From positions 1 through 64,000 of IMG/VR virus record IMGVR_UViG_3300036893_000044: 64,000 nucleotides of DNA; one strand, given 5' to 3'. Both the position numbers and the translations under genes were made by a program. The notes beneath the pieces are model-generated. The model worked only from the letters and a program-made list of their open reading frames with translations. It made no database searches and was not told the origin of the DNA. This document shows, one piece after another, positions 1 to 64,000 of this stretch; position 1 is the stretch's first letter; each line of letters begins with the position of its first letter. The DNA comes from a virus.

Positions 1-127
1 GTTTACCGGTTGTCAAGCATTAAGTGAATATATATTTTATCGGCATAAATATATGTGACGCACCACGCATGGTGTGAGAGGTGCCTAGCGGAAATCGGCC
101 AAAAAGGGGCGATTTTGAAAACCCGTG
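1..127. repeat. 127-bp direct repeat, copy 1
   Basis: Identical base for base to 3488-3614; the copies diverge at base 128 versus 3615, and what precedes copy 1 is outside the window. Inside are an AT-rich imperfect dyad around 28-53 and a perfect hairpin CACCA-cgca-TGGTG at 61-74. A length of exactly 127 that also begins at base 1 matches the largest common de Bruijn k-mer, so an assembly join is as likely as a biological repeat. Confidence 0.95.
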
Positions 128-140
128 AGACAATCCTGCG

Positions 141-1001
141 ATGGAAGATTGCGCCCTATTGGAAATAGAAAGCCCCACTTTCGCGCCTTCGCTCGACACA
201 CCCCGGCAGCCATGGATATCCTCGCCATATTCTCTGATTTCATGGTGGGATATGGAACGGTTTTCAGCATCTGCTTTTTTCGACATCGCCACTCAGCTCA
301 GCATTATGAGCGAGAATGCGGATCGTGACCGCCGGGGCGGGATTCAATTCTCAATTACCCCAGAACAGCGGCAGACTTTCCTTGCCTCTTTGAGACGGAT
401 TGAGGTGGAGTGCAGGAAGCTGGATTTGAAGGTGTCGTTACACGCCGCATCTGAGGCCATAATCACGTTTGAGAAGTCAAAGTATTTCGGCGACCTTGGC
501 AATGGGACAGAGCAACTCAGAAACACGATTGAATGGGAGATGCGGTCTTTTCTGTTCTTCCATGTGCCGTCGAAGCAGGCGGATTTTTACGCTCAGTCGG
601 AATTGTTCGGTGCTGATGTAAACGCCAGATTCCCATCCATTCAGTTCGACATGATCGAGGCCGGCGACTGCTTCGCCATGGGCCGCGGAACTGCCTGTGT
701 TTTTCATCTCATGCGGATTATGGAAGTGGGAGTGCAGGAGTTTGGAAAGAAGCTGGGCGTTACGTTCGTCGATCAGAAGAACTGGCAGAACATTCTTGAC
801 GAAATCAACAAGGCGATTAAGGCGCTACCCAAAGATCCCACGACGGTTGAAATGAGCCAGGTTGCCGCGAACCTCTATGCTGTCAAACTCGCATGGCGAA
901 ACGAGGTCATGCACCCGAACGACAAATACACCTTGGAAGAGGCAGGGGATTTGATTCGGCTGGTGAAGGTGTTTATGGGACAGTTGGCGACTGTTGTTTA
1001 G
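141..1001 (+). CDS. HEPN-like domain protein
   Basis: 286-aa soluble, mostly helical protein. Near the C-terminus (about residue 253) it has R-N-E-V-M-H, fitting the R-x4-6-H motif with a polar first x that marks HEPN-fold RNases of toxin and defence systems; no other catalytic signature was recognised. In-frame ATGs at 255 and 306 are alternative starts, because the first 30-50 residues look less conserved and lie next to the repeat. It stands alone on the plus strand. The HEPN assignment rests on one motif and the helical character, so a non-catalytic HEPN-like protein is equally possible. Confidence 0.6.
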   Translation: MEDCALLEIESPTFAPSLDTPRQPWISSPYSLISWWDMERFSASAFFDIATQLSIMSENADRDRRGGIQFSITPEQRQTFLASLRRIEVECRKLDLKVSLHAASEAIITFEKSKYFGDLGNGTEQLRNTIEWEMRSFLFFHVPSKQADFYAQSELFGADVNARFPSIQFDMIEAGDCFAMGRGTACVFHLMRIMEVGVQEFGKKLGVTFVDQKNWQNILDEINKAIKALPKDPTTVEMSQVAANLYAVKLAWRNEVMHPNDKYTLEEAGDLIRLVKVFMGQLATVV

Positions 1002-1041
1002 GCGTAATCCACGCGTAGATTGGGGAATCTGATGCAATCAA

Positions 1042-1455
1042 TTAGTGCCACGGCGGCCAAGGAAAACGATGTCCCAATAGACATTTCAAATCAGTTAGAA
1101 TCCACTGCTTACTTTCCGTTTGCACGGCTTCGCCGCTGGTATCGCTACTCCGTGTTGCGATTACAGTTGCGAGAGTTTTGCAGTTTAGCGCATCGCATTC
1201 GATGGGTATCTCAAATACACGCAGTGGAGCGCCTTCGTGGTAAGGAATCAGTCCGGTTGTGGATGGACGAGGCTCTAATGCCCCCTCCTCAATCTCGCCA
1301 ACGTACATACATCGACTACATGCGACAAATAGAGTCGGACCATCCTTTTCTGTCGATCTTTGACTTACTACTACTGTCGAAGGCATGGCGGGCCGGATCG
1401 GAATGGAGAGACGGCACCGAGGGCAAGTTGCAAAGTCGAGAAAATGGGTGTTCAT
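1042..1455 (-). CDS. Zinc-ribbon hypothetical protein
   Basis: 137 aa. Paired cysteines near the N-terminus (C-P-R-C), in the middle (C-S-R-C) and towards the end (C-x4-C and a late C-x3-H) suggest one or two structural zinc sites. A plus-strand frame of similar length overlaps it, but the regular cysteine pairs and balanced composition favour this strand. It is divergent from the small gene at 1480; only 24 bases separate the starts, so the promoters must overlap. Function unknown. Confidence 0.6.
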   Translation of the reverse strand: MNTHFLDFATCPRCRLSIPIRPAMPSTVVVSQRSTEKDGPTLFVACSRCMYVGEIEEGALEPRPSTTGLIPYHEGAPLRVFEIPIECDALNCKTLATVIATRSSDTSGEAVQTESKQWILTDLKCLLGHRFPWPPWH

Positions 1456-1479
1456 AGTGATGTGCGCTATGATACTCCC

Positions 1480-1653
1480 ATGAAGACGCCGCCAGACAAT
1501 CCCGAATTCGCCAAGTTCACTCAGGCTATGCGGAAGATTATGGGAGTGTCGAAGACGGAACTCCAGAGGCGAATCGAGGCCGAAAAAAAGGAGAAGCAGG
1601 CTAAACGCCCCGCTTCCCCCGTCCCTGCCTCTTCATCCACTTCCCAGAACTAG
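1480..1653 (+). CDS. Small charged hypothetical protein, probably leaderless
   Basis: 57 aa, starting MKTPPDNPEFAKF and followed by a basic helix and a low-complexity Ala/Pro/Ser tail. It resembles a small protein type I have seen mainly in Acidobacteria (recollection, not a search). No ribosome-binding site precedes the ATG; instead a -10-like TATGAT at 1468-1473 lies exactly six bases upstream, as expected for a leaderless mRNA. Its end overlaps the convergent transposase remnant by four bases. Confidence 0.6.
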   Translation: MKTPPDNPEFAKFTQAMRKIMGVSKTELQRRIEAEKKEKQAKRPASPVPASSSTSQN

Positions 1654-2366
1654 AAGCCTCTCGTTTCCCCAACCTTCCCCGTCAATTCGGCATAGGTCAA
1701 CCGTTTATTGGCGATCTGCGAAACCGCCAGCGCGAACCGGTCAAGATCGTTTAGCGGATTGTCTTTGGTTGCGCGGTTGTTATACCGGAATACCTGCTCT
1801 TCGACGTACCGCGCCAAGTGGAACGGCTCGACGCTGACATAGGTGCCATTCAAGCCCCTCTTCAACAGACTCCAGAAATTCTCGATTCCGTTGGTGTGGA
1901 CGTGTGCCTGGACGTAGCTTTCGGCGTGGTTGATGACCTCGTGCAAATACTCTGTACTCAGGTGTGGATAGACCGCGAACTCATCGGTAATGATCCATGA
2001 GCCATCTTTGACGTTCTCTTTTACAGCCGGGTCCATATTTGACTTATGGCGATTGGGAAGAACCTTGGCCTTCACCCGGCCGCCCCGCTCCAGCATCCCA
2101 AGCACTACAGCCTTACCGTGACCGCCCTGCAATCCAACATCCTTGGGGCGCCTCGACTTATGCATATTCTTCACCTTGCCGCCCACGAAGGTTTCGTCAA
2201 TCTCCACCGGGCCATTCCCGCCGATCTTCTCAAACGAGCCGTCACGCATCGCCAGCCGTATCCGATGCAGCATGAACCACGCCGACTTCTGCGTAACCTT
2301 CACATCCCGCATGATCTCGTAAGAGCTAATCCCGTTCTTGCAGTTCACCACCAGCCACACAGCCAC
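1650..2366 (-). pseudogene. IS1595-family transposase, 5'-truncated
   Basis: About 238 residues of an IS1595 (ISXO2-like) DDE transposase. It begins in the AVWLVVNCKNGISS block that normally follows the N-terminal zinc ribbon. Visible landmarks are the first catalytic Asp in VEIDETFVGGK, the second Asp in IITDEFAVY, and the late HTNGIENFWSLLKRG block. The 80-100 residue N-terminal zinc-ribbon half is missing: upstream the same frame meets a stop after about nine codons, and a nearby ATG reads out of frame. The GTG start at 2366 is only the first usable codon. Probably inactive; no terminal inverted repeats were found by eye. Confidence 0.85.
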
Positions 2367-2539
2367 CGCAACGCGACAGCGAAAGACGGATCACGCTTTA
2401 CCAGTTCCACGAGATATTGGCGCTTAGTCATCGGCTTTCCTTTCCGTTCACTTCCCGTCGATCTTCAAACCCTTCGACAAGCGCAGACGGTGAGCAAGAA
2501 TCTCCGCGCGTTGCGTTTCGATGGTTTCGGCGAGTGTTA

Positions 2540-3406
2540 TCATTCGCGAACCATCCAACCATTAAACTGAGTGCCTTCGTTGCCTGTCTCCGCTTCGTAG
2601 CGATTCGCCGCACTCTTCATAATGTCCTGCATATCCAACCCTTCCCGGTCGCAGAAGTGGCCCAGGTTCGCCAGCAGGTCAACAATGTTCTGTCTGTGCA
2701 GGTCCAGAAGTTGCGCTTCAGAGATTCCGCCGTAAGGCGCTTCCCCGTGAGCCTCCTCAAAGTGAATCAGCGTATCCTTAGCCTGCTTTGCGCTTTCATC
2801 GTTCGTACCTTCAGGATCAGGCGGAAGACCTTCGCCACGGTCCGCAATCACCGCCGCGCACGGATCGACAGAGCAGGCGATAGAATCCCGCCCGCAACCC
2901 TTGCACATATCACCTGCAGCCGCTTTAACGAGATCAGCCGCAACCGGCTTTACATTCGGAAACAAATGCGGGAGTGTGCCGGGATCGGGAATCCTCACGA
3001 TAGAAGGCGAATCCGGCAACGCCTTATCATGCGCCATCATACACGACGCGCAGCCCGCTAGATGCTCGTCTGTTTGCGGATGCTGACAGAACGGGCAATT
3101 TCCTTTCTCGCCCTCGTCGTGAGTCTCGCACAGTTCGCCAATGTGAACCGGACCATATTCCGTAACCCAGTCCGTTGCGTCCATGAAAGCCCGCGCTGCA
3201 TCCGAAGTCGGGAAAGTTTGACCCTCAACACCGTAACCCTGTTGATCGAAGATGCTAAACGACTTGACAGGCGCAACATAATCCGCCCTGCACTCATTAT
3301 GAGCAAAGAACATCGTGCGTTCTACCTGCTCCCGATCCGCTTCCGTCAATGGCTTGCCGCACTTTGAGCAGTTGCCCATGCAGCGCTTTGTCTGTGGATT
3401 GTTCAT
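2540..3406 (-). CDS. Multi-zinc-finger phage-type hypothetical protein
   Basis: 288 aa. The start at 3406 was chosen because AGGAGC lies about eight bases upstream; the longer frame from 3475 lacks this. N-terminal C-x2-C (CSKC) with a later His/Cys pair, a central C-x2-C / C-x2-C cluster (CPFC, CASC) and another (CKGC) suggest two or three zinc sites. The C-terminal 60 residues are helical and end in an acidic/amide-rich tail. Its 3' end lies next to the transposase remnant and its 5' end next to repeat copy 2. No function recognised. Confidence 0.6.
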   Translation of the reverse strand: MNNPQTKRCMGNCSKCGKPLTEADREQVERTMFFAHNECRADYVAPVKSFSIFDQQGYGVEGQTFPTSDAARAFMDATDWVTEYGPVHIGELCETHDEGEKGNCPFCQHPQTDEHLAGCASCMMAHDKALPDSPSIVRIPDPGTLPHLFPNVKPVAADLVKAAAGDMCKGCGRDSIACSVDPCAAVIADRGEGLPPDPEGTNDESAKQAKDTLIHFEEAHGEAPYGGISEAQLLDLHRQNIVDLLANLGHFCDREGLDMQDIMKSAANRYEAETGNEGTQFNGWMVRE

Positions 3407-3482
3407 CTTTATTGCTCCTCTGTGGCTGGTAACCACTAAGTGATCAGCAAGACAGCTAATCAACTTGTCACCCACCCTACTC

Positions 3483-3512
3483 TTGACGTTTACCGGTTGT
3501 CAAGCATTAAGT
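3483..3512 (+). promoter_or_regulatory. TTGACG promoter-like element at repeat copy 2
   Basis: TTGACG at 3483-3488 is followed by GGTTGTCAAGC, a diverged form of the GGTTTGCAAGCG element found in promoters at 39258, 50991, 53077 and 53112, at the same distance (13 bases). The -10 (around TTAAGT) is poor. The repeat begins at the last G of TTGACG, so copy 1 is cut in the middle of this element. Confidence 0.35.
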
Positions 3513-3614
3513 GAATATATATTTTATCGGCATAAATATATGTGACGCACCACGCATGGTGTGAGAGGTGCCTAGCGGAAATCGGCCAAAAAGGGGCGAT
3601 TTTGAAAACCCGTG
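3488..3614. repeat. 127-bp direct repeat, copy 2
   Basis: Perfect second copy of 1-127. Immediately downstream the sequence differs completely from that after copy 1, and it is preceded by TTGAC. Together the copies delimit a 3487-bp unit holding the HEPN-like gene, the zinc-ribbon gene, the transposase fragment and the zinc-finger gene. Confidence 0.95.
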
Positions 3615-3699
3615 GTATGTTGTCATGTGTCAAATTCCGCCCAAAACGAGAGATTAGATTGGCCTCCGGCGCTCAATGTGGTCGAGGAAATCATGTTTG

Positions 3700-3996
3700 T
3701 TAGTGCATTGCAGGTGTGTTCGAGCGAGGAGGAAATAGATCGGCGAGTTCTCGTTGAGCGGCAGCGTCGTCTCCAGCGTCCAATTTTGCCGCCAGGGTTC
3801 GGCGGGACGATTCGAATTGAGCTTTGCAAGTCGGTATCGCCTCCCGGTAAAGACGCGCATATTCAAGAGCAGCCACTGGTTTCGTTATCGCAGCCTGAGT
3901 AACCATCGCGCCATAGGCTCGGTTTTCAATCTCAAGTTCAAAGTAACGATTCAGGATGCGCTGGAACAAGTTGCGATCGATTGGAATGTCAGCCAT
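3700..3996 (-). CDS. Hypothetical helical protein
   Basis: 98 aa, strongly helical, charged and without cysteines, with a start supported by AGGAGGGG seven bases upstream. The N-terminal segment (IDRNLFQRILNRYFELE) could form an amphipathic helix. It is divergent from the DUF3800 gene, sharing a short intergenic region that must hold both promoters. No family recognised. Confidence 0.6.
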   Translation of the reverse strand: MADIPIDRNLFQRILNRYFELEIENRAYGAMVTQAAITKPVAALEYARLYREAIPTCKAQFESSRRTLAAKLDAGDDAAAQRELADLFPPRSNTPAMH

Positions 3997-4125
3997 AAAC
4001 CCCTCCTGCGCCGCTGGCGCTCATAGTGAGCCATGATAACCGCCGAGATTGAATCGCCGCTGATCGTTCCGGTTTATTCCGGGTTCGACCGATTTGTGCG
4101 TCTTCATCGCGCTAAACTGGTTGGC

Positions 4126-4878
4126 ATGTTTGAAACCTATTGCGATGAATCGGGCGGTGCGGATCACGGCTTTATTGCGGTGGCCGGATGGTTGGCATCG
4201 GTGGAGCGGTGGAGGAAGTTCGAGGCTGATTGGAATATCCTGCTGGGGCGGTACGAAGTCCCCTACCTGCACATGAAAGACGTTGCCCACTTCCAAGGCC
4301 CGTATAAAAAATGGTTCGCGGCGAGAGATGAGCGGGAGAAGTTTCTAGCTCAAGCTGTCGAGATAATCCAACAGACTGTCGAGTTTGGTTTTTTGTCTGT
4401 TGTCTGGTATGACGCCTTCCGCAAAGTGAACGAGCGGTTTTATCTGGACAAGCACCAGCACAGCCCCTATGCAATAGCTGGGCGGTTTTGCATTGCCCGG
4501 GCGAATCAATGGATGAGGCGGAAGGGTCACTCTGTGCGCGATGTAGCGTATATATTCGAGGATGGCGGGCCGGCCATTGGCGGTTTAACTGACCTGGCAA
4601 AGCGTTCTGGCGTGCAGATCCCAACTTTCCATCCTAGCCGTGACACTGAACTGCAAAGCGGAATGGTGCCACTCCAAGCTGCTGATTTTTTGGCTTATGA
4701 GATTAGGAAAGGCGTAAGAGATCACCGCGATAAGTTTACAAAGCCTGAAGAGTTTAGGAAGTCGTTTCAGGCGTTCTTTTCCTGCGATGTGGAGCAGGGA
4801 AATTATGAAGAGTCGGAATTGCTCGACCTGTGCGATGATGCCAAAATTCCGATCAGAGATTTTGGAGTCTCTGCGTAG
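4126..4878 (+). CDS. DUF3800 protein (RNase H-like fold)
   Basis: 250 aa from ATG 4126. It opens with MFETYCDESG, the YxDES motif near the N-terminus typical of DUF3800, and ends with LQAADFLAYEIRKG, the family's conserved C-terminal block. DUF3800 proteins are predicted RNase H-fold nucleases common in phages and islands; the conserved acidic residues (D and E of DES, D of QAADF) would bind metal. The frame stays open back to ATG 4033, but those 31 residues lack family likeness and neither start has a clear ribosome-binding site. Confidence 0.85.
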   Translation: MFETYCDESGGADHGFIAVAGWLASVERWRKFEADWNILLGRYEVPYLHMKDVAHFQGPYKKWFAARDEREKFLAQAVEIIQQTVEFGFLSVVWYDAFRKVNERFYLDKHQHSPYAIAGRFCIARANQWMRRKGHSVRDVAYIFEDGGPAIGGLTDLAKRSGVQIPTFHPSRDTELQSGMVPLQAADFLAYEIRKGVRDHRDKFTKPEEFRKSFQAFFSCDVEQGNYEESELLDLCDDAKIPIRDFGVSA

Positions 4879-4904
4879 ACTGGATGAGAAGAAAGGAAAT
4901 CCAG

Positions 4905-5144
4905 ATGAAACATTTGAAGCAACTACTCATTTTGTTCCTTGGAATTGTTCTCGGAATTGTGATAGCGCGTCCGTTCGGTGCCAAAGCACAGGATGCCAAA
5001 GACCCGAGCCATCACGAAATGGGGCGGATTACCATGACGCCAATCAGCGCGACCCCGACCGGCAAGGTTACGCTATACGCGACCGAGCGATACCTCGGAT
5101 TTTCTTGCACGCAAACTCAATGCTATGTTGTCACGATGGATTAG
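4905..5144 (+). CDS. Small secreted or membrane-anchored protein
   Basis: 79 aa, start supported by AAAGGAAA. Residues 4-22 form a hydrophobic signal or anchor helix (LKQLLILFLGIVLGIVIA) followed by an Ala-rich, cleavage-like site. The mature part of about 50 residues is polar with two late cysteines (C-x5-C). This looks like a bacterial envelope protein rather than a virion component. A terminator follows directly. Confidence 0.65.
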   Translation: MKHLKQLLILFLGIVLGIVIARPFGAKAQDAKDPSHHEMGRITMTPISATPTGKVTLYATERYLGFSCTQTQCYVVTMD

Positions 5145-5158
5145 AGATGAACACTAAC

Positions 5159-5189
5159 AGAAAGGCCCCGCTCGCGGCAGGGTCTTTCT
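5159..5189 (+). terminator. Rho-independent terminator
   Basis: A ten-pair stem (AGAAAGGCCC with GGGTCTTTCT, one G-T wobble) with an 11-base GC-rich loop, followed by a short T-containing run. It lies 15 bases after the stop of the gene ending at 5144. Confidence 0.6.
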
Positions 5190-5241
5190 TGATTCCTTGT
5201 GTTGGTGCTGCAATCCAAGGATAAGGCAGGTTGACGCCCCG

Positions 5242-5460
5242 ATGCAAATGAATAGTCTGCTTTTTCTCGTCGTCTCGGATGGGCGGGAATTTCGCATTTA
5301 CGCTAATGGTCGCGTTGAAGGGTTTGGAGAACCAGTCAAGGTCGTCAATTATTTCCCTCAATTATGCTCTGATCTCCTACAAGCAGAGCTAACCCGGATC
5401 GGTCAGGACGTTTGCACGGAACTGCCCCACACACATCAGGATCAGCAAAGTATCGAGTAG
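5242..5460 (+). CDS. Small hypothetical protein with transposase-derived tail
   Basis: 72 aa from ATG 5242 (a second ATG at 5248 is also possible). The N-terminal 45 residues (SLLFLVVSDGREFRIYANGR) look like a compact beta protein. The last dozen or so codons are the antisense of an IS1595 transposase start (5429-5497), so the original C-terminus was probably replaced when the insertion-sequence fragment arrived. Function unknown. Confidence 0.5.
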   Translation: MQMNSLLFLVVSDGREFRIYANGRVEGFGEPVKVVNYFPQLCSDLLQAELTRIGQDVCTELPHTHQDQQSIE

Positions 5461-5497
5461 CCGCCAGCAATGTCTTAGGTAATTCAGTCTTGCTCAT
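5429..5497 (-). pseudogene. IS1595-family transposase N-terminal remnant
   Basis: From ATG 5497 the first 23 codons read MSKTELPKTLLAATRYFADP and DVC, the typical N-terminus of IS1595-family transposases. After 5429 the likeness stops and the frame soon terminates. An AGG-containing ribosome-binding site and an intact promoter (5519-5547) remain upstream. This half is missing from the fragment at 1650-2366, though about 70 middle codons are absent from both. Confidence 0.75.
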
Positions 5498-5518
5498 AAT
5501 CAAACCTCATACCAAACC

Positions 5519-5547
5519 ATAGTATGCATTCATGTATGGTGTGTCAA
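5519..5547 (-). promoter_or_regulatory. Sigma70-like promoter of the transposase remnant
   Basis: On the minus strand: TTGACA (plus 5542-5547), a 17-base spacer, then TACTAT (plus 5519-5524). An imperfect dyad (ACCATA ... TATGGT) fills the spacer and could be an operator. It reads into the ATG at 5497. Confidence 0.6.
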
Positions 5548-5609
5548 GTAGTATAAATTTGGAGCGAGATAGAAGTCTAATCTATGCGTGGACCGGCAGA
5601 CGCTAAACC

Positions 5610-5957
5610 CTATTCAGTCACACCCAGGTCGCGGGCGCGTTGCGTGGCTTCTGCAATCTGTCTTTGAGCCAGTATCACGGAATTGGCGAGAGCTTTAACC
5701 GTAGCAAGGCTTTGTGCCTCGCCGTATTCCATATCCGGGAGTTGCAGCAGGTCCACAGCCGGGCCGCTCATGAAGTCATTCGACCCTTGCAGGCTTTGGA
5801 GCAGCTTTGCGACACGCTGAGACCGCTTGCTCATCTGGTCCGCCGTGGCGAGGAGGTGAGCGAGAGCCCGCTTCGCCTTGTGGCACTCCAGAAGCGCAGC
5901 GCCCTGCTGCCGTTGGATATCCTCGTCGCTCAGCACTAGCCGCCCGTCAATCACCAT
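5610..5957 (-). CDS. Hypothetical helical protein
   Basis: 115 aa, almost entirely alpha-helical with heptad-like Leu/Ala spacing from about residue 15 on, suggesting a coiled coil. The start is supported by AGGTGAGG six bases upstream. There are no cysteines and no catalytic motif. It is the last minus-strand gene before the long non-coding stretch that precedes the ParB-like operon. Confidence 0.6.
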   Translation of the reverse strand: MVIDGRLVLSDEDIQRQQGAALLECHKAKRALAHLLATADQMSKRSQRVAKLLQSLQGSNDFMSGPAVDLLQLPDMEYGEAQSLATVKALANSVILAQRQIAEATQRARDLGVTE

Positions 5958-6957
5958 CGCCTCACCTCAACATCTATTTACTACAGAATGTTAAGTTTTA
6001 GGTGTCAATGCGGGAGACTTTCTTTCGCTCCCCATTGGTAACCGACAGCCGCCAGTCAACCCCGGCCTATAGCTATTGATTGCGCGGCCTCGCCGGACGC
6101 CGACGGTGCAAGCGTGGTGTCGGAAGTATGTTGATGCCATTTTATCGCCTGCATAGTCAGACACATGCGAACACTTGCTAGTTTCAGAAAATATAGACTT
6201 ACAGGCTAAAAGTGTCACAATCGGACGCGCACAGAGCCTCGTGGCGCGTTCGCTGAGACCTCGGACAGCCCCCAGCATCACCCTTTTAGACCCTCTACAC
6301 ACTTGTTTGGTCTAGGTATCGCCTTGCTCCGTCTGGTGCTGGTATCGACCTACCGCAATCCCGATCCAGACCCACCTATTCGCACCGCGCAGGCGAGCAG
6401 TGCATCCTTATATGGTGGCAGCTTGCCGAGCCGATGCGCCCAGCCTTCGCCGTGGATCGCCAGTCATCCGCAAGCCTCGAGCCTTCCTCCACTTGCCGGT
6501 GGGCCTGCACAGCCATCGCCGTAACTGTTCCATGATTTGTTCCCGATTTGCCGTCTTTGTTGGCCTTCTCGCGTCTCCCTTGTGTATAGCCTCAACACAT
6601 GGCGACGATTGTAGGCGTCCAAGTCTATTAGATGGTGCGACTTGCGGCGATTAAGTCGGAGAACATCTTCGGATGGCGATGAGAGCGGACAGCGCCCCAT
6701 TTTCGGGACCGGCCGCGCCCCCTCGACGCGCCCACCCTGCGCCCCGGCTCGACCTGGCCGGCGCTCGCGGACTCGCTTCCCCCGGGAACACGCGCGCAAG
6801 GGTGGCCCCTCGGGCGCACCGTCGCGTTCCGCGACCAACTGAATATATCCAATTTTCCCAATTCCCAAATCCCAAATCCGCTAGTTCGCGGAATTCTCTT
6901 GACTTGCGAAGTTGTCACATGGGAAATTAGAACAGTGACGTTGGAACGGAGTGAAGA
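5958..6957. other. 1-kb region without credible genes
   Basis: Overlapping open frames occur on both strands, but all are Arg/Pro/Gly-rich, mutually contradictory and without ribosome-binding sites. 6690-6840 is extremely GC-rich, followed by an AT-rich block at 6840-6900. The sequence GTGCAAGCGTGG at 6106-6117 is one base away from the promoter motif repeated elsewhere. A leader, origin or partition-site region for the ParB-like gene would fit, but no canonical parS (TGTTTCACGTGAAACA) is present. Confidence 0.5.
6899..6928 (+). promoter_or_regulatory. Promoter of the ParB-sigma operon
   Basis: TTGACT (6899-6904), an 18-base spacer, then GAAATT (6923-6928). The same TTGAC-18-GAAA(A/T)T layout occurs at 53077. 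It lies 30 bases before the GTG start at 6958. Confidence 0.45.
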
Positions 6958-7827
6958 GTGACAAAAATCATCCCTATCCCGCTTGAAAGGATCAGGCCCT
7001 TCAAGGGGCAGCCGCGGAAGTATTTCGATCCGATTGCACTGCAGGAGTTGGCGGATAGTATTTCTGAAATTGGGCAGCGGACACCTGCCTGGGTGATGGC
7101 GGACGGAGATGGGTACCAGTTGATTGCGGGTGAGCGTCGGTGGCGGGCTTGCGCGCTGGCTGGAATTGAAACGTTGCTGTGCGAGGTGCGGAAAGCGGAG
7201 AGTGCAAATTCACAGTACGTGGATTCGGTACTTGAGAACTTTGGGCGTAAGGATTGTACGGTGATGGAGACGGCGTTCGCGATTAAGCGGGTGACGGAGA
7301 TTTACTTTGGGAGTGGGGCAAAGCACGGCGATGCGGTTTACGTGAAGGTTGCGCGAATATTTGCGCGGAGCGTGGCGTGGGTTCAGCAGCACCGGTCGTT
7401 GTTGAATCTGGATGTCAAGGTACAGGCGATGCTGAATCCGGCTTTGCCTGCGGATAAGCGATTGCCGACGCAAGTGGCGGTATCTCTAGCGAATTTACGG
7501 CATGAAGATCAGGTGCGGCTGGCCGGGGAAATTATTGAGCGCGGGATGAAGTTCCGGTCGGCACTCGCGTTTGTGCGCGGGTCGAAGACCGAGGAGATGC
7601 GGGTTAGGAAGAATGGGAGGACGAGGTCTCCTGCGGAAGACTTCAGGATGTTCCGTCGATTTCTGGAGAATCTCGGGCAAGGAGCGCAAATTATTTTGGG
7701 TATGCCGGTTGAAAACACTCGAGCGATGTTCGTCAATCGGCCTGCAAAGGATTTGACTTCGGTGATTGCGGTGTTGCGGAAACGAGCAAAGCAGTTGGAA
7801 ACGCTGGCCGAGAAACTGGAGAGCTAG
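6958..7827 (+). CDS. ParB-like DNA-binding/CTPase-fold protein
   Basis: 289 aa. The N-terminal ParB/Spo0J domain is clear: an IPLERIRPFKGQPRKYFD opening, then LADSISEIGQ, then GERRWRA at 58-64, the nucleotide-binding signature of ParB and Srx-like domains. A helix-turn-helix region follows (about residues 105-200, VARIFARSVAWVQQH), and the C-terminus is helical. GTG start with GGAG upstream. Phage ParB-like proteins serve in plasmid-style partition or as transcription regulators; with no ParA nearby and a sigma factor overlapping its stop, regulation is the better guess here. Confidence 0.85.
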   Translation: MTKIIPIPLERIRPFKGQPRKYFDPIALQELADSISEIGQRTPAWVMADGDGYQLIAGERRWRACALAGIETLLCEVRKAESANSQYVDSVLENFGRKDCTVMETAFAIKRVTEIYFGSGAKHGDAVYVKVARIFARSVAWVQQHRSLLNLDVKVQAMLNPALPADKRLPTQVAVSLANLRHEDQVRLAGEIIERGMKFRSALAFVRGSKTEEMRVRKNGRTRSPAEDFRMFRRFLENLGQGAQIILGMPVENTRAMFVNRPAKDLTSVIAVLRKRAKQLETLAEKLES

Positions 7828-8435
7828 TGGAGCAAACTCCGACTTTCGAGGAAGCGTACGCGCAATACCGACGCAAGGTCCGGTACATCTGCCTGCGCAT
7901 GCTTCAGAACGAAAACGATGCTGACGATCTGGTTCAGGAGGTGTTCATGCAGTTACACCGAAAAATTCACCTATTCAAAGGGGAATCCTTGTTTTCAACC
8001 TGGCTGCACCGGCTGACAGTCAATGTTGTGCTGATGAAATTACGCGGTAACAGAGCCAGGTTTTTGAAGAATGCGGTATCGCTTGAAGAAATGGCGGAAA
8101 ACGACGAAGAGTCCGGCGCCGGGCGAAGTCTGGATAAAGCGCTGCTAGTCGAAGATGGACATTTACTGGGAGCCGCTAGTCGAATAACCATCAATCGCGT
8201 ACTTGAAAATATGCCGGTCGGGTATCGGCTGGTTTGTGAATTGCACGATATCCAAGGATTCGAACACCACGAAATTGCTGTTCTGCTCGGCTGCTCGATC
8301 GGAAACAGCAAATCGCAACTGAGTAAGGCAAGGAAATGGCTGGCGGAGGCAATTGGCGTTGAGTATCGGGAAGATGATCAATCGGATGTCGGCGACCTGC
8401 TTTCCGGCTTCGATAAATGGCTGGCGGAGGTTTAG
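7827..8435 (+). CDS. ECF-type RNA polymerase sigma factor
   Basis: 202 aa. Region 2 is clear: RYICLRMLQNENDADDLVQE then FMQLHRKIHLFKGESLFSTW, typical of sigma-70 family group 4. Region 4 near the C-terminus (LVCELHDIQGFEHHEIAVLL then GNSKSQLSKARKWL) is the usual -35-binding helix-turn-helix. The GTG start shares one base with the stop of the ParB-like gene (TAGTG), so translation is coupled. A phage-borne sigma factor could redirect host polymerase to middle or late phage promoters; its own target promoters cannot be told from sequence. Confidence 0.9.
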   Translation: MEQTPTFEEAYAQYRRKVRYICLRMLQNENDADDLVQEVFMQLHRKIHLFKGESLFSTWLHRLTVNVVLMKLRGNRARFLKNAVSLEEMAENDEESGAGRSLDKALLVEDGHLLGAASRITINRVLENMPVGYRLVCELHDIQGFEHHEIAVLLGCSIGNSKSQLSKARKWLAEAIGVEYREDDQSDVGDLLSGFDKWLAEV

Positions 8436-8834
8436 ATGCGAATAACCCGCGACTGCTGGAAATGCGAATATCCGGAATGCGGCCACATCTGGATTGCGAC
8501 GGGCGAGGATCCGCCGGAGCAGTGCGCCAAATGCAAAAAGCGCAAATGGCATACGCCGGGCTCGGAAGAGGTGGTCGAGGTCTCCGCTCCCGCGCGTAAA
8601 TCAAACGGCAAACTCAACGCGCACGACAAAAAGCGGATGGCGGAGTTGAATGGCCGGTTTGACGAGCACCTTCAGGATGAAATGGAAAAACCATCTCGCC
8701 TGGCCCGAATCATGGCTTCCGTTCCCGAAGTTCGTCCCGCGGCGGAGATACTGGCGCCACAATCGATCTACCAGAGGCCGGCGCATGCGGCCAACTGCGG
8801 GTGTCTTTCGTGCCGGCCGCCGAAAACGTCGTGA
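8436..8834 (+). CDS. Zinc-ribbon protein
   Basis: 132 aa, starting on the base after the sigma-factor stop. The N-terminus has a four-cysteine ribbon (C-x3-Y-P-E-C near 7-14, C-x2-C near 30-33); the middle is basic and helical, and the end carries C-x-C-x2-C (CGCLSC). Likely a DNA- or RNA-polymerase-associated small protein by analogy with other sigma-linked zinc ribbons, but that is inference. Confidence 0.65.
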   Translation: MRITRDCWKCEYPECGHIWIATGEDPPEQCAKCKKRKWHTPGSEEVVEVSAPARKSNGKLNAHDKKRMAELNGRFDEHLQDEMEKPSRLARIMASVPEVRPAAEILAPQSIYQRPAHAANCGCLSCRPPKTS

Positions 8835-8883
8835 ACTGGATCGGCTAACGCATCCAAATGATCGAAGGTCGAAAGGAGTCCCC

Positions 8884-9054
8884 ATGCTAACCATAGCCAA
8901 TTTCCCCATCGTCCACCGCGAGCCGTTCCATTTCCGGTGTCCCCGCTGCCGTGCCGAAATCAGGCCGGCGAATGTGAAGTGTATTGTCTGTGCCAATTGT
9001 GGCGAAGGCGGAAACGTCGAGGCGTTATCCGCGGTGTTGAGGAAGGCGGCGTAA
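8884..9054 (+). CDS. Small zinc-ribbon protein
   Basis: 56 aa with two C-x2-C knuckles (CPRC and CANC) 14 residues apart plus flanking basic residues: a minimal rubredoxin-like zinc ribbon. The start is supported by GGAG seven bases upstream; the stop overlaps the next start (TAATG). Confidence 0.65.
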   Translation: MLTIANFPIVHREPFHFRCPRCRAEIRPANVKCIVCANCGEGGNVEALSAVLRKAA

Positions 9055-9368
9055 TGAAGATCGGAACCAAGTCTGTTTTGTTCGGTGCTCACTGTTTCTT
9101 TCTCCACCCATGGTTTGTCGCCTGGGGATGGTGGAAACTCTACGGATTTCCGTGGGATCCGCGCATGTGGTTCGTCTTCTTCTTCCACGACCTCGGCTAT
9201 TTCGGAAAGCCGGACATGGACGGCGAGGAAGGAGAACAACATCCGTGGACTGGTGCCAAGATCGTCAGTTGGCTGTTCGACGACTTCCCCGCAGTTTCGT
9301 TTCCTTCTTGGTGTGGCCGGACTGTTGGGGAACTGCTTGACATCAGGTACTTGTCATTTGCCGCATGA
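9054..9368 (+). CDS. Hypothetical His/Trp-rich protein
   Basis: 104 aa, rich in Trp, Phe and His. A central HDLGYFGKPDMDG segment followed by EGEQHPWTGA resembles the metal-binding spacing of HD-type phosphohydrolases, but only part of such a domain is present. Starts inside the preceding stop codon. No firm family. Confidence 0.6.
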   Translation: MKIGTKSVLFGAHCFFLHPWFVAWGWWKLYGFPWDPRMWFVFFFHDLGYFGKPDMDGEEGEQHPWTGAKIVSWLFDDFPAVSFPSWCGRTVGELLDIRYLSFAA

Positions 9369-9511
9369 AACAAGTGGAAGGCAAAGAGGATGGCCAGTTT
9401 ACCATCGACAATGACCTCACGGTGGGAGAAGCTCAATGGCTGGCCGGAGGATTTATGTTCTGGCTGCAAGCTGGCGCGGCTGGATTGATCAGGAAAAATG
9501 ATGACCACTGA
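9365..9511 (+). CDS. Small hypothetical protein
   Basis: 48 aa (starts MKQVEGKEDG, ends RKNDDH), overlapping the previous gene by four bases and the next by 14. The central GEAQWLAGGFMFWLQAGAA could be a short amphipathic or membrane-associated helix. Supported mainly by the tight overlaps that run through this whole operon. Confidence 0.45.
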   Translation: MKQVEGKEDGQFTIDNDLTVGEAQWLAGGFMFWLQAGAAGLIRKNDDH

Positions 9512-9824
9512 CATCACAATCCGACCGCAGGCTCTCGAAGGCGAAGTATTGGCGCCGGAGAAGATGGACCCTTTCCTCGCGGCAATCGTCAACGATTCAT
9601 ATAAACGCCTCAACTCCGCCGTCCGAGATGTTATGCAGTCAATGTATCCGGTTGAAGGCGAAGTCCTCTCACCAGACACGCCACTGCCGCGCTATCGGAC
9701 GGAGAACCTGGACCTCGCCAAGCGCAGGGCTGGCTATCACCGCGCGCCTGAATGCTGCGGCCACTACCGGAAAATGTTGTGTATCGGCAGATGGAGTTGC
9801 CGGGATTGTGGAGAGTACCTGTGA
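9498..9824 (+). CDS. Hypothetical protein with C-terminal zinc knuckle
   Basis: 108 aa. The N-terminal two-thirds is unremarkable; the C-terminus has C-C-x-H-x8-C-x3-W-x-C-x2-C, likely one zinc site. It starts at tandem ATGs (9498 or 9501) and ends four bases inside the next gene. Confidence 0.55.
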   Translation: MMTTDITIRPQALEGEVLAPEKMDPFLAAIVNDSYKRLNSAVRDVMQSMYPVEGEVLSPDTPLPRYRTENLDLAKRRAGYHRAPECCGHYRKMLCIGRWSCRDCGEYL

Positions 9825-10195
9825 GCGCATATTCGGATGCAATGTGGGAGTTTAAGAGAGCACTGCTTTTACGTGTTCTGCGAACGCATAGAGGTGACTC
9901 GGGTGCCGCTGCGCGCGAGTTAGGGATTCACCGAAACACCATGAGTCGATTGATTGCGCAGACGCGCATTTCGATACTGGGAATCAGGCGGGAATTCCGC
10001 GAGCGTAAGGAAGTCGCACGCGAGATTCGGGCGGTAAAGTTAGAACGAGACCCACCGCTATCTTTACCTGAATACAAAACTCTAGAGGGTAAAGATCGTA
10101 GTAGTTATGCTCAGAAGAAACCTGTTCGGCGAGTTAATTCATTGGCGATGGATGATCGACTATGGAAAGCAGTCGAAAGAGTTGGTAACCGATGA
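9821..10195 (+). CDS. Fis-type helix-turn-helix DNA-binding protein
   Basis: 124 aa from GTG 9821, which overlaps the preceding TGA. Residues 12-40 (FKRALLLRVLRTHRGDSGAA then RELGIHRNTMSRLI) match the Fis/NtrC C-terminal helix-turn-helix. The rest is a basic, probably disordered tail. As a free Fis-like protein it would bend or bind phage promoters; with the sigma factor upstream it makes this operon a regulatory one. Confidence 0.7.
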   Translation: MSAYSDAMWEFKRALLLRVLRTHRGDSGAAARELGIHRNTMSRLIAQTRISILGIRREFRERKEVAREIRAVKLERDPPLSLPEYKTLEGKDRSSYAQKKPVRRVNSLAMDDRLWKAVERVGNR

Positions 10196-10401
10196 AACAA
10201 CAATGTGTCTGCGCCGCAACCGCCTATCGCAACAACGAGGATGGCACCCGGGATTACAAGATCGTCGGCAAAAGTTCCTGCCTAGTTTGCCGCGGTTCCG
10301 GCTGGGTGAAGACGTGCCCGGATTGCGACGGCGCCGGTATCTTCAACAGCAAACCATGTTACACCTGCCACGGCAACGGGAAAGTGAGGGTTGAAGGATG
10401 A
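10192..10401 (+). CDS. DnaJ-type zinc-finger mini-protein
   Basis: 69 aa with C-x2-C-x-G-x-G repeats (CRGSGW, CPDCDGAG, CYTCHGNG), the DnaJ cysteine-rich pattern but with no J domain. Such short proteins are common in phages and probably bind one or two zinc ions. ATGA overlaps on both sides. Confidence 0.65.
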   Translation: MKQQCVCAATAYRNNEDGTRDYKIVGKSSCLVCRGSGWVKTCPDCDGAGIFNSKPCYTCHGNGKVRVEG

Positions 10402-10838
10402 GTAATAAAGAAATCTGCGGCAACATTCGAGACATCCTCAAGCATTTGATTGGCCAGCGCCTGTTGGACATCACGCAGCAGGATCAGGAAGACATAGACG
10501 CCGGGCGCGACCACTTCATTGAGTTGATGTTTGAGAATGGCGACACATTAAAAATGTTCTCGCTCGCGGGCGAGTTTTACAAGGCGCGCGGCTCTTTCGC
10601 CTTCAGCGATCCCGACAAACCAGATGGAGAGCGAGAATACACCCCGAACGAAGAAGATGCCAAAGCAAAGTGGAACGTCGTTGAGTGGCGGGACGAAGAC
10701 GGAATCGCCTACCACAATATGCCGACATTCGGGAGACGGCATATCTTCAACGAAAACTGTTGGTGCGGGACGAGCAAGAAAATTAGAGACGACGGGATAC
10801 CGATCATCACTCACAACGAAGAGAAGGTTTCCGAATGA
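10398..10838 (+). CDS. Hypothetical protein with PTFG-CWC motif
   Basis: 146 aa, acidic N-terminal two-thirds. Near residues 112-128 it has H-N-M-P-T-F-G-x2-H-x5-C-W-C, a motif repeated almost exactly in the next protein, where it is also near the C-terminus. The Cys/His set may bind a metal. Function unknown. Confidence 0.6.
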   Translation: MSNKEICGNIRDILKHLIGQRLLDITQQDQEDIDAGRDHFIELMFENGDTLKMFSLAGEFYKARGSFAFSDPDKPDGEREYTPNEEDAKAKWNVVEWRDEDGIAYHNMPTFGRRHIFNENCWCGTSKKIRDDGIPIITHNEEKVSE

Positions 10839-11104
10839 TGCTCTACCAAAAGTCCATCGCCGAACTCGAAGCGCAGCCCGATTGCAGCGTTATCGAGCAG
10901 TACACGCCGACTCCCGAAGACAGAGCGCGCGGCAAGGTCATTGTCTTCACCGAGCGCAGGCTTGAGGATGGGTCGCCAGACTGGGAATCGACTGTCCACA
11001 TGCTGCCAACCTTCGGACTGCCACATTTGATTCATTGTGCGTGCTGGTGTTCGCCTGTCGAACATCGGGATCCGGATTACTATTTTCACAGGGCTAGCCA
11101 ATGA
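10835..11104 (+). CDS. Hypothetical protein with PTFG-CWC motif (paralogue)
   Basis: 89 aa. The C-terminal H-M-L-P-T-F-G-x2-H-x5-C-W-C matches the preceding gene, while the N-terminal regions differ. The pair is best explained by tandem duplication of the motif-bearing domain. ATGA overlaps connect it to both neighbours. Confidence 0.6.
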   Translation: MMLYQKSIAELEAQPDCSVIEQYTPTPEDRARGKVIVFTERRLEDGSPDWESTVHMLPTFGLPHLIHCACWCSPVEHRDPDYYFHRASQ

Positions 11105-11355
11105 ATGTATGGGATGAAGACGAGCGCAAGCGCATCGAGTTATATAGGTCTGGCTGGTCTGTAACTCTCATTGCCGAGTACCGCAAGGAGTCAGTGGCGA
11201 CCGTGCAGCGCAGCGTCAACAAACTGCTTGAACTGTTGGGCGAGAAACAAATCGAGGTGAAAGATGAAGGCGAGAAAGACAGCGGTTTTAAAAGCGTATG
11301 CAAGATTGAAGACTCCGTTTACCCGAGTGGATATAACGGAAAAGATGATCACTGA
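11101..11355 (+). CDS. Small helix-turn-helix protein
   Basis: 84 aa. Residues 8-40 (RKRIELYRSGWSVTLIAEYR then VATVQRSVNKLLELL) resemble a resolvase/Sigma70 region-4 type helix-turn-helix. The C-terminal 30 residues lie in DNA also read in another frame by the next gene, so the exact end matters. Confidence 0.5.
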   Translation: MNVWDEDERKRIELYRSGWSVTLIAEYRKESVATVQRSVNKLLELLGEKQIEVKDEGEKDSGFKSVCKIEDSVYPSGYNGKDDH

Positions 11356-11689
11356 GCATCCGTTGCTCATGCACTGCTACGCGATCTACGGCAACAGTCG
11401 CATCGAAGTGCAGATGTTTAAGATTGACACTGCCATCGGTGGCGTGATGCAAACAACATTCATCAGGCACGGCGACATCGCTCCGCTGACCTGGGAAGAA
11501 ATTCAGGATGCGCTCCATGAGTTATTCAATCCTGAAACTGTGGCTGTCGAGGTGTATCCGGCGCTGGCAGATGAATGGCAGGCTAAGACGAATATCCGGG
11601 TGCTCTGGGTATTGCCTTCAACCTGGCCGCTACCTTTCGGATTGCAGATGGCGAGCGCGTGGGGGAAGCCGCAAGGAGGTTCGATATGA
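11264..11689 (+). CDS. Hypothetical phage protein
   Basis: 141 aa from ATG 11264, which has a good GAGGTGA upstream but overlaps the previous gene by 92 bases; ATG 11345 would avoid most of the overlap but has a poorer ribosome-binding site. The C-terminal part (LTWEEIQDALHELF, then LWVLP and LPFGL) is a pattern I associate with a small phage protein family of unknown function. Confidence 0.55.
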   Translation: MKARKTAVLKAYARLKTPFTRVDITEKMITEHPLLMHCYAIYGNSRIEVQMFKIDTAIGGVMQTTFIRHGDIAPLTWEEIQDALHELFNPETVAVEVYPALADEWQAKTNIRVLWVLPSTWPLPFGLQMASAWGKPQGGSI

Positions 11690-12078
11690 GCGAATGTGGT
11701 GTTTGCATCTACGCGGATTCCGATGGTGAATCGGCGGAGTTTCAGGATGTGTCTATTCGTAAGGCTCGCAAGCCTCATCGTTGCTGTGAGTGTGGTTATG
11801 AAATCAAACCCGGTGAGCGCTACGAGCATTACTGGGGTAAGTATGACGGAGAGACCGCAGCCATTGATACCTGCATTATATGCATGGAAATCGCTGAGGC
11901 TTTCTATTGCGATGGTCGTTTGTATGGCGGCGGTTTATGGGAGAATATGAGCCATGTTATGGGGGAGTTGACTACAACTTGCTTTGATAAACTAAGCTCT
12001 CCAGAAGCAAAGGCTGAGTTACAACGCCGCTGGATTGAGTGGAAATTTGCGCAGGCACGCAAAAGGAAGCCGCAGTGA
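11686..12078 (+). CDS. Zinc-ribbon phage protein
   Basis: 130 aa, start supported by a full AGGAGG. Residues about 27-65 hold C-C-E-C-G-Y-E-I-K-P-G-E-R-Y-E followed 20 residues later by C-x2-C, a zinc-ribbon type often seen in phage early regions. The C-terminal part is helical. Function unknown. Confidence 0.65.
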   Translation: MSECGVCIYADSDGESAEFQDVSIRKARKPHRCCECGYEIKPGERYEHYWGKYDGETAAIDTCIICMEIAEAFYCDGRLYGGGLWENMSHVMGELTTTCFDKLSSPEAKAELQRRWIEWKFAQARKRKPQ

Positions 12079-12323
12079 AACCCGAAACTCCCTACACCTC
12101 AACCGAACTCATCGACCTTTTGAAGAGCAGGCAAGGCGGTCTCAGTCAGATCGCCTTCGCCAAAGAGATTGGGATTTCGTTTCAGATGTTGAGCGACATC
12201 TATCTTGGCAAACGGAATGTCGGCAATGATCAGGTTCTCGCCTACCTTGCTCCGAAGGGGAAAGAGTTCCAGCACCGCGACTGCTGGCTTCTGGTTCCTA
12301 TAGCCGGTCCCCATTCTGAATAA
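12075..12323 (+). CDS. Small XRE-like helix-turn-helix protein
   Basis: 82 aa from GTG 12075 (overlapping the preceding TGA). Residues 17-45 (GGLSQIAFAKEIGISFQMLS then DIYLGKR) match a Cro/XRE-type helix-turn-helix. It is the last gene of the plus-strand operon, and its end overlaps the convergent gene by 26 bases. Confidence 0.65.
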   Translation: MKPETPYTSTELIDLLKSRQGGLSQIAFAKEIGISFQMLSDIYLGKRNVGNDQVLAYLAPKGKEFQHRDCWLLVPIAGPHSE

Positions 12324-12933
12324 CCCACACATGCGCGTGCTGCAACACCCCCTGCAAAGCAAACTTCTCAATATTCGCGCAAAGGTCAATATCGCCGTTT
12401 TGGTAGACCCGCACCACGGCCACGCCAGTCAGTTTCTCCGCTGAGTCGAGCGCGCGGATGAGAACGTCGGTACAACTCGGCCTATCCCCACTTCCACTCG
12501 CCAGGTCATTCAGAGTCGGCGCCACGTCTCCTTGAGCAGCAGCCGGCGGCTCGACACGCTGCTTCTCCCAGAACTCCTGCCCTCGCTGCGCCTGGGCGGC
12601 CTTCATCGCCTCTTCCATGCCTTGCTGGACCGCTACCCCTTGCGCGGCCGTCGGAACGCACTGCAGGTGCATCGCGCCATCCGGAAGATAGTCGCTCTGC
12701 TGGACCGGCACGCCGTACAGCACATCCAGAGTTGGCGGAGTCTTCCGATGCCGCAGGAGGTGCCAGATCTTCGCCGCCGTCGATTTGGTCTGGAAGTGGA
12801 TGTCGGCCATATCCACGGCAATCGCTGTCGCGGTTTTGCTATTCATTAAGAACGCAAGCGGTCTCTGCCCCCGCGCAAGCAGTTGGTCGATCATCATGCG
12901 GGCGGCGATCAGGAATTGTGGGTTGGTGGGCAT
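12298..12933 (-). CDS. Hypothetical protein
   Basis: 211 aa, start supported by AAAGGAG. The N-terminal half contains a short hydrophobic stretch and a TPPTLDVLYGVPV-type beta segment; an Ala/Gln/Glu-rich linker follows at about 120-145. No family recognised. It overlaps the next upstream gene by 25 bases, so it is in one operon with the two methyltransferases. Confidence 0.55.
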   Translation of the reverse strand: MPTNPQFLIAARMMIDQLLARGQRPLAFLMNSKTATAIAVDMADIHFQTKSTAAKIWHLLRHRKTPPTLDVLYGVPVQQSDYLPDGAMHLQCVPTAAQGVAVQQGMEEAMKAAQAQRGQEFWEKQRVEPPAAAQGDVAPTLNDLASGSGDRPSCTDVLIRALDSAEKLTGVAVVRVYQNGDIDLCANIEKFALQGVLQHAHVWVIQNGDRL

Positions 12934-13466
12934 GAAAGCTCCTTTCGTGTTGCTCTCGGTTTTTTGACTTCTACAAGTGCGCCGCGAATTCCAGATCGAT
13001 CAAGAATTTGCGAATCGGCGGTTGAGTAAGCGATCAAGGCTGATGGACCGCCAGCATTTCCAGTTGCGCTCGATCCATCGGGGTAGCGAAAATAGAGACG
13101 CCCTGCGATAAACAACACAGAATCAGCATACGGCCAAATCCACTTTTGCCAGACATCAATTTCAGTTCGCGCAAAGACTAATGCGATCCCCCGACCATGA
13201 AGCGCCATTCTTTCCATCCAGCCCCCGAGAGATTCGTCGTAAGGCGGATTGAGCCACACGCGGCCAGTTCCCCAGTTTTCTGTGAGCCCGTCTGTTGGGA
13301 GTTCTATATGCCTCGCAGCGGTCGGCCAGGGTCGCGGTGATGGAGCTGCGCAGGGGTCAAGGTCGAATGTTCCGAGTGCCTGCAGGATACTTGGCGGTGT
13401 CAACCAAATAACATCCTGCCCTTTGTTGGGTTTTGTGTGACCGCCGATTCCTTGAACTCCTCTCAT
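12909..13466 (-). CDS. Phage Dam-type DNA N6-adenine methyltransferase
   Basis: 185 aa. It matches the phage DNA N-6-adenine methyltransferase family: WLTPPSILQALGTFDLDPCA at the N-terminus (the S-adenosylmethionine-binding region with DPCA), WLNPPY as the catalytic NPPY motif at about residue 73, and GRLYFRYPDG then NAGGPSALIAY near the C-terminus. It would methylate phage DNA, protecting it from host restriction. The start overlaps the upstream methyltransferase by four bases. Confidence 0.9.
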   Translation of the reverse strand: MRGVQGIGGHTKPNKGQDVIWLTPPSILQALGTFDLDPCAAPSPRPWPTAARHIELPTDGLTENWGTGRVWLNPPYDESLGGWMERMALHGRGIALVFARTEIDVWQKWIWPYADSVLFIAGRLYFRYPDGSSATGNAGGPSALIAYSTADSQILDRSGIRGALVEVKKPRATRKELSCPPTHNS

Positions 13467-14806
13467 ATGGCGGTCTCCTGGGTAAAGTCTAGTACGGATT
13501 GTTTGAGACGGCAGCGGATTCCGATGTCGATATATTCGGGGTTGAGTTCGATTCCCACACTTTTACAGTTGAGCTTCGACGCGACCTGCATTGTAGTCAG
13601 CGAGCCGGCGAAAGGATCGAGGACAACTCCGCCCGCTGGGCATCCGGCGAGGATACAAGGCTTGATCAACTCTTGCGGGAAGGTGGCGAAGTGGGCCTCG
13701 GCGAATGGCTCTGAAGCGATAGTCCACACACTGCGTTTGTTGCGGGTGCCGTAGGCTGTGTCCGCAATTTTTAGAAGTCCAGCTGCGGTTCTGTGCTCTT
13801 CTGAATCAGACTTTTCGTACTCCGCAACTGTCTTGTGAGTTTTATTTCCAGATGCGCGTCCAGCCACTTCTATATACTCGCTTGCGCCGGTCCACTCCCA
13901 GCGACTAACTGCGCCAGTATCCCATCCATCCGGCATCTTGATCTTGCGCACATTCCCCATAACAGTCGAATTGCCACCCTCTCCATTGTCAAAAGTTGAG
14001 TTATTCACGTAGGCACCCCCGCGAAACGTCGGCCGAGATTCATCTTGCGTGCAGGGTTCTTTGATCGCCTCCATATCGCAGCGGTACCGCTCACTTTTGG
14101 TTAGCAGAAAAATATATTCATGCGCTTTGGTGCACCGATCCGTCACGCTCTCCGGCATTGGATTAGGCTTCGACCAAATGATGTCCTGCCGCAGCCACCA
14201 ACCGTCATCCTGAAGCGCGAACGCGAAGCGCCAGGGGATGCCTACCAAATCTTTAGGCTTTAACCTAGGCGCGGTTCGTGATCCAATCGTGAGGCATCCG
14301 GCGTTGGTTTGTTGCTTCCACCCAGCCACATCGTTTCGCTTAACACCTTGCGCCCGTTGACCCGGCGAAGCGCAATAGGAGTCACCAAGATTCACCCAGC
14401 AGGTTCCATCTTTCTGTAGCACCCGGCGAATTTCTTGGAATACTACAACCATTTTCTCGATATACTCACGCGGAGTTTTCTCCAGCCCGATCTGGTTATC
14501 CACGCGCACTGCGCCACACTTTCCGCAAACCTGCGCATATGGCATCCCGCCAGTCTCTTCCTTGTACCGCTGGCCACCTCCATTCTTCCACTCGCCGAGA
14601 GTTGATGCTCCACTGGTTTGCGACCTGCCGCGGTGGTCGCAGTGAGGAAATCCACCCTGCCACTCAGCGGTTCCGTAATCTCTTAGTCCCCAGTACGGCG
14701 GCGAGGTCACCACGCAATTCACACTCTCATCCGGCATCTGCCGCAGCACGTCGAGCACGTGGCCCTGGTAAACCGTCACCGGACCGTCTTCAAAATAAGG
14801 CGTCAT
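13463..14806 (-). CDS. Site-specific DNA methyltransferase (beta class)
   Basis: 447 aa. Catalytic motif IV, TSPPYWGLRDYG, is near the N-terminus (about 34-45) and the AdoMet-binding motif DPFAGSLTTMQVA is near the C-terminus, followed by GIELNPEYIDI. This order marks the beta class (N4-cytosine or N6-adenine). An insert with CDH and CGKCG suggests a zinc knuckle between the motifs. No restriction endonuclease lies nearby, so it is an orphan modification enzyme. The start has GGAAAG upstream. Confidence 0.9.
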   Translation of the reverse strand: MTPYFEDGPVTVYQGHVLDVLRQMPDESVNCVVTSPPYWGLRDYGTAEWQGGFPHCDHRGRSQTSGASTLGEWKNGGGQRYKEETGGMPYAQVCGKCGAVRVDNQIGLEKTPREYIEKMVVVFQEIRRVLQKDGTCWVNLGDSYCASPGQRAQGVKRNDVAGWKQQTNAGCLTIGSRTAPRLKPKDLVGIPWRFAFALQDDGWWLRQDIIWSKPNPMPESVTDRCTKAHEYIFLLTKSERYRCDMEAIKEPCTQDESRPTFRGGAYVNNSTFDNGEGGNSTVMGNVRKIKMPDGWDTGAVSRWEWTGASEYIEVAGRASGNKTHKTVAEYEKSDSEEHRTAAGLLKIADTAYGTRNKRSVWTIASEPFAEAHFATFPQELIKPCILAGCPAGGVVLDPFAGSLTTMQVASKLNCKSVGIELNPEYIDIGIRCRLKQSVLDFTQETAI

Positions 14807-14989
14807 TCACTTTCCTTTCAGGCCTAAAAATCGATGTAAATCGATGCGGAGGTGCACAAAAGAGGGTTAGAAGAATACTCTACTAGGTGGCACGATGCCG
14901 GGGCGCGGGTAAAGGTATTAGGTGAAGGTGACGGGCATAGCGTAAGTATATCCTCAAGCAATCCTCCAAGTAATACATAGAGCAATGCT

Positions 14990-15343
14990 TCAAGCATAAT
15001 CACCCCATCGAGAATGAGCAGCTTTCTCCGCTTTCTCCTTTGCTTTCTTTTTCTTAGTGTTCCACTTCTCGATTTCAATATCTTGTCGCTTTTGGTGCCA
15101 GTGACCGTCGCCATTAAGGGTGAAGAATTCAGTGAGCAATGCTTGAGCAATGCTTGGAGCATCGACAGCGCGTAGTTTTGTGATTGAAACAACTGAACCA
15201 ATGTCGTTCGGGAGTGGGCCTTTACGCCAGTAGTGCATGAGGAGATGGAGGTAAGCTCCACTCCGCTCGGCGTCGAGATGTGATGTGTCGGCTAGGTAAT
15301 CGCCGATATAGAGCGGCATCCAGATGTCAGTGTTTTTACTCAT
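14990..15343 (-). CDS. DUF1376 replication-associated protein
   Basis: 117 aa. The MPLYIGDYLADTSHLDAERS opening and the following AYLHLLMHYW are diagnostic of DUF1376 (YdaU-like), phage proteins placed with replication genes and thought to act as replisome organisers. The basic C-terminal helix (KKKKAKEKAEKAA) ends abruptly after WGDYA; many family members are longer, and in the same frame downstream two TGA codons interrupt what might once have been further coding sequence. Confidence 0.8.
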   Translation of the reverse strand: MSKNTDIWMPLYIGDYLADTSHLDAERSGAYLHLLMHYWRKGPLPNDIGSVVSITKLRAVDAPSIAQALLTEFFTLNGDGHWHQKRQDIEIEKWNTKKKKAKEKAEKAAHSRWGDYA

Positions 15344-15645
15344 CGCTGACCCCGTTTGTTTTTGCCAGCGTGTCGAATTTCATTTTCAGGGTGGAACTCG
15401 AAAGAGTAGCCGGTGGAGATTGGTAAAATTTTCAAAATCCCCTGAGACTCTAAACGTTGAATACTCTGCACCACAGAGGAAAGATCACGGCCAATCATAG
15501 GTATTAACCTAAGAAAAATATCCGGCGGAGCGATAGTCGCATCTTCTTGTATTTCAGATATCTCGGCAATGGCTAGTAGGGTGAGTTTCGCCCGTACTCC
15601 AAGCGTCGTACCCCAAACTTTTTTTCGGAACTCAATGAGATTCAT
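15340..15645 (-). CDS. Winged-helix-like replication-associated protein
   Basis: 101 aa. The pattern LLAIAEISE then PDIFLRLIPMIGRDLSSVVQ then IQRLESQGILKI fits a winged helix-turn-helix like those in phage replication initiators. It overlaps the DUF1376 gene by four bases (ATGA), and GAGGGAG supports the start. Together they probably form a small replication or regulation unit. Confidence 0.6.
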   Translation of the reverse strand: MNLIEFRKKVWGTTLGVRAKLTLLAIAEISEIQEDATIAPPDIFLRLIPMIGRDLSSVVQSIQRLESQGILKILPISTGYSFEFHPENEIRHAGKNKRGQR

Positions 15646-15651
15646 TCACTC

Positions 15652-15683
15652 CCTCAAGTGAGGCTGGCGGGGGATGCTTGAGG
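15652..15683. promoter_or_regulatory. Inverted repeat in the divergent control region
   Basis: CCTCAAG (15652-15658) and CTTGAGG (15677-15683) are exact inverted repeats between the divergent genes at 15645 (minus) and 15819 (plus). A second dyad, GGGGG/CCCCC, encloses the right half. Further on, TTGCAAGCGA at 15784-15793 is one base away from the promoter motif found elsewhere. This 173-bp gap must control early (left) and virion (right) transcription. Confidence 0.45.
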
Positions 15684-15818
15684 ACACCCCCCAACCACTT
15701 TCGGCTTCGGGAGCGACCCAAAGCACCACAATGTCCAAGCCCGGCAGGCAGGACGAAAACAGACTACCACCCCAAAAATCTCTTTGCAAGCGAAACCAGT
15801 GAGTGTAAATTCAATTCC

Positions 15819-16448
15819 ATGAGTCTTATTGGGATTGTGGCCATTTCCGTCCTCGCAGCCTTATTTCTCTTCACACTCCTCGCGGGTCTGGCCGTGCTTA
15901 TCTGGCTCGCCATGCGGCTGAGAAAAGACCTCACGGCAGCTCAGCAGCAAGCGGCGGCAGTCTACGCAGAGACTCAAAAACTCCTGCAATCCCACCAGGC
16001 AGAGAGTCGGACATCCATCGAATCCGCGAAGTCGAGTTTCGGCGCAATCCGCAACGAGGTGAAGACCTCGCTCGAAGGACAGCAAGGCGCTTGGAAAGCG
16101 GCGACCGAGACGCAAACCAAAGAACTGCGAGCGACCCTTGACCAATTCAAAGCAGACATTGGCGTGGCTATCTCCAAGATCAATGCCGACGCTTTGCAGA
16201 CTGTGGCTGTTCGGCTGACCAATGTTTCGATTCGCGCGGAGAAAGCTATCAGTGTCTTCCAAGAGTTGATTTTGAGCGCAGGAAATCCCGGGCCGTCCGA
16301 TCTACCGGATGAAGCGTTTGCGCCTGAAGAGAGTCAGTTCGCCGGACCCCCTTCCGCGTATTCTGTGAGTCCAACAGCGCGCATGGATCAGGAAGCCGAT
16401 ATGGTCGAGCAAGCCTCACAATTAACCGAATCACTAGCCGAGGTTTAA
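15819..16448 (+). CDS. Membrane-anchored coiled-coil protein
   Basis: 209 aa from ATG 15819. Residues 3-32 form one strong transmembrane helix (GIVAISVLAALFLFTLLAGL and on), followed by a basic stop-transfer segment and a long Gln/Ala-rich coiled coil (35-145). The C-terminus is acidic and disordered. It lies just before the terminase genes. Holin-spanin-like or host-envelope roles are possible; neither is shown. Confidence 0.6.
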   Translation: MSLIGIVAISVLAALFLFTLLAGLAVLIWLAMRLRKDLTAAQQQAAAVYAETQKLLQSHQAESRTSIESAKSSFGAIRNEVKTSLEGQQGAWKAATETQTKELRATLDQFKADIGVAISKINADALQTVAVRLTNVSIRAEKAISVFQELILSAGNPGPSDLPDEAFAPEESQFAGPPSAYSVSPTARMDQEADMVEQASQLTESLAEV

Positions 16449-17129
16449 ATGCCGGCAGCCGCCAAGAAAACCAGAGCGCTCGCCATCGTCAAACCGCAGG
16501 CGCGCGGTGGGCGCCGCTTCATGCCGAGTCCAGGCGCTGCCGATCTGCGTCGATGGTTTATGTTCGACACGTTGGGCATGACTGAGCAGGCGATTGCCGA
16601 AAAAGAGAAAACAAATCCGCTCAACGTCCGTGATTCCATCGACTACATCAAGGAATGGAAATTTCGTAACTCGACGGCGATGCTCGATACAAAGTTTGTC
16701 GAGGTCGTCATGTCGCAGTTGGATGATGTCGGCAAAGTCTACCAGCGCGGCATGAAGGCAGAGAAGGTCGTCTACGTCAATCAGAAGACCGGCAAGGTGA
16801 AGAAGATGCCGGATATCGCGATGCAGTTGAAGACCGCGGCGGAGATCCGAAACGCGGTTGACACCATCCATCCCAAAGGACCGCTCGTCCAGAATAACCA
16901 GCAGAACAATTTTGGCGCGGCAGGTGGCGGAGGCTACGGGCCAGGCGCGAGCTTCGAGGCAATTCTCCGGAAGAAGCGCGAGGAGAAGGGCCTGCTTAAT
17001 TCGCAAGACACCGAGATTATGGATGCCGAGTTGACGCACGAGGAATCGGTCGCCGACGAGTTTAAGGATTTTGGCGGGTCGGGCGACGATGACGAAGACG
17101 AAGACGAAGACGACGAAGGCGATGAATGA
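16449..17129 (+). CDS. terS: Terminase small subunit
   Basis: 226 aa. An N-terminal helix-turn-helix-like region (MFDTLGMTEQAIAEKEKTNP), a central helical oligomerisation region, a Gly/Asn-rich linker (NNQQNNFGAAGGGGYGPG) and a highly acidic tail of repeated Asp/Glu fit TerS. It would recognise the packaging site and stimulate the large subunit. It overlaps terL by four bases (ATGA), the classical arrangement. Confidence 0.75.
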   Translation: MPAAAKKTRALAIVKPQARGGRRFMPSPGAADLRRWFMFDTLGMTEQAIAEKEKTNPLNVRDSIDYIKEWKFRNSTAMLDTKFVEVVMSQLDDVGKVYQRGMKAEKVVYVNQKTGKVKKMPDIAMQLKTAAEIRNAVDTIHPKGPLVQNNQQNNFGAAGGGGYGPGASFEAILRKKREEKGLLNSQDTEIMDAELTHEESVADEFKDFGGSGDDDEDEDEDDEGDE

Positions 17130-19264
17130 GAGTCCCGCGCCGCAACCAGGGTCTCAACGATGAAATCGAAGTGCTGCAGGACCACTACCTGCGCTGCGGA
17201 CAAGACATCACCCGGGCTTGGGCGGAGTTACCATCCGGCGGATTGCAGTTCATCGAAAATGAAGTTGGAAAAGCGCTCGACCTGCGCTACTACCTCGAGA
17301 ATTACCACATCATCAAGACTGAGCATGGGCAACTAAAAACCCTCTTTCCGTTTTGGGATCATCAGGAAATTCTGTATGAGGCGATTCAGGAAGAGTGGAC
17401 CGAGCACGGCTATTGCAAAATCATCGTCCTCAAACCCCGCCAGACCGGCATTAGTGTATGGACGGCGGCTTCCATGCTCCACCACACCATGTTCACGCCC
17501 CACTGCTTCACGATGATCGTCGCGCAGAACGACGACACCTCCGAGTACATCTACCAGATGAGCTTGAATGCCTACGCAAATCTTCCATGGTGGATGAAGC
17601 CGGAATGGATGTACAAAACGAAAAACGGTGGCATCGAGTTCCAGCGCAGCGATGAAAAAGAGCGCATGGTGGACCCGGGCCTTGGATCAGGATTGCAGGT
17701 GTCGGCGGCGACGAAGACTTCAGGTGTCGCCATTGGTCGATCGATTCGAGCTCTTCATGCTTCAGAGGTTAGTCGTTGGCCGAACGATGAGGTGTACGAA
17801 GGCGACATCCGGCCCAGCATGAACGCGCGTGACACGTACCAGGTATTCGAATCCACTGGATTGGGTCGTAGTGGTTTATTTTACGAAGAGTGGTGTGCGG
17901 CTGTTGATGGCGACAGCGATATGAGGCCTGTCTGGATTCCGGTTTACAAGGTCAAGAAGTACTACACCCTGCCAGAGAACATGCCGGGGACGTTCGAGCT
18001 CGCCGATGACGAGATCACCTTCAACGCACGGATCAAGAAGGAAGAAGACTTCGAGATCCCTGATGCGTTCTGGGACTTCCGGCGGAACCGCATGCGCGCC
18101 GCTAAGCGCAAGGGAAAGAAGGCCGGCTTCCTTGAGTCGTATCCGTTAACACCGAACGAAGCATTCCAATCGTCAGGACTCTGCGCCTTTGACCGCGACT
18201 CGCTTGAATGGCAGGAGATGAACAAGGTATGCGATCCACTGTTTGCCGGCGAAATCACGCTCGTCTCGATGGAGCCGCCGCGCATCAACACCGACGACAT
18301 TGCGGTGGTGAAAGAGAAACATGATTTGCCAAAGCGCAAATCTGGCAGGGGCGGGAAACGGCTGTTCATCTGGGAGATGCCAGATAAAGACGACACCTAC
18401 TATGTCTCAATGGACGTGGCGCTCGGCAATGGTGGCGACTACTCGATGGCGACCGTGTGGCGGGCCGGGCAGGGTATAGAGCCGGACTCGATTGCGGCGA
18501 CATGGTGGGGCTGGATCCCGCCAAAGAAATTTGCGCACGTCGGCGCGGCCATCGGAATTTTCTATAACATGGCGGAGATCGCAGTCGAGTACATGAAAGA
18601 CGGTATCACCACGGGCAATGAGTTGCGCGACCTCGATTACCCGAATCTCTACCGGCCGCAATTCAAAGACAAAATCACCAGCCAGGCGACAAACTATCTT
18701 CACTGGCTGACGAACTCAAAGACCCGCGACGAGATCATTGGCTGCATGAATGAGGCGCTGCTCGACCATACGGTTGTCATTCGAGACGCTGACATGCTTG
18801 ACGAGATGATCGACTTCGCGGCGATGGAAACGGATGGCAGGTCTGAAGGGCAAGGCAACAATGACGATTCCGTGATGTCGGGCATGATCGGCCTCTATTG
18901 CCTGCGCGAGACGACGAAGCACTTGAAGACTTCGGCCTCAACGGAAAAAGTTCGGTCCACGGGCGAGTTGCACATTTACGGCGTCTACGACAACATCATG
19001 CGCCAGCGCGGTCAATACAACACCCAGGCGGAAGCGGACAAGGTGATTCTTGGCAAGGCGGGATGGAGTGTCCGACCGATATTAGTCTGTCAGGCGAATA
19101 CGCTTCACTCGCCGATTTGGGATGCTATGGGTGCGGAGCGTGATTTACATTTAAGGCACGGGCTGCACTCGACGGAAATCACTCCGGATGTTGTGTGGGC
19201 ATACAAATCGGCGATGATGAACGCAGGACCGTCGCAAAACGAAGAGTTCGGAGCGGATTGGTAA
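17126..19264 (+). CDS. terL: Terminase large subunit
   Basis: 712 aa. The N-terminal ATPase has Walker A LKPRQTGIS at 102-110 and the following MIVAQNDDTSEYIYQM strand-helix. The sensor-like GRSIRALHASEVSRWPNDE segment carries the Walker B/catalytic acid. The C-terminal RNase H-like nuclease starts with YYVSMDVALGNGGDYSMATV at about 424-443, with metal-binding Asp residues, and continues through LLDHTVVIRD and FAAMETDGRSEGQGNNDD. It pumps DNA into the prohead and cuts it. Full length for the family. Confidence 0.95.
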   Translation: MRVPRRNQGLNDEIEVLQDHYLRCGQDITRAWAELPSGGLQFIENEVGKALDLRYYLENYHIIKTEHGQLKTLFPFWDHQEILYEAIQEEWTEHGYCKIIVLKPRQTGISVWTAASMLHHTMFTPHCFTMIVAQNDDTSEYIYQMSLNAYANLPWWMKPEWMYKTKNGGIEFQRSDEKERMVDPGLGSGLQVSAATKTSGVAIGRSIRALHASEVSRWPNDEVYEGDIRPSMNARDTYQVFESTGLGRSGLFYEEWCAAVDGDSDMRPVWIPVYKVKKYYTLPENMPGTFELADDEITFNARIKKEEDFEIPDAFWDFRRNRMRAAKRKGKKAGFLESYPLTPNEAFQSSGLCAFDRDSLEWQEMNKVCDPLFAGEITLVSMEPPRINTDDIAVVKEKHDLPKRKSGRGGKRLFIWEMPDKDDTYYVSMDVALGNGGDYSMATVWRAGQGIEPDSIAATWWGWIPPKKFAHVGAAIGIFYNMAEIAVEYMKDGITTGNELRDLDYPNLYRPQFKDKITSQATNYLHWLTNSKTRDEIIGCMNEALLDHTVVIRDADMLDEMIDFAAMETDGRSEGQGNNDDSVMSGMIGLYCLRETTKHLKTSASTEKVRSTGELHIYGVYDNIMRQRGQYNTQAEADKVILGKAGWSVRPILVCQANTLHSPIWDAMGAERDLHLRHGLHSTEITPDVVWAYKSAMMNAGPSQNEEFGADW

Positions 19265-19275
19265 AGGAGACGAGG

Positions 19276-19506
19276 ATGACGAAGGATACACTGCAAGCGG
19301 AATCAGTTCTTCCGATCACACTCGAATTAGAGTTGGATCGAAACAAAAACGGCGAGTGCCACACAGAAACACTCAGGATTCAATGTCACGGCTATATCTA
19401 TGAGGCAGGTGGAGACATAACCCTGTTCCGCGCAGAGGCTGGAGCGTTGAAAATATTTGCTGGATTCAACAGAGTTTTCGCCTACCGTGAATTGGAGGCC
19501 AACTGA
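19276..19506 (+). CDS. Small hypothetical protein
   Basis: 76 aa from ATG 19276 (GAGACGAGG upstream). Beta-rich pattern, two cysteines, no known family. Its stop overlaps the next start (TGATG), tying it to the packaging operon. Confidence 0.5.
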   Translation: MTKDTLQAESVLPITLELELDRNKNGECHTETLRIQCHGYIYEAGGDITLFRAEAGALKIFAGFNRVFAYRELEAN

Positions 19507-20006
19507 TGCCTGTTCTACCAAAAGTAGTTGGCGACAAAGCGACGGGGGCGTATTGCCCAATGTGCCGCAATCAGGGCTCACCCACGGTTGAGGCGATACG
19601 TGACCACGTAAATGTTTCCTGCCTCATGGGTCACAGAATGACCGATGCGCAGTTCTGGGCCATGCAACCCGACATGATCAAAACCGAAGTTCGGTTTGCA
19701 CCTGGATCCGGCGATGTGAAGGTTGAAATCTGGGTCAACCAGGAATGCCTGATGAAAGCGAAGGATGCCCTCGGCGAGCGCTTCCATCCCACCATCGGGT
19801 CGATCATCCGAGCCTGCATGGCCGGCGCGCCGGTTCTTATTGATGGGCAGCAGGCGGAGAAACTGCGGAAACTCGGAGTGAAAAACGGCGCGGAAATGAT
19901 TGCGACAGCCGAGCAGGTTAAGGAGCTTTCCGGCCAAAACGAGAATTTAGTCGCGAAGTTGAATGAGTGGGAAGAGAGATTCAGCAAGGCGATGTCCGGC
20001 ACCTGA
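19506..20006 (+). CDS. Hypothetical zinc-binding protein
   Basis: 166 aa. The N-terminal C-x2-C (CPMC) plus a later C and H (CLMGH) could form a zinc site; the middle is a beta-alpha domain (TEVRFAPGSGDVKVEIW) and the end is a coiled coil (EQVKELSGQNENLVAKLNEW). Between terL and portal such genes often encode head-maturation or packaging accessories; nothing here is decisive. Confidence 0.6.
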   Translation: MPVLPKVVGDKATGAYCPMCRNQGSPTVEAIRDHVNVSCLMGHRMTDAQFWAMQPDMIKTEVRFAPGSGDVKVEIWVNQECLMKAKDALGERFHPTIGSIIRACMAGAPVLIDGQQAEKLRKLGVKNGAEMIATAEQVKELSGQNENLVAKLNEWEERFSKAMSGT

Positions 20007-20067
20007 TTAGAAGTTTTCTCCCGCATCCCCCCTCTAAACCTCAGAGATTCAGGTAAACTCCAACGCG

Positions 20068-21867
20068 ATGGCCGATTCGACCGAGAGACCGGAAGCTGCG
20101 CTGGAGCGGGAAGTACTCGCCTGGTCCGACTCCGTTTACGACGAAGCGGAGCGGGAACTTGCCGACTCCCGCGAAATTCGGCTGACATCCCGGCTCATCG
20201 ACTACATCTCCGGCCAGCAGTGGAACGCTAAATCCCGCTTCGGCCGCAGTCGGCCAACCGTGAACCGCCTCTTCCGGCAGTTCATGGAAATGGCGGGTAT
20301 CCTCACCGACATCGAGCCGGACTTTCAGGTTAAGTTCCACAACGAAGACGAGCAATTCACCGCTCTCCAGACCCTGCTCAACGAGATGATTACCATGTGG
20401 GCGCAGGTGACGGACTTCGAAGCGGAGCTCACCCAGTCCGTCATGTGGGCGCTGCTCCACACGGGATTCGCCAAAATCCAATGGAACGGCGCGATGAACA
20501 ACGGGATGGGGGATAACGAGTTCATGCCCCTTGGACCGCTGAATGTGATGAGTATCGGCGCGGGGAAGAAGCTGCAGGACGACGAATGCGTCATTGGCCG
20601 CTGGCCGGTAACGATCGAAACCCTCAAGCGGACGTTTGGCGAGCTGGCAAACGATGTGCAAGCCGACCTCGAAACCAATGAGCCGACCGGCGAAGTATCG
20701 CGGCCCGGCAAGATGTCGCAGGCGTCATGGGTCCGGCTGAATCCGCAGTTGAAGAAGATGCTCGGCAAACGGCAGTTGGATGGCAAGCGCAGCCGCTATC
20801 CGAAGGCGATGCTCAAGCAATTCTGGTTCAAGGACGCTTCGATCAATGAGGGTTCTGTCACGAAAAGAGTCGGCGACGAGCGGTACAACTGGTCGTATCT
20901 CGTCGAACCCGGAATGCCGTGGTACCCGCGCGGTCGGTTCCTGATTGTCGCCGGCGGCAAGGTTCTCCAGGACCAATGCAATCCCTACTGGCACGGCATG
21001 TTTCCCTTCGCCAAGCTCCGGCTGATTCGGGTGCCATGGTCGAGCCAGGGAGTTTCTCCGCTCGAACCCATAGCCCAAATGTCCGACATCGTAAACCGGA
21101 TCAACGGCGGCCTGATGGACATGATTCGAGCCGTGATCGAGCCGCGCATCGTGGCGCCAAAGGCGGCATTCGCACAGTCTGTCTGGGATTCGATGGATCC
21201 CGGCGCACCCGGTTCTAAGATGATGTACAACAACAACACGCCGCGGGAACCGTCTTTCCCCAAACCAGCCGAGTTGCCGGCCTACGTTCTCCAGATGAAG
21301 CAGGATGTCGAGAAAGAGCAGGACATGACATCCGGCGCGTCGGCCATCAACCAGTCTTTGCAGAAAAAGCAGGTGCCGGGCGGAGACTCTCTGGAGATGA
21401 TCCTGAATTCCCGGTCGATCCCCGTGCGCTTTATGGGCCGGGGCCTCTACTCGTTTCTCACCGATACCGGTACCCAGGTCGCTTCGAACATCATGCAATT
21501 CTCGACCTCGAAGAGCCGGATCGCCAAATTCGGCACCAAGGGTCTGACGGACGCCGACTTCGAGCAACCCTTCGGCCAGTGGTTCTCGATGGCGAAGGGT
21601 ATGGAGCCGGAGCAGTTCGTGCGCCAGGCGGTGTTCTCCATCCGCAAGGGCAGCTTGCTCGCCATCGAGAAGAACGAGGAAGTACAGATCGCGTTCTCGA
21701 TGGTTAAAATGGGCGTGCTGTCGAGGAAGGCGCTGTATCGCAAGCTCGGGATTCCTACCGCTGAACAAGAGCGGATTGAGAAAGAGTTGCTGGAAGAGGC
21801 CAAAGAGAAGATTGCGCTGGCTCAGGCGGCTGGGGCCGGGCAGCATCCCGCACACGGTAAGAAGTGA
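20068..21867 (+). CDS. Portal protein
   Basis: 599 aa. Position after the terminase, length and pattern fit a podovirus-type portal: DYISGQQWN near the start, the NRLFRQFMEMAGILTDIEPD block, the PLNVMSIG core and SDIVNRINGGLMDMIRAVIE in the stem/clip region, then a helical C-terminus (EQERIEKELLEEAKEKIALA) that may form the barrel. Forms the dodecameric DNA gate. A TAAACT hexamer lies eight bases upstream of the start and no strong ribosome-binding site is visible. Confidence 0.85.
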   Translation: MADSTERPEAALEREVLAWSDSVYDEAERELADSREIRLTSRLIDYISGQQWNAKSRFGRSRPTVNRLFRQFMEMAGILTDIEPDFQVKFHNEDEQFTALQTLLNEMITMWAQVTDFEAELTQSVMWALLHTGFAKIQWNGAMNNGMGDNEFMPLGPLNVMSIGAGKKLQDDECVIGRWPVTIETLKRTFGELANDVQADLETNEPTGEVSRPGKMSQASWVRLNPQLKKMLGKRQLDGKRSRYPKAMLKQFWFKDASINEGSVTKRVGDERYNWSYLVEPGMPWYPRGRFLIVAGGKVLQDQCNPYWHGMFPFAKLRLIRVPWSSQGVSPLEPIAQMSDIVNRINGGLMDMIRAVIEPRIVAPKAAFAQSVWDSMDPGAPGSKMMYNNNTPREPSFPKPAELPAYVLQMKQDVEKEQDMTSGASAINQSLQKKQVPGGDSLEMILNSRSIPVRFMGRGLYSFLTDTGTQVASNIMQFSTSKSRIAKFGTKGLTDADFEQPFGQWFSMAKGMEPEQFVRQAVFSIRKGSLLAIEKNEEVQIAFSMVKMGVLSRKALYRKLGIPTAEQERIEKELLEEAKEKIALAQAAGAGQHPAHGKK

Positions 21868-21871
21868 TCTA

Positions 21872-22072
21872 CTACTTCACTTTCTCTCTACGTTGGACCT
21901 CGGCAAGATATACGCGGCACAACTTGATTCCTGCTTGGGCTAAATTGTAAGCCCCCACTTCCGTTAATTCGCGGGGCGCAGGAAGAGACTTTATCTGCGT
22001 GTCAACCCATGCGTTTAACAGGAGAGCCACCGGCACTGAAAGTAGTGAAATGATGCAAAATGCCTCAATCAT
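21872..22072 (-). CDS. Small membrane protein
   Basis: 66 aa from ATG 22072, with a hydrophobic N-terminal helix (AFCIISLLSVPVALLLNAW) and a basic C-terminus. It overlaps the next upstream minus-strand gene by eight bases and converges with the portal gene four bases from its stop. Part of a three-gene minus-strand island inside the head operon. Confidence 0.5.
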   Translation of the reverse strand: MIEAFCIISLLSVPVALLLNAWVDTQIKSLPAPRELTEVGAYNLAQAGIKLCRVYLAEVQRREKVK

Positions 22073-22238
22073 GCGGCACGCTTCCGCCGGGTTTCTTTGC
22101 ATCCTTCCACCAATCCGATAAAACCTTCCGGTTACGGCGATTGTTCAGGGCAGACCAATCCACAGTAAATTCTATTGGGGCTACTGCCGTATGGTTGAGA
22201 GTAAACTCCTCGACCTTCTTATCACTCAAGTTATCCAT
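22065..22238 (-). CDS. Small hypothetical protein
   Basis: 57 aa, start supported by GAGAGGGAAG. Charged, with a Trp-containing C-terminal half (DWSALNNRRNRKVLSDWWKD) and no recognisable domain. Overlaps both neighbours, so it is co-transcribed with the helix-turn-helix gene. Confidence 0.5.
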   Translation of the reverse strand: MDNLSDKKVEEFTLNHTAVAPIEFTVDWSALNNRRNRKVLSDWWKDAKKPGGSVPHD

Positions 22239-22416
22239 TCTTCCCTCTCTGCAAAAGCGCAAACACATCGCTCGGCATAATCCGCCAACACTTGTCGCTC
22301 AGTTTTTTTCCACCGAGTTTTCCACGGCGGAGCCAACGGTAGATGGTTGCCACGTCAAGTTGAAGGTATCCTGCGACTTGCTCAGGCGACATCGGGCCGG
22401 TTGGAAGTGTAGCCAT
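22231..22416 (-). CDS. Excisionase/MerR-type helix-turn-helix protein, probably leaderless
   Basis: 61 aa from ATG 22416. SPEQVAGYLQLDVATIYRWL then RRGKLGGKKLSDKCWRI is the classic excisionase-family winged helix-turn-helix. TACAAT sits seven bases upstream of the ATG and there is no ribosome-binding site, so a leaderless mRNA is likely. First gene of the minus-strand island; as a DNA-binding protein facing the head operon it may repress the plus-strand promoters next to it. Confidence 0.75.
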   Translation of the reverse strand: MATLPTGPMSPEQVAGYLQLDVATIYRWLRRGKLGGKKLSDKCWRIMPSDVFALLQRGKNG

Positions 22417-22588
22417 GCGCTTTATTGTACTCAAATATCCGTTAAAGTACAGACCTCTTTCGCGCAAATCCCGCAGCCGTTGCGGTTTCAGAATTTCATG
22501 GTAGATATTCATTTCGAGGCTGGATGGAAACATCCTGTCTGACCGAGGTGAAGGCCTCGTTAAAAAACCGATCCGAAAGGAGATTTCC

Positions 22589-22657
22589 ATGCGTAAGGGA
22601 CACAAACGCGGTGGGAAGCGCAAGGGCCACAAGCGCGGCCACAAGCGCGAGAAGTAG
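22589..22657 (+). CDS. 22-aa Lys/Arg/His-rich repetitive peptide
   Basis: MRKGHKRGGKRKGHKRG then HKREK. 14 of 22 residues are Lys, Arg or His, built from G-H-K-R units. AAAGGAGAT lies at ideal spacing before the ATG, so translation is very likely despite the size. Such a peptide could bind DNA or RNA, for example condensing packaged DNA; that is inference from composition and from its place among head genes. Confidence 0.65.
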   Translation: MRKGHKRGGKRKGHKRGHKREK

Positions 22658-22664
22658 TCTCGCG

Positions 22665-22716
22665 CTGTCAGACGACAGCCAACACAAACCGAGGGGCCGG
22701 GCAACCGGCCTCCTCA
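22665..22716 (+). promoter_or_regulatory. Two strong RNA hairpins between small head genes
   Basis: GCTGTC-agac-GACAGC at 22665-22680 is a perfect six-pair stem. 22691-22715 folds as GAGG-GGCCGG / CCGGCC-TCCTC around GCAA with one bulge. Neither has a T-run, so they look like processing or stability elements rather than terminators. Confidence 0.45.
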
Positions 22717-22735
22717 ACCCAAGAGGTAAACTCCC

Positions 22736-22909
22736 ATGGCAAAGAATGAGCGCGTAAGCGAAGAGACATTCGGCGGGCCGGTATCGAATCCGAAGATGAC
22801 TGGCGGATCGATCAAACTTTTCGGCCACATGATCAACGACCGCGTGATTCCCGACCGCGGATTCAGCCCGAACGTGAAGACCGGCCATCCGGTAAAGAAT
22901 CCCAAATAA
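22736..22909 (+). CDS. Small hypothetical protein of the head module
   Basis: 57 aa, start supported by AAGAGGT. Gly/Pro/Asn-rich with a PDRGFSPNVKTGHPV tail, mostly disordered. It sits between the basic peptide and the next head gene; a minor head or decoration role is a guess. Confidence 0.55.
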   Translation: MAKNERVSEETFGGPVSNPKMTGGSIKLFGHMINDRVIPDRGFSPNVKTGHPVKNPK

Positions 22910-22912
22910 CCC

Positions 22913-23290
22913 ATGCCACTTCCCGCACCCACTGCCGCGCCGCCTTCGTTCTACGACAACCTGCCTGCGGGCGGAGATGCCGCAGCCGGTGGTCCTCAAC
23001 CTGGGGGCAAAAAAGGCGCGGACTCGGATGTGGACGAAGAATTGATGAAGGGACTGACGGGAGTCTACCGCGTCCTTTCGAAGATGACGAAGTTGAAGAA
23101 AGACCTGAAGCCTGGGATCGACAAGTTGAAGGAAGGCATCAAGGAACTGGTTGTCCAGGGTTTGAAGAAAGACCCGAAGGATCTCGACTCGGGAGACGAC
23201 AAGCCTGCCGAGGCACCACCTGAAGCACCGCCAGCCGGCGGACCTCCGGCGCCACCACCATCGCAATCAGACGATTCACATGCAGCCTAG
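22913..23290 (+). CDS. Hypothetical head-module protein
   Basis: 125 aa with three zones: a Pro/Ala/Gly-rich N-terminus, a central amphipathic helix rich in Lys (VYRVLSKMTKLKKDLKPGID then KLKEGIKELV), and a Pro-rich acidic tail. This disordered-helix-disordered plan is common in phage scaffold or head-assembly helpers just before the scaffold gene. Confidence 0.6.
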   Translation: MPLPAPTAAPPSFYDNLPAGGDAAAGGPQPGGKKGADSDVDEELMKGLTGVYRVLSKMTKLKKDLKPGIDKLKEGIKELVVQGLKKDPKDLDSGDDKPAEAPPEAPPAGGPPAPPPSQSDDSHAA

Positions 23291-23309
23291 ACGAGAGAGG
23301 TAAACACTC

Positions 23310-24035
23310 ATGGCAGGAATTCTTGACGATCTCAAGGGACTTTTGAGCGCAGAGGACTTCGCGAAACTGCAAGGCAGCCCGGTGGCGACCCGGCTGACGC
23401 GCGGCGACGAACTCCGCAGCTACTATGATGGCGACGAATCAGAAACACCGCCAGCCGCCGCCACTCCTCCGGCAGCGCGGCAAGGAACTCCGCCGCCTCC
23501 AGGACAATTCGACCTCTCTTCGATCGAGCGCATGCTCGACAGCAAACTCGGCACAATCGGCGCAACTATTGACACCAAGCTCGAAGCCGCCATCAAGACG
23601 CGCGGCGACGAGTTGGTCAACAACGCCGTGAGAATTGCCGTCCAACGTTCCGACGAACTCAGCCGCATCTACGGCCGCCACGAACGCGAAGTTGGCAAGC
23701 CGTTTGACTCCGCCGAATTCAACACCTTCCTCGAGAAGCCGGAGACGAAGGCAAAGGGATTCCGGACGCTCACCGATGCATACGAGGCTTTTGTCGGGCC
23801 AGTCGTTCAAGAGAAGACGATTGCCACCAAGGTTGCCGAGGGAGTCAAGACCGCATTGGCCGCCAGGTCCGGTGAAAATGTCCCCGGCACCACGCCGGCA
23901 CCCGCAACCAACTCCAACATCCGATTCTTCCAGAAGCGCACGGCGACGGGCGCAGCAGCAGAAACGACCGGCGCGGGCCGTGCAGCCGCGCAACTTGACA
24001 GGATCATGGCTCGTCGCGACGAAATGGCGAGCTAG
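23310..24035 (+). CDS. Capsid scaffolding protein
   Basis: 241 aa directly before the coat gene. Low-complexity Pro/Ala linkers separate an N-terminal helix, a central coiled coil (FDLSSIERMLDSKLGTIGAT) and a basic C-terminal helix (AAQLDRIMARRDEMAS), the usual plan of scaffolding proteins, whose basic C-terminus binds the coat. No protease signature seen. Assignment rests on position and architecture. Confidence 0.65.
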   Translation: MAGILDDLKGLLSAEDFAKLQGSPVATRLTRGDELRSYYDGDESETPPAAATPPAARQGTPPPPGQFDLSSIERMLDSKLGTIGATIDTKLEAAIKTRGDELVNNAVRIAVQRSDELSRIYGRHEREVGKPFDSAEFNTFLEKPETKAKGFRTLTDAYEAFVGPVVQEKTIATKVAEGVKTALAARSGENVPGTTPAPATNSNIRFFQKRTATGAAAETTGAGRAAAQLDRIMARRDEMAS

Positions 24036-24061
24036 GCAAATTCAAATAACGGAGGCCAGAG

Positions 24062-25036
24062 ATGGCGCTGAACATCAATGATATTTCGGCCGTAACGAAG
24101 CAGGAGATCGTCCCCGAGATCGTGGACGAATACTACAAGGTTTCTCCGGTCTTCGTTCTGATCTTCAAGGGTGAGACAGTCAAGCCCTTCCCGGGCGGCC
24201 TCTACATCCAGCAGCCCATCCAGTACGCGCCTCTGAAGGCCGGTCCGTTCGCGCCCGGGTCCACCTTCGACATCTCCTATGTCCAGACGGACACGGCGAT
24301 GACTTTCGCGGTGAAGTTCTATTACGCCAACGTGACCATCCAGGGGACTCAGCTTCCCATCAACATGGGCACGAACGCGGTGATGAGCTTCGTCGAAGAG
24401 AAGATGATCAATGGCTCGCAGGCTCTGGCCCAGGCGCTCGCCATCGACATCTACAACGACGGCCAGGGCACCGTCTCTTCACAGATCGCCCTCGACGGGT
24501 TGCTTGCCGGGTACGACGACGGCACCAACTATCCGACTTACGGCGGGCTTCCCCGCGCGGCCATCGGTACCGGCGCCTCGACCGGCATCAACGGCTACTA
24601 TCAGAACGTGGCCGGACCCCTCTCGGTCACCGCTCTGCAGAAGGCATACGGCCAGGCCACCTTCGGAAACCGGCAGCCAAACCTCATCGCCACCACGCAG
24701 TCGATCTACAACCAGCTCTACAACAAGTTGGTTCCGGCGCAGCGTGTCAACGACAACATCATGATCGACCAGGCGCAGAATATTGGCTTCACCGCCATCC
24801 GGTTCAACAACCAGCGCCTTGTTGTCGATCAGTATGTGCCGACCGGCTATGTCTTCGGCATGAACACCGACTTTCTCAATGTCCACATCTCCGATCACGA
24901 GCTCTTTGGCTTCGGCTTCACCGGGTTCAAGGAACTGCCGAACTCAGTGGACAGCGCCGGCCAGCTTTGCTTCGGCGGTGACATCGTGGTGAGCGCGCCG
25001 CGGTTGGGCTTTATCTTGTCCGGGGTGACTGGGTAA
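24062..25036 (+). CDS. Major capsid protein
   Basis: 324 aa. After the scaffold and highly regular in composition, it has the pattern of HK97-fold coats: an N-terminal arm (ISAVTKQEIVPEIVDEYYKV), a long spine region (FVEEKMINGSQALAQALAID) and a P-domain with LSVTALQKAYGQATFGNRQP then NLIATTQSIYN. Strong start context. A short fragment like its 180-210 region reappears in the gene at 28505. Confidence 0.85.
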   Translation: MALNINDISAVTKQEIVPEIVDEYYKVSPVFVLIFKGETVKPFPGGLYIQQPIQYAPLKAGPFAPGSTFDISYVQTDTAMTFAVKFYYANVTIQGTQLPINMGTNAVMSFVEEKMINGSQALAQALAIDIYNDGQGTVSSQIALDGLLAGYDDGTNYPTYGGLPRAAIGTGASTGINGYYQNVAGPLSVTALQKAYGQATFGNRQPNLIATTQSIYNQLYNKLVPAQRVNDNIMIDQAQNIGFTAIRFNNQRLVVDQYVPTGYVFGMNTDFLNVHISDHELFGFGFTGFKELPNSVDSAGQLCFGGDIVVSAPRLGFILSGVTG

Positions 25037-25094
25037 ACTGTTGTAAACAAAGATTTTGAGGTACAAGGCGCAACGGCGCCGGAGGATTTTCGAA

Positions 25095-25769
25095 ATGGCA
25101 ATTCAATACGAGTTTCCGGTAGTATCGACGGGCAGCCTGTACACGGCAATCGACACCTACGGGTCAACGATCTCGACACAGCCTCCGACGAACATTCCGA
25201 GCAATCCGAACGGCGCTCTGAACCCGATTGGGGCGGCGTTCCTAATTGCCCCCGGATCGAGCCTGTATTCGCCTGCCCAGTATTACCCGAGCGCTTCGGG
25301 GTCACTCAATTCAAACGGCTGGGGCGCTCCGTTGATCGTGCGCTACGTGCGATACAACTCGACGACCGCCGCCGCGATGCTGGCCTACCCGGCTCCTGTC
25401 TATTGGACCGACGAGACGTACACCACTGTCACTGGGACGTTCTCAGAAGGCCTTGGTGCGGGCAACTTGAATTCACTGGCTGGCTGGCTGCTGCCGAACT
25501 CCACATCGCTCGCTCTCACCGGAGCAAAGTCCACCACCGCTCTGAATGGCAACTTTTGCTTCATCGCCACCAAGGGCTTTGTGCCGGCGGCCGCAGTTGT
25601 TGCCTCAACGGCCGTGGGCGATGCGATTGTCGGTGCGTCTGGAAACTTTACCGTCACTCGCACGGCTTCTGGGTCAGCTCCTGTTAGTTCGCGCAATGCT
25701 CTCGCATTGACGGCTGTGAGCGCGAACACCACTTCCGACATCTGGATCAACTGCGATCCGACCTTCTAA
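25095..25769 (+). CDS. Head decoration-like protein
   Basis: 224 aa from ATG 25095 (CGGAGGATTTT upstream). Rich in Ser, Thr, Ala and Asn with predicted beta strands, following the coat gene directly; a capsid decoration or minor head protein is most likely. A small GGCGC-aacg-GCGCC hairpin just precedes its ribosome-binding site. Confidence 0.6.
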   Translation: MAIQYEFPVVSTGSLYTAIDTYGSTISTQPPTNIPSNPNGALNPIGAAFLIAPGSSLYSPAQYYPSASGSLNSNGWGAPLIVRYVRYNSTTAAAMLAYPAPVYWTDETYTTVTGTFSEGLGAGNLNSLAGWLLPNSTSLALTGAKSTTALNGNFCFIATKGFVPAAAVVASTAVGDAIVGASGNFTVTRTASGSAPVSSRNALALTAVSANTTSDIWINCDPTF

Positions 25770-25787
25770 GTTCAAGGAGCAGCAATC

Positions 25788-27011
25788 ATGTCTTTGACGC
25801 TCACCAAAGTACCGGATTCCACACAGAACGCCGGGGTATCGCAGGTCGAAACGATCTATCAGGTCCAGCCTGGCGCGGCTGATTATCCGGCAGGCGGGTA
25901 TGTCATCCCAGGCGCATTGGCAACCGGCACGAGTGTTATCGGAAAGCTGGATGGCGAGTTTGTCTATTCGGCAGATATTGCCTCATCGAACCTTGCGGGT
26001 GCGGGATTTGACGCTTACTTCGTGTTCCCCTCCGGTTCGTTTGGGGCGGTTCCTCAGCCGTCGCAAACCGTCACGATGATTGTGACGATCCCGAACGCTG
26101 CTCCTGGGACGGCACTTGGCCTGAGTCCTCTAACCGCTGTCAAGTCCACCACGGTCGGTGTGACCTCGAACGTTCTGACTGTGGCGATCGCCAACAGCCT
26201 CAAGGTTGGCCAATTCATCTACCTTTCTGGCTTCACCGCCGGTGGCGCGATCAATGGAATGATCTGCCAGGTGGCTACGGCTTCCGCGACTGGCTTTACG
26301 GCCAATCTCCAGACACCGAACATCACGGCGCTGACCGCTGACACCACTGGCCAGTTCCAATTGGTGCAGGCAGGAACCGGAAACCTTCTGACCACCGGTG
26401 CAGTGGCGGCGATTACCAACTCGCTGTCCACGTCATCGCTGCTGACCATGACTTGCGCGAACACCTTCGTGCCCGGCCAGTTCGTCATCATCAACGGCTT
26501 GACCAACGGTGCAACCGCCAACGGCGTCATTGCCCAGATTCTGACGGCATCCAGCACGCAGTTCACCGCCAACTGGACCGGCACTTCATTCACGACGGCC
26601 GCCGATACCGGAACCGCTTCTCTGCTTGTTACCGCAGGTGGCGCTCCAGTTACCACCAGCACCGCATTCAGCATCACAAACTCGCTGGCGACGGCTTCTT
26701 CGGCTGGCACTGCCGGTCTGGTTACGCTGACCGCGAACAACAGCCTCTCACCTGGCGCGCTGGTTGTCATTCAAGGATTGACCAATGGCGCTGGCGTCAA
26801 CGGCGACGTGTTGACCGTCCTCAACTCGGCATCTTTGACCGCCAAGATTTTCACGGCAAACTACAAGAATGCGGGTTTCACCACGGCGGCCGATACTGGC
26901 GTAGCTTCACAGCTCGTCACCGGCATCCCGACCAGCGCTCCGCAGGTTTCTCCCGGCACGGATCTCAGCGCATGCACCTGGTTCCTGAGCATCGTCCAGA
27001 GCGGCCTGTAA
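25788..27011 (+). CDS. Structural protein with three tandem beta modules
   Basis: 407 aa. After a head-binding N-terminal 110 residues come three repeats of about 85 residues, each built as: strand, LxxGQFIxLxGxTxG, GxINGxIxQVxTAS, xxFTANxxxxxxTxAADTG. They resemble Ig-like or carbohydrate-binding display modules on virions. The same module type recurs in the genes at 31477 and 34132. A terminator follows. Confidence 0.65.
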   Translation: MSLTLTKVPDSTQNAGVSQVETIYQVQPGAADYPAGGYVIPGALATGTSVIGKLDGEFVYSADIASSNLAGAGFDAYFVFPSGSFGAVPQPSQTVTMIVTIPNAAPGTALGLSPLTAVKSTTVGVTSNVLTVAIANSLKVGQFIYLSGFTAGGAINGMICQVATASATGFTANLQTPNITALTADTTGQFQLVQAGTGNLLTTGAVAAITNSLSTSSLLTMTCANTFVPGQFVIINGLTNGATANGVIAQILTASSTQFTANWTGTSFTTAADTGTASLLVTAGGAPVTTSTAFSITNSLATASSAGTAGLVTLTANNSLSPGALVVIQGLTNGAGVNGDVLTVLNSASLTAKIFTANYKNAGFTTAADTGVASQLVTGIPTSAPQVSPGTDLSACTWFLSIVQSGL

Positions 27012-27024
27012 GGCTTTAATCAAA

Positions 27025-27069
27025 GAGGGGCGGGGTTCAAAACAGTTCCGCGCCCCTCCCCTCCATTTT
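27025..27069 (+). terminator. Terminator after the capsid block
   Basis: GAGGGGCGGGG (27025-27035) pairs with CCGCGCCCCTC (27048-27058) with one mismatch; TTTT follows at 27066-27069. Probably a partial terminator that lowers expression of the downstream tail genes relative to the coat. Confidence 0.6.
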
Positions 27070-27083
27070 AGGAGGGTATCCCG

Positions 27084-28109
27084 ATTCCAATCGTTCCACC
27101 AATCGTTATTCCCCAGCAGGTCCAACCGAATGTTGGTGTGCTGCCGTTCGTGCAGCAGATGAACTTTGGGCAGATGCAGGGGTCCGCAACAGCCTGGAAT
27201 CCCAATTGCGTGGCCCAGATGCCTGGCTGGATCAATCAGATTGTCAGACAAGTCTATGCGAAAAAGACTTGGTATGGTCTCTTCACTAAGGGCCAGATTA
27301 TTTGCCCCGCATCGGTGAGCGGCGGCACAGCCACGGTCACTTTCAATTCCAATACCATTCAGGGCAACGGAACTACCTGGGATCAAACCCTCATCGGTCG
27401 CCAGTTCCGCGCAGGCCTCAATACGCCACCATACACCATCACGGGAGTCGATCCATTTGCTCAGGTGCTGACGATCGAGCTTCCTTGGGGCGGACCTTTT
27501 GCGCCCGGGCAGACGACGCAAACCACCGGCTACTACATCATCCAGATGTATTACAGTTTTGGACCGAACATCAAATACATCAAGACCTGCGTGAATATGC
27601 AGATGGGGTTCAAACTATGGACGAATCTCACCCAGGATTATCTCGACAATCGTGACCCATGGCGCATCACCGTGAACTTTCCGTGGGGCCTGGCTCCGGT
27701 TGCGACCGACCCGAATGGCAATTACATGGTCGAGCTCTGGCCGGCGCCGTTCACGCAGCAGGCCCTGCCTTTTAATGTCTACACGCAGCCGGCTAACCTC
27801 GTGAACGACAACGATAGTCTACCGCCGTACATCCGCTGCGACGTAATCGTCAAGGAAGCGATGTGCTGGGCGCTCAGGTGGAAGCCAAAGGAAAATCCTG
27901 GCTACGATCCGCAGACGGCGCTGAGTTTGTCGAACACGTTTCACCAGGAACACGAGGCGTTGCTCCTCGATATGGCGAACGAGGATGAAAACCTCTATCG
28001 CACCTCGGCCACAATCCAAGGCGAGGATTTGCCGTTCTACACGCCGGGCGGCGCTCTTTGGGATGCGCAACATGCCGTCATGTCCGGCGGCGGCGCAAAT
28101 GACTGGTAA
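27084..28109 (+). CDS. Head-tail adaptor-like structural protein, probable ATT start
   Basis: 341 aa if translation starts at ATT 27084, eight bases after a perfect AGGAGG (27070-27075); the first conventional codon in frame is GTG 27138, which has no ribosome-binding site. The added residues (PIVPPIVIPQQVQPNVG) continue the same Pro/Val style. The body has long beta stretches (TATVTFNSNTIQGNGTTWDQ) and a helical C-terminal part. Position between coat and nozzle suggests a head-tail connector. An ordinary GTG start remains possible. Confidence 0.6.
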   Translation: MPIVPPIVIPQQVQPNVGVLPFVQQMNFGQMQGSATAWNPNCVAQMPGWINQIVRQVYAKKTWYGLFTKGQIICPASVSGGTATVTFNSNTIQGNGTTWDQTLIGRQFRAGLNTPPYTITGVDPFAQVLTIELPWGGPFAPGQTTQTTGYYIIQMYYSFGPNIKYIKTCVNMQMGFKLWTNLTQDYLDNRDPWRITVNFPWGLAPVATDPNGNYMVELWPAPFTQQALPFNVYTQPANLVNDNDSLPPYIRCDVIVKEAMCWALRWKPKENPGYDPQTALSLSNTFHQEHEALLLDMANEDENLYRTSATIQGEDLPFYTPGGALWDAQHAVMSGGGANDW

Positions 28110-28139
28110 TGTTCGATTGGAAGGGTGGTAACATTTCGT

Positions 28140-28508
28140 ATGTCGCAAACCTGTGAATCCTGTGGCGTATCCGTTTATCGCAAGGTGTACGAGACGAACG
28201 CGGAAGGCAAATTCGTCGGTCTAGGCGTAGACTGCGGATGCAAGCGAGTGGCTGTCATCAAGAAAGCTCAGACGAATAGCTTTTGCCTCACGCTCGATCA
28301 TGTGGCGGATGAATTTGGCCAGAAACTCCACGTCGAAAATCTCCGCCAGCTTTCGGCCGCGGAGAAGCGTTACGGTTTCCAGAGTGTCGTCCTCAACTCC
28401 GACGCGCAGAACTTCGATGACCCGCCACAACAACGCAGGATCGAAGTCGCCGACATTCACCGATTCAAGTACGGCAGCAGGGAAAGCTATAGACGGAGGT
28501 TCGCATGA
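28140..28508 (+). CDS. Hypothetical zinc-binding protein
   Basis: 122 aa from ATG 28140 (GTG 28125 is an in-frame alternative). CESCG near the N-terminus and CGC further on form a likely zinc site; the C-terminus is basic. Overlaps the next gene by four bases. Confidence 0.55.
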   Translation: MSQTCESCGVSVYRKVYETNAEGKFVGLGVDCGCKRVAVIKKAQTNSFCLTLDHVADEFGQKLHVENLRQLSAAEKRYGFQSVVLNSDAQNFDDPPQQRRIEVADIHRFKYGSRESYRRRFA

Positions 28509-28705
28509 ACAGGCGAGAGTTTGGAAAGACGGTGTTGGCGGTTGCGGCGGCGACGGCAGCTGCTCCATCTACCTTGGTAGCCAAGCCGGAATTCTATCCT
28601 GAAGGCAACTGTCCGATCACGCTCAAGATGTTGCAGGATGCCTATGCTCAGGCAACATTCAACTTACCGCATCCGAACCTCTTTATTCCGGAGGCTTTCT
28701 TATGA
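28505..28705 (+). CDS. Tat-type signal fused to a coat-like fragment
   Basis: 66 aa. The N-terminus MNRREFGKTVLAVAAATAAA is a twin-arginine signal (R-R-x-F plus an Ala-rich h-region). The remaining 35 residues contain LQDAYAQATFNLPHPNL, closely matching LQKAYGQATFGNRQPNL of the major capsid protein at 24062. ATGA overlaps on both sides show it is part of the operon. Function unknown; a capsid-derived peptide sent to the periplasm would be odd, and the signal may be only a look-alike. Confidence 0.6.
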   Translation: MNRREFGKTVLAVAAATAAAPSTLVAKPEFYPEGNCPITLKMLQDAYAQATFNLPHPNLFIPEAFL

Positions 28706-29061
28706 CCACGCCTAGCAACCGCATCCACGACACATTCCGCAATCGCAACTACGGCAAGATCGAAGCGCCGCAGAACACCAAGAGCGCGACCGACAGCTTC
28801 CACATCGACCGCTCGCGGCTGGGTGTTCACGATGAGTTTGACCCGGATGCGGCGAACGATTGGGGCGGTAAAGGGAAGTACGTCCTCAAGCCGAATTCGA
28901 TCATGGACAATGTTCGCGGTGCCATGGGCGGGATTGGCGCGCGCTCGAGCTACAAGAGCGTGCATGATCCGGCGGAACCGACCTGCACGGAGTCGCCATG
29001 CTGCCCATCACCATATGGCAGCAGCGCGCGGAACCCGCTTACTCGGACAAAGGGAGATTAA
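28702..29061 (+). CDS. Hypothetical virion-region protein
   Basis: 119 aa, hydrophilic, Asn/Asp/Gly-rich with a Cys-containing tail (C-x4-C-C). ATGA overlap upstream. Likely a disordered minor virion protein; no family recognised. Confidence 0.55.
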   Translation: MTTPSNRIHDTFRNRNYGKIEAPQNTKSATDSFHIDRSRLGVHDEFDPDAANDWGGKGKYVLKPNSIMDNVRGAMGGIGARSSYKSVHDPAEPTCTESPCCPSPYGSSARNPLTRTKGD

Positions 29062-29063
29062 TC

Positions 29064-29648
29064 ATGGGCGTCAGACCGTTTAGTGGAGTCACAACTCTTG
29101 CCGGGACCGCGCAGCCAATCTTTGGAACAGCGGTGACCGCCGCCGTTACTCCGCCGCCAGATCCATTCAGCGGCAACTTGACGCCTGGCTCGAACGAAAC
29201 CCAGTGCAATCTGACAGTCACTTCTACCACCGGTTTTCTGCCGGGTGACCGCGTGGCCGTTGGTCTGGCCGCGGCATTCAAGCCCGGCATCACGGCGACC
29301 GGTTCAATTCCAGATCAAGGAACTGTCAAGTCGATCACCTCGTCAACAGTCATGGTCGTCCAGGGCCTCAAGCAAGCGCATGCCGCAACCGGGGAGTGGT
29401 GTGTGCTCAATGAAGATGCCGGCAACGTGCATTTGACGCCAGTGGCAATCACAGCCATCGCTTATGTCGGCAATGCAAGCACAGTGGCCTCGACCGATCC
29501 GAGCGTCATGGACATCCTGCCGATCACCTCCGGGGATCCATCGCAGGTGCTGGATTTTGAGTCGATCGGCGGAACCCAGCCTATGCAGTTGTCGCAGTTC
29601 TGGATTCTTGGGAGCGGAACGTTTATTCCCAGGTTCACGCAAATCTAA
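29064..29648 (+). CDS. Structural protein with one beta module
   Basis: 194 aa, start at 29064 supported by GGGAGA. It contains CNLTVTSTTGFLPGDRVAVG then GTVKSITSSTVMVVQGLKQA, a variant of the beta module repeated in the gene at 25788. A head or tail decoration role is likely. Confidence 0.6.
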   Translation: MGVRPFSGVTTLAGTAQPIFGTAVTAAVTPPPDPFSGNLTPGSNETQCNLTVTSTTGFLPGDRVAVGLAAAFKPGITATGSIPDQGTVKSITSSTVMVVQGLKQAHAATGEWCVLNEDAGNVHLTPVAITAIAYVGNASTVASTDPSVMDILPITSGDPSQVLDFESIGGTQPMQLSQFWILGSGTFIPRFTQI

Positions 29649-29657
29649 GTTAGAATA

Positions 29658-29722
29658 GGGGTGTCGGGTGTCTCACCACCCGGCTCTCACCTCATCGTTC
29701 GGAGAAACGACTATGACACCCC
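29658..29722 (+). promoter_or_regulatory. Structured leader of HNH gene, copy A
   Basis: GGGGTGTC (29658-29665) can pair with GACACCCC (29715-29722), which includes the G of the start codon. CGGGTG/CACCCG (29665-29670 with 29677-29682) forms a second stem. TCGTT/AACGA (29695-29699 with 29706-29710) holds the GGAG ribosome-binding site in its loop. The same three stems are possible, with compensating changes, before the HNH genes at 33259 and 39182. Confidence 0.55.
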
Positions 29723-30396
29723 ACGAAGACATCATACCCTACGGTTACTGCCATTGCGCCTGTGGGCAGAAGACCCTTATTGCGATTCGCGGCTGGAAGG
29801 ACGTGAAAGCCGGAGAGCCGAGGAGGTATATCCACGGCCATTCGCACCGGATAAGGTCGATAATTGAAGATGCAAAACCATTTAAACTTGCAGACGAATA
29901 TTGCCGACTCATTCCTCTTTCTCGAGGTTTATGGTGTATCGTCAGCGCCCATCGCTACGAGTATCTTATGCAATGGAAATGGTACGCATGGTTTTGGGAA
30001 AAGACCGGGAAATTCTACGCCGTGAGGAGTGGCCCGAGGATTAATGGAAGCCCAACTAGGATACTCATGCACCGCGCCATTCTTGGCTTGATAGGTGGGG
30101 ATAGAAGGCGTGGCGATCATATTGTTTCCGAAGACACACTAAATAATGCCGATAAAAACCTGCGCACAGGAACTGCTTCACAGAACAATCAAAACAGCAA
30201 AATAAGATCCGACAACACTACCGGATTCAAGGGCGTGTACTTTTATAAAGACGGTCGCAAAAAGCCGTGGATGGCACACATAACTGTAGATAGAAAGCGG
30301 ATCATTCTCGGTTATTTTGAAACCAAAGAAGAGGCGTACGAGGCTTATTGTGATGCCGCCAAAAAATACTTTGGCGAGTTTGCTAGGCTCAAGTAA
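29713..30396 (+). CDS. HNH homing endonuclease with AP2 domain (copy A)
   Basis: 227 aa. N-terminal zinc hairpin (C-x-C-x-C-G), a central HNH core (ILMHRAILGL, RGDHI, LNNADKNLR) and a C-terminal AP2-type DNA-binding domain (GFKGVYFYKDGRKKPWMAHI then YFETKEEAYEAY). Free-standing homing endonucleases of this type cut and spread into related phages. It lies between two virion genes without disrupting either. Start at 29713 with GGAG upstream. Confidence 0.85.
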   Translation: MTPHEDIIPYGYCHCACGQKTLIAIRGWKDVKAGEPRRYIHGHSHRIRSIIEDAKPFKLADEYCRLIPLSRGLWCIVSAHRYEYLMQWKWYAWFWEKTGKFYAVRSGPRINGSPTRILMHRAILGLIGGDRRRGDHIVSEDTLNNADKNLRTGTASQNNQNSKIRSDNTTGFKGVYFYKDGRKKPWMAHITVDRKRIILGYFETKEEAYEAYCDAAKKYFGEFARLK

Positions 30397-30399
30397 AAT
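30371..30399 (+). promoter_or_regulatory. Promoter of a leaderless adaptor gene
   Basis: TTGGCG (30371-30376), a 17-base spacer, TAAAAT (30394-30399), then ATG at 30406 only six bases on. The -35 lies inside the last codons of the HNH gene, so transcription can restart after this insertion. Confidence 0.55.
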
Positions 30400-30405
30400 G
30401 AAGCG

Positions 30406-31101
30406 ATGGCAACAACCCCCATTTCGGTGCTCGCGGCGAACATTCAGAGTCGTTTAGAAGAGGTGCCGGGAAGCGCTGGGAGTTGGTGGAGCCAGCAGTT
30501 TGAAATCTTCAGCGCAATTGAGGAAGCTCAAAACGATCTGCTATTGTTGGTTGGCAGGCCAACAAGTTACGTCAACGTCCCCTTCACCCTCGTTCCGAAT
30601 AACTGCTTTCAGACAGTCCCGAAGGGCTTGCTACTCATCACCGACGTTCAAGGATTCTCGTCCCCGTTATACAAGGTGAATTTGATAGATTTAGATTTTT
30701 TAATGACGAGCTGGGGGCCGGATTGGGCTCAAGATGTGGACAACGCGGCTTACCGGTGGGCGCCAATCGGGTTCAATATGTTCGCGGTTCATCCGGCAGT
30801 CGCCACGGCGCAGACCGTCAACATCACCGCAATTCAGTATCCGACGACCGATGTCTGGCCCTATACTGGAGCGGAGACGGTTCAGTTTGAAGACAATTAC
30901 TTCCAGTTGATTGAGGAGTATGCTGCCTTCTACTGCCGCATCAAGGAGATGGGTGGGGAGTTCCAGGAGGGCATGAAGCTATTCGAGCAATACATGCTCG
31001 GCGCGAAGCGCATGACCCAGATTCAAGACAAGCGCGACCCGTTACTCTTCACTTCCGGCTTCGGCGGAACTCAGAACGTCAACCCGGGAACAAGGCGATA
31101 A
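30406..31101 (+). CDS. Phage adaptor-like protein, leaderless
   Basis: 231 aa. The helical N-terminus (LAANIQSRLEEVPGS, FSAIEEAQNDLLLLVGRPTS) and beta-rich middle are typical of head-tail adaptor proteins of podoviruses; the family is my inference. It has no ribosome-binding site, but a good promoter ends six bases before its ATG. Confidence 0.6.
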   Translation: MATTPISVLAANIQSRLEEVPGSAGSWWSQQFEIFSAIEEAQNDLLLLVGRPTSYVNVPFTLVPNNCFQTVPKGLLLITDVQGFSSPLYKVNLIDLDFLMTSWGPDWAQDVDNAAYRWAPIGFNMFAVHPAVATAQTVNITAIQYPTTDVWPYTGAETVQFEDNYFQLIEEYAAFYCRIKEMGGEFQEGMKLFEQYMLGAKRMTQIQDKRDPLLFTSGFGGTQNVNPGTRR

Positions 31102-31152
31102 TTGTAAAAGTTGGCACAAAATATTCCACTTTTTATTCCAAGGAGGAATTCA

Positions 31153-31461
31153 ATGGCGAACATATCAGCGTTTCACGGCGAAGTCTCAAAGTGTTCATGT
31201 GGACTCGCAGATCATCCCGAAGGAACCGGCGAGCGCGCCTGTGGCCTTTGTTTTGGCAGAGCCTTTGTGGCTTCTTGCACTGCATGCGATGGCAAAGGCA
31301 AAGTCGAGCAGAAGATGGCCGGTGGGCCTGGCACGATGTCCGCGACGTGCTCCCTTTGCGGTGGAAAGGGCGTCTACGGCGTCAACAAGCCGGCAGACTG
31401 GGAAGAGACGCATCCAGCGCAAATTCCCGTCCCGCAAGAGAGCGCTCCTGCGATAGCATAA
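31153..31461 (+). CDS. DnaJ-type zinc-finger protein
   Basis: 102 aa from ATG 31153 with a full AGGAGG. C-x2-C-x-G-x-G-type repeats (CSCG, CGLCFGRA, CTACDGKGKV, CSLCGGKGVY) give two zinc sites, as in the DnaJ finger but without a J domain. It sits among tail genes, so a chaperone-like or structural role is possible. Confidence 0.65.
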   Translation: MANISAFHGEVSKCSCGLADHPEGTGERACGLCFGRAFVASCTACDGKGKVEQKMAGGPGTMSATCSLCGGKGVYGVNKPADWEETHPAQIPVPQESAPAIA

Positions 31462-31476
31462 GGGCGGGGGTGTGCC

Positions 31477-32574
31477 ATTTCAATCCCGGGGCTCGGATAC
31501 AGGACGGCTGGCGATTTGCTAATGGAAGTCGCATTCCACTTGGCACAACCAGCCGTCTACGACACCCTCGTCAACCCCATCACCGCTGGCGCAGGCGTCA
31601 CCGCCACAATTCAGTCCACCACCTATGTCTACCCCGGCGCTCAACTCGTCATCGAGAAGCCGGGGGTTTCCTCGCAGGAAGTCGTAACGATTCTGACGGT
31701 CCCCTCGGCCACCACCTTCACCGCCAATTTTGCCAACAATCATTTGGCAGTGGTCCCCGCCTGGGGGCCGACATTCCCCACCCAGCAAGGCACGGACCCG
31801 ATCTTCACCCAGTCCGAGATGCTGCAGTACCTGTCGCGCGCGCAAAACGAGTTTTTGACGGCCGTACCCTGCTTCTACCAGCGGTTCTTCCAGAACGTGA
31901 GCATGGGGCAGATTTATCAGGCAACGCCTCCAACAGCCATCCTCATCGATCGCATTGCGGCCTCCGCCATCGACATCGGCATCACGTCCATGGTGCGCAG
32001 CGGCAATATCGTCACGCTTACCGCGGTATCGCCCACAAACCTCGTCCAATACAACACGTTGTCAGTGGTCGGCGCGACCGATTCATCCTTCAATGGCGTG
32101 TTTGCCGTGATCAGCGCGCCGTCCGCGAACGTCATCACCTACCGGCAGATTGCGGCGGATGGATCGACAACCGGCGGCAATATTCAGTCTATGTTAAGAC
32201 TGTACGAGGTCACGCAGGAGGAGCTCGTCCAGCAGAATCGGGCATGGCAGTCGAGCTATGTTGGACCCTTGCAAAGTTGGTTTGAGGATCGGGCTGGGCT
32301 TTATCAATGGGGAGTTGGCGGGCTACCGAGTTCGACGTTCCCGGTGGAGTTGCTAGTAGCTTGTCGAGATAGCGATAGCCTCACGCTTCTAGATAGCTTC
32401 CTCGTCCCAGACGTGGTGGTCCATGCTCTGAAGTATAAGGTTCTTCAATGGTGCTGGGACAAGGACGGCATAGCCCAACAGCCACAGATGGCGCAGTTTT
32501 GTGGGAAGAGATACGATCAAATTGTCATGGCTGCTCAGAGATACATCCAAGCGATGAAGATGAATGTTCGATAG
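31477..32574 (+). CDS. Adaptor-like structural protein, probable ATT start
   Basis: 365 aa if started at ATT 31477. The frame opens after a stop at 31459-31461; the only starts are ATT 31477 (six bases after GGGGG), TTG 31516 and ATG 31522, and the latter two have no ribosome-binding site. The extra residues ISIPGLGYRTAGDLL look like a conserved adaptor N-terminus. Two beta modules follow (SQEVVTILTVPSATTFTANF; SGNIVTLTAV ... SFNGVFAVISAPSAN), then a helical C-terminus like that of the gene at 30406. Confidence 0.6.
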   Translation: MSIPGLGYRTAGDLLMEVAFHLAQPAVYDTLVNPITAGAGVTATIQSTTYVYPGAQLVIEKPGVSSQEVVTILTVPSATTFTANFANNHLAVVPAWGPTFPTQQGTDPIFTQSEMLQYLSRAQNEFLTAVPCFYQRFFQNVSMGQIYQATPPTAILIDRIAASAIDIGITSMVRSGNIVTLTAVSPTNLVQYNTLSVVGATDSSFNGVFAVISAPSANVITYRQIAADGSTTGGNIQSMLRLYEVTQEELVQQNRAWQSSYVGPLQSWFEDRAGLYQWGVGGLPSSTFPVELLVACRDSDSLTLLDSFLVPDVVVHALKYKVLQWCWDKDGIAQQPQMAQFCGKRYDQIVMAAQRYIQAMKMNVR

Positions 32575-33259
32575 GCACGAAGCTACCATAGAGTTCAATT
32601 TCTTTCGCTTTACGCACAGCCACGGCTTTATCGAAGTCTTTGTAATTACCCAAGTGATAGCGGGTTCCGCCTTTGGCTATTACGACATGCCACTTCTCTG
32701 ACTCTTTCATCCAAACCACGCCGGGGTAGCCGCTCGTATTGTTCGACTGCGTGTTGCGATTGAAGGTATTTTCTGAGCGAGTAGACAGTCTCAGATTAGC
32801 AATTCTGTTGTCGAGGCCGTTGCGGTTTTTATGATCGACAAACATCCCCGGAGGAGGGTGGAGAATAAGGTTATGCAGACGGAGGGGAATCCTCTGACCG
32901 CCCACAATGTCAGTTCTGGTCGCGTAAAAAGTCTTATTTTTAGGGGAGTAATGAGCGCACCAAAACGCAGCATTTATACGGTTATATTCACTTGTATCGA
33001 CTAGAGAGAACAGTCCTTGCGTGAGAGCAATTAAGCGTACCGACAGATCCACTGGATGTTCGGTTGTGGATCGTTTTTTGACCGCTCCGTGGCCCATACT
33101 GAAGGCCTTTGGTATGCCTCTTTTCCAGCCAAAATAAGTGTTGGTTTTGAGGGCGACAGTAGTGGTACGACTGCACCCGCAGTGGCATGTTCCAAGAGGA
33201 ATTTGGCAGGCAGGATCGCCGCAAATGCACAGTGCTACACTCAATTCGTGGGGTGTCAT
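32525..33259 (-). CDS. HNH homing endonuclease with AP2 domain (copy B)
   Basis: 244 aa on the strand opposite its neighbours; its 3' end overlaps the adaptor gene by 50 bases. Zinc pairs CICGDPAC and CHCGC, an HNH core (LHNLILHPPPGMFVDHKNRN then LDNRIANLRL) and an AP2-like end (GYPGVVWMKESEKWHVVIAK). Related to copies at 29713 and 39182 in plan and leader, but diverged in sequence. Start 33259 chosen for GGAGG and the shared leader. Confidence 0.85.
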   Translation of the reverse strand: MTPHELSVALCICGDPACQIPLGTCHCGCSRTTTVALKTNTYFGWKRGIPKAFSMGHGAVKKRSTTEHPVDLSVRLIALTQGLFSLVDTSEYNRINAAFWCAHYSPKNKTFYATRTDIVGGQRIPLRLHNLILHPPPGMFVDHKNRNGLDNRIANLRLSTRSENTFNRNTQSNNTSGYPGVVWMKESEKWHVVIAKGGTRYHLGNYKDFDKAVAVRKAKEIELYGSFVPIEHSSSSLGCISEQP

Positions 33260-33313
33260 AGTCGGATTCGCCTCCGATGAAGGTTTGCACCGGGGTTCCC
33301 GCCCCGACACCCC
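33250..33313 (-). promoter_or_regulatory. Structured leader of HNH gene, copy B
   Basis: On the minus strand GGGGTGTC (plus 33306-33313) can pair with GACACCCC at the start codon (plus 33250-33257). CGGGG/CCCCG (plus 33291-33295 and 33302-33306) is the second stem. TCGG/CCGA (plus 33262-33265 and 33274-33277) brackets AGGCGAAT. In copy A the last stem is TCGTT/AACGA, so the pairs changed together. Confidence 0.55.
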
Positions 33314-33357
33314 TTTATTGTAAACCATATAGACGACTCGTGGCATATACTATTCGC

Positions 33358-33645
33358 GTGCCTAAACTCCACAAAGTCGGAGACGACTACTACGCCTTTC
33401 ATTGCCCCGGCTGCGGATACGGCCATGCGGTGACCGTCAACGGAAGGCAAAATTCTCAAGGTGCAAGCTGGGGTTGGAATGGTTCAATGGATAAGCCAAC
33501 ATTCACACCGTCGATCAACTGCAACGCCGATGATCCGCCGCATCGTTGCCACAGTTTCGTGCGAGACGGCCAAATTCAATTTCTCGGCGACTGCTTCCAT
33601 ATCCTCAAAGGGCAGACTGTTGATTTGCCGGATTGGGACGACTAA
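33358..33645 (+). CDS. Hypothetical zinc-binding protein, leaderless
   Basis: 95 aa from GTG 33358. TATACT (33346-33351) lies six bases upstream and no ribosome-binding site exists, so a leaderless transcript is likely. FHCPGCGYGHAV near residue 15 and a later C-H-S-F ... C-F-H set suggest a zinc site. The stop overlaps the next start (TAATG). Confidence 0.6.
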   Translation: MPKLHKVGDDYYAFHCPGCGYGHAVTVNGRQNSQGASWGWNGSMDKPTFTPSINCNADDPPHRCHSFVRDGQIQFLGDCFHILKGQTVDLPDWDD

Positions 33646-34124
33646 TGCCCGCTCCCGCCAAACCCACAAATCGCCCCGTCGCCCCCAAGCAGCAACCGCC
33701 GCCGATCCAGCGCTTCCAGTTCACCAAGGAAGACTTCTCGACAGATGCAGGTGTAGCCCGCGTCAATGCGATGATGGCGCAGCACGCGACGGCCGTCCAG
33801 GCACTGCAAGGTTCCGGCGGCCGAACGACGCTGTTCTCGGGTCTCGACGTGCAGGGCGAGACAGTGACGGGCGTTGGATCTCCGCAGGGGCCGAGCGATG
33901 CGGTGTCGCTGGCGCATGCCAACGGCAACTATTCAGCTCCCGCTGTCGGGCCGCAATTAGACATCGGCGGCAGCAATGCCCTGCCTGGCTTATCATCGAT
34001 CTATCTTCAGATGACGCAGGCGTTCTCGGGGACGATTGCGCTCGCCAAGTTAACCACCCTTGGGGCGAACGGTAGCATCACGGTGGCAAATGGTTTGATC
34101 ACGAAGGTTATGCCAGCGACGTAG
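33645..34124 (+). CDS. Tail fibre or collar-like protein
   Basis: 159 aa. A Pro/Lys-rich N-terminus is followed by a segment typical of fibre bodies (FSGLDVQGETVTGVGSPQGP then SDAVSLAHANG) and a beta-rich end (AKLTTLGANGSITVANG). Probably a short virion appendage component; it lies just upstream of the nozzle-like protein. Confidence 0.6.
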   Translation: MPAPAKPTNRPVAPKQQPPPIQRFQFTKEDFSTDAGVARVNAMMAQHATAVQALQGSGGRTTLFSGLDVQGETVTGVGSPQGPSDAVSLAHANGNYSAPAVGPQLDIGGSNALPGLSSIYLQMTQAFSGTIALAKLTTLGANGSITVANGLITKVMPAT

Positions 34125-34131
34125 GTGAGAG

Positions 34132-37100
34132 ATGTCCGTCGATACTTCCTATAAACCCGTAGAGTACATTTATATTGATCACGGCCTGATCTCCCGTGAT
34201 GTCGAAGATCAGTGCCCGCCCGGAACTTACTTGCAAGCAATGAACACGCTTGCCAGAAGCGAAAACGCAATGTCCTCGCGCTACGGCACGCAGATCATCA
34301 ACCGCGATGCGCAAGGCAGCGGAACCAGCAATCATTACTTTCCGGCTGCGGTAACATCCCTCTCCCGCCTCAATTATCAATCGAATGCTTGGCGTTATGC
34401 TGGCCTCGGCAATGGCTCGCTCCAGCGCCGCGCAGGCAACACCCAAGGCGCATACACGCAACTGACTCTACCGACAACCTGGACCGGAACCCAAATCGTT
34501 CTCTCCGGACAGCCTTTCGACTCGCTCATAACGAATTGCTTCGAGACTTCTCAGGCGTATCTTTTCATCGCAGATGCCGCGGCGAGCATAAAAGATGCCG
34601 GCACAAGCAATCCGCAACTCTGGGGCATCGACCCATCGCCCTATACGGTCAATGCGCTGCCATACGCTCCACTGCTCATCATGATCGACAGTTTCGCTAC
34701 GGCGAACACTTACACGACGGCGAATGTAACTGGATGGGCCTTTGGCGCTATCGAGACGCTGGACGCAAACTCTGGTGCGCTGATAACAGACTTTAGTCAG
34801 TTTTACGGCGTAGGACCATCCGGCGGCGGGACCACGAATTACAACTTCTCGCCGACGACAGGCACGGTGACCGCAACACAATCTGGCACTGGCAACAACA
34901 CGCAGACCTCATCAGCGCAGACGGAACCTACTTCGATTGTCCCAAGCGCAGGCGAAGCGGTCTCGATGACGGTAGTGTGGAACGCTTCGATATCGATAAG
35001 TGGCGGGTCCGGCTATGGCGGGTGGGTGATTCAATACAGTCCCGATGGAGGCACTACCTGGCTTCAGATAACATCCGGAACCTCTGGGTCCAATGTCACT
35101 ACGCCGACAATCACGTCTAACATCTCAGTCACCGTTCCAAACATCAACCTGCTTCAGGTGCGGGCGCAAGCCTCTTCAGCCGTACCCAGTGGTGGCGCAA
35201 CAGTTGTCACCACTGCCAACATCACCAACGCTTACGTGACCGTCAACAATCCCGGCGCATTTGGACCCGTGACGAATGGGATGCTGTCGCTGCTCAACAC
35301 CAACACTTCGGTTAATGTCCCGATTGCATCGGTGGCCTCGCAGACTCTCGTCGCTGGCCTCTACACGCAACTTCTGATCACGACTTCGACGGCGCATGGC
35401 TTGTCAGCCGGCGCGCTCATTGCGGTCTACGCGTCATCTTCCGATCTTGTGGACGGATTCTATAAAGTGATTGCGGCACCGACCACGACGACTCTTACCG
35501 TGGCTTTTACCTCGGCCACGCTGATTGGCGCGACTGGCGGCTATGTGACGGGTGGAGCGGCTGCTCCCTACGCATGCGTTCTGACGGACGAGTACAGCGC
35601 CCCGTATCCATCGCAGATGAGTGCATGGGGATTCTACGAGTGGGTGCCGCCCACGACAACCGCATTTCCAATCTCAGCCTGGGCCGGGAATGTTGCGGCG
35701 AGTACCAGCGGGACGGTGAGCGCATCGCCCGCCCTCGACCTTAACCAAAACAATCAGGTGACGGACGGCGACTTGATTGTTATCACCCTGTTGACCTCAA
35801 ATCCGGCGAACATATCGCAGATTCAACTTCAGTTCTGGGTGGGTAATAGCAATACCGGCAATCCAAGCAATTATTATTCCGCGTTCATCTCCCCAGCCTA
35901 TTATCAGGGAGCTTTGAGTGGCAGTACGCTGGCGTACCAGGCAACGCAGAGTCAGATTCTAGCTGACACCCTCAACCTCATTACCGGGCAGCCGCCGGGG
36001 ACGACATCGGCTCAACTGCAACCGTCTAATATCTCGACGGGGGCAAGCGCGTGGCAGGCATGCTACATCCCGCGCGGGAACTTCCTTCCTGTGGGTCAAG
36101 CGGGACAAGCGGGCCTCGACTGGGCAAACGTTACCGGTTGGACGCTGACCGTCACGACGAATGCGAATGTCGGCGGCGTGTCGTTCTCCGTCAACGGCCT
36201 CTACCTGCAATGGGGGTACGGACCGAGCTCTTTCGCTGGCGTAGGCTACGACTGGCGGCAAACCTACTACAACGCCAACACTGGCACTGAATCAAATCCA
36301 ACGCCCGCTCAGGAGTTCAACGAAGATTACGGGTATCTGGCCTCAACATCTGCGCCGATCTTCCTGCGGCAAGCTGCGCAGTGCGTGGGCTACTATTCGC
36401 CGGACCCCCAGGTGACACACGTTCGCTTCTATCGCAGAGGTGGAACTCTCAGTGCGAACTGGGTGCAGGTCGGGCAGATTCCGAATATTACCGGCACCGG
36501 CCAGGTAGTGTTCAAGGACGTGATTGCGGATGCGTACATAGAGCAGGCGCAGATTCTGGTTTTGGACAATGATCCGCCCGTCACTTCGTCGCTCATCAAT
36601 CCGATTCAGACGACGCTATCTGCGGCAACTTCGCCTCCCGGGTCTTCGATCTATTCGACCTTCGCTCCGCAGACCGTGACCGTGGCGCAATCCGGCGCAG
36701 TCTTCGTCCCCAATCAACTTGTGGTGGTCGGCAACCCGTCAAACCTCGAGATCGTTTCGGTGATTGCAGGTGGAACAGGAACATTCTCGGCCGTCATTCG
36801 CCTGCAACACAACGTCGGTGAGCCAGTCAACGTCTATGCCGTGCCGCGGCAGCCGTGTAACCTCTGCGCGTTTGCTTATAACCAGGCATGGCTGGCCGGC
36901 GACCCGAACAATCCGCACTACCTCTACTATTCGAAGAAAGGCCTGCCGGAGAACTTCGGGCCTCAGAATTACATCCCGGTATCGACTCCCGATGATCCGA
37001 TCAATGCTGTCATCAATTGGCGCGGGACTTTGATCGTCGGCACTTTGAAGTCGTGGTGGATCATTGTCGGTGGCGCATCGCCATACGCGCAGCCGACAGG

Positions 37101-38241
37101 CTCTGTGCACGGCATCGTCGCACAGCAAGGATGGATTGAGGTGGAAGGTGCGATCTGGTACGCGGCTGCGGACGGTTTGCGCGAGTTCTCAGGCGCGGAT
37201 GGCGCATACAAGACGCTTCCCGTCGAGTGGATCTTCCGTGGCAATCCGGAATGTCTGCCGCCGCAAGCAGACCCGACGCAGTTTTCGCAGACGATCATGG
37301 CGTACTACAACAACGTGGTCTTCTCAAGCTATGTGAGCCTCAATGCGGGCCAGCGGTACAGGCTAAATTACGACACTCAGTATCAGCGGTACCGGAACGA
37401 CGACGTTCCCGCCACCGCAATGCTTTGGGAGAAAGACATCAACACCTTGCTCGTCGGCAAGCAAATCGGCGCAGGCCAGTACGCTGTGGTTCAGGATCAG
37501 GTAGGCGATTATGATGACGGCGGCTGGGTGTCCGGCGCTTTAGTCCAGACGCCGATAAATCTGACGATTCAGCATCCGTATCGCGATCTTGGAAAGCCGC
37601 ACGACAAAAAGCAATTCAATATGCTGGAGACGGATTGCAACACGCAAAACCAAATCCTAAATACGACGCTCTTATTTGAAGACGGATTCATATCTGTTCC
37701 GCTGGCAACTATCAACACAGGTACAAGTCGGCGCAAGGCTGAGTCGATTGTCACCGGTGCAAGTGATCCCGAAGGCGGAGGGCAAGAGGCATATCGTGTT
37801 TCAATCCTGCATACAATGGCCGTGACCGTGGCGCCGACACTCTTCCAGGAGGAGTTAGGCGTAGCTTTGCTGCCGGGAGAGCAGGTGAGTTTCGACACCT
37901 ACTGGCAAAAGTGCGGAACCGATCAATCGAAATTTTTCAAACAGGTTTACCTCGATTATACTTCGCCGGTTGCGATCACTTGTTCTGTTTATGCAGATGG
38001 AAGCGTAACGCCGTATTTCACATTTACGCTCCCGGCGCTGGCAAACCGCGCCATTATCCGTGTTCGCATGGGTAATGTTAATTCCGGTACAACCGCTTTC
38101 ACGATGCGGACCTGGCGACTGATTATACTCACGACAAGCACAGCCGACCCGTTGCAAGGATTCAAACTTTGGCAGAAACCAAGAGTCGAATGGAAACCTA
38201 TAGGAAACAATAGTTACCAGATCAAAGAGTTGGAGGTGTAG
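34132..38241 (+). CDS. Large tail nozzle/stabilisation-like protein
   Basis: 1369 aa, the largest protein here. The N-terminal half is Ser/Thr/Gly/Asn-rich beta sheet with inserted display modules (LITTSTAHGLSAGALIAVYA). The C-terminal half has propeller-like repeats (NPHYLYYSKKGLPENFG, DPINAVINWRGTLIVGTLKS, GWIEVEGAIWYAAADGLREF) as in P22 gp10-like or T7 gp12-like nozzle proteins. It would close the tail tube and carry receptor-binding parts. The family call is from pattern only. Confidence 0.65.
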   Translation: MSVDTSYKPVEYIYIDHGLISRDVEDQCPPGTYLQAMNTLARSENAMSSRYGTQIINRDAQGSGTSNHYFPAAVTSLSRLNYQSNAWRYAGLGNGSLQRRAGNTQGAYTQLTLPTTWTGTQIVLSGQPFDSLITNCFETSQAYLFIADAAASIKDAGTSNPQLWGIDPSPYTVNALPYAPLLIMIDSFATANTYTTANVTGWAFGAIETLDANSGALITDFSQFYGVGPSGGGTTNYNFSPTTGTVTATQSGTGNNTQTSSAQTEPTSIVPSAGEAVSMTVVWNASISISGGSGYGGWVIQYSPDGGTTWLQITSGTSGSNVTTPTITSNISVTVPNINLLQVRAQASSAVPSGGATVVTTANITNAYVTVNNPGAFGPVTNGMLSLLNTNTSVNVPIASVASQTLVAGLYTQLLITTSTAHGLSAGALIAVYASSSDLVDGFYKVIAAPTTTTLTVAFTSATLIGATGGYVTGGAAAPYACVLTDEYSAPYPSQMSAWGFYEWVPPTTTAFPISAWAGNVAASTSGTVSASPALDLNQNNQVTDGDLIVITLLTSNPANISQIQLQFWVGNSNTGNPSNYYSAFISPAYYQGALSGSTLAYQATQSQILADTLNLITGQPPGTTSAQLQPSNISTGASAWQACYIPRGNFLPVGQAGQAGLDWANVTGWTLTVTTNANVGGVSFSVNGLYLQWGYGPSSFAGVGYDWRQTYYNANTGTESNPTPAQEFNEDYGYLASTSAPIFLRQAAQCVGYYSPDPQVTHVRFYRRGGTLSANWVQVGQIPNITGTGQVVFKDVIADAYIEQAQILVLDNDPPVTSSLINPIQTTLSAATSPPGSSIYSTFAPQTVTVAQSGAVFVPNQLVVVGNPSNLEIVSVIAGGTGTFSAVIRLQHNVGEPVNVYAVPRQPCNLCAFAYNQAWLAGDPNNPHYLYYSKKGLPENFGPQNYIPVSTPDDPINAVINWRGTLIVGTLKSWWIIVGGASPYAQPTGSVHGIVAQQGWIEVEGAIWYAAADGLREFSGADGAYKTLPVEWIFRGNPECLPPQADPTQFSQTIMAYYNNVVFSSYVSLNAGQRYRLNYDTQYQRYRNDDVPATAMLWEKDINTLLVGKQIGAGQYAVVQDQVGDYDDGGWVSGALVQTPINLTIQHPYRDLGKPHDKKQFNMLETDCNTQNQILNTTLLFEDGFISVPLATINTGTSRRKAESIVTGASDPEGGGQEAYRVSILHTMAVTVAPTLFQEELGVALLPGEQVSFDTYWQKCGTDQSKFFKQVYLDYTSPVAITCSVYADGSVTPYFTFTLPALANRAIIRVRMGNVNSGTTAFTMRTWRLIILTTSTADPLQGFKLWQKPRVEWKPIGNNSYQIKELEV

Positions 38242-38243
38242 TA

Positions 38244-38462
38244 GTGGCGTTCAAACGGTGCGAAGGACTCGATAGGGCGCGTAAAGAGTGCCGCTCGCGA
38301 AACAACAAAGCAGTTTGGATGGTCGATGGAAAGCTCTTTTGCGGTAGCTGCTTTGAGCACTACCTGGAAACTCATTCCATCGACGAGGCCAGAATTCATC
38401 GGCTCTCAGATCGCGAAGTTGATTTCTCGGAGACAGCCAGGCAATACACAGCGAGAGCGTGA
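38244..38462 (+). CDS. Small zinc-binding protein
   Basis: 72 aa from GTG 38244 with GGAGGTG upstream. C-x(9-10)-C then F-C-G-S-C and a nearby His give one zinc site; the rest is charged and helical. Convergent with the HNH gene whose stop is at 38463. Confidence 0.55.
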   Translation: MAFKRCEGLDRARKECRSRNNKAVWMVDGKLFCGSCFEHYLETHSIDEARIHRLSDREVDFSETARQYTARA

Positions 38463-39182
38463 CTATACAACGCAAGCGAATTCGCCGAAGTATTTGCGAG
38501 CCGCAGCACAATATGCAGCGTAGGCTAATTCCGCCGTGGCGAACAATCCGAGGTACAGATATTTACCATCCACCCTAATTCTCGCAGTCCATTTTCTTGA
38601 TCCCTTAGACCATGAAACGCCCTTATATCCACTGGTATTATTCTTCTGCTTACGGCGATTCTGTTGCTGCTGGGTGCGATTAGCAAGACGCAAATTACTG
38701 TCACGATTATCCAGTGTTCTCCATGGTTTCTTGTGGTCCCCTTTACGTGGATCGCCAGCTTTTAATCCAAGGATTTGGCGATGCATGGAAATTGTTCCGC
38801 GCATCCCATCCTCTCTTGGATTCAGATTACGTACTGCATAAAACCCCTTTACGCTCTCACACCAAACAGCGCACCACTTCCACTGCATTAAGTAGGTATA
38901 GCGATGAGCACTGACAATAGCCCACTGGCCATTCATTAAAGGGATGAATCGCGCTCCTCTGATGAGCGTCGGACGCTCGCTTTCGGATGGCCTGATGCCC
39001 GATTTGTGGCCACATAGAAACTTATATGGCTCACCTGCCCAAAACCCATTTGTTCTATCTGTGCAACGTGAAATGTTTGTCTTTTTCCCGCACCGGCAAT
39101 GGCAGTAGCCATACGGAATATCGCAGGCGGGATCGCCACAGATGCAACCGTTTAGTGTTACAGTGATTTTGCGAGGGGTCAT
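38463..39182 (-). CDS. HNH homing endonuclease with AP2 domain (copy C)
   Basis: 239 aa from ATG 39182. It has the zinc pairs CICGDPAC and CHCRCG, an HNH core (ISMHRQILGLKAGDPRKGDH then LDNRDSNLRL) and a C-terminal AP2 domain (GYKGVSWSKGSRKWTARIRV then ATAELAYAAY) that ends KYFGEFA like copy A. Occupies the gap between the nozzle operon and the next promoter. Confidence 0.85.
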   Translation of the reverse strand: MTPRKITVTLNGCICGDPACDIPYGYCHCRCGKKTNISRCTDRTNGFWAGEPYKFLCGHKSGIRPSESERPTLIRGARFIPLMNGQWAIVSAHRYTYLMQWKWCAVWCESVKGFYAVRNLNPREDGMRGTISMHRQILGLKAGDPRKGDHKKPWRTLDNRDSNLRLANRTQQQQNRRKQKNNTSGYKGVSWSKGSRKWTARIRVDGKYLYLGLFATAELAYAAYCAAARKYFGEFACVV

Positions 39183-39237
39183 GGTCGTTCCTCCAGAACG
39201 ATTAGGCTTGCCAGGCGCTTCCAACGCCCGACCCCTC
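39173..39237 (-). promoter_or_regulatory. Structured leader of HNH gene, copy C
   Basis: Minus-strand GAGGGGTC (plus 39230-39237) can pair with GACCCCTC at the start codon (plus 39173-39180); relative to copies A and B both sides changed together. GGGCG/CGCCT (plus 39213-39217 and 39225-39229) and TCGTT/AACGA (plus 39185-39189 and 39197-39201, with GGAG in the loop) complete the set. Confidence 0.55.
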
Positions 39238-39257
39238 TAGTATATCAAAATTTCCTG

Positions 39258-39303
39258 TTGCAGAAACGGCGGTTGCAAGCGTATTCTTTGTTGCAAGCGT
39301 GAC
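39258..39303 (+). promoter_or_regulatory. Promoter with two TTGCAAGCGT motifs
   Basis: TTGCAG (39258-39263), an 18-base spacer, TATTCT (39282-39287). GGTTGCAAGCGT fills the spacer at 39271-39282 and a second TTGCAAGCGT lies at 39291-39300, 18 bases later, around the expected transcription start. Drives the cluster from 39326 on. Confidence 0.6.
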
Positions 39304-39325
39304 TACGCTAAGACGAGGGAACAAA

Positions 39326-39604
39326 TTGGAAGTCAAGAACCTTGAACTCGCATCAATCTCTTTCAGCGAAGCCCCCACCAAATCACAGATCGTCAATATG
39401 CTCAGGGATATTCACAAGTTCCTCGGCAGGGTTGGCGGCGCACTCATTCTCGACGAGAGTTATTCGATTGCCGATCCGCCGCTCGGTGCCATGCTGAATG
39501 CGTCCATCCAGTTGAAGGCGAGCGCGGATCAATTCGAGCAAGGGCCGAATGCGGCCGGCCTCGCAGTTCCGCAGGGTGGACCCCAGGTTGTCGGACGGCG
39601 GTAG
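39326..39604 (+). CDS. Hypothetical protein
   Basis: 92 aa from TTG 39326 with GAGGGA upstream; GTG 39299 is in frame but lies in the second promoter motif. Helical, with an IHKFLGRVGGALILDE segment; no family. First gene after the promoter at 39258. Confidence 0.5.
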   Translation: MEVKNLELASISFSEAPTKSQIVNMLRDIHKFLGRVGGALILDESYSIADPPLGAMLNASIQLKASADQFEQGPNAAGLAVPQGGPQVVGRR

Positions 39605-39834
39605 TGGAATCGCTGATCCTCAAACCACGCACCGTTGGCATCTCGCACCTTGCCCGTCTCCAGTTGGAATTCCCTAAATACGCAGATGCACCTTTGGAAT
39701 TCTGGAGAAGTCTTCATCAGGAGGCGGTCAAGGCGCATCGCACCATCGACGAACAACTCATGCTGGCGACCGGCGGCGATCTGGTTGCCATGAAGGAAAG
39801 GAAATTGAAATGCTCATCATCCAAGCCGCAGTAG
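39604..39834 (+). CDS. Hypothetical protein
   Basis: 76 aa, GTG start sharing a base with the previous stop (TAGTG). Helical and charged, Cys near the end; overlaps the next gene by 25 bases. Function unknown. Confidence 0.5.
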   Translation: MESLILKPRTVGISHLARLQLEFPKYADAPLEFWRSLHQEAVKAHRTIDEQLMLATGGDLVAMKERKLKCSSSKPQ

Positions 39835-40250
39835 CCCTTCCGTTTCTCCTCTGGATCATCTTCCGCCTCGGTCTGCCCTCCGGTGCCTACGGAATGGACC
39901 CGTGCGGCAAGGGGACTTTCTTCCCTCACCTGATTCTGTACTCCGTCTTCGGCTACATCCAGGTTCTGCTCGGCATCTTCGGCGCGACCTGGGCCTATGA
40001 CTTCTCGCCGAATCTCTGGCCTGCGGCGATGTTCCTGCTTGCGGCGATCAATGCGCTGCTGTTCTGCGGAGTGCTGGCGTTCTTCTACGAGAGTTTTATG
40101 ACGGATAGCTATCCGGGTGGATTATCCGTTAATCTCAAAATCTCCAACTACACCGTCGGCAAATGCTCGCTGGTGCTGGCCTTGGGCTTCTCGTCGATCG
40201 TTCTGCTGATTGGCGGGGCGGCTTGGACGGCGATGGGGATTGCAAGATGA
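39810..40250 (+). CDS. Multi-pass membrane protein
   Basis: 146 aa with four likely transmembrane helices: residues 1-22 (LIIQAAVALPFLLWIIFRLG), 40-62 (PHLILYSVFGYIQVLLGIFG), 70-95 (AAMFLLAAINALLFCGVLAF) and 118-143 (LVLALGFSSIVLLIGG). A large holin or an inner-membrane channel for DNA entry are options; no endolysin is near enough to settle it. Confidence 0.6.
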   Translation: MLIIQAAVALPFLLWIIFRLGLPSGAYGMDPCGKGTFFPHLILYSVFGYIQVLLGIFGATWAYDFSPNLWPAAMFLLAAINALLFCGVLAFFYESFMTDSYPGGLSVNLKISNYTVGKCSLVLALGFSSIVLLIGGAAWTAMGIAR

Positions 40251-40453
40251 GCAGACCGCACAACATTCGCGCTCCGCTTAATCTCCGCGATCATCCGCGC
40301 TGTTATCTATGCGGTGGTCCTTGGAAGTTAGAGGACGACTACAAAGCGACTCCGAGAGCAACCTTCAAAGTGGTCAGTTGCCAGCGATGCGAATTTACAA
40401 CCGCTGCTGTATATGATGAAGTAGTTTGGGATGCGAGGACGTGGCCGCGATGA
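40247..40453 (+). CDS. Small zinc-ribbon protein
   Basis: 68 aa with two C-x2-C knuckles (CYLC, CQRC) about 25 residues apart: a single zinc ribbon. ATGA overlaps with both neighbours. Confidence 0.6.
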   Translation: MSRPHNIRAPLNLRDHPRCYLCGGPWKLEDDYKATPRATFKVVSCQRCEFTTAAVYDEVVWDARTWPR

Positions 40454-40794
40454 CGATAGAGTTACAGGCCATCGACGAAGTTATGAGTTTGAATGGGAAG
40501 CCATACAAGATTCGCTGGCCTCGTGGTGTCTTTCGTTTCAAGCGTGGCGAGAAGGTCTGGGTGCGTGATCGTTGCCATGGCAAGGCTCCGCTGAGCAATG
40601 TTCGCGGCGGCTTTACAATCGTCGAGGCGCGAGTCCGCGAACGGCATTATCACCCCGGTAGGACTCCCGCATATCCAAATGGTGAAGGGTATGCTCTTGA
40701 CGGCGAACTTTGGTGGGACTGCTATCCCGGCTGCCGAGTGTTCAAGACGAGAGAACAGGCTCTGGCGGCCAGAATGTCGAAGGTGGGAAAATGA
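40450..40794 (+). CDS. Hypothetical protein
   Basis: 114 aa from ATG 40450. Basic, beta-rich with VFRFKRGEKVWVRDRC, a KOW/SH3-like strand pattern, and a Trp-rich stretch (GELWWDCYPGCRVF). May bind nucleic acid; family not recognised. Confidence 0.5.
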   Translation: MTIELQAIDEVMSLNGKPYKIRWPRGVFRFKRGEKVWVRDRCHGKAPLSNVRGGFTIVEARVRERHYHPGRTPAYPNGEGYALDGELWWDCYPGCRVFKTREQALAARMSKVGK

Positions 40795-41279
40795 CGACGA
40801 TCACCGACATGCGCACCTCCATCGACTCCATCAAAGCCGAACTCGGCAAAGGTGAGGTTGTCACTCGTGGCCGCCAGACTGGCAAGACGACGGCGCTGCT
40901 AGAGTTCGTGCGCGGGAATGATCCCGGCAATATGATTATCGTCACATGCCATGAGAACGCGAGGCAGTTTTTAGAGCGCCGCTATCGCGAAATGTATCCC
41001 GGCGACTACCGTCCAACATTCGCCTCCCTTCATAGAGTGAATTCTCAAGATGTTCGAGGTACTCGTCGTCGCTGGGCTACTGATGAGGTTTGGCCGCGCT
41101 CGGTGGTGAATCGGGTTCGCGATTATGAATTCGCGGAGTTTGTTGGTGGCGTCGGAACTCCGATGTGCATGGAGGATTTCAGCGGAGTTTACTTGACTGG
41201 CGAGGATCATGAGAGGCCCGAGTCTCCTAAGCCGGTGTTCATGCAGGTGAGCGACAAGCTACGAAAGAAGAAGCCATGA
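40791..41279 (+). CDS. Small P-loop ATPase-like protein
   Basis: 162 aa. Walker A is clear at about residues 27-34 (GRQTGKTT), followed by ALLEFVRGND and the strand NMIIVTC. An acidic TDEVWP segment near 99 could be Walker B. Only one RecA-like half is present, so it may be a shortened terminase- or helicase-like ATPase. ATGA overlaps on both sides. Confidence 0.6.
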   Translation: MTTITDMRTSIDSIKAELGKGEVVTRGRQTGKTTALLEFVRGNDPGNMIIVTCHENARQFLERRYREMYPGDYRPTFASLHRVNSQDVRGTRRRWATDEVWPRSVVNRVRDYEFAEFVGGVGTPMCMEDFSGVYLTGEDHERPESPKPVFMQVSDKLRKKKP

Positions 41280-41506
41280 GCAGTCCCTACTGGCACGGTC
41301 TTCCGCCATTCGTCGAGTTCCACGTCGAGCCTGCGCCGTGGCTAATGGATTCGATTCGCTTTAGTCTCGAATATCAACTAGCTCATCCGCGCCCGATGAT
41401 GCCCTACCAAGATCCGAAGGCACAATACGCATGGTGGGATGGAAGTTGTCTTTGCACGGCCCTGGTCAAGGAAGGTCCGAAGGCGATGGTGGTGTATGGC
41501 AAATAG
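41276..41506 (+). CDS. Hypothetical protein
   Basis: 76 aa, aromatic- and Pro-rich (PYWHGLPPFVEFHVEPAPWL), two adjacent cysteines. Overlaps the next gene by 11 bases. No family recognised. Confidence 0.45.
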   Translation: MSSPYWHGLPPFVEFHVEPAPWLMDSIRFSLEYQLAHPRPMMPYQDPKAQYAWWDGSCLCTALVKEGPKAMVVYGK

Positions 41507-41810
41507 TTGGCTGAAGACGGACTGCCTTGCGCTGAAGATACAGCACCCGAATTATCTGGAAGAGGACCACCTGATGCTTACAGGATTGCGCTCAGACTAC
41601 CGCATGTATTATGCGATTGTCGCGATCCCATCAAACCTCGAAGCGCGCGAAGAGGCATATAAGGCGCTTAGGGCTAAGTTTGCCACCTACATTGATGCTC
41701 CAGTGGAATCGGTCGAAGTTACCATCAAAGACTATGATTTTCTCGTAGAGGATACGCTCAAGACCCGCAGTGGAATTCGGCTGGATAAGTTCCCGTGGAG
41801 CGGCAAGTGA
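41496..41810 (+). CDS. Hypothetical protein
   Basis: 104 aa from ATG 41496. An alpha-beta pattern with YYAIVAIPSNLEAREEAYKA; acidic. The stop overlaps the GTG of the next gene. Function unknown. Confidence 0.5.
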   Translation: MANSWLKTDCLALKIQHPNYLEEDHLMLTGLRSDYRMYYAIVAIPSNLEAREEAYKALRAKFATYIDAPVESVEVTIKDYDFLVEDTLKTRSGIRLDKFPWSGK

Positions 41811-42586
41811 CCGAAGAAATCGACGTACTCGCCGCGCTCCAAGAAGACGCCTACAAATGGGGCGACCTCCAGGTTCTGCGCTACGTGAAGACCGAATTCC
41901 CCGATGATTTCCTCGCGCATCTCTATCATCGTTGCCGGGAGTCCAAGCGCCGGTCTGGAGATGGCATTCTGACGCAATTGTTCGGCGGCAACCCAGCCTC
42001 GGACTTCAATTCCATCGTCACTTATCTCGCGCAGCGGCCGGTTCTGCTGATCCTCGGAAAATGGGTAGACGAGAAGTTTGTCGAGCTCGGCTTCGCATTC
42101 TCGACTGTTTCGATGGGCGGGCCGAATACGGAGCATTCTTTGATCGTCGGGTACGGGTTTTTCCGCGAAGCCTGGTCAACAGACGACCAAGCAATTCTGA
42201 CCATGTTGGGGCTGGCGTATTTCTTCAAGGAGTTCGACCTGCGAGCGATCATCGGAAACAGATACCCCGACAACATCCTCACCGCAAAGTTTATGGCCCG
42301 GTTTGGCTTCAACGACTGCGGCCAGATCCCCTGCTTCCAGTTGCGCGGGACTAAACTGGTTCCGATGGTGGTCTCGGCGCTGTTGAGGGCGGATTTTGAG
42401 GAAGTGGTCAGTGAGTTCCTGGTGAATGAGTGGCGGAAGGCGCAGGTGCCGGCAGCGTCAGAAGATCAAACTGGTGGCTACACTTGGGATTCCGAATCAG
42501 GCAAGGTCGAGAAGTTGACCATCACGGAAGTTGAGCCTGAGCTGGCGAAGGAAGAGCAGCCGTATTTGCCGTTGAATTGGATGTGA
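41807..42586 (+). CDS. GNAT-like protein of the virion region
   Basis: 259 aa from GTG 41807. The middle (STDDQAILTMLGLAYFFKEF, then NRYPDNILTAKFMARFGFND and GQIP) follows the fold order of a GNAT acetyltransferase, including the late helix-strand FMARFGFxxxGxIP typical of phage GNAT-like virion proteins. An acidic tail follows. Acetyl-CoA-binding glycines are not obvious, so it may be structural only. Confidence 0.55.
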   Translation: MTEEIDVLAALQEDAYKWGDLQVLRYVKTEFPDDFLAHLYHRCRESKRRSGDGILTQLFGGNPASDFNSIVTYLAQRPVLLILGKWVDEKFVELGFAFSTVSMGGPNTEHSLIVGYGFFREAWSTDDQAILTMLGLAYFFKEFDLRAIIGNRYPDNILTAKFMARFGFNDCGQIPCFQLRGTKLVPMVVSALLRADFEEVVSEFLVNEWRKAQVPAASEDQTGGYTWDSESGKVEKLTITEVEPELAKEEQPYLPLNWM

Positions 42587-42588
42587 GT

Positions 42589-42855
42589 ATGACCGAACCC
42601 ATCCAATCCGAGCGTAGCGTAGCAATAGAGAACATGCTGCGGGATATGTGTGGAGTTCCCCGTAAAGGCCGCGAGCCGGATTACCTCAATGGCCGCTGGT
42701 GCATCAAGTGCCACAATTCGCTGCCGGAGGACTGGGGAGTCAAGCCCTGCGATATCTGCGGAGCGGCGACTGGTTTCCAGGGAAGCCTAGACGGGCTGCT
42801 TGCCGACACGCCCTGTGAGAGCACCATAATCTACAAAGGCGTCCCCCGCGCCTGA
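42589..42855 (+). CDS. Small zinc-ribbon protein
   Basis: 88 aa from ATG 42589. C-I-K-C and C-D-I-C pairs separated by 15 residues make one zinc ribbon. Last gene before the promoter at 42898. Confidence 0.55.
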   Translation: MTEPIQSERSVAIENMLRDMCGVPRKGREPDYLNGRWCIKCHNSLPEDWGVKPCDICGAATGFQGSLDGLLADTPCESTIIYKGVPRA

Positions 42856-42897
42856 ATTTCCCTCCCGCAAACCCCTTCCGTTCCCAGACTTTCCCGC

Positions 42898-42903
42898 TAT
42901 AAT
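42898..42903 (+). promoter_or_regulatory. Consensus -10 hexamer TATAAT
   Basis: TATAAT 17 bases upstream of a TAGGAG ribbosome-binding site region leading to ATG 42926. No good -35 at 16-18 bases, so an activator or the phage sigma factor may be needed. Confidence 0.4.
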
Positions 42904-42925
42904 CCCCGCGTAGGAGTTCTGCGCC

Positions 42926-43616
42926 ATGGGCAAGTCGTCGGGGTTGAGTCCTCAAGTCGAATCGTCAATCCAAGCCAACGATACGGCGCTTACTCAAATT
43001 GCGCAGCAAAGCGCAAATCAAAGCTCTCAGCTTTTTCAGGAGTCGAATCCGGGGTTCCAAACTGCCGAGTCACAGTATCAAACTTTGGCAAGCGGAAACC
43101 CGTATGCCATAGCTAAGGCTGTGGCACCTCAAGTACAGCAAATCGCTCAATCTACTGCTGGCGCAAAAGCGAACATCATGAATAACGCACCTTCAGGTGG
43201 TGAGAAGAATCTCGCTCTGGAGCAGGCGGATGTTTCGCAGGGTGCAGAAGTGGGGAAGGTGTCGTCTGGCGCGGTCTCGGGTGCGTACAACGCGCTCGCG
43301 TCTCTTGCCGGGCAAGGAACCGGCGAAAGCATAGGTGCTGCCGGTACCGGCATTTCCGGCTTCAACTCCGCCAATCAAGGCCTCGGTCAACTCGGCAACC
43401 TCCAAATCCAGCAGAAAGGCGCGCAACTCGGTGCCCTGACCTCCCTCGGCGGCGATGCAGCTACCTTGGGAGCAGGGTTTCTTTGACCCGTCTAAAGCTC
43501 AATCTGGCGGAGTAGACTCGGCTTCGTGGGCCAGCCTCATGCAGAACGGCGCGGTCCAGCCCGCGCAAATCGATTCAAGCAGTTTCTACACCCCAGACGC
43601 TTCATTGAGTTTGTAA
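42926..43616 (+). CDS. Virion-region protein with a release-factor-2-like +1 frameshift
   Basis: The zero frame gives 186 aa (42926-43486), Ala/Gln/Gly-rich and helical (QVQQIAQSTAGAKANIM, LQIQQKGAQLGALTSL), like ejection or tail-tip proteins. It ends CTT-TGA-C at 43481-43487 with AGGG three bases before the CTT. Reading +1 continues for 43 residues (DPSKAQSGGVDSASW ... SFYTPDASLSL) to TAA 43614-43616, giving 229 aa of consistent composition. Shifted and unshifted forms may both be made. A simple indel is the alternative. Confidence 0.65.
43474..43487 (+). other. Putative programmed +1 frameshift site
   Basis: AGGG (43474-43477), TTT spacer (43478-43480), CTT (43481-43483), TGA (43484-43486), C (43487). 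In bacterial prfB the order is AGGGGG, three bases, CTT, TGA, C: the Shine-Dalgarno-like element pushes the ribosome +1 on CTT while TGA-C is read slowly. Order and three-base spacing are the same here. Confidence 0.65.
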
Positions 43617-43649
43617 AGGTATGACCCAAAGGACGAGTAGAGGAGGAGC

Positions 43650-44021
43650 ATGGCAATGGATAGAAGAGAATTTTGCGGTGCTGTATTGGTAACAGCAACA
43701 ATGCAGGCGATTGCGTCTAACGGATTAGCGGAGCAACGCAGAATCGTAGGCAGATATATTCTGCAAACTGTCAATTTTCAATGCGTGTGCTTTGGGCGCA
43801 ACGATGGGTATCGAGCAGAATATCCTGGATGTAAAAATTACGATCATGAAAATTATTCACTGTACGAGAGGGCGTTTCTTGAGTCGGAATTACCGAGAGG
43901 ACAACAGGCGAAGCATTGGAGTTTTGAAGATTTTGCGAAAACAGCTTTCGAAGAACAACAGTTCTACCGGGATCACTGCCCCGACTATCCCCATGAAGTG
44001 CATAGCCTAGAGGCGAGATAA
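43650..44021 (+). CDS. Hypothetical protein with Tat-like signal
   Basis: 123 aa, AGGAGGAG just before the ATG. The start MAMDRREFCGAVLVTATMQA has R-R-x-F and a short hydrophobic stretch, like the signal of the gene at 28505. The rest is polar with three cysteines and an acidic helical C-terminus. Export is plausible but not proven. Confidence 0.55.
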   Translation: MAMDRREFCGAVLVTATMQAIASNGLAEQRRIVGRYILQTVNFQCVCFGRNDGYRAEYPGCKNYDHENYSLYERAFLESELPRGQQAKHWSFEDFAKTAFEEQQFYRDHCPDYPHEVHSLEAR

Positions 44022-44038
44022 AAGGTAGCAGGTAGCCG

Positions 44039-46117
44039 ATGTCCGCAGCCCAGCAATACGATCCCACGAGTCCGACGCCGTACCAGGCACCCGTGCTGCC
44101 GGATCCTACTCCTGCGCAGCCGTCTCCCTTGCCAACTCAAGGGCCGGAAATCAACGGCGCGGTCAAGAAGTCGGGAGCCATCGCCACAGTTGCAGACGGC
44201 ATTCTCCGCGGCTTCATGCAGGGCCGGGCTTACCATCAAGCCTCGCAGGTGATGAAGCTCAAGAAGAAGACGGATGACCTGCAGAACAGCTACAACCAGG
44301 ATGCGGTGAGGCTCTACCAGTTGCATGCGGCCGGCGTCCCCGAAGACAGCCAAGAATACAAGTCGGCGAAGTCCTCAGTGGATGGTTCATGGGGCGCGCT
44401 GATGGATTTCTATAAGGGGCACATCACACCGGACGACGGCAAGAAGAAGTCGAAGGCGAAGAAAGTTGAAGGTGGAATTGTCGGCGCTCTAACCGGAGGC
44501 GACCCGATGGCGCAGTCTGCAGCGTGGTTCCAGGTCGCGCAAAAGATGGGTCCGCCTGTCTACGGCCAGATTGCCATGCTGAATACGCCGGAGGCGAAGG
44601 CCAAGAGAGAAGCAGGCCAGATTAATGCGCAGACAGGTGTTGCCGCGGCGAAGGCAGATGCAACGGGGGTTCAGGCGCAAGATGTCAAGAACGAGAACGA
44701 TTTGACGGTTGAGGAGGCTGTCAGGGAGCGCGACAAGCTGCTGCTAAAAAGGCAGAACGAACCGGCATCAGCGCAAGTCGAGGAAAAGCCAGAGGATTCG
44801 TTCAAGCGTAATAAGCAGTGGGCGAAGCCGGGAGCAGCGCCGTTCATTACCAAATTGTCGCCAGATCAGGAGAAAGAGTTTCAGGATTGGGCAGCGAAGA
44901 ATCCTGACATGGTCAAGGGTGAACTCGACACCAAAACGCCTGATTATGACGTTCGCGGTCGGTGGCTGGCAGAAAAAAATGGCGATCCCGATGCGAAACT
45001 GACCCGCAGTGCGTTCGACGGTAAACTCCATGCTTCCGACAAGTGGAAGACTCCGTTCAATCGGACATTCAGCGCCGAATCGATCTATGCTGCGCCTGGC
45101 GCTCCAAAGTGGGACGGAAATGTCCTGAAAGATAAAGACGGCAATGTGATTGCCGACGAGACGCCTGGCAAGCGCACCCAGGGCGAGCCGGATTGGGATG
45201 CCAGCGACTATAGGGAACATGGTTTGCCGGTGCCGGCTGATGTGCAGCGGCTCGAAACTTTGAATAAGGTATTGGCTGCCCACGGCAAAGCCGGCGATGA
45301 AGTGAAGATCGCCCGCGACAGCATTGCTCGGCGGATTCAGGAAGACCCCAACTATGTGCCAACGCCGGCGGAGATGGCTGTCTTGGGACGCAATGTACCG
45401 GCGGCGAAGACCGCCAAGGCGACCTGGAGAGGCAATTCCCTTGTGGATGTGGTCGATTCCACAGGCAAGGCGTGGACGCCGGAGCAATTGGAAGATGGCG
45501 AGGGCAGTGAAGAGGCTCAGACGCTCTACAAGTCGGCGCTGAAGGTGCAGGATGATGAGCGCAAGACGGCAAGGGATAAGTCGCAACAGTGGTACTCTCA
45601 CGCTAACTATTCAGACACCCTCCAAACTCGCCGGGCTATCCGCGCCCTCGGGCTGAAAGCCAGCGCCGCCGACATCAGGGAGTGGTCGAAGCGCGAAGAC
45701 GCGGCTAATTCTGCCGAGGAAATCTATCAGGAAGCGGCGGCCGTAAAAGTCCCGACGACGACCAGCGACCAGAAGTTGCTGATTCAGTGGGTTCGTTCCA
45801 ACAACCCAGCATCGTCGCGTTTGCCGGATTCCGAAATCAAGCGCGGTTTGGCGGCAGGCGATTACACGACGCGAGCGAAGAACGCATGGGATCTGGCGGT
45901 CAACGGAACATTGACGCCAGAGATTCACAAGGATTTCCTTGGCGATATCCGCAACGCGGCGCAGTCTAATCGGGAAGAGGCCGACAAACTCAAAGAGGAC
46001 TACGGGTTGGATGACGATACGCTCAAGGCGATCGCGCAATCGGCGAATAGTGGTGCTGGTAAGCCGGGTGGAAAGCCGACCGGCGGCAGTAAGGCTGTCC
46101 CTAAAGGGTGGGAGTAG
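44039..46117 (+). CDS. Internal virion (ejection) protein
   Basis: 692 aa, Pro-rich N-terminus, then long Lys/Ala/Glu-rich helices (QVMKLKKKTDDLQNSYNQDA), a beta-containing middle and an Ala/Gly-rich end. Together with the next gene it has the size and position of podovirus ejection proteins, which leave the capsid first and form a conduit across the envelope. No enzymatic motif seen. Its stop and the next ATG are adjacent. Confidence 0.55.
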   Translation: MSAAQQYDPTSPTPYQAPVLPDPTPAQPSPLPTQGPEINGAVKKSGAIATVADGILRGFMQGRAYHQASQVMKLKKKTDDLQNSYNQDAVRLYQLHAAGVPEDSQEYKSAKSSVDGSWGALMDFYKGHITPDDGKKKSKAKKVEGGIVGALTGGDPMAQSAAWFQVAQKMGPPVYGQIAMLNTPEAKAKREAGQINAQTGVAAAKADATGVQAQDVKNENDLTVEEAVRERDKLLLKRQNEPASAQVEEKPEDSFKRNKQWAKPGAAPFITKLSPDQEKEFQDWAAKNPDMVKGELDTKTPDYDVRGRWLAEKNGDPDAKLTRSAFDGKLHASDKWKTPFNRTFSAESIYAAPGAPKWDGNVLKDKDGNVIADETPGKRTQGEPDWDASDYREHGLPVPADVQRLETLNKVLAAHGKAGDEVKIARDSIARRIQEDPNYVPTPAEMAVLGRNVPAAKTAKATWRGNSLVDVVDSTGKAWTPEQLEDGEGSEEAQTLYKSALKVQDDERKTARDKSQQWYSHANYSDTLQTRRAIRALGLKASAADIREWSKREDAANSAEEIYQEAAAVKVPTTTSDQKLLIQWVRSNNPASSRLPDSEIKRGLAAGDYTTRAKNAWDLAVNGTLTPEIHKDFLGDIRNAAQSNREEADKLKEDYGLDDDTLKAIAQSANSGAGKPGGKPTGGSKAVPKGWE

Positions 46118-49100
46118 ATGGCGGTTGCCGAAGCCCAAACCGATGACCGCTGGAATCCAGTAGCGGATGTGCGCAAGAAGTACCCCGGCCTGAAGGATTG
46201 GTCGGATGACCGCATCCTCAAGAACATGGAAGACCCGACGAAGTTCAAGTCGGCATTTCCTGAATACTCACACCTTTCCGATGATGCGATTAAGCGTAAT
46301 GTGGGGAAACTGCGCAAAAAGGAAGAGCCAGTGGTTGCGCCCGCCACGTCTGCGACTCCACATGGATTATCAGAAAAGGAACTGACAACTAATACGCCGG
46401 ACGAGCAAGGCCACTATCGCGGCCTCTATGAGATGACGGCCCCCTCCGGGGAAAAGAAAAGTATTCCCTATAACAATGTCAATACCGCTATCAAGCAGGG
46501 GTACAAACTTACGGAAACTAGTCAAAAGACATATCTACACGACTACTCTTCTGATCCGAATGTTATTAAAGATGCGACAAAAACAGCAGAGAAGAATGCT
46601 GACGAAGTGAAGCTCGTGGTTGGCGCCACGAAAGAACTTGGAGATCTAAGCGGAGGCGCGCTGCATCTTGCCGTTCATTTTGGCGAAGGCGAGCAATCTC
46701 CGCACGACATTTTTGCCTACAAGAAATTACACCCGCATGCGACAGACGAGGAAGCCGAGGATGCAGTCCAAAAAGGTTACCGTGCTCTTAAGTCTGAATT
46801 AGAAACAAAGACAGAGGAGTGGGCGGATTCGACGGCAAAAAAACTCCAGAGCGGCGGGAGTCCAGAGGGTATTTGGGAGAACATCGGCTCACTTGGAACC
46901 CAGGTGGGCGAGATCGCCATTCCAGAAGGCTGGTTAGGTAAATTGGCGGAGGGATCCAAGGTAGCGGAAACAGTTCGGGCATCAACCAAGATGCGTGAGA
47001 TCAGCGAATTTCTGGGTAAATATCCGCGCATCAAGGCGCTGGTTTCGTTCGGTGCAAAGACCGCTGGGGCTGGGGCGAAAGGTGCGGCGGAACAAGGAGC
47101 GCAGACCTACGTTGAGACGGGCGGTGACGCGAAGCAGGCGGAAGAGGCCGCAATGATCGGCGGTGGAGTTGGCGCGGTGGCCCATGTTGGCACTGAAGCA
47201 ATTAAAACTGGCGCTGGCATTGCGAAGAAAGCGGTACGCGGCATCGTTGGCACAGGTGAGAGCCAATCAGCGGAAATGGTGCGTGATACGGCAAAGAGCA
47301 ACAAGGCTGAGATTGCGGATGCCGAAAAGAAGACGGCAGACAACCAGGCTAAGTATGAACTAGATGTGCAGGCAACCAAAGATGAGAATGCGAGGTTAGA
47401 GCAGGAGGCGCGTGATAAAACCTCCAAACGTAATGAAAAGGCGGAAGGCCGGCACAAGAGGATATTGACCAAGCAGGAAGAGGAGCACCAAGCCAAAGTA
47501 GACGAGATCGCGGCGCAAAACACCAAGGCTGAGCAAGAGGCCAGCCAGAAGACGGCCGAAGCGCAGCAGACGGCTAAAGATGAGTACGAAAGAACTGTAA
47601 CTGAAAGTAAGGATTTGGAATCGAAGCGCGGGCGATTGGCTCGTCAAGAGATTACGCTTCGCGATCGACTTAGCCGTAGACTTCAGGACATTAAGACGAA
47701 AGCCAAGGCGTACACCGATGGCCAATGGGATGCTATCCGCAAGGCGGTAGGTAAGGCTACGACTCCGATTGAGCCGCTGATTGAGACTGTCGATAGAGCA
47801 AAGAGTAAGTTTGAGGGGTCCAAAGAGAAAGTCCGGGAGTTCGAGGATATTTTGGCGCGCGCCCAGCACGACGGCGCGACAGATGATTTACTTGAGGCGA
47901 CGGCGCGGTCTAATTTCGGCAAGCCGTATATCAAGCTCGAAACAATACAGAAAGCCACAGTGGATCGCGCCGTAAAAGAAGCGGAGGAAAACTACGCCCG
48001 CGCCCGCGGCGAGACGATAGAGAACGCGACCATCGACTATACGCATCTTCGGGGTTATTCGAGTGAACTAGGTAAGTTGCTGCGAACGGACGCGCTCGGA
48101 AGGAATGTCAATAACCTCGATGCTGATGTGATTCACGCCCTTTCCATCGTAAAGAATAAGGTGGATGGAATGGTAGACGAGATGGCGAACGATGCTGGAA
48201 TGGGTGCAAAACTCAAGAAGGCAAAGGCTGATTATCGCACCTATAAGCAGGTATTTTATGAGCCGACCGGGATGAGTAAGTCGGGATCTCCGGTAGCTCA
48301 GGGATTGGGTGCGGTGGAAGCCTTTAATTCCACGCAGCCGTTTCTCAGTGATCAGCCGGAAGTTGCGAGCCGTATGCGTCAAATGCTGGTTGGTCGTGAG
48401 TCTGGACCGTATTACGACCCGAATGCGGGTAAACTCTTAGATCAATTGCGCGCCGTTGCCGATGAACGTAAGTCACTTCCGAAGCCGGGGAAGACTCCGG
48501 AGTACGCCGAACCGAAGCCGGTTGAGGCGAAGACCAAAGAGCCGCCAAAGCCGCCAAAGCCGCCGGAGTATATTCCACCAGAACCCGTGGAACCAAAGCT
48601 CAAGCCGGAACCGAAGCCGCCGGAACCTACCAAGCCGGAACTCAAAAAACTCTCACCGGAGAAATTACGCGAACAGCGCGAGGAGAACATCTACCAGTTC
48701 GCCAAGAAACTGCAACACTTTGGGCCATATATGGCGACTGGTGCTGTAGGTGGATTTATCGGCGGTCTGTCCTCTCTTGCGACTGGAAACAAGGATATCC
48801 CCAAAGCTATCGAGACTGGTGCTGTCGCTGGATCTGCGCTACTGTTAGCCCCATACGCCATTCGGACGCTGCTTGAAAAGCCTTGGGTAATCGAAAAATT
48901 GACGAAGCCAACATTGCAAGACTTGAAGCAGTTAGAGAAACTGCCGCGCGATCAGCGTGAGGGAGTTGAGGTTGCACTTGCGCAACTGTCAAAAGAGGCG
49001 GAGAAGCGCGGCATCATCAAAAAACCTAGTCGGTGGATGGTTGTGCTTGCCAGCGAAGGAGCAAAGAAACTCGCGCAAGGCGAAGAGAGCAAGCCAACGC

Positions 49101-49129
49101 CTGGCGAAGACGAGGAGCAAAAGAAATGA
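46118..49129 (+). CDS. Large coiled-coil internal virion protein
   Basis: 1003 aa. N-terminal domain, then hydrophobic and Ala-rich segments at about 240-380 (possible membrane-active part), a long coiled coil at about 385-560 rich in Lys/Glu/Gln, and a Pro-rich linker with repeated PKPPE-type units (about 790-850). Near the end is a hydrophobic hairpin (ATGAVGGFIGGLSSLA and VAGSALLLAPYAI). This plan fits an ejection protein that inserts into the host membrane. Confidence 0.6.
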   Translation: MAVAEAQTDDRWNPVADVRKKYPGLKDWSDDRILKNMEDPTKFKSAFPEYSHLSDDAIKRNVGKLRKKEEPVVAPATSATPHGLSEKELTTNTPDEQGHYRGLYEMTAPSGEKKSIPYNNVNTAIKQGYKLTETSQKTYLHDYSSDPNVIKDATKTAEKNADEVKLVVGATKELGDLSGGALHLAVHFGEGEQSPHDIFAYKKLHPHATDEEAEDAVQKGYRALKSELETKTEEWADSTAKKLQSGGSPEGIWENIGSLGTQVGEIAIPEGWLGKLAEGSKVAETVRASTKMREISEFLGKYPRIKALVSFGAKTAGAGAKGAAEQGAQTYVETGGDAKQAEEAAMIGGGVGAVAHVGTEAIKTGAGIAKKAVRGIVGTGESQSAEMVRDTAKSNKAEIADAEKKTADNQAKYELDVQATKDENARLEQEARDKTSKRNEKAEGRHKRILTKQEEEHQAKVDEIAAQNTKAEQEASQKTAEAQQTAKDEYERTVTESKDLESKRGRLARQEITLRDRLSRRLQDIKTKAKAYTDGQWDAIRKAVGKATTPIEPLIETVDRAKSKFEGSKEKVREFEDILARAQHDGATDDLLEATARSNFGKPYIKLETIQKATVDRAVKEAEENYARARGETIENATIDYTHLRGYSSELGKLLRTDALGRNVNNLDADVIHALSIVKNKVDGMVDEMANDAGMGAKLKKAKADYRTYKQVFYEPTGMSKSGSPVAQGLGAVEAFNSTQPFLSDQPEVASRMRQMLVGRESGPYYDPNAGKLLDQLRAVADERKSLPKPGKTPEYAEPKPVEAKTKEPPKPPKPPEYIPPEPVEPKLKPEPKPPEPTKPELKKLSPEKLREQREENIYQFAKKLQHFGPYMATGAVGGFIGGLSSLATGNKDIPKAIETGAVAGSALLLAPYAIRTLLEKPWVIEKLTKPTLQDLKQLEKLPRDQREGVEVALAQLSKEAEKRGIIKKPSRWMVVLASEGAKKLAQGEESKPTPGEDEEQKK

Positions 49130-49317
49130 TTGAGATTGATGACGGTTTTTTTGTTCAGGCCGAAGAAGTGGCGGCGGTCAAGTCGGCTGGCAACGGCAAG
49201 AGCATCTTGTACCTCAAAGGCCAATCCGCGCTCGAAGGATTTGTGATCGAGGGCGAAGCGGTGGATGTTGCCGAAAGGGTCGATGAGGAGTTAGAGGACT
49301 ACGAAGAAGAGGATTGA
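49126..49317 (+). CDS. Small acidic protein
   Basis: 63 aa from ATG 49126 (ATGA overlap). A compact beta part followed by a run of Asp/Glu. Last gene of the virion operon, 50 bases before its terminator. Confidence 0.55.
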   Translation: MIEIDDGFFVQAEEVAAVKSAGNGKSILYLKGQSALEGFVIEGEAVDVAERVDEELEDYEEED

Positions 49318-49367
49318 AGAGATGCGGCATGCGCCCTGATTCGCCGCAGGGCCGCCGCAACCCCGGA

Positions 49368-49399
49368 ACACTCATAGCCTCGTCTCTATGGGTGTTTTT
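49368..49399 (+). terminator. Rho-independent terminator of the virion operon
   Basis: ACACTCATAG (49368-49377) pairs with CTATGGGTGT (49386-49395): ten pairs with one G-U, loop of eight, then TTTT and, after GGGG, TTTTT. Good match to an intrinsic terminator. Confidence 0.75.
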
Positions 49400-49412
49400 G
49401 GGGTTTTTCCAA

Positions 49413-49441
49413 TTGTTCCACGTGTGTTTGAGTGGTACAAT
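49413..49441 (+). promoter_or_regulatory. Promoter after the terminator
   Basis: TTGTTC (49413-49418), 17-base spacer, TACAAT (49436-49441); the ATG at 49447 follows after only five bases, so the mRNA would be leaderless. Confidence 0.55.
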
Positions 49442-49446
49442 TTGGC

Positions 49447-49782
49447 ATGGCGAAAACCTGCTCTCTCTGCTCCAATCCACGCCGGTCGTCGGGTCGCTAC
49501 TGTAAAGTGCATCATGCCGCCGCGATGCGCAGTTTCCGCAAAACCCATACCTTGACGGTCGATCAGCGCAAGAAGATGAACTGCCGATCCTACGCCAACG
49601 AGTACCAGCGCCGCGGGAAACTCAAGAAGAAGCCATGTGAGGCTTGCGGGAGCGACAAGGCAGAGAAACACCACGACAATTACGACAAGCCTCTCGAGGT
49701 CACTTGGCTGTGTCGAGAGTGCCATTTGAAGAAGCATAGAGAGGCGCAAGCGGCTGTCAAACAAGAAAAGGTGGCAGCATAG
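49447..49782 (+). CDS. Small HNH/zinc-finger protein, leaderless
   Basis: 111 aa. The first zinc pair (CSLC, then C-x2-H-H) and the second (CEACG ... KHHDNYDKPLEVTWLCREC then HLKKH) form the ββα-metal core seen in small phage HNH proteins. It may be an HNH nuclease linked to packaging or a free zinc protein. No ribosome-binding site; see the promoter at 49413. Confidence 0.65.
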   Translation: MAKTCSLCSNPRRSSGRYCKVHHAAAMRSFRKTHTLTVDQRKKMNCRSYANEYQRRGKLKKKPCEACGSDKAEKHHDNYDKPLEVTWLCRECHLKKHREAQAAVKQEKVAA

Positions 49783-50243
49783 TGGAGCAAACTCTGAAGC
49801 GGATGCGAGACGGCTACTGGCGCATGACGAGCAAGCGGACTCCAATCGAATCCGATTTCGTGTTAGGCATGTTTAACGAATGGGGATCGATATGGGTCTT
49901 TCGCTGCTTCGAGGATTGCGGATATCTGCCCGTCTGCGCCCCGAGCACGACTCAATCTGACGCCATCTATGTGAGCGATTTCTCCTGGTTGCCACGATTC
50001 AATGAAGGGTGTTGGCGGATCGATAAGCCAGAGGAAGAGGAACCGGTAGTCGGAATTCGGCGCGGCTCCACTGATCCAGAGATGCTGGTCTATTTCCAAG
50101 GCAAGTTTTGGGCGAACGACATCGCCGATGGCATCGATGAGCATAGCGAGATCGTTGACTGTATCAAGTGGATTGACTTGCCGACCGCACCTCCTCCACG
50201 CACCAAAAGAGCGAAGAAACTGGCAATGCGTCACGTCAACTGA
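49782..50243 (+). CDS. Hypothetical protein
   Basis: 153 aa, GTG overlapping the previous stop (TAGTG). Aromatic and acidic, alpha/beta pattern (EWGSIWVFRCFEDCGYLPVC) with a basic C-terminus (KRAKKLAMRHVN). No family recognised. Confidence 0.5.
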   Translation: MEQTLKRMRDGYWRMTSKRTPIESDFVLGMFNEWGSIWVFRCFEDCGYLPVCAPSTTQSDAIYVSDFSWLPRFNEGCWRIDKPEEEEPVVGIRRGSTDPEMLVYFQGKFWANDIADGIDEHSEIVDCIKWIDLPTAPPPRTKRAKKLAMRHVN

Positions 50244-50403
50244 TTACACCGGCCACCATAAGCAGACCCCGGAAGAGCGCAGGACGAAGATCGCCGAGCA
50301 GTTGGCGAATGAGGAAGTGCCGCTGTCGAGGTACGCGGTCACCCCGCACAAAGTCGTCCCTGTCCGTCACGGACGGCATCGGCGAGTTGCAAGCAATATG
50401 TAG
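50208..50403 (+). other. Open segment without a start codon
   Basis: A coding-like stretch (DYTGHHKQTPEERRTKIAEQ then LANEEVPLSRYAVTP) continues in a different frame directly after the previous gene and ends at 50403. No usable start is seen, so it may be a small gene with an unusual start, or the result of a frameshift in the previous gene. Confidence 0.3.
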
Positions 50404-50515
50404 CCGGCGTATGCTTGCCATCAATCAGCCAGTCCCGCCAAACTGCCTCGCTTTACGGCCTACCCTGCTTTACCCCACTTACAAATCTAGTTGACCTGTT
50501 GCCGCTGGCCACATA

Positions 50516-50533
50516 AGTCGGAGGAATCCGACT
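50516..50533 (+). promoter_or_regulatory. Tetraloop hairpin carrying a ribosome-binding-like sequence
   Basis: AGTCGGA-GGAA-TCCGACT: seven perfect pairs with a GNRA loop, 60 bases upstream of the membrane-protein gene. Its sequence is close to the third stem of HNH leader B. Confidence 0.5.
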
Positions 50534-50594
50534 GTGCGGAATTGACCATCGCAGTTGGAGGAAAGGCGCATCTAATGGATTCGGATGGTGCCTC

Positions 50595-50807
50595 ATGCCG
50601 ATGTCCCTGTTCTATATCATCGCCGTTGTGATCATCGCTGGAGTCTGCCTATGGGCGCTTAATGCGTTCCCCGCCATTGACCCCACGATGAAGCAAATCG
50701 CGCGCGTTCTGATCATCCTCTTTGTGGTGATCCTGGTTCTTTATTTCTTGTTCAGCATGGTTGGCGGCGGAATGGGGCTTCACGGCATGGCTGGCCCGTG
50801 TCGTTAA
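50595..50807 (+). CDS. Small two-helix membrane protein
   Basis: 70 aa with transmembrane helices at about 4-25 (LFYIIAVVIIAGVCLWALN) and 37-58 (VLIILFVVILVLYFLFSMVG). It resembles a family of small bacterial inner-membrane proteins of unknown role (Thivi_2564-like, from memory). Could act as a holin, but there is no lysis gene beside it. Confidence 0.6.
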   Translation: MPMSLFYIIAVVIIAGVCLWALNAFPAIDPTMKQIARVLIILFVVILVLYFLFSMVGGGMGLHGMAGPCR

Positions 50808-50824
50808 TTTTCACGAAATACCGT

Positions 50825-50852
50825 TTGCAACCCTGCATCCAAGAGTTATATT
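50825..50852 (+). promoter_or_regulatory. Promoter of a small transcription unit
   Basis: TTGCAA (50825-50830), 16-base spacer, TATATT (50847-50852). With the terminator at 50962 it bounds a unit of about 130 bases. Confidence 0.5.
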
Positions 50853-50859
50853 TGAGGCT

Positions 50860-50973
50860 ATGAGCGTGCCCGATACCAAACTCGCCGCCTTCGCCGGACA
50901 TCACTTCGTTCACGATCGCGCAGACGACCTAAGACAACCCAAAAAGAGAGCAAGTCAGAAGGCCTCAGCTTAA
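50860..50973 (+). CDS. 37-aa basic peptide or small RNA
   Basis: ATG 50860 opens MSVPDTKLAAFAGHHFVHDR and ends in a Lys/Ala/Ser-rich tail; the stop lies inside the terminator stem. The ribosome-binding site (TGAGG) is weak, so the product may be the RNA itself. Confidence 0.4.
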   Translation: MSVPDTKLAAFAGHHFVHDRADDLRQPKKRASQKASA

Positions 50974-50987
50974 CCGCTGGGGCTTTT
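50962..50987 (+). terminator. Rho-independent terminator
   Basis: GCCTCAGC (50962-50969) pairs with GCTGGGGC (50976-50983, one wobble), followed by TTTT. It stands just before the RNA ligase promoter. Confidence 0.65.
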
Positions 50988-50990
50988 CTG

Positions 50991-51019
50991 TTGACGGGAC
51001 GGTTGCAAGCGTGGATACT
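50991..51019 (+). promoter_or_regulatory. Promoter of the RNA ligase operon with TTGCAAGCGT motif
   Basis: TTGACG (50991-50996), 17-base spacer containing GGTTGCAAGCGTG, then GATACT (51014-51019). The motif sits between -35 and -10, where a bound protein would control polymerase. Confidence 0.65.
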
Positions 51020-51025
51020 TATGGC

Positions 51026-51183
51026 TTGAGGGAACTGAAAGGCCGAAAAGCAGTCATTCATGCCAAGAGCGAAGTAGGCCGGGCTGGCATGTCCCTGGTC
51101 CCTCCCAACATACACCCCACGCAAATACGTGACGGCAAGCGGGGTAATCGGGCGAGTCCGACCCGCAATAAGACGAGGAAAGA
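51026..51183 (+). promoter_or_regulatory. Structured 5' leader of the RNA ligase gene
   Basis: About 160 bases without a gene. Inverted repeats: CATGCCA/TGGCATG (51059-51065 and 51085-51091), CACG/CGTG (51118-51121 and 51128-51131), and a nested GCGGG/CCCGC with inner TCGG/CCGA (51139-51166) ending ten bases before the ribosome-binding site. A regulatory leader or small RNA is possible. Confidence 0.45.
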
Positions 51184-51900
51184 ATGCCTGATCTAGCCAC
51201 ACAACCAAAACCGCTCGGCTTCAAGAATTACGGACGCATCGGCCATCTTCCATGCAGCCGCATGGGACCAGGGGATCACGCCGTCCCGCAAGGTATGGCT
51301 GATATTGCGACCGTGAAGACTCGGGACAAGCATGATCGCGTTTGGGTCACAGAGAAACTCGACGGGTCCAATGTCGGTGTTGCGGTGATAAACGGCGAAG
51401 TCATCGCGCTCGGCCGCGCCGGATACCTGGCGAAGACCTCAAAGTATGAGCAGCATCAACTATTCGCCGAGTGGGTTCAAAAGAACGAGCACCGATTTCG
51501 CGTATTACTCGGGGATGGGACGCGGTGTGTCGGTGAATGGCTCGCCCAGGCGCATGGTACGCGCTATGAGTTGAAGCATGAGCCATTCGTGATCTTCGAT
51601 CTAATGCTCGGCCAGAAGAGATTTCCGTGGGAGCAGGCGCAGTTCTCAATCGGGATTTCCGGCTTTATCCACCCGCACCTGCTCAATGACGGCCAGCATC
51701 CGATGTCAGTCGAGGACGCCATCGGCAAAGCGGAGCGCGACAATGCTCATGGCGCCGATGGGATAGAAGGCGCTGTCTGGCGCGTCGAGCGCAAGGGGGA
51801 GTTCGATTTCATGGCGAAGTATGTCAAGCCGTGGAAGGTGGATGGCGCTCTGCTTCCCGAGATGAGCAACGGCGATGCAGTGTGGAACTGGAGACCGTAA
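51184..51900 (+). CDS. Rnl2-type RNA ligase
   Basis: 238 aa. All nucleotidyl-transferase motifs are visible: I, EKLDGSN with Lys58 as the adenylylated residue; III, RCVGEWLAQAHGTRY; IIIa, FVIFDL; IV, IEGAVWRVE; V, FMAKYVKPW. The protein is a catalytic domain without the C-terminal domain of T4 Rnl2. It would seal 3'-OH/5'-PO4 breaks in RNA, for example tRNA cut by host anticodon nucleases. GAGGAAAG precedes the ATG; the gene has its own promoter and structured leader. Confidence 0.85.
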   Translation: MPDLATQPKPLGFKNYGRIGHLPCSRMGPGDHAVPQGMADIATVKTRDKHDRVWVTEKLDGSNVGVAVINGEVIALGRAGYLAKTSKYEQHQLFAEWVQKNEHRFRVLLGDGTRCVGEWLAQAHGTRYELKHEPFVIFDLMLGQKRFPWEQAQFSIGISGFIHPHLLNDGQHPMSVEDAIGKAERDNAHGADGIEGAVWRVERKGEFDFMAKYVKPWKVDGALLPEMSNGDAVWNWRP

Positions 51901-51983
51901 TGGCCCGCACCAAAAACCGCTGGTCCTATAAGCGCGGTGTCAAACGTCGGAAGAAAGTCCGCCGCCTGCCGCCGCGCCGCTAG
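51900..51983 (+). CDS. 27-aa Arg/Lys-rich peptide
   Basis: MARTKNRWSYKRGVKRRKK then VRRLPPRR: 14 of 27 residues are Arg or Lys. The ATG overlaps the RNA ligase stop (TAATG), giving coupled translation. Its 3' half is antisense to the end of the convergent gene. Composition suggests nucleic-acid binding; compare the basic peptide at 22589. Confidence 0.6.
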   Translation: MARTKNRWSYKRGVKRRKKVRRLPPRR

Positions 51984-52704
51984 TCTTCTTCACCGGCGTC
52001 AGACACTTCGACCAGGGCCGCTTTCCTCGAAGCACTCTCCCTATCGAGTCCATCTTCTCCCGCATTTCATCTACCAGCGGTCCCGCATCGATCTTCGCCA
52101 CTCCCTTGATCGCGCCAGCGAAAGCCTCCGCATCCATAAACGACTTCCAGAGTTTCGCCGCGGCAAGACTGCGCTGCGGATCCGGCAAGGCGACGATCCG
52201 CTCAATCTCGCGCTCGATGCGCTTGGCAAACTTTGAGATTGTGAGCACCTTCGGCATGTGATTTTTATTGCTAAGTTTCGACGCCTCGATCAGCACGAAC
52301 GCGAACGCTTGCCGGTCAGTCCGCACGACGGCATTTTCCTCGTCGAGTTCCTTCCGCAAATCCTTGAAGCCCTGAAAGGTCATCATCTCGCCGAAGATGG
52401 CATAGCGGTAGAGTTGGATGTCGAAAGTCAAGCAGTAGCCGCGCAGCCGGTCTATCGACAACTTGAGTTCCTTGGCCGCCATATCCACCGGGACCATATC
52501 CTTCCACTTGGCAGGTTGCAGCATGACTTGCAGCCAGCGCTTTGCGGCCGGAGGAGGTATGCGAACCAGGTCGCCGTCGAAGTAGTACATCTGTTTCTTG
52601 GCTGGCTTGAGGTAGCCGTCAGAGATCAGGGGTGGAAGGTCGTCCCAGGATACGCCGAGTTCTTTGGCGAGGGCGCGGAGGGTGATGTGGTCAGCGTCTG
52701 GCAT
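51940..52704 (-). CDS. Hypothetical protein with N-terminal helix-turn-helix
   Basis: 254 aa. ITLRALAKELGVSWDDLPPL near the start and MAAKELKLSIDRLRGYCLTF further on each look like a DNA-binding helix-turn-helix. The rest is helical with a Lys-rich segment and a Gly/Ala tail. It overlaps the upstream minus-strand gene by 14 bases; the two could form a repressor operon facing the recT promoters. Confidence 0.55.
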   Translation of the reverse strand: MPDADHITLRALAKELGVSWDDLPPLISDGYLKPAKKQMYYFDGDLVRIPPPAAKRWLQVMLQPAKWKDMVPVDMAAKELKLSIDRLRGYCLTFDIQLYRYAIFGEMMTFQGFKDLRKELDEENAVVRTDRQAFAFVLIEASKLSNKNHMPKVLTISKFAKRIEREIERIVALPDPQRSLAAAKLWKSFMDAEAFAGAIKGVAKIDAGPLVDEMREKMDSIGRVLRGKRPWSKCLTPVKKTSGAAAGGGLSSDV

Positions 52705-53059
52705 TCATCTTCGCCCTACGTTCTAACTCTTCCGCCCGCCGCTCAGCCTCAGCCCGTCTTTCCCTACAAGTCTGATGGCCCAGCACGGCAATCGCACGAA
52801 AGTACTCAGACGCATCCTCGCCCATCCGCGCCACAGTTCCATTACCGCCGCGCTTGCCGATCTTCTTGAAAAAGTCAGGGTCTTTGAAGTCGAGGATTTT
52901 CCGCTTGCGATTTTTGTAGCCCTTCTTGGCAGCTTCCGAGCGCGTCTTCAGTTTGCGGGCCTCGGCTGCGGCCTTGAATGCTGCGATGGTTTTATGCGCC
53001 CATTTGATTTCGAGGGCCTGTGCTTTCGTTGGTCGGCCTCTACGGGATTTCTTGTCCAT
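52691..53059 (-). CDS. Basic helical hypothetical protein
   Basis: 122 aa, very basic N-terminus (DKKSRRGRPTKAQAL) and an Arg/Glu coiled coil at the end (RAEAERRAEELERRAKM). The GRPTK start is AT-hook-like. First gene of the minus-strand pair, divergent from the recT-like gene. Confidence 0.55.
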   Translation of the reverse strand: MDKKSRRGRPTKAQALEIKWAHKTIAAFKAAAEARKLKTRSEAAKKGYKNRKRKILDFKDPDFFKKIGKRGGNGTVARMGEDASEYFRAIAVLGHQTCRERRAEAERRAEELERRAKMNARR

Positions 53060-53076
53060 GAAGGGGATTGTAGACT

Positions 53077-53106
53077 TTGACGATTGCGGTTTGCAAGCGT
53101 GAAAAT
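53077..53106 (+). promoter_or_regulatory. Upstream recT promoter with TTGCAAGCGT motif
   Basis: TTGACG (53077-53082), 18-base spacer with GGTTTGCAAGCGT, then GAAAAT (53101-53106). First of two tandem copies 35 bases apart. Confidence 0.55.
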
Positions 53107-53111
53107 AAATG

Positions 53112-53141
53112 TTGACGACTCGGTTTGCAAGCGTGTACTGT
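53112..53141 (+). promoter_or_regulatory. Downstream recT promoter with TTGCAAGCGT motif
   Basis: TTGACG (53112-53117), 18-base spacer with GGTTTGCAAGCGTG, then TACTGT (53136-53141). Repeats the arrangement at 53077 and leads to the recT-like gene at 53182. Confidence 0.6.
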
Positions 53142-53181
53142 GTGGTTGTCGATATACACTTTAAGGAACGGAAAGGAAATC

Positions 53182-54159
53182 ATGGCAGATAATGCAATAC
53201 AGGTTGTAGCTCCCTCCACTGCTTTAGCCAAACCAGAGACATTCGCACCTCGCACATTGCAGGAGGCGCTCCAGTTTGCGGACTTGCTCATCGAGTCCAA
53301 AATGCTCCCGAAGTCATACCTCGACAAGCCCCCGGCTGCGATTGTGGTCGCCATCCAGTTTGGCATGGAACTCGGAATGCAGCCCATGCAGAGTCTCCAA
53401 AATATTGCCAACATCAATGGCCAACCTGGAGTCTGGGGGGATGCTGCTCTCGCACTCGTTCTCAACTCGGGCCTCTGCGAGTATTACGAGGAAGATGACT
53501 TTGAGACCATCAAGAAGAATCAGAAAGCTGTCTTTGTCATCAAGCGGCGCGGCTTCCCGAAAGCCAAGACAACCACTTTCAGTTACGAGGATGCAAAGAC
53601 TGCTGGCATCTTCACCAATGCTGTCTGGAAGACATATCCGTATCGCATGTGCCAAATGCGCGCTCGCAGTTTCGGCTTACGCGGGTCATTTCCTGATGTT
53701 CTCAAGGGCATGGAACTCGCTGAGGCGTTGCAGGACTATCCCGGCACCACCATCGAAGCCGAACCACAGCGCTCCACTCCTGCAGCCGCCGCCGAGCAGA
53801 AACCGGCCGCCGAGGAAGCCATCGGACAGAGTGGCGGCAGCGACTGGTATAAAAAGTACAAGTCCAACGGGTACACGCCGGAAGAAGCGAAGAAGTGGCT
53901 TGCCGACAATCTCCAGATTGGCCCGCCGCATAACGACAAGAACTCGAAGGACATTCCGGTTTCGAAGAAAGATGCTGCCTTCGCATGGGCCAACACTCCG
54001 TCGCCAATCAAGACCGCTGTCACTCAAGCCTTCGATATACTCGGCTTCACTCCTGACGAGCGTGTCGCATTCTTCGCTCTGCACAAGGACTTCAAGACCG
54101 TCCACGAAGCCTTGCTGGCGGAAGCGCAGAAGCGCGATGCGGCCGAGCGCGGCGAGTAG
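53182..54159 (+). CDS. RecT-family single-strand annealing protein
   Basis: 325 aa from ATG 53182 (AAAGGAAAT upstream). AIQFGMELGMQPMQSLQNIA and GVWGDAALALVLNSG are typical of the RecT/Redbeta-like core; the later CQMRARSFGLRGSFPDVLKG block completes it. An Ala/Glu/Pro linker leads to a C-terminal helical domain. It would anneal phage DNA ends in recombination and replication, working with the exonuclease at 56310 and the SSB-like protein at 54260. Confidence 0.85.
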   Translation: MADNAIQVVAPSTALAKPETFAPRTLQEALQFADLLIESKMLPKSYLDKPPAAIVVAIQFGMELGMQPMQSLQNIANINGQPGVWGDAALALVLNSGLCEYYEEDDFETIKKNQKAVFVIKRRGFPKAKTTTFSYEDAKTAGIFTNAVWKTYPYRMCQMRARSFGLRGSFPDVLKGMELAEALQDYPGTTIEAEPQRSTPAAAAEQKPAAEEAIGQSGGSDWYKKYKSNGYTPEEAKKWLADNLQIGPPHNDKNSKDIPVSKKDAAFAWANTPSPIKTAVTQAFDILGFTPDERVAFFALHKDFKTVHEALLAEAQKRDAAERGE

Positions 54160-54259
54160 AGTCTACGCATAGACAGGATTCAGGAGCAGGTTCACGGCCG
54201 GCCTGTGTATTCCGTGGGGTGCGAGGCGGAACACTGATACGCACAAAGGAAAGGAATAA

Positions 54260-54574
54260 ATGCAAAACGATATTCAAGGGCGAGAACTGGGGACCGGGTA
54301 CATCAACCCGATCTATTTGCGCATCGGCAAGTACAACGGCGGCAAAGCGGTTTACCGCTCATGTCATTTTTATGTGGTCACCGGCGACAATCAGTTGGAC
54401 TTGTACCGCTGTAGCGGTATGCGCATCGAGCGCTTTGCCTCGTTCAACAACGTGAGCTTCGTTGAGGAGATTGACAACTTTCCCGAAGAGGAAGTTGCGG
54501 CAGCGCCGGAGCCGCCGGCAGATGAACCCACTGAGGCGACCGGCACCATTTCAGACGACGACATCCCATTTTGA
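54260..54574 (+). CDS. SSB-like protein with acidic tail
   Basis: 104 aa, start supported by AAAGGAA. A beta-rich N-terminal 65 residues is followed by an acidic Pro/Glu linker and ends DDDIPF, exactly the tail used by single-stranded DNA-binding proteins to dock partners. The OB fold is not confirmed. Placement after recT fits. Confidence 0.6.
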   Translation: MQNDIQGRELGTGYINPIYLRIGKYNGGKAVYRSCHFYVVTGDNQLDLYRCSGMRIERFASFNNVSFVEEIDNFPEEEVAAAPEPPADEPTEATGTISDDDIPF

Positions 54575-54846
54575 CATCCCCGCAAGGGGAGAAATACGTG
54601 ACGGCGACCGGAGCGCACTCCGGGTTGAAATCCTATTGACGCCTACATGCCGGAAGAGCCGCCGAAAATGGATGCGGCGAAGAAAGGGTAGGAAGGCTGG
54701 CCGGGATCCATGGTCACCGCGAGTCAGCCCGTCACGTATTGAGATTGAGTTTCCGGTCAAACCCTAGAGGTAAACTGACCGGAGAAATGCGCGGCGGCGT
54801 GGAGGTACACGCCACTGTTAGTAGGCGGATGAGGTAACAGAACTCT
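54575..54846 (+). other. Non-coding stretch with two perfect hairpins
   Basis: CCGGAG-cgca-CTCCGG (54608-54623) and GGCGTG-gaggta-CACGCC (54796-54813); the second shows a GGAGGT-like sequence in its loop. Short frames here (for example ATG 54787) have poor signals. No convincing gene. Confidence 0.4.
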
Positions 54847-55053
54847 ATGAGAAGGATTAACCCAGGGAAGCGCGAGCGAGAGGCTAGAAAACGCCATAGG
54901 CGTGGCCGTATCTGGAATTCAGGTATGGCAGCGGAGTCAGCGCCGTTGAAGCTCGGCTCGAAAAAGATACATGCTTACGTGGGCCGTACCTTATCAAGAC
55001 CATCTGTGGCTGACGCCGAAAGCAGTGAACCAGCGGGGATTCTGGAGCGCTGA
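54847..55053 (+). CDS. Possible small basic protein
   Basis: 68 aa, very basic at the start (MRRINPGKREREARKRHRRG). The ribosome-binding site is weak and the composition could be chance in GC-rich DNA. Included because the gap would otherwise be 540 bases. Confidence 0.3.
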   Translation: MRRINPGKREREARKRHRRGRIWNSGMAAESAPLKLGSKKIHAYVGRTLSRPSVADAESSEPAGILER

Positions 55054-55117
55054 TTCTAGGACTGGAGCCGACACAGAGATTCGGCCCGCGCATTAAACAT
55101 TCACGGAAAGGAACGGC

Positions 55118-55303
55118 ATGCCAATCTGGATTCTCGAAAAATCGAAGGACAACGGTGCGACCTGGAGAATCGACCAGCCGTACCACCTCTACAAAGAGGA
55201 AGCCAAAGCGCTCGACGCGGCAACCAAGCACAACAACTTCTCTCGCGGTCAGAATCGCTGGATATGGCGCGCCGCAGAGTATCGCCCGGTGGTGGCCGCA
55301 TGA
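55118..55303 (+). CDS. Small hypothetical protein
   Basis: 61 aa with GGAAAGGAA upstream. Trp-rich, starting MPIWILEKSKDNGATWRID, a pattern common in small phage proteins of unknown role. ATGA overlap with the next gene. Confidence 0.6.
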   Translation: MPIWILEKSKDNGATWRIDQPYHLYKEEAKALDAATKHNNFSRGQNRWIWRAAEYRPVVAA

Positions 55304-55572
55304 GGATCGAATTCATCTATTGGCCCGGCAACACCGAGATTCAACTCGTCGAAGACTTTGACCTCGACGGCTGGACGCAAGTTAAGGATCGTTTCTACAC
55401 CTCCGCCACCCACTTCTACGAGAACACCGACCACGGCATGCAGGAAGGTCTGCGCGCTGCGGAAGCGTTCGCTATGCTGGGCAAGACGCAGCCGGCGCCG
55501 CGGATCGGCGGCGACTGGGCGGAACATCATCCGGAGATGCAGCGGTGGCGGGAAAGGCATAAGGATGCCTAA
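55300..55572 (+). CDS. Hypothetical protein
   Basis: 90 aa, acidic N-terminal beta part and a C-terminal helix ending in WAEHHPEMQRWRERHKDA. Function unknown; overlaps the next gene by eight bases. Confidence 0.55.
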   Translation: MRIEFIYWPGNTEIQLVEDFDLDGWTQVKDRFYTSATHFYENTDHGMQEGLRAAEAFAMLGKTQPAPRIGGDWAEHHPEMQRWRERHKDA

Positions 55573-55846
55573 GAGCGCGCAGCCCATCGAGAAGACCGAC
55601 ATCACCGAACTCGAACAGGCCATCGTCGCGAAGGTGGCGACTGCGAACTTTCCGCCTGCAACCGCGAGTAAGCGATTCATCGGCGATCTGTCGGCTGGCT
55701 ACATCAAGCAACTCTCCGACAAGGGACGGATGTTTCTGGCATTCATCGCAAAGCGGTTCCGGCGGCAGTATCAGTTGAGTGCGGAAGAGCAAGCTTATGT
55801 TGACGAATGGAATGCGCGATTTGAGAAATTGGAGCCGAAGCCATGA
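55565..55846 (+). CDS. Hypothetical protein
   Basis: 93 aa, helical and basic (GYIKQLSDKGRMFLAFIAKR); no motif beyond a possible nucleic-acid-binding helix. ATGA overlap with the next gene. Confidence 0.55.
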   Translation: MPKSAQPIEKTDITELEQAIVAKVATANFPPATASKRFIGDLSAGYIKQLSDKGRMFLAFIAKRFRRQYQLSAEEQAYVDEWNARFEKLEPKP

Positions 55847-56313
55847 ACATCCTCTCCCGCATCTGGCCCTGGTCGAAGATTCAGCGGCTGGAAAAAGAAG
55901 TTGAGAACCAGCGCTTCTATCACTCCAAGACGAGCGATTTTGCGGCGCAGTGCCTCGCATACATCGACCACCTAGAACCCGACGTGCAGCACTTTCGCTT
56001 CCAAGGGAAGCTATTTTGCATGGGTGTCGATTACTGTAAACGAGGTTATCCATGTGCCGAATCCGCGCATGAATATCAAAGTGGAGGGATTGGAGTTATG
56101 AACCTCTATATCATCTGCGACAAGAATAATGCCGTGATGAGTATCGACAGTGTTCCTATCTTCGGGGAGCATGTGTCCATACCGGCGATATTCAACGAGG
56201 AAGAAGATGCGCTTGCGGTGCTTTTCAAAATCGAGAGCCTGAAGTTGACGGATGTGCCTCATATGGTTCATAAGATTACCGGTGGATTTACGGCTGTGAG
56301 GGAGATGCTTTGA
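55843..56313 (+). CDS. Hypothetical protein
   Basis: 156 aa. A short coiled coil near the start (IQRLEKEVENQRFYHSK) precedes an alpha/beta domain (NLYIICDKNNAVMSIDSVPI). The stop overlaps the TTG start of the nuclease. Family unknown. Confidence 0.55.
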   Translation: MNILSRIWPWSKIQRLEKEVENQRFYHSKTSDFAAQCLAYIDHLEPDVQHFRFQGKLFCMGVDYCKRGYPCAESAHEYQSGGIGVMNLYIICDKNNAVMSIDSVPIFGEHVSIPAIFNEEEDALAVLFKIESLKLTDVPHMVHKITGGFTAVREML

Positions 56314-56966
56314 GCACGACCATCATCCACGGAGGCACCTTTCGCACCGAGCCGCACGAATACCGCTCGGATGCCGGAGTTTGGACACCTTCATTGACGC
56401 AAACACTCCACCTCGCAGGCCTGTCCAACTTCGACGGAGCAGACCCCGACGACCTCGCCAACGCAGCCAGGCGCGGCGACCTGCTCCACGGCGCGGTCGA
56501 GGTCTACAACAAAGATAGAGAAGGGCTGGACCCCTGCTGGATCACCGAGGAGATTCAAGGCTACTTCGAAGGCTATTTGAAGTTCGAGCGCGACACTGAT
56601 TTTAAGCCGGATCCAGCTTGGACCGAATTGCCGATGATCGTGACTATCCAGGGCATGCCTTTAGGACTCAAACCGGATTGCTTCGGCAGGTTAGGCAAAT
56701 GGGATGCGGTGGTCGAATTGAAGGCGGCGATCTGCGTACAGCCGTCGTGGAGTGTTCAGACCGCAATGCAGGAAATGGGTATCTTCAAGTCGAGTCATGT
56801 TGGCCGGGTCCAGAGGTTCGCATTGCAACTCTTTAAGGATGGCCGGTACAAACTGCATCCGCATTTGAATCATCAGGAGGATGAGGCTATCGGAATCGCG
56901 GCGCTGAGGACGGTGCATTATCGGCTTAGCAAAGGACAACGTTTGTGGGAGAAAGTGAACGCATGA
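56310..56966 (+). CDS. PD-(D/E)XK nuclease
   Basis: 218 aa, TTG start inside the previous stop. The catalytic core is visible: GLKPDCFGRLGKWDAVVELK, with Asp followed by the E-x-K triad, and downstream the Gln/Tyr helix (QTAMQEMG) typical of lambda-exonuclease/Cas4-like enzymes. It would resect DNA ends to feed the RecT-like annealing protein. Confidence 0.8.
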   Translation: MSTTIIHGGTFRTEPHEYRSDAGVWTPSLTQTLHLAGLSNFDGADPDDLANAARRGDLLHGAVEVYNKDREGLDPCWITEEIQGYFEGYLKFERDTDFKPDPAWTELPMIVTIQGMPLGLKPDCFGRLGKWDAVVELKAAICVQPSWSVQTAMQEMGIFKSSHVGRVQRFALQLFKDGRYKLHPHLNHQEDEAIGIAALRTVHYRLSKGQRLWEKVNA

Positions 56967-57982
56967 GCAGAGACGAGAATCTTGTAGTAAGAATTGAATT
57001 TGGTTCGCACCTCTACGGCACGAGCACGCCGACGAGTGACCATGACTATAAGTCGATCTACATTCCGAATGCTTCCGATATTCTGCTCCAGCGGGTCAAG
57101 GGATCGACTGGCCACAAGGTCAAGCGATTTGAGCGCGAGAAGAATGCGCCAGACGATACAGACGATGAGGCTTATTCTCTCCAGCGGTACCTCACTCTTC
57201 TGGCGGAAGGGCAGACCGTCACCATTGACATGCTATTCGCTCCCAAACCGCTGATTTCTACGCCGCTCTGGGATGAGATTCGCTTGAACAAGGACCGCTT
57301 TCTGACGAAGAAAAGTGCGGCCTTCGTCGGCTACTGCCGGACCCAGGCGAACAAATATGGCATCAAGGGTAGCCGGGTAGCGGCGGTAAAGAAGGCCGCA
57401 GACTTCTTTACCGATTGGGCTGGCAAGTTGGCTCAAGGAACGCGATTGCGAGAAGTGGCTGATTTGTTGCCAGCGTTGTGCGATGAGCACACGAAATTGG
57501 TTAGTTTGCCGCGCAAGGAGCAAATTAACGCCAATTCTGGCGGGTGGGAGTTTAAGGAGCGATTTGACGAATTCTTTGAGTGTTGTAACCGTAAGGTGGA
57601 GTTCGGTAATACATTGAAAGAGGCAGCAAAAATCTTCTCACACATCTATGAAGAATACGGCCATCGGGCTAAATTAGCGCAGGCTAATGAGGGCATCGAC
57701 TGGAAGGCGCTGAGTCATGCTGTGCGTGTGGCGAACGAGGCTGTTGAATTGCTGACCACCGCCAACGTCACTTTCCCGCTTCCAAATGCCGAGCACATCC
57801 TTGCTATCAAGAAAGGGCTGCTTTCTTATGATGAAGTGGCCGAGGAGATTGAAGGCTTGCTATTGGAGGTCGAAAAAGCATCAGCGGTATCGACATTGCG
57901 AGATGACGCTGACCAGGAGTTCATCGACTATCTGATTCAGCGCGTTCATCGCGAGTCTGTTTTGAGCGAGGTCACCGCATGA
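56963..57982 (+). CDS. COG3541-type nucleotidyltransferase
   Basis: 339 aa from ATG 56963. The N-terminal polymerase-beta-type fold has GSHLYGT at about 14-20 and the metal-binding SDHDYKSIYIP with Asp26 and Asp28, the signature of the COG3541 (RlaP-like) group, then a long helical domain. Such enzymes add nucleotides to RNA or proteins; family members occur with RNA-repair genes. With an RNA ligase and a Thg1-like protein in the same region, RNA end repair is likely. Confidence 0.8.
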   Translation: MSRDENLVVRIEFGSHLYGTSTPTSDHDYKSIYIPNASDILLQRVKGSTGHKVKRFEREKNAPDDTDDEAYSLQRYLTLLAEGQTVTIDMLFAPKPLISTPLWDEIRLNKDRFLTKKSAAFVGYCRTQANKYGIKGSRVAAVKKAADFFTDWAGKLAQGTRLREVADLLPALCDEHTKLVSLPRKEQINANSGGWEFKERFDEFFECCNRKVEFGNTLKEAAKIFSHIYEEYGHRAKLAQANEGIDWKALSHAVRVANEAVELLTTANVTFPLPNAEHILAIKKGLLSYDEVAEEIEGLLLEVEKASAVSTLRDDADQEFIDYLIQRVHRESVLSEVTA

Positions 57983-58185
57983 CCCTCTTCAACATCTTCG
58001 TCTCCGAACTCAAGCGTAGCCCGACCCTGATCATCTCCCGTCAGACGATGAACGGCGTGTACCCGGATCGGCCTGCGACAGAGGCAGCGACCGCATTAGC
58101 TGAGGCTACGGATACGGAAGTCTTCGTGGACGACAATGGCAATTTTCAATTCAACCCAGTGGAGAAAGGAACGCATCATGGATAA
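57979..58185 (+). CDS. Small hypothetical protein
   Basis: 68 aa, ATGA overlaps on both sides. A short alpha/beta pattern (TEVFVDDNGNFQFNP) with no family. Confidence 0.5.
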   Translation: MTLFNIFVSELKRSPTLIISRQTMNGVYPDRPATEAATALAEATDTEVFVDDNGNFQFNPVEKGTHHG

Positions 58186-59509
58186 CACACAGCAACTGCT
58201 CGCCTGCCTGAAGCCGGTCGAGTCTTCGATGTTCAGCAAGGCTGGCTACAGCGAGGATTATTGGACGCTGGTTCTGGCTTTCAAGTCCAGCAAAGAGATC
58301 AAAGCCTACAAGAACTGCGCGCCGGAGGTGGCGGACGAGGCATTGTCTGACAAGTCTCTTGGCTCTTGGTGGAACAAGCACATCAAAGGCAACCCCGCAT
58401 GGGAAGCCGAGATCATTGGCGTTGACGAGACTGCGCCGGCCGAGAAGCCGAAACCACAGCCCCAGGTTCAAGGCGGAATCACGGATACGGATATTCGGAG
58501 TGTGGAACCCGGATGGAATGGGACGACGATCGACCCGATTCCATTGAAGCAGATGAGCGTCTCCGAGGTCGCCAACTGGCCGCAAGGCGAAGAGGCTGAA
58601 TTGGCCCTCGATGCGGAGTTGAATCAAGACGACCGGCAATCCGCCATGACCACGCAGACCCACGGCGAACTCCTCGGAGCGTGGACGGCGCCGGAATCAG
58701 CAGCAGAGGCTTTAGACCTCATGTCCGAGCGCTCCGCCGAAATCAAATTGATCATCCAGCAATCAAAGTCAACCGGCGAGCAGGCGCTGACCGTGCGCGT
58801 GACGGATGCCGATTCACATAAGGCGGCGAGTGAGACGCTGGCGACCTTGGTCAAGAAGAAGGACACGACGACGGCGTTGCTGGAGCCGTTCCGGGTCGTC
58901 CTTTTCTCCGCCTACGAAGAGGCGCGCGGCTACAAGGCCGCTGCTCTCACTCCGCTGGAGGCTGGCGAAAAACACATAAAACTGCAACTGACAACGTACA
59001 CCGCCGCGCAAGAGCGCATCCGGCAGCAGCAAATTCGCGAAGACAACGAGCGGCGTGAGCGCGAGGCCCGGGAATTACAGGAAGCGGAGGCGGCCAGGAT
59101 CAAACTCGCCGATGTGCAGGACGCGATCGACGAAGGCGACGAGCAGCGAGCCCAAACCTTGTTCGATGCTCCGGCAATCCAGGTTCCCCGTCCGTATATC
59201 GCGCCGACGTATATCGCCCCCGCCGCGCCGAAAGTCGAAGGCCAGAGCACCTCGACCACATGGAAGGTGGATCGCAGTCTGGTCGAGGACGACGAAACCG
59301 GACAGGCCTATGTGGCGAGCATCACGAAGTTGCTGGCGGCCGTCAAGGTTGGCACCTATCCAATTGAGCAGGCGGCGCAGTTGCTTCAGTGGGATTTCTC
59401 GGCTGCGGATAAACTTGCGGGAGCGCTCATGGCTGCATTTTCGGTTCCGGGCTTGCAGGCTGGACCGCAATCGACGCTGAGGGTTAGCCGGGGGAGGAAG
59501 AAGAAGTAG
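58178..59509 (+). CDS. Large phage protein of unknown role with coiled coil
   Basis: 443 aa from ATG 58178 (GAAAGGA upstream). N-terminal small domain (LACLKPVESSMFSKAGYSED), linker, then a long helical region (about 170-330) with many Glu/Arg/Gln like the host-nuclease-inhibitor or DUF1351-type phage proteins, and a compact C-terminal domain (SLVEDDETGQAYVASITKLL). It sits among recombination genes and may assist them; not shown. Confidence 0.55.
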   Translation: MDNTQQLLACLKPVESSMFSKAGYSEDYWTLVLAFKSSKEIKAYKNCAPEVADEALSDKSLGSWWNKHIKGNPAWEAEIIGVDETAPAEKPKPQPQVQGGITDTDIRSVEPGWNGTTIDPIPLKQMSVSEVANWPQGEEAELALDAELNQDDRQSAMTTQTHGELLGAWTAPESAAEALDLMSERSAEIKLIIQQSKSTGEQALTVRVTDADSHKAASETLATLVKKKDTTTALLEPFRVVLFSAYEEARGYKAAALTPLEAGEKHIKLQLTTYTAAQERIRQQQIREDNERREREARELQEAEAARIKLADVQDAIDEGDEQRAQTLFDAPAIQVPRPYIAPTYIAPAAPKVEGQSTSTTWKVDRSLVEDDETGQAYVASITKLLAAVKVGTYPIEQAAQLLQWDFSAADKLAGALMAAFSVPGLQAGPQSTLRVSRGRKKK

Positions 59510-59567
59510 GAAGGCAGGTGATGCCAAATGATCCCCGGAGACGGACCAAGACACAAACCACTGACAC

Positions 59568-59593
59568 CTCGGCGTAGGCCTCGTACCGCCGAG
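59568..59593 (+). promoter_or_regulatory. Seven-pair hairpin upstream of the Thg1 gene
   Basis: CTCGGCG (59568-59574) and CGCCGAG (59587-59593) pair perfectly around a 12-base loop. There is no T-run, so a processing or stability element is more likely than a terminator. Confidence 0.45.
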
Positions 59594-59634
59594 TAGGAAT
59601 ACGGGGCACAATTTTAGTAGAGGAAGAAGAAGTC

Positions 59635-59661
59635 ATGAGCATTACCGATATTGACCTAAGG
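59635..59661 (+). pseudogene. Displaced original 5' end of the Thg1-like gene
   Basis: ATG with GAGGAAG upstream encodes MSITDIDLR, nearly the same as the MSITEIDTR that begins the intact Thg1-like gene at 60197. The likeness ends where the HNH gene (minus strand) has its stop codon. This looks like the old start of the gene, cut off by the insertion. Confidence 0.6.
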
Positions 59662-60183
59662 ATTACGTTCAACGACGAGGCGACAAAGCCTAATAAACTC
59701 GTCAGTGGAAAGTTTCCATTTCATAAGGTTAATGGGCTTGTAAACCCACTGGATGTTTCCTTCTACGTATCCAATCGAGGAATCGATTCGATCCAGAGAG
59801 GCGGTCGTAGATCCCAGATACCCAGCCTTAAACTTGGAAACAAGTTTGAGATCAATACCAGTAAGGGCGCATTTTCCTTGCTGCTTCAAGTAGACATCCC
59901 AAACAAATTCTTTAGTCACATTAAACTCGACTCCACGCGCAAAAGCGTTGCCGCGCACATGGCTAAACGCAACATTGATAGGATGTCGAGGGGATCGAGC
60001 AGTCGTATTCCAGCATTGTTTGCACTGCTTCGATCGACCATGAACAAGGTTTGTAGCGTGGATCTCTTGTTCACGCCCACATTCACATCGGCAGAGCCAC
60101 ATAGCATGACCGCGCCCTACCCCTACCTTCTCTATAACCGTCCACTTACCGAATACCAAACCACCTAATTGTGTAGCGTTCAT
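59656..60183 (-). CDS. HNH endonuclease inserted at the Thg1 start
   Basis: 175 aa from ATG 60183. N-terminal C-x-C ... C-x2-C zinc finger (CRCECGREQEI, CKQCW), then an HNH-type core (CALTGIDLK, TTASLDRIDSSIGYVEGNIQ, WVYKPINLMK) of the phage NUMOD/HNH kind, different from the AP2 copies. TACAAT lies six bases upstream, so it is probably leaderless. It separates the old from the new start of the Thg1-like gene. Confidence 0.8.
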   Translation of the reverse strand: MNATQLGGLVFGKWTVIEKVGVGRGHAMWLCRCECGREQEIHATNLVHGRSKQCKQCWNTTARSPRHPINVAFSHVRGNAFARGVEFNVTKEFVWDVYLKQQGKCALTGIDLKLVSKFKAGYLGSTTASLDRIDSSIGYVEGNIQWVYKPINLMKWKLSTDEFIRLCRLVVERNP

Positions 60184-60196
60184 GGGGGAATTGTAC

Positions 60197-60955
60197 ATGT
60201 CAATTACGGAAATTGATACGAGGATGAAAGAACAGTACGAGAACCGAACCCGGTTCATGCTCCCTCGTCGCACATTTACCATCATTCGCGTCGATGGCCG
60301 GGCGTTCCATACTTGGACTCGTGGCATGGAGCGCCCATATAGTCTTGATCTGATGGATGCCATGGATGCGGTAGCACTTGCGCTCTGCGAAGAATGCGCT
60401 GGCGCTCAACTCGCTTACGTTCAGTCAGACGAAATATCTGTGCTACTGACGGACTTCGCCAAGATCGACACCCACGCTTGGTTTGACAATAACCTGCAGA
60501 AGCTCTGCTCTATCTCGGCTTCGATTGCAACGGCGACGTTTAACAATCAATGGCCCAACGAGAGCCGGAAATTGGCCCACTTCGATTCGCGTGTCTTCCA
60601 GATTCCAGATCCGGTCGAGGTTGAGAACTACTTCGTCGCCCGGCAGAAAGATGCGACTCGTAATTCAGTGGCGATGCTGGCGCAGCATTACTGCTCGCCA
60701 AAAGAACTTCACGGCGTCTCCGTTGAGAAGATGCACGACAAGATTCACGAGCACGGCGACAACTGGGCTAACCATCCAGTGCGGTTCAAGCATGGAGCTG
60801 CCATCGTCAAGGAAATGCAGCCGACCTATATGAAGGAAACAAAGGTGGGCCAGGTCGAGATTCCGCCGCACGACGAATGGCGCGTGGCGGAAACACCGAT
60901 TTTCACGAAAGACCGGGAGTGGCTTTCATCGCGCATCCCGAGATATCCAGTCTAG
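60197..60955 (+). CDS. Thg1-like 3'-5' RNA polymerase
   Basis: 252 aa from ATG 60197, GGGGGA upstream. Metal-binding motif RVDGR at 31-35 with FHTW behind it and the second catalytic segment AYVQSDEIS at 73-81 are diagnostic of tRNA-His guanylyltransferase/TLP enzymes. Bacterial TLPs add missing 5' nucleotides to truncated tRNAs in the 3'-5' direction. A phage copy with an RNA ligase suggests repair of damaged tRNA. The 5' end was rebuilt after an HNH insertion. Confidence 0.9.
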   Translation: MSITEIDTRMKEQYENRTRFMLPRRTFTIIRVDGRAFHTWTRGMERPYSLDLMDAMDAVALALCEECAGAQLAYVQSDEISVLLTDFAKIDTHAWFDNNLQKLCSISASIATATFNNQWPNESRKLAHFDSRVFQIPDPVEVENYFVARQKDATRNSVAMLAQHYCSPKELHGVSVEKMHDKIHEHGDNWANHPVRFKHGAAIVKEMQPTYMKETKVGQVEIPPHDEWRVAETPIFTKDREWLSSRIPRYPV

Positions 60956-60968
60956 GAGAACGATCAGT

Positions 60969-61193
60969 ATGCAAACAGGCACAGTAGTAACATGGAGCGA
61001 TCCGAAGGGCTGGGGATTTATCAAACCAGATGAAGGCGGGAGCGATTTTTTCGTTCATTATTCAAATCTGATTTCTCCAGATGAGTACAAGAGTCTCAGT
61101 AAGGGATGGCGAGTTCAATTCGCCGTCGAGCAAGGCCCCAACGGCAAGCCGCAGGCAGTGCGGGTAACTATCCTCTCAAAGGCGGTGGCGTAA
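60969..61193 (+). CDS. Cold-shock domain protein
   Basis: 74 aa. GTVVTWSDPKGWGFIKPDEG then DFFVHYSNL gives the RNP1 (KGWGFI) and RNP2 (DFFVHY) motifs of a Csp-type OB fold. It binds single-stranded RNA or DNA and melts structure. Directly follows the Thg1-like gene. Confidence 0.9.
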   Translation: MQTGTVVTWSDPKGWGFIKPDEGGSDFFVHYSNLISPDEYKSLSKGWRVQFAVEQGPNGKPQAVRVTILSKAVA

Positions 61194-61194
61194 C

Positions 61195-61431
61195 ATGGCA
61201 CAACGATCAATCCCATTCGCAACATCGAAGAACGTGCAGAGCATCCTTTACGATGATGAAACCCAGGTGCTGACCATTTCCTTGCAGGGCGGCACCTACG
61301 AACACAGCGGGGTGGACTCGCAGAAGGCGGACGGCTTCTCGTCGGCACCGAGCGCTGGCACCTATTACCACACCTACTTTTCGGCGCGCGGGCCGTCTGC
61401 CGGGGTTCATCCACATACGAAGGTTGGGTAG
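61195..61431 (+). CDS. KTSC-type domain protein
   Basis: 78 aa. SKNVQSILYDDETQVLTISL then GGTYEHSGV follows the KTSC pattern (S-x-I-x-YD ... L-x-V-x-F-x-x-G-x-x-Y-x-Y-x-x-V). KTSC domains accompany RNA-binding proteins and some lysyl-tRNA synthetases. Two bases after the cold-shock gene, so same operon. Confidence 0.65.
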   Translation: MAQRSIPFATSKNVQSILYDDETQVLTISLQGGTYEHSGVDSQKADGFSSAPSAGTYYHTYFSARGPSAGVHPHTKVG

Positions 61432-61433
61432 CC

Positions 61434-61601
61434 ATGACTCGTCCGCGCAGGCATTTTCATCCACACGATGAGATTCCGTTTCCGGTATATCTAACGGGAG
61501 CGTTCTGCTTGTTTCTATGCGCTGTCGCGGTGATTATGATTGTCGCGGCCACGCTGACGATTGTCGTTAAATTTGCCGGGCATCTCGCGGGATGGTGGTA
61601 G
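61434..61601 (+). CDS. Small single-helix membrane protein
   Basis: 55 aa with a His/Arg-rich N-terminus (TRPRRHFHPHD) and one transmembrane helix at about 20-48 (LTGAFCLFLCAVAVIMIVAA). Starts two bases after the KTSC stop. Confidence 0.5.
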   Translation: MTRPRRHFHPHDEIPFPVYLTGAFCLFLCAVAVIMIVAATLTIVVKFAGHLAGWW

Positions 61602-61635
61602 TGAGTATCGACAGGATCAGATAGGAAAGGAACGC

Positions 61636-62658
61636 ATGAAAACCGTCCAAATTACCAAGCCGGTGTCGATGAAGCTATTGGGGGATACACCAAACCTGTC
61701 CGTCATGTTACCTGGGCATTGTAATGCAAAATGCGAGTTCTGTTTCTGGAACCGCGACCAGCAGGCGAACAAGTTTCCGATGATGGATTTCGCGGACCGG
61801 CTGGCGCGAATCCTCGACTCGCTTCCGTGGCAGTTCTCGCAGGTGAGTGTGACAGGTGGCGAGCCGACCATTTCCCCTGTCCTCGACGAGGTGATGGCTG
61901 TTCTTAGGGAGCGAAGAGAGCGATTTCCGAAGGTGGTGCTCACCACTAATGCGGTCAGACTTATGAAAAACCGGGATGTCATTTACGGCGTCGTTGACCA
62001 CATCAACATCAGTCGGCATCACCACAGCGATTTGGAAAACGCTGCGATCTTCAAGACAAGAGGTGTTCCGTGTGAAAGCGAAATTGCCAAGATACTAAAG
62101 GTCGATTACGGGGCCGACATCTGCTTTAATTGCGTAGTCCCGCCGACGGTGACTGAGAAATTTTGTCAGAGTTACATCGAGTGGGCGCGTTACTACCAAC
62201 AGATCGCGGCGGTAAACTTCCGTATCTACCATAACTCTATGGAGGAATGCAGGGCGCAGAAGGAATTCGAGAAAGTGTATGGCTCGACAGATGTGACCAC
62301 CTGCCCGGTTTGCAGAGTTATGCGAATGAACGTCGAAGGGATGCAGGTGAACTGGAAGTACAGCGTTCAGGAGCCAACGCAACACTGGAACGGGATCTAC
62401 GAACTCGTAGTGCAACCCGATGGCCGGGTAACAGCCGATTGGGCTGGAGTACAGGAAATTGATCCAAGAAATATTGAGGGTGGACCTATGCCGAAATCTA
62501 ATCGGGAACTAGCTGAAGAGTTGATCGAACTGGCGAAGAAGTTACTGGAAAAGGACGAACCCAAAGCAAAGCATGGCAAGCGGGTGATAAAAACTGTCTA
62601 CGTCCAATCTTCAGGTGGCGGATGCTCTCATGGCGGAGCTGGCGGAGGCTGCCGGTAA
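61636..62658 (+). CDS. Radical SAM enzyme
   Basis: 340 aa from ATG 61636 (GGAAAGGAA upstream). C29-x3-C33-x2-C36 binds the 4Fe-4S cluster; VTGGEPT at about 73-79 is the AdoMet-binding GGE motif. Extra cysteines near 223-226 (CPVC) could bind a second cluster or zinc. The C-terminus is a Gly/Ser/Cys/His tail (SSGGGCSHGGAGGGCR). Substrate unknown; phage radical SAM proteins can make modified nucleosides or peptides. Confidence 0.85.
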   Translation: MKTVQITKPVSMKLLGDTPNLSVMLPGHCNAKCEFCFWNRDQQANKFPMMDFADRLARILDSLPWQFSQVSVTGGEPTISPVLDEVMAVLRERRERFPKVVLTTNAVRLMKNRDVIYGVVDHINISRHHHSDLENAAIFKTRGVPCESEIAKILKVDYGADICFNCVVPPTVTEKFCQSYIEWARYYQQIAAVNFRIYHNSMEECRAQKEFEKVYGSTDVTTCPVCRVMRMNVEGMQVNWKYSVQEPTQHWNGIYELVVQPDGRVTADWAGVQEIDPRNIEGGPMPKSNRELAEELIELAKKLLEKDEPKAKHGKRVIKTVYVQSSGGGCSHGGAGGGCR

Positions 62659-64000
62659 GTGACCGACCCCTCAGACTACACAATGTCCGAAACCGTGCCC
62701 GAGCCGCCTCCGGACAGAGGACGAGCGCCTTTGCCTGATGATCGGCGCCGGGTGATGCCTGTTGGGATTGCCAACGACATAGGATTGCCGGCCAACATTG
62801 ACGCGGAGAAGACGATACTCGGGGCGATCTTGCTCGACAATCAGGCCTTCAATGAGGCAGCCGAGCGCCTGGAACCGGAAGACTTCTCGCTCGACAGCCA
62901 TCGCCGCATCTTTCTCCGTATGGCCGATCTGATGGACGCAAATCAGGCGGTAGACATCGTGACATTGGCGAATGAGTTGGCGCGCATGAAGGAGGTGGAG
63001 TCGATTGGAGGTGTTGCCTACCTGGCTTCGTTGACGGAGGGACTTCCGCGGCGACCGGTGATCGAAAACTATATCCGCATCGTTAAGGATCGAAGCGCCC
63101 TCCGCAAGATCATGGGCATCTGCTCTCTGGCCATTGCGCGAGCTGCGGAGCAATCAGAATCCGCCCTCGAAGTGCTCGGCGCGGCCGAAGCGGATTTGAT
63201 GGCGATTGCGCAGGAGTCGAGTACGCGCAGGCCAACGACTGTGGCGGATTCCGTGGAGGCTGCAGGTGGGGTTGATATGTACATGGCCCCGATATTCAAT
63301 CCCAGCGTGCTCCCAGGATTGCCGACCGGCTTCATTGACCTCGACAGCATGATTGGTGGTTTGAAGAAGCAAGAGTTATTTCTGATGGCCGCGCGCCCGA
63401 GTCAGGGAAAGTCAGCCTGGTTACTGAATTTGGCCGAGAATGTCTGCATTGGTACATCGGCAGTTGCCTTGATATTCAGTTTAGAAATGTCGCAAACATC
63501 GATGGAGCGTAGGCTTTTAGCTGGTATCGCAAGAGTGGATGTGCGCCGGGCGACGACAGGTGAATTTCTGAGTCACACGGAGCGTGGCAAACTCTCCAAT
63601 GCGCTGAATGTCTTAGTTGAATCCGGTATCCACATCGACGATAGCCCTGTCCTCACAGTTACACAGATGAGAGCGAAGGCGCGGCGCTTAAAGCAGCGAC
63701 TCGGAAGACTCGACTTATTGGGCCTTGATTATTTGCAGATGGCTCGCGGCTCTGGAAATTTTTCGAACCGGCAAGAGGAGGTGTCTAATATCTCGCGTGG
63801 TTTGAAATCGCTGGCGAAGGAGATGGATTGCCCGGTAGTGGCATTGTCTCAGGTTGCGCGATCGGCGGAGCAGCGGCAAGATAAAAGGCCGACCTTGGCG
63901 GATCTCCGAGAGAGCGGCAGCCAAGAGGCCGATGCCGACATCGTTTGCCTGATTCATCGCCCCGAGTATTACGACCGCGACAATCCGGATATCAAGGGTA
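62659..64000 (+). CDS. dnaB: DnaB-type replicative helicase (runs off the window)
   Basis: At least 447 codons from GTG 62659 (ATG 62683 is the other choice); no stop before the end. The N-terminal domain has AEKTILGAILLDNQAFNEA and GGVAYLASLT; the RecA domain has GLKKQELFLMAARPSQGKSA (Walker A), LIFSLEMSQTSMERR, LGLDYLQM (Walker B) and VVALSQVARSAEQRQDKRP then DLRESG. It unwinds DNA at the phage fork. Confidence 0.95.
   Translation, partial: MTDPSDYTMSETVPEPPPDRGRAPLPDDRRRVMPVGIANDIGLPANIDAEKTILGAILLDNQAFNEAAERLEPEDFSLDSHRRIFLRMADLMDANQAVDIVTLANELARMKEVESIGGVAYLASLTEGLPRRPVIENYIRIVKDRSALRKIMGICSLAIARAAEQSESALEVLGAAEADLMAIAQESSTRRPTTVADSVEAAGGVDMYMAPIFNPSVLPGLPTGFIDLDSMIGGLKKQELFLMAARPSQGKSAWLLNLAENVCIGTSAVALIFSLEMSQTSMERRLLAGIARVDVRRATTGEFLSHTERGKLSNALNVLVESGIHIDDSPVLTVTQMRAKARRLKQRLGRLDLLGLDYLQMARGSGNFSNRQEEVSNISRGLKSLAKEMDCPVVALSQVARSAEQRQDKRPTLADLRESGSQEADADIVCLIHRPEYYDRDNPDIKG

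What the first reader, a model, noticed from the sequence alone, without database searches (positions are those of the whole stretch)
42926..43616. Release-factor-2-like programmed +1 frameshift in a virion gene
The zero frame ends AGGG-TTT-CTT-TGA-C (43474-43487). In bacterial prfB an AGGGGG element three bases before CTT-TGA-C drives +1 frameshifting; order, spacing and slippery codon are the same here. In the +1 frame 43 further codons follow with the same Ser/Ala/Gln character, ending 34 bases before the next gene. Use of the RF2-type site in a phage structural gene would make product length depend on RF2 level. I know of no described phage case.
Basis: partly seen in the sequence, partly recalled or inferred. 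Interest (0 to 1): 0.85.

Follow-up and report, generated by a model that had tools for sequence, protein, structure and literature searches.

The report
RF2-style frameshift in a phage gene
A phage gene lying between tail-type and long structural-type genes ends in the same ribosome-slipping signal that bacteria use to control release factor 2, and related phages suggest it is kept by selection, so the phage probably makes a short and a 43-residue-longer form of one protein from a single gene.

Summary
ORF 42926-43486 (186 codons) ends GCA-GGG-TTT-CTT-TGA-C, and the +1 frame stays open 43 codons to 43616. It is not an indel: a related phage contig (L023, 60% protein identity) has GCA-GGG-AAA-CTT-TGA-C at the homologous place with a 55-codon +1 extension. 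The spacer codon and the codon before GCA are replaced at every base, while AGGG and CTTTGAC are identical, although only 20% of codons are identical gene-wide. Two other lineages reach a +1 extension through other shifty stops: L002 CCC-TAG-C and L021/L022 CTT-TAG-C. L004 encodes an extension homologous to L023's, but behind an ATGA overlap. Homologues without an extension have the next gene 3-60 nt away. Best reading: programmed +1 frameshifting at a shifty stop, giving 186- and 229-residue forms. Phage virion genes with CCC-stop +1 shifts are known (SPP1, Listeria PSA, lactococcal 936); an RF2-type CUU-UGA-C site with upstream Shine-Dalgarno element in a phage gene I found nowhere. New variant of a known kind. 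Frameshifting itself, virion location and dependence on RF2 level are untested; the SD element (AGGG) is weaker than in prfB.

The parts
42926..43486 (+). Zero-frame ORF, 186 aa, Ala/Gln/Ser/Gly-rich, mostly helical protein; short form
   Evidence: 24 distinct homologues aligned with it; AlphaFold model helical, mean pLDDT 63
43474..43477 (+). AGGG, internal Shine-Dalgarno-like element, 3 nt before the slippery codon
   Evidence: identical in L023; exact-spacing frequency 6/8231 codons and predicted anti-SD pairing -5.7 kcal/mol
43478..43480 (+). Spacer codon TTT (AAA in L023)
43481..43487 (+). CTT-TGA-C shifty stop: CTT slippery codon, TGA stop, +4 C
   Evidence: identical in L023; CCC-TAG-C in L002, CTT-TAG-C in L021/L022; +4 C enrichment
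43485..43616 (+). +1-frame extension, 43 codons (DPSKAQSGG...DASLSL) plus TAA; with the zero frame gives a 229-aa long form
   Evidence: coding-like codon usage
43650..44021 (+). 123-aa ORF between the extension and the next conserved gene, no match in relatives
44039..46117 (+). Conserved downstream gene (692 aa); in relatives it follows the gene or its extension within about 60 nt
46118..49129 (+). 1003-aa gene following the 692-aa gene; last of the syntenic series
34132..38241 (+). 1369-aa gene upstream, conserved together with the finding's gene in nearly all related loci; large structural (tail-type) protein by position only
   Evidence: matches in 28 loci; no family hit

Best explanation
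The gene is decoded with programmed +1 ribosomal frameshifting at a shifty stop built like the one in bacterial prfB. A ribosome with peptidyl-tRNA-Leu on CTT pauses at the poorly terminating TGA-C; upstream AGGG pairs with the anti-SD of 16S rRNA and strains the P-site pairing; the tRNA re-pairs one base on (CUU to UUU) and translation continues at GAC. Ribosomes that stop give the 186-residue form; a fraction makes a 229-residue form with a flexible Ser/Ala/Gln-type tail. Gene order (1369-aa gene, this ~190-aa helical Ala/Gln-rich gene, then 692- and 1003-aa genes) suggests an internal virion / ejection protein like T7 gp14, so both forms would go into the particle at a set ratio, as in SPP1 tails. 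Shown here: site, open frame, conservation, coding signature. Inferred: the frameshift itself, its efficiency, the protein's role and any RF2 dependence.
For: Same site at the homologous place in L023, with 55-codon +1 extension. Between window and L023 only 37 of 184 aligned codons are identical, yet GCA GGG and CTT TGA C are, while the interleaved codons GGA/TTT and TTT/AAA differ at every base. Other lineages place other +1-prone codons before the stop: L002 CCC-TAG-C, L021/L022 CTT-TAG-C; only 11 of 227 long ORFs in these loci end in CTT, CCC or TTT before the stop, and that count includes this gene's own L003, L021 and L022 copies. +4 base is C in 5 of 5 extension-bearing genes, 2 of 23 others, Fisher p=2e-4. 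Extensions fill the 149-185 nt gap to the next gene in L002, L004, L021 and L023; without an extension the next gene starts 3-60 nt away where measured. Coding-like codon usage in the extensions. L023 and L004 extensions are homologous, BLASTP 1e-7. The genome holding L023 uses the RF2 site in its own prfB (GCGGGAG-TAT-CTT-TGA-C). No downstream RNA structure beyond shuffles, as expected for prfB-like sites.
Against: The SD element is only AGGG; its pairing energy is matched by 11% of 12-mers sampled in the window's genes, and GGGAG just upstream could compete for the anti-SD. Only two sequences share the exact RF2-type site. The window's own extension is not significantly similar in sequence to the others. 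Its closest relative by core sequence, L003, has no extension, and the extension is scattered on the tree. The +1 frame has an ATG at 43455, so separate initiation is possible in the window. L004 needs a different route (ATGA overlap). No protein data.
Confidence: 0.84

Rival explanations
1. The extension is a separate small overlapping ORF, started at ATG 43455 (53 aa) or by re-initiation after the stop, and the shifty stop is incidental.
For: ATG in the +1 frame at 43455 and at the same place in L023; in L004 the extension starts with an ATG overlapping the stop (ATGA).
Against: No strong SD before ATG 43455. L002 has no ATG, GTG or TTG in the extension frame between the upstream stop and its 23rd codon. 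The ATG in window and L023 lies within conserved zero-frame Asp-Ala codons. It does not explain conservation of AGGG, CTT and +4 C, nor shifty codons in all four +1 cases.
Confidence: 0.1
2. Sequencing error, recent indel or decaying gene: the long protein was once in one frame.
For: Metagenomic contig, no reads inspected; a one-base change would join the frames.
Against: An independent assembly of a diverged phage has the same arrangement, two more lineages have +1 arrangements with other codons, and no homologue encodes the long form in a single frame.
Confidence: 0.03
3. The extension is non-coding spacer and the site a coincidence.
For: Extensions are short, low-complexity and dissimilar between most phages.
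Against: Coding-like codon usage only in the extension frame (also L023, L002 and L004); L023/L004 extensions homologous; site conserved amid replaced codons.
Confidence: 0.03

Closest known systems
Bacterial prfB (release factor 2) autoregulatory +1 frameshift
   Same: CTT-TGA-C with an SD-like element 3 nt upstream, UGA stop, +4 C, no 3' structure needed; the genome holding L023 carries it too
   Different: Here at the 3' end of a phage gene, adding a 43-residue tail instead of yielding the functional protein; SD is AGGG rather than AGGGGG; no autoregulatory loop, since the product is not a release factor
SPP1 gp17.1/gp17.1* (PMC6316719), lactococcal 936-phage MTP-TpeX (PMC4759559), Listeria PSA/A118/A500 tsh (PMC5009743)
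   Same: +1 shifty stop at the end of a phage structural gene giving short and C-terminally extended forms; L002 uses CCC-TAG as in the 936 phages
   Different: Those use CCC-stop codons in siphovirus tail-tube genes; the window uses the CUU-UGA-C site with an SD element, in an unrelated gene
T7 gp10A/10B and lambda gpG/gpGT -1 frameshifts
   Same: Two virion or assembly products at a fixed ratio from one gene
   Different: -1 slippage within a coding run, no stop-codon competition
T7-like internal virion protein gp14
   Same: Size, helical Ala/Gln-rich make-up, position before two long genes; weak Foldseek matches to 'internal virion protein' models
   Different: No significant sequence or fold match (best Foldseek E 0.07); no frameshift known to me in gp14

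Membership tests
RF2 (prfB)-type +1 frameshift site | Slippery CUU (rarely UUU) directly before the stop | tested here: met
   CTT 43481-43483; CTT in L023
RF2 (prfB)-type +1 frameshift site | UGA stop followed by C | tested here: met
   TGA-C 43484-43487; TGA-C in L023
RF2 (prfB)-type +1 frameshift site | SD-like element 3 nt upstream of the slippery codon, pairing with the anti-SD | tested here: inconclusive
   AGGG at the right place in both phages, but predicted pairing -5.7/-5.1 kcal/mol against -6.9 (prfB of the L023 genome) and -10.7 (E. coli)
RF2 (prfB)-type +1 frameshift site | Long +1 frame encoding the functional product, a release factor that feeds back | tested here: not met
   The +1 part is a 43-residue tail on a phage protein; it works like the site but is not a prfB gene
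RF2 (prfB)-type +1 frameshift site | Frameshift efficiency rises when RF2 is scarce | not testable with these tools
   needs an in vivo or in vitro assay
Phage +1 shifty-stop extension of a virion protein (SPP1/PSA/936 type) | Stop preceded by a +1-prone codon, downstream +1 ORF that extends the C-terminus | tested here: met
Phage +1 shifty-stop extension of a virion protein (SPP1/PSA/936 type) | Both forms present in the particle | not testable with these tools
   no virion proteome
T7 gp14-like internal virion protein | Sequence or fold similarity to gp14 | tested here: inconclusive
   No useful PHROG (one E=0.009 hit in one of 25 members, unknown function), Pfam or PDB sequence hit; Foldseek viral hits to internal virion proteins only at E 0.2-1.5 with poor TM
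T7 gp14-like internal virion protein | Gene order: tail tube B, gp14, gp15, gp16 | tested here: inconclusive
   1369-aa, 186-aa, 692-aa, 1003-aa order in the window and in part in relatives, but the neighbours have no named family

The most novel reading that the evidence does not exclude
A group of phages has taken up the RF2-sensing shifty stop so that the ratio of short to extended structural protein follows the host's RF2 activity or translational state, making particle composition depend on host termination capacity.
Probability: 0.15. Interest if true: 0.8.

Novelty: new variant of a known kind. Interest (0 to 1): 0.6.

Why it matters
The CUU-UGA-C site with an upstream SD has been tied to one gene: the PRFect paper notes that all +1 entries with CUU before a stop in the RECODE data are prfB (PMC10885494). 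A conserved use in a phage gene would show the element is portable, and gives a natural second context to separate set-ratio production from RF2 sensing. It also shows one phage gene family reaching a C-terminal extension through at least three shifty stops (CTT-TGA, CCC-TAG, CTT-TAG) plus an ATGA overlap, like the Ig-like extensions where frame and route seem not to matter. Practically, gene callers would cut such proteins short, by about 40-55 residues here.

Tried and rejected
Sequencing error or pseudogene: rejected by L023, L002, L021/L022. Stop readthrough: rejected, a second in-frame stop lies two codons on in the window, L023 and L002. Downstream RNA stimulator: none (z -0.27, 0.75, 0.70). 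Homologues in cultured phages: none by tblastn, nor for the neighbouring 1369- and 1003-aa genes. A DNA scan for the window/L023 site (TTGNNNGCAGGGNNNCTTTGAC) gave 6 loci, none a homologue and all consistent with chance matches. A scan for AGGGGGTNTCTTTGAC gave 29 loci, several of them a Gly-Phe-Phe-Asp motif that reads as methylase-type sequence in the +1 frame; two possible further cases (L061, L070) had no informative relatives. The downstream-gene profile gave only contigs already known. Searches of 396 and 399 genomes of the phylum and class of the L023 genome gave no further informative homologue. Fold comparison gave no significant match.

Full report
What is there. Window 42926-43486 is an ORF of 186 codons that ends GCA GGG TTT CTT TGA C; the +1 frame is open from GAC 43485 for 43 codons to TAA at 43616. 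The elements of the E. coli prfB site (SD-like G-run, one spacer codon, CUU, UGA followed by C; described in PMC13245932) are present in order, but the G-run is AGGG instead of AGGGGG. The window lies in a 70-kb virus record with terminase, portal and major head protein. No cultured phage matches the protein or the two neighbouring genes I tested, and the protein has no Pfam or PHROG hit.

Chance. AGGG at this spacing precedes 6 of 8231 codons in the window's genes; CTT is 1.0% of codons. The extension has codon usage of the phage's genes only in the +1 frame: +5.1 against -7.5 and -9.2, and none of 390 out-of-frame chunks scores as high, though it sits at the 10th percentile of true coding chunks.

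Relatives. Profile scans of IMG/VR and of GTDB genomes gave the 24 relatives used in the alignment. Their 3' ends fall into two classes. Most have no extension: the next conserved gene (homologue of window 44039-46117) starts 3-60 nt after the stop in those I measured. Five lineages have a 149-555 nt gap with an open frame other than the zero frame: window (CTT-TGA-C, +1, 43 codons), L023 (CTT-TGA-C, +1, 55 codons), L002 (CCC-TAG-C, +1, 53 codons), L021/L022 (CTT-TAG-C, +1, 49 codons) and L004 (ATA-TGA-C, with an ATG overlapping the stop, other frame, 52 codons). In the window the gap is longer because a 123-aa ORF follows the extension. In all four +1 cases the codon before the stop is one of the most shift-prone before a stop (CUU, CCC; PMC5009743, PMC10885494). 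Only 11 of 227 ORFs of 200 codons or more in these loci end in CTT, CCC or TTT, a count that includes this gene's own L003, L021 and L022 copies. The base after the stop is C in 5 of 5 extension genes, 2 of 23 others (Fisher p 2e-4; the rows are related, so this is a guide, not a strict test).

Selection on the site. L023 lies in a contig binned in a Verrucomicrobia MAG; that contig shares tail-region and replication genes with the window, so it is a related phage or prophage. Aligning the genes, 37 of 184 codons are identical (20%). At the junction the pairs are GGA/TTT, GCA/GCA, GGG/GGG, TTT/AAA, CTT/CTT, TGA/TGA, then C/C. The codons that carry the signal are identical, the two interleaved ones differ at every base. 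The codons just upstream (GAT GCA GCy ACC TTG) are also unusually conserved, which I cannot explain fully. The genome that holds L023 has a prfB with the same kind of site (GCGGGAG-TAT-CTT-TGA-C), so if it is the host the machinery is compatible; the window's host is unknown.

The extensions. L023 and L004 extensions are homologous (18-residue match, 78% identity, BLASTP 1e-7) although one is reached by +1 and the other starts at an ATGA overlap. This resembles the indifference to the route that Atkins et al. (PMC5009743) describe for Ig-like extensions. Codon usage supports coding in L023, L002 and L004; in L021 it is ambiguous, another frame scoring higher. The window's extension is not significantly similar to any other, so its own conservation is not shown. 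On the tree of the core protein, extension-bearing genes do not cluster, and the window's nearest relative L003 lacks the extension and site; the C-terminal part appears to be exchanged or gained and lost repeatedly (inference).

Rivals. Separate initiation at ATG 43455 is possible in the window and L023, but L002 has no ATG, GTG or TTG in the extension frame until its 23rd codon, and it would not explain the site. Indel or error is made very unlikely by independent contigs. Readthrough is excluded by a second in-frame stop two codons on in window, L023 and L002. No downstream structure was found.

Function. AlphaFold gives an all-helical protein with a confident core (about residues 60-115) and a low-confidence extension. 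Foldseek gives no significant match, with several weak ones to podovirus 'internal virion protein' models (none in PDB). By gene order I think a gp14-like internal virion or ejection protein most likely (perhaps 55%), from the pattern in T7-like phages, which is general knowledge and not tested here.

Known or new. +1 shifty stops extending phage virion proteins are known: SPP1 gp17.1* at CCC-UAA with a 3:1 ratio in tails (PMC6316719), lactococcal 936 phages at CCC-UAG (PMC4759559, PMC6105707), Listeria phages at CCC-UGA (PMC5009743). The CUU-stop form is, in the RECODE data, confined to prfB (PMC10885494), and literature searches in the open-access library found no phage example; subscription papers were not searchable. 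So this is a new variant of a known kind. RF2 sensing by the phage is attractive but unproven; that sister lineages use UAG (an RF1 stop) with CCC or CTT speaks for set-ratio production as the common purpose.

Noticed in passing
L070 (581-596) and L061 (4073-4088): Two other viral contigs have AGGGGG-TCT-CTT-TGA-C at the end of an open zero frame with an open +1 frame behind it: L070 143 codons then 320 codons (an ATG in that frame just upstream is an alternative); L061 a 687-codon amidase-like gene then 35 codons. Candidate further RF2-type phage cases, without comparative support.
   Followed up: partly
L002 6550-6721: CCC-TAG-C with a 53-codon +1 extension in the same gene family: the same shifty stop as in lactococcal 936 phages.
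   Followed up: yes
L004 6550-6710: Extension homologous to that of L023 but starting at an ATG that overlaps the stop (ATATGA): re-initiation or another shift.
   Followed up: partly
window 29668-30396 (+), 32525-33346 (-), 38463-39224 (-): Three ORFs that resemble one another and look like HNH/AP2-type homing endonucleases (by eye), scattered among the structural genes.
   Followed up: no
window 43650-44021: 123-aa ORF without matches, inserted between the extension and the conserved downstream gene; no match in relatives.
   Followed up: partly
window 43454-43468 and the homologous stretch of L023: Synonymous conservation (GAT GCA GCy ACC TTG) just upstream of the frameshift site, more than the gene average; reason unknown.
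   Followed up: partly
L017 6580-6625: Homologue ends GGT-GGA-AAG-TGA-GGTGGTGGTGGC in a Gly repeat with a short open frame behind; may be another junction type.
   Followed up: no
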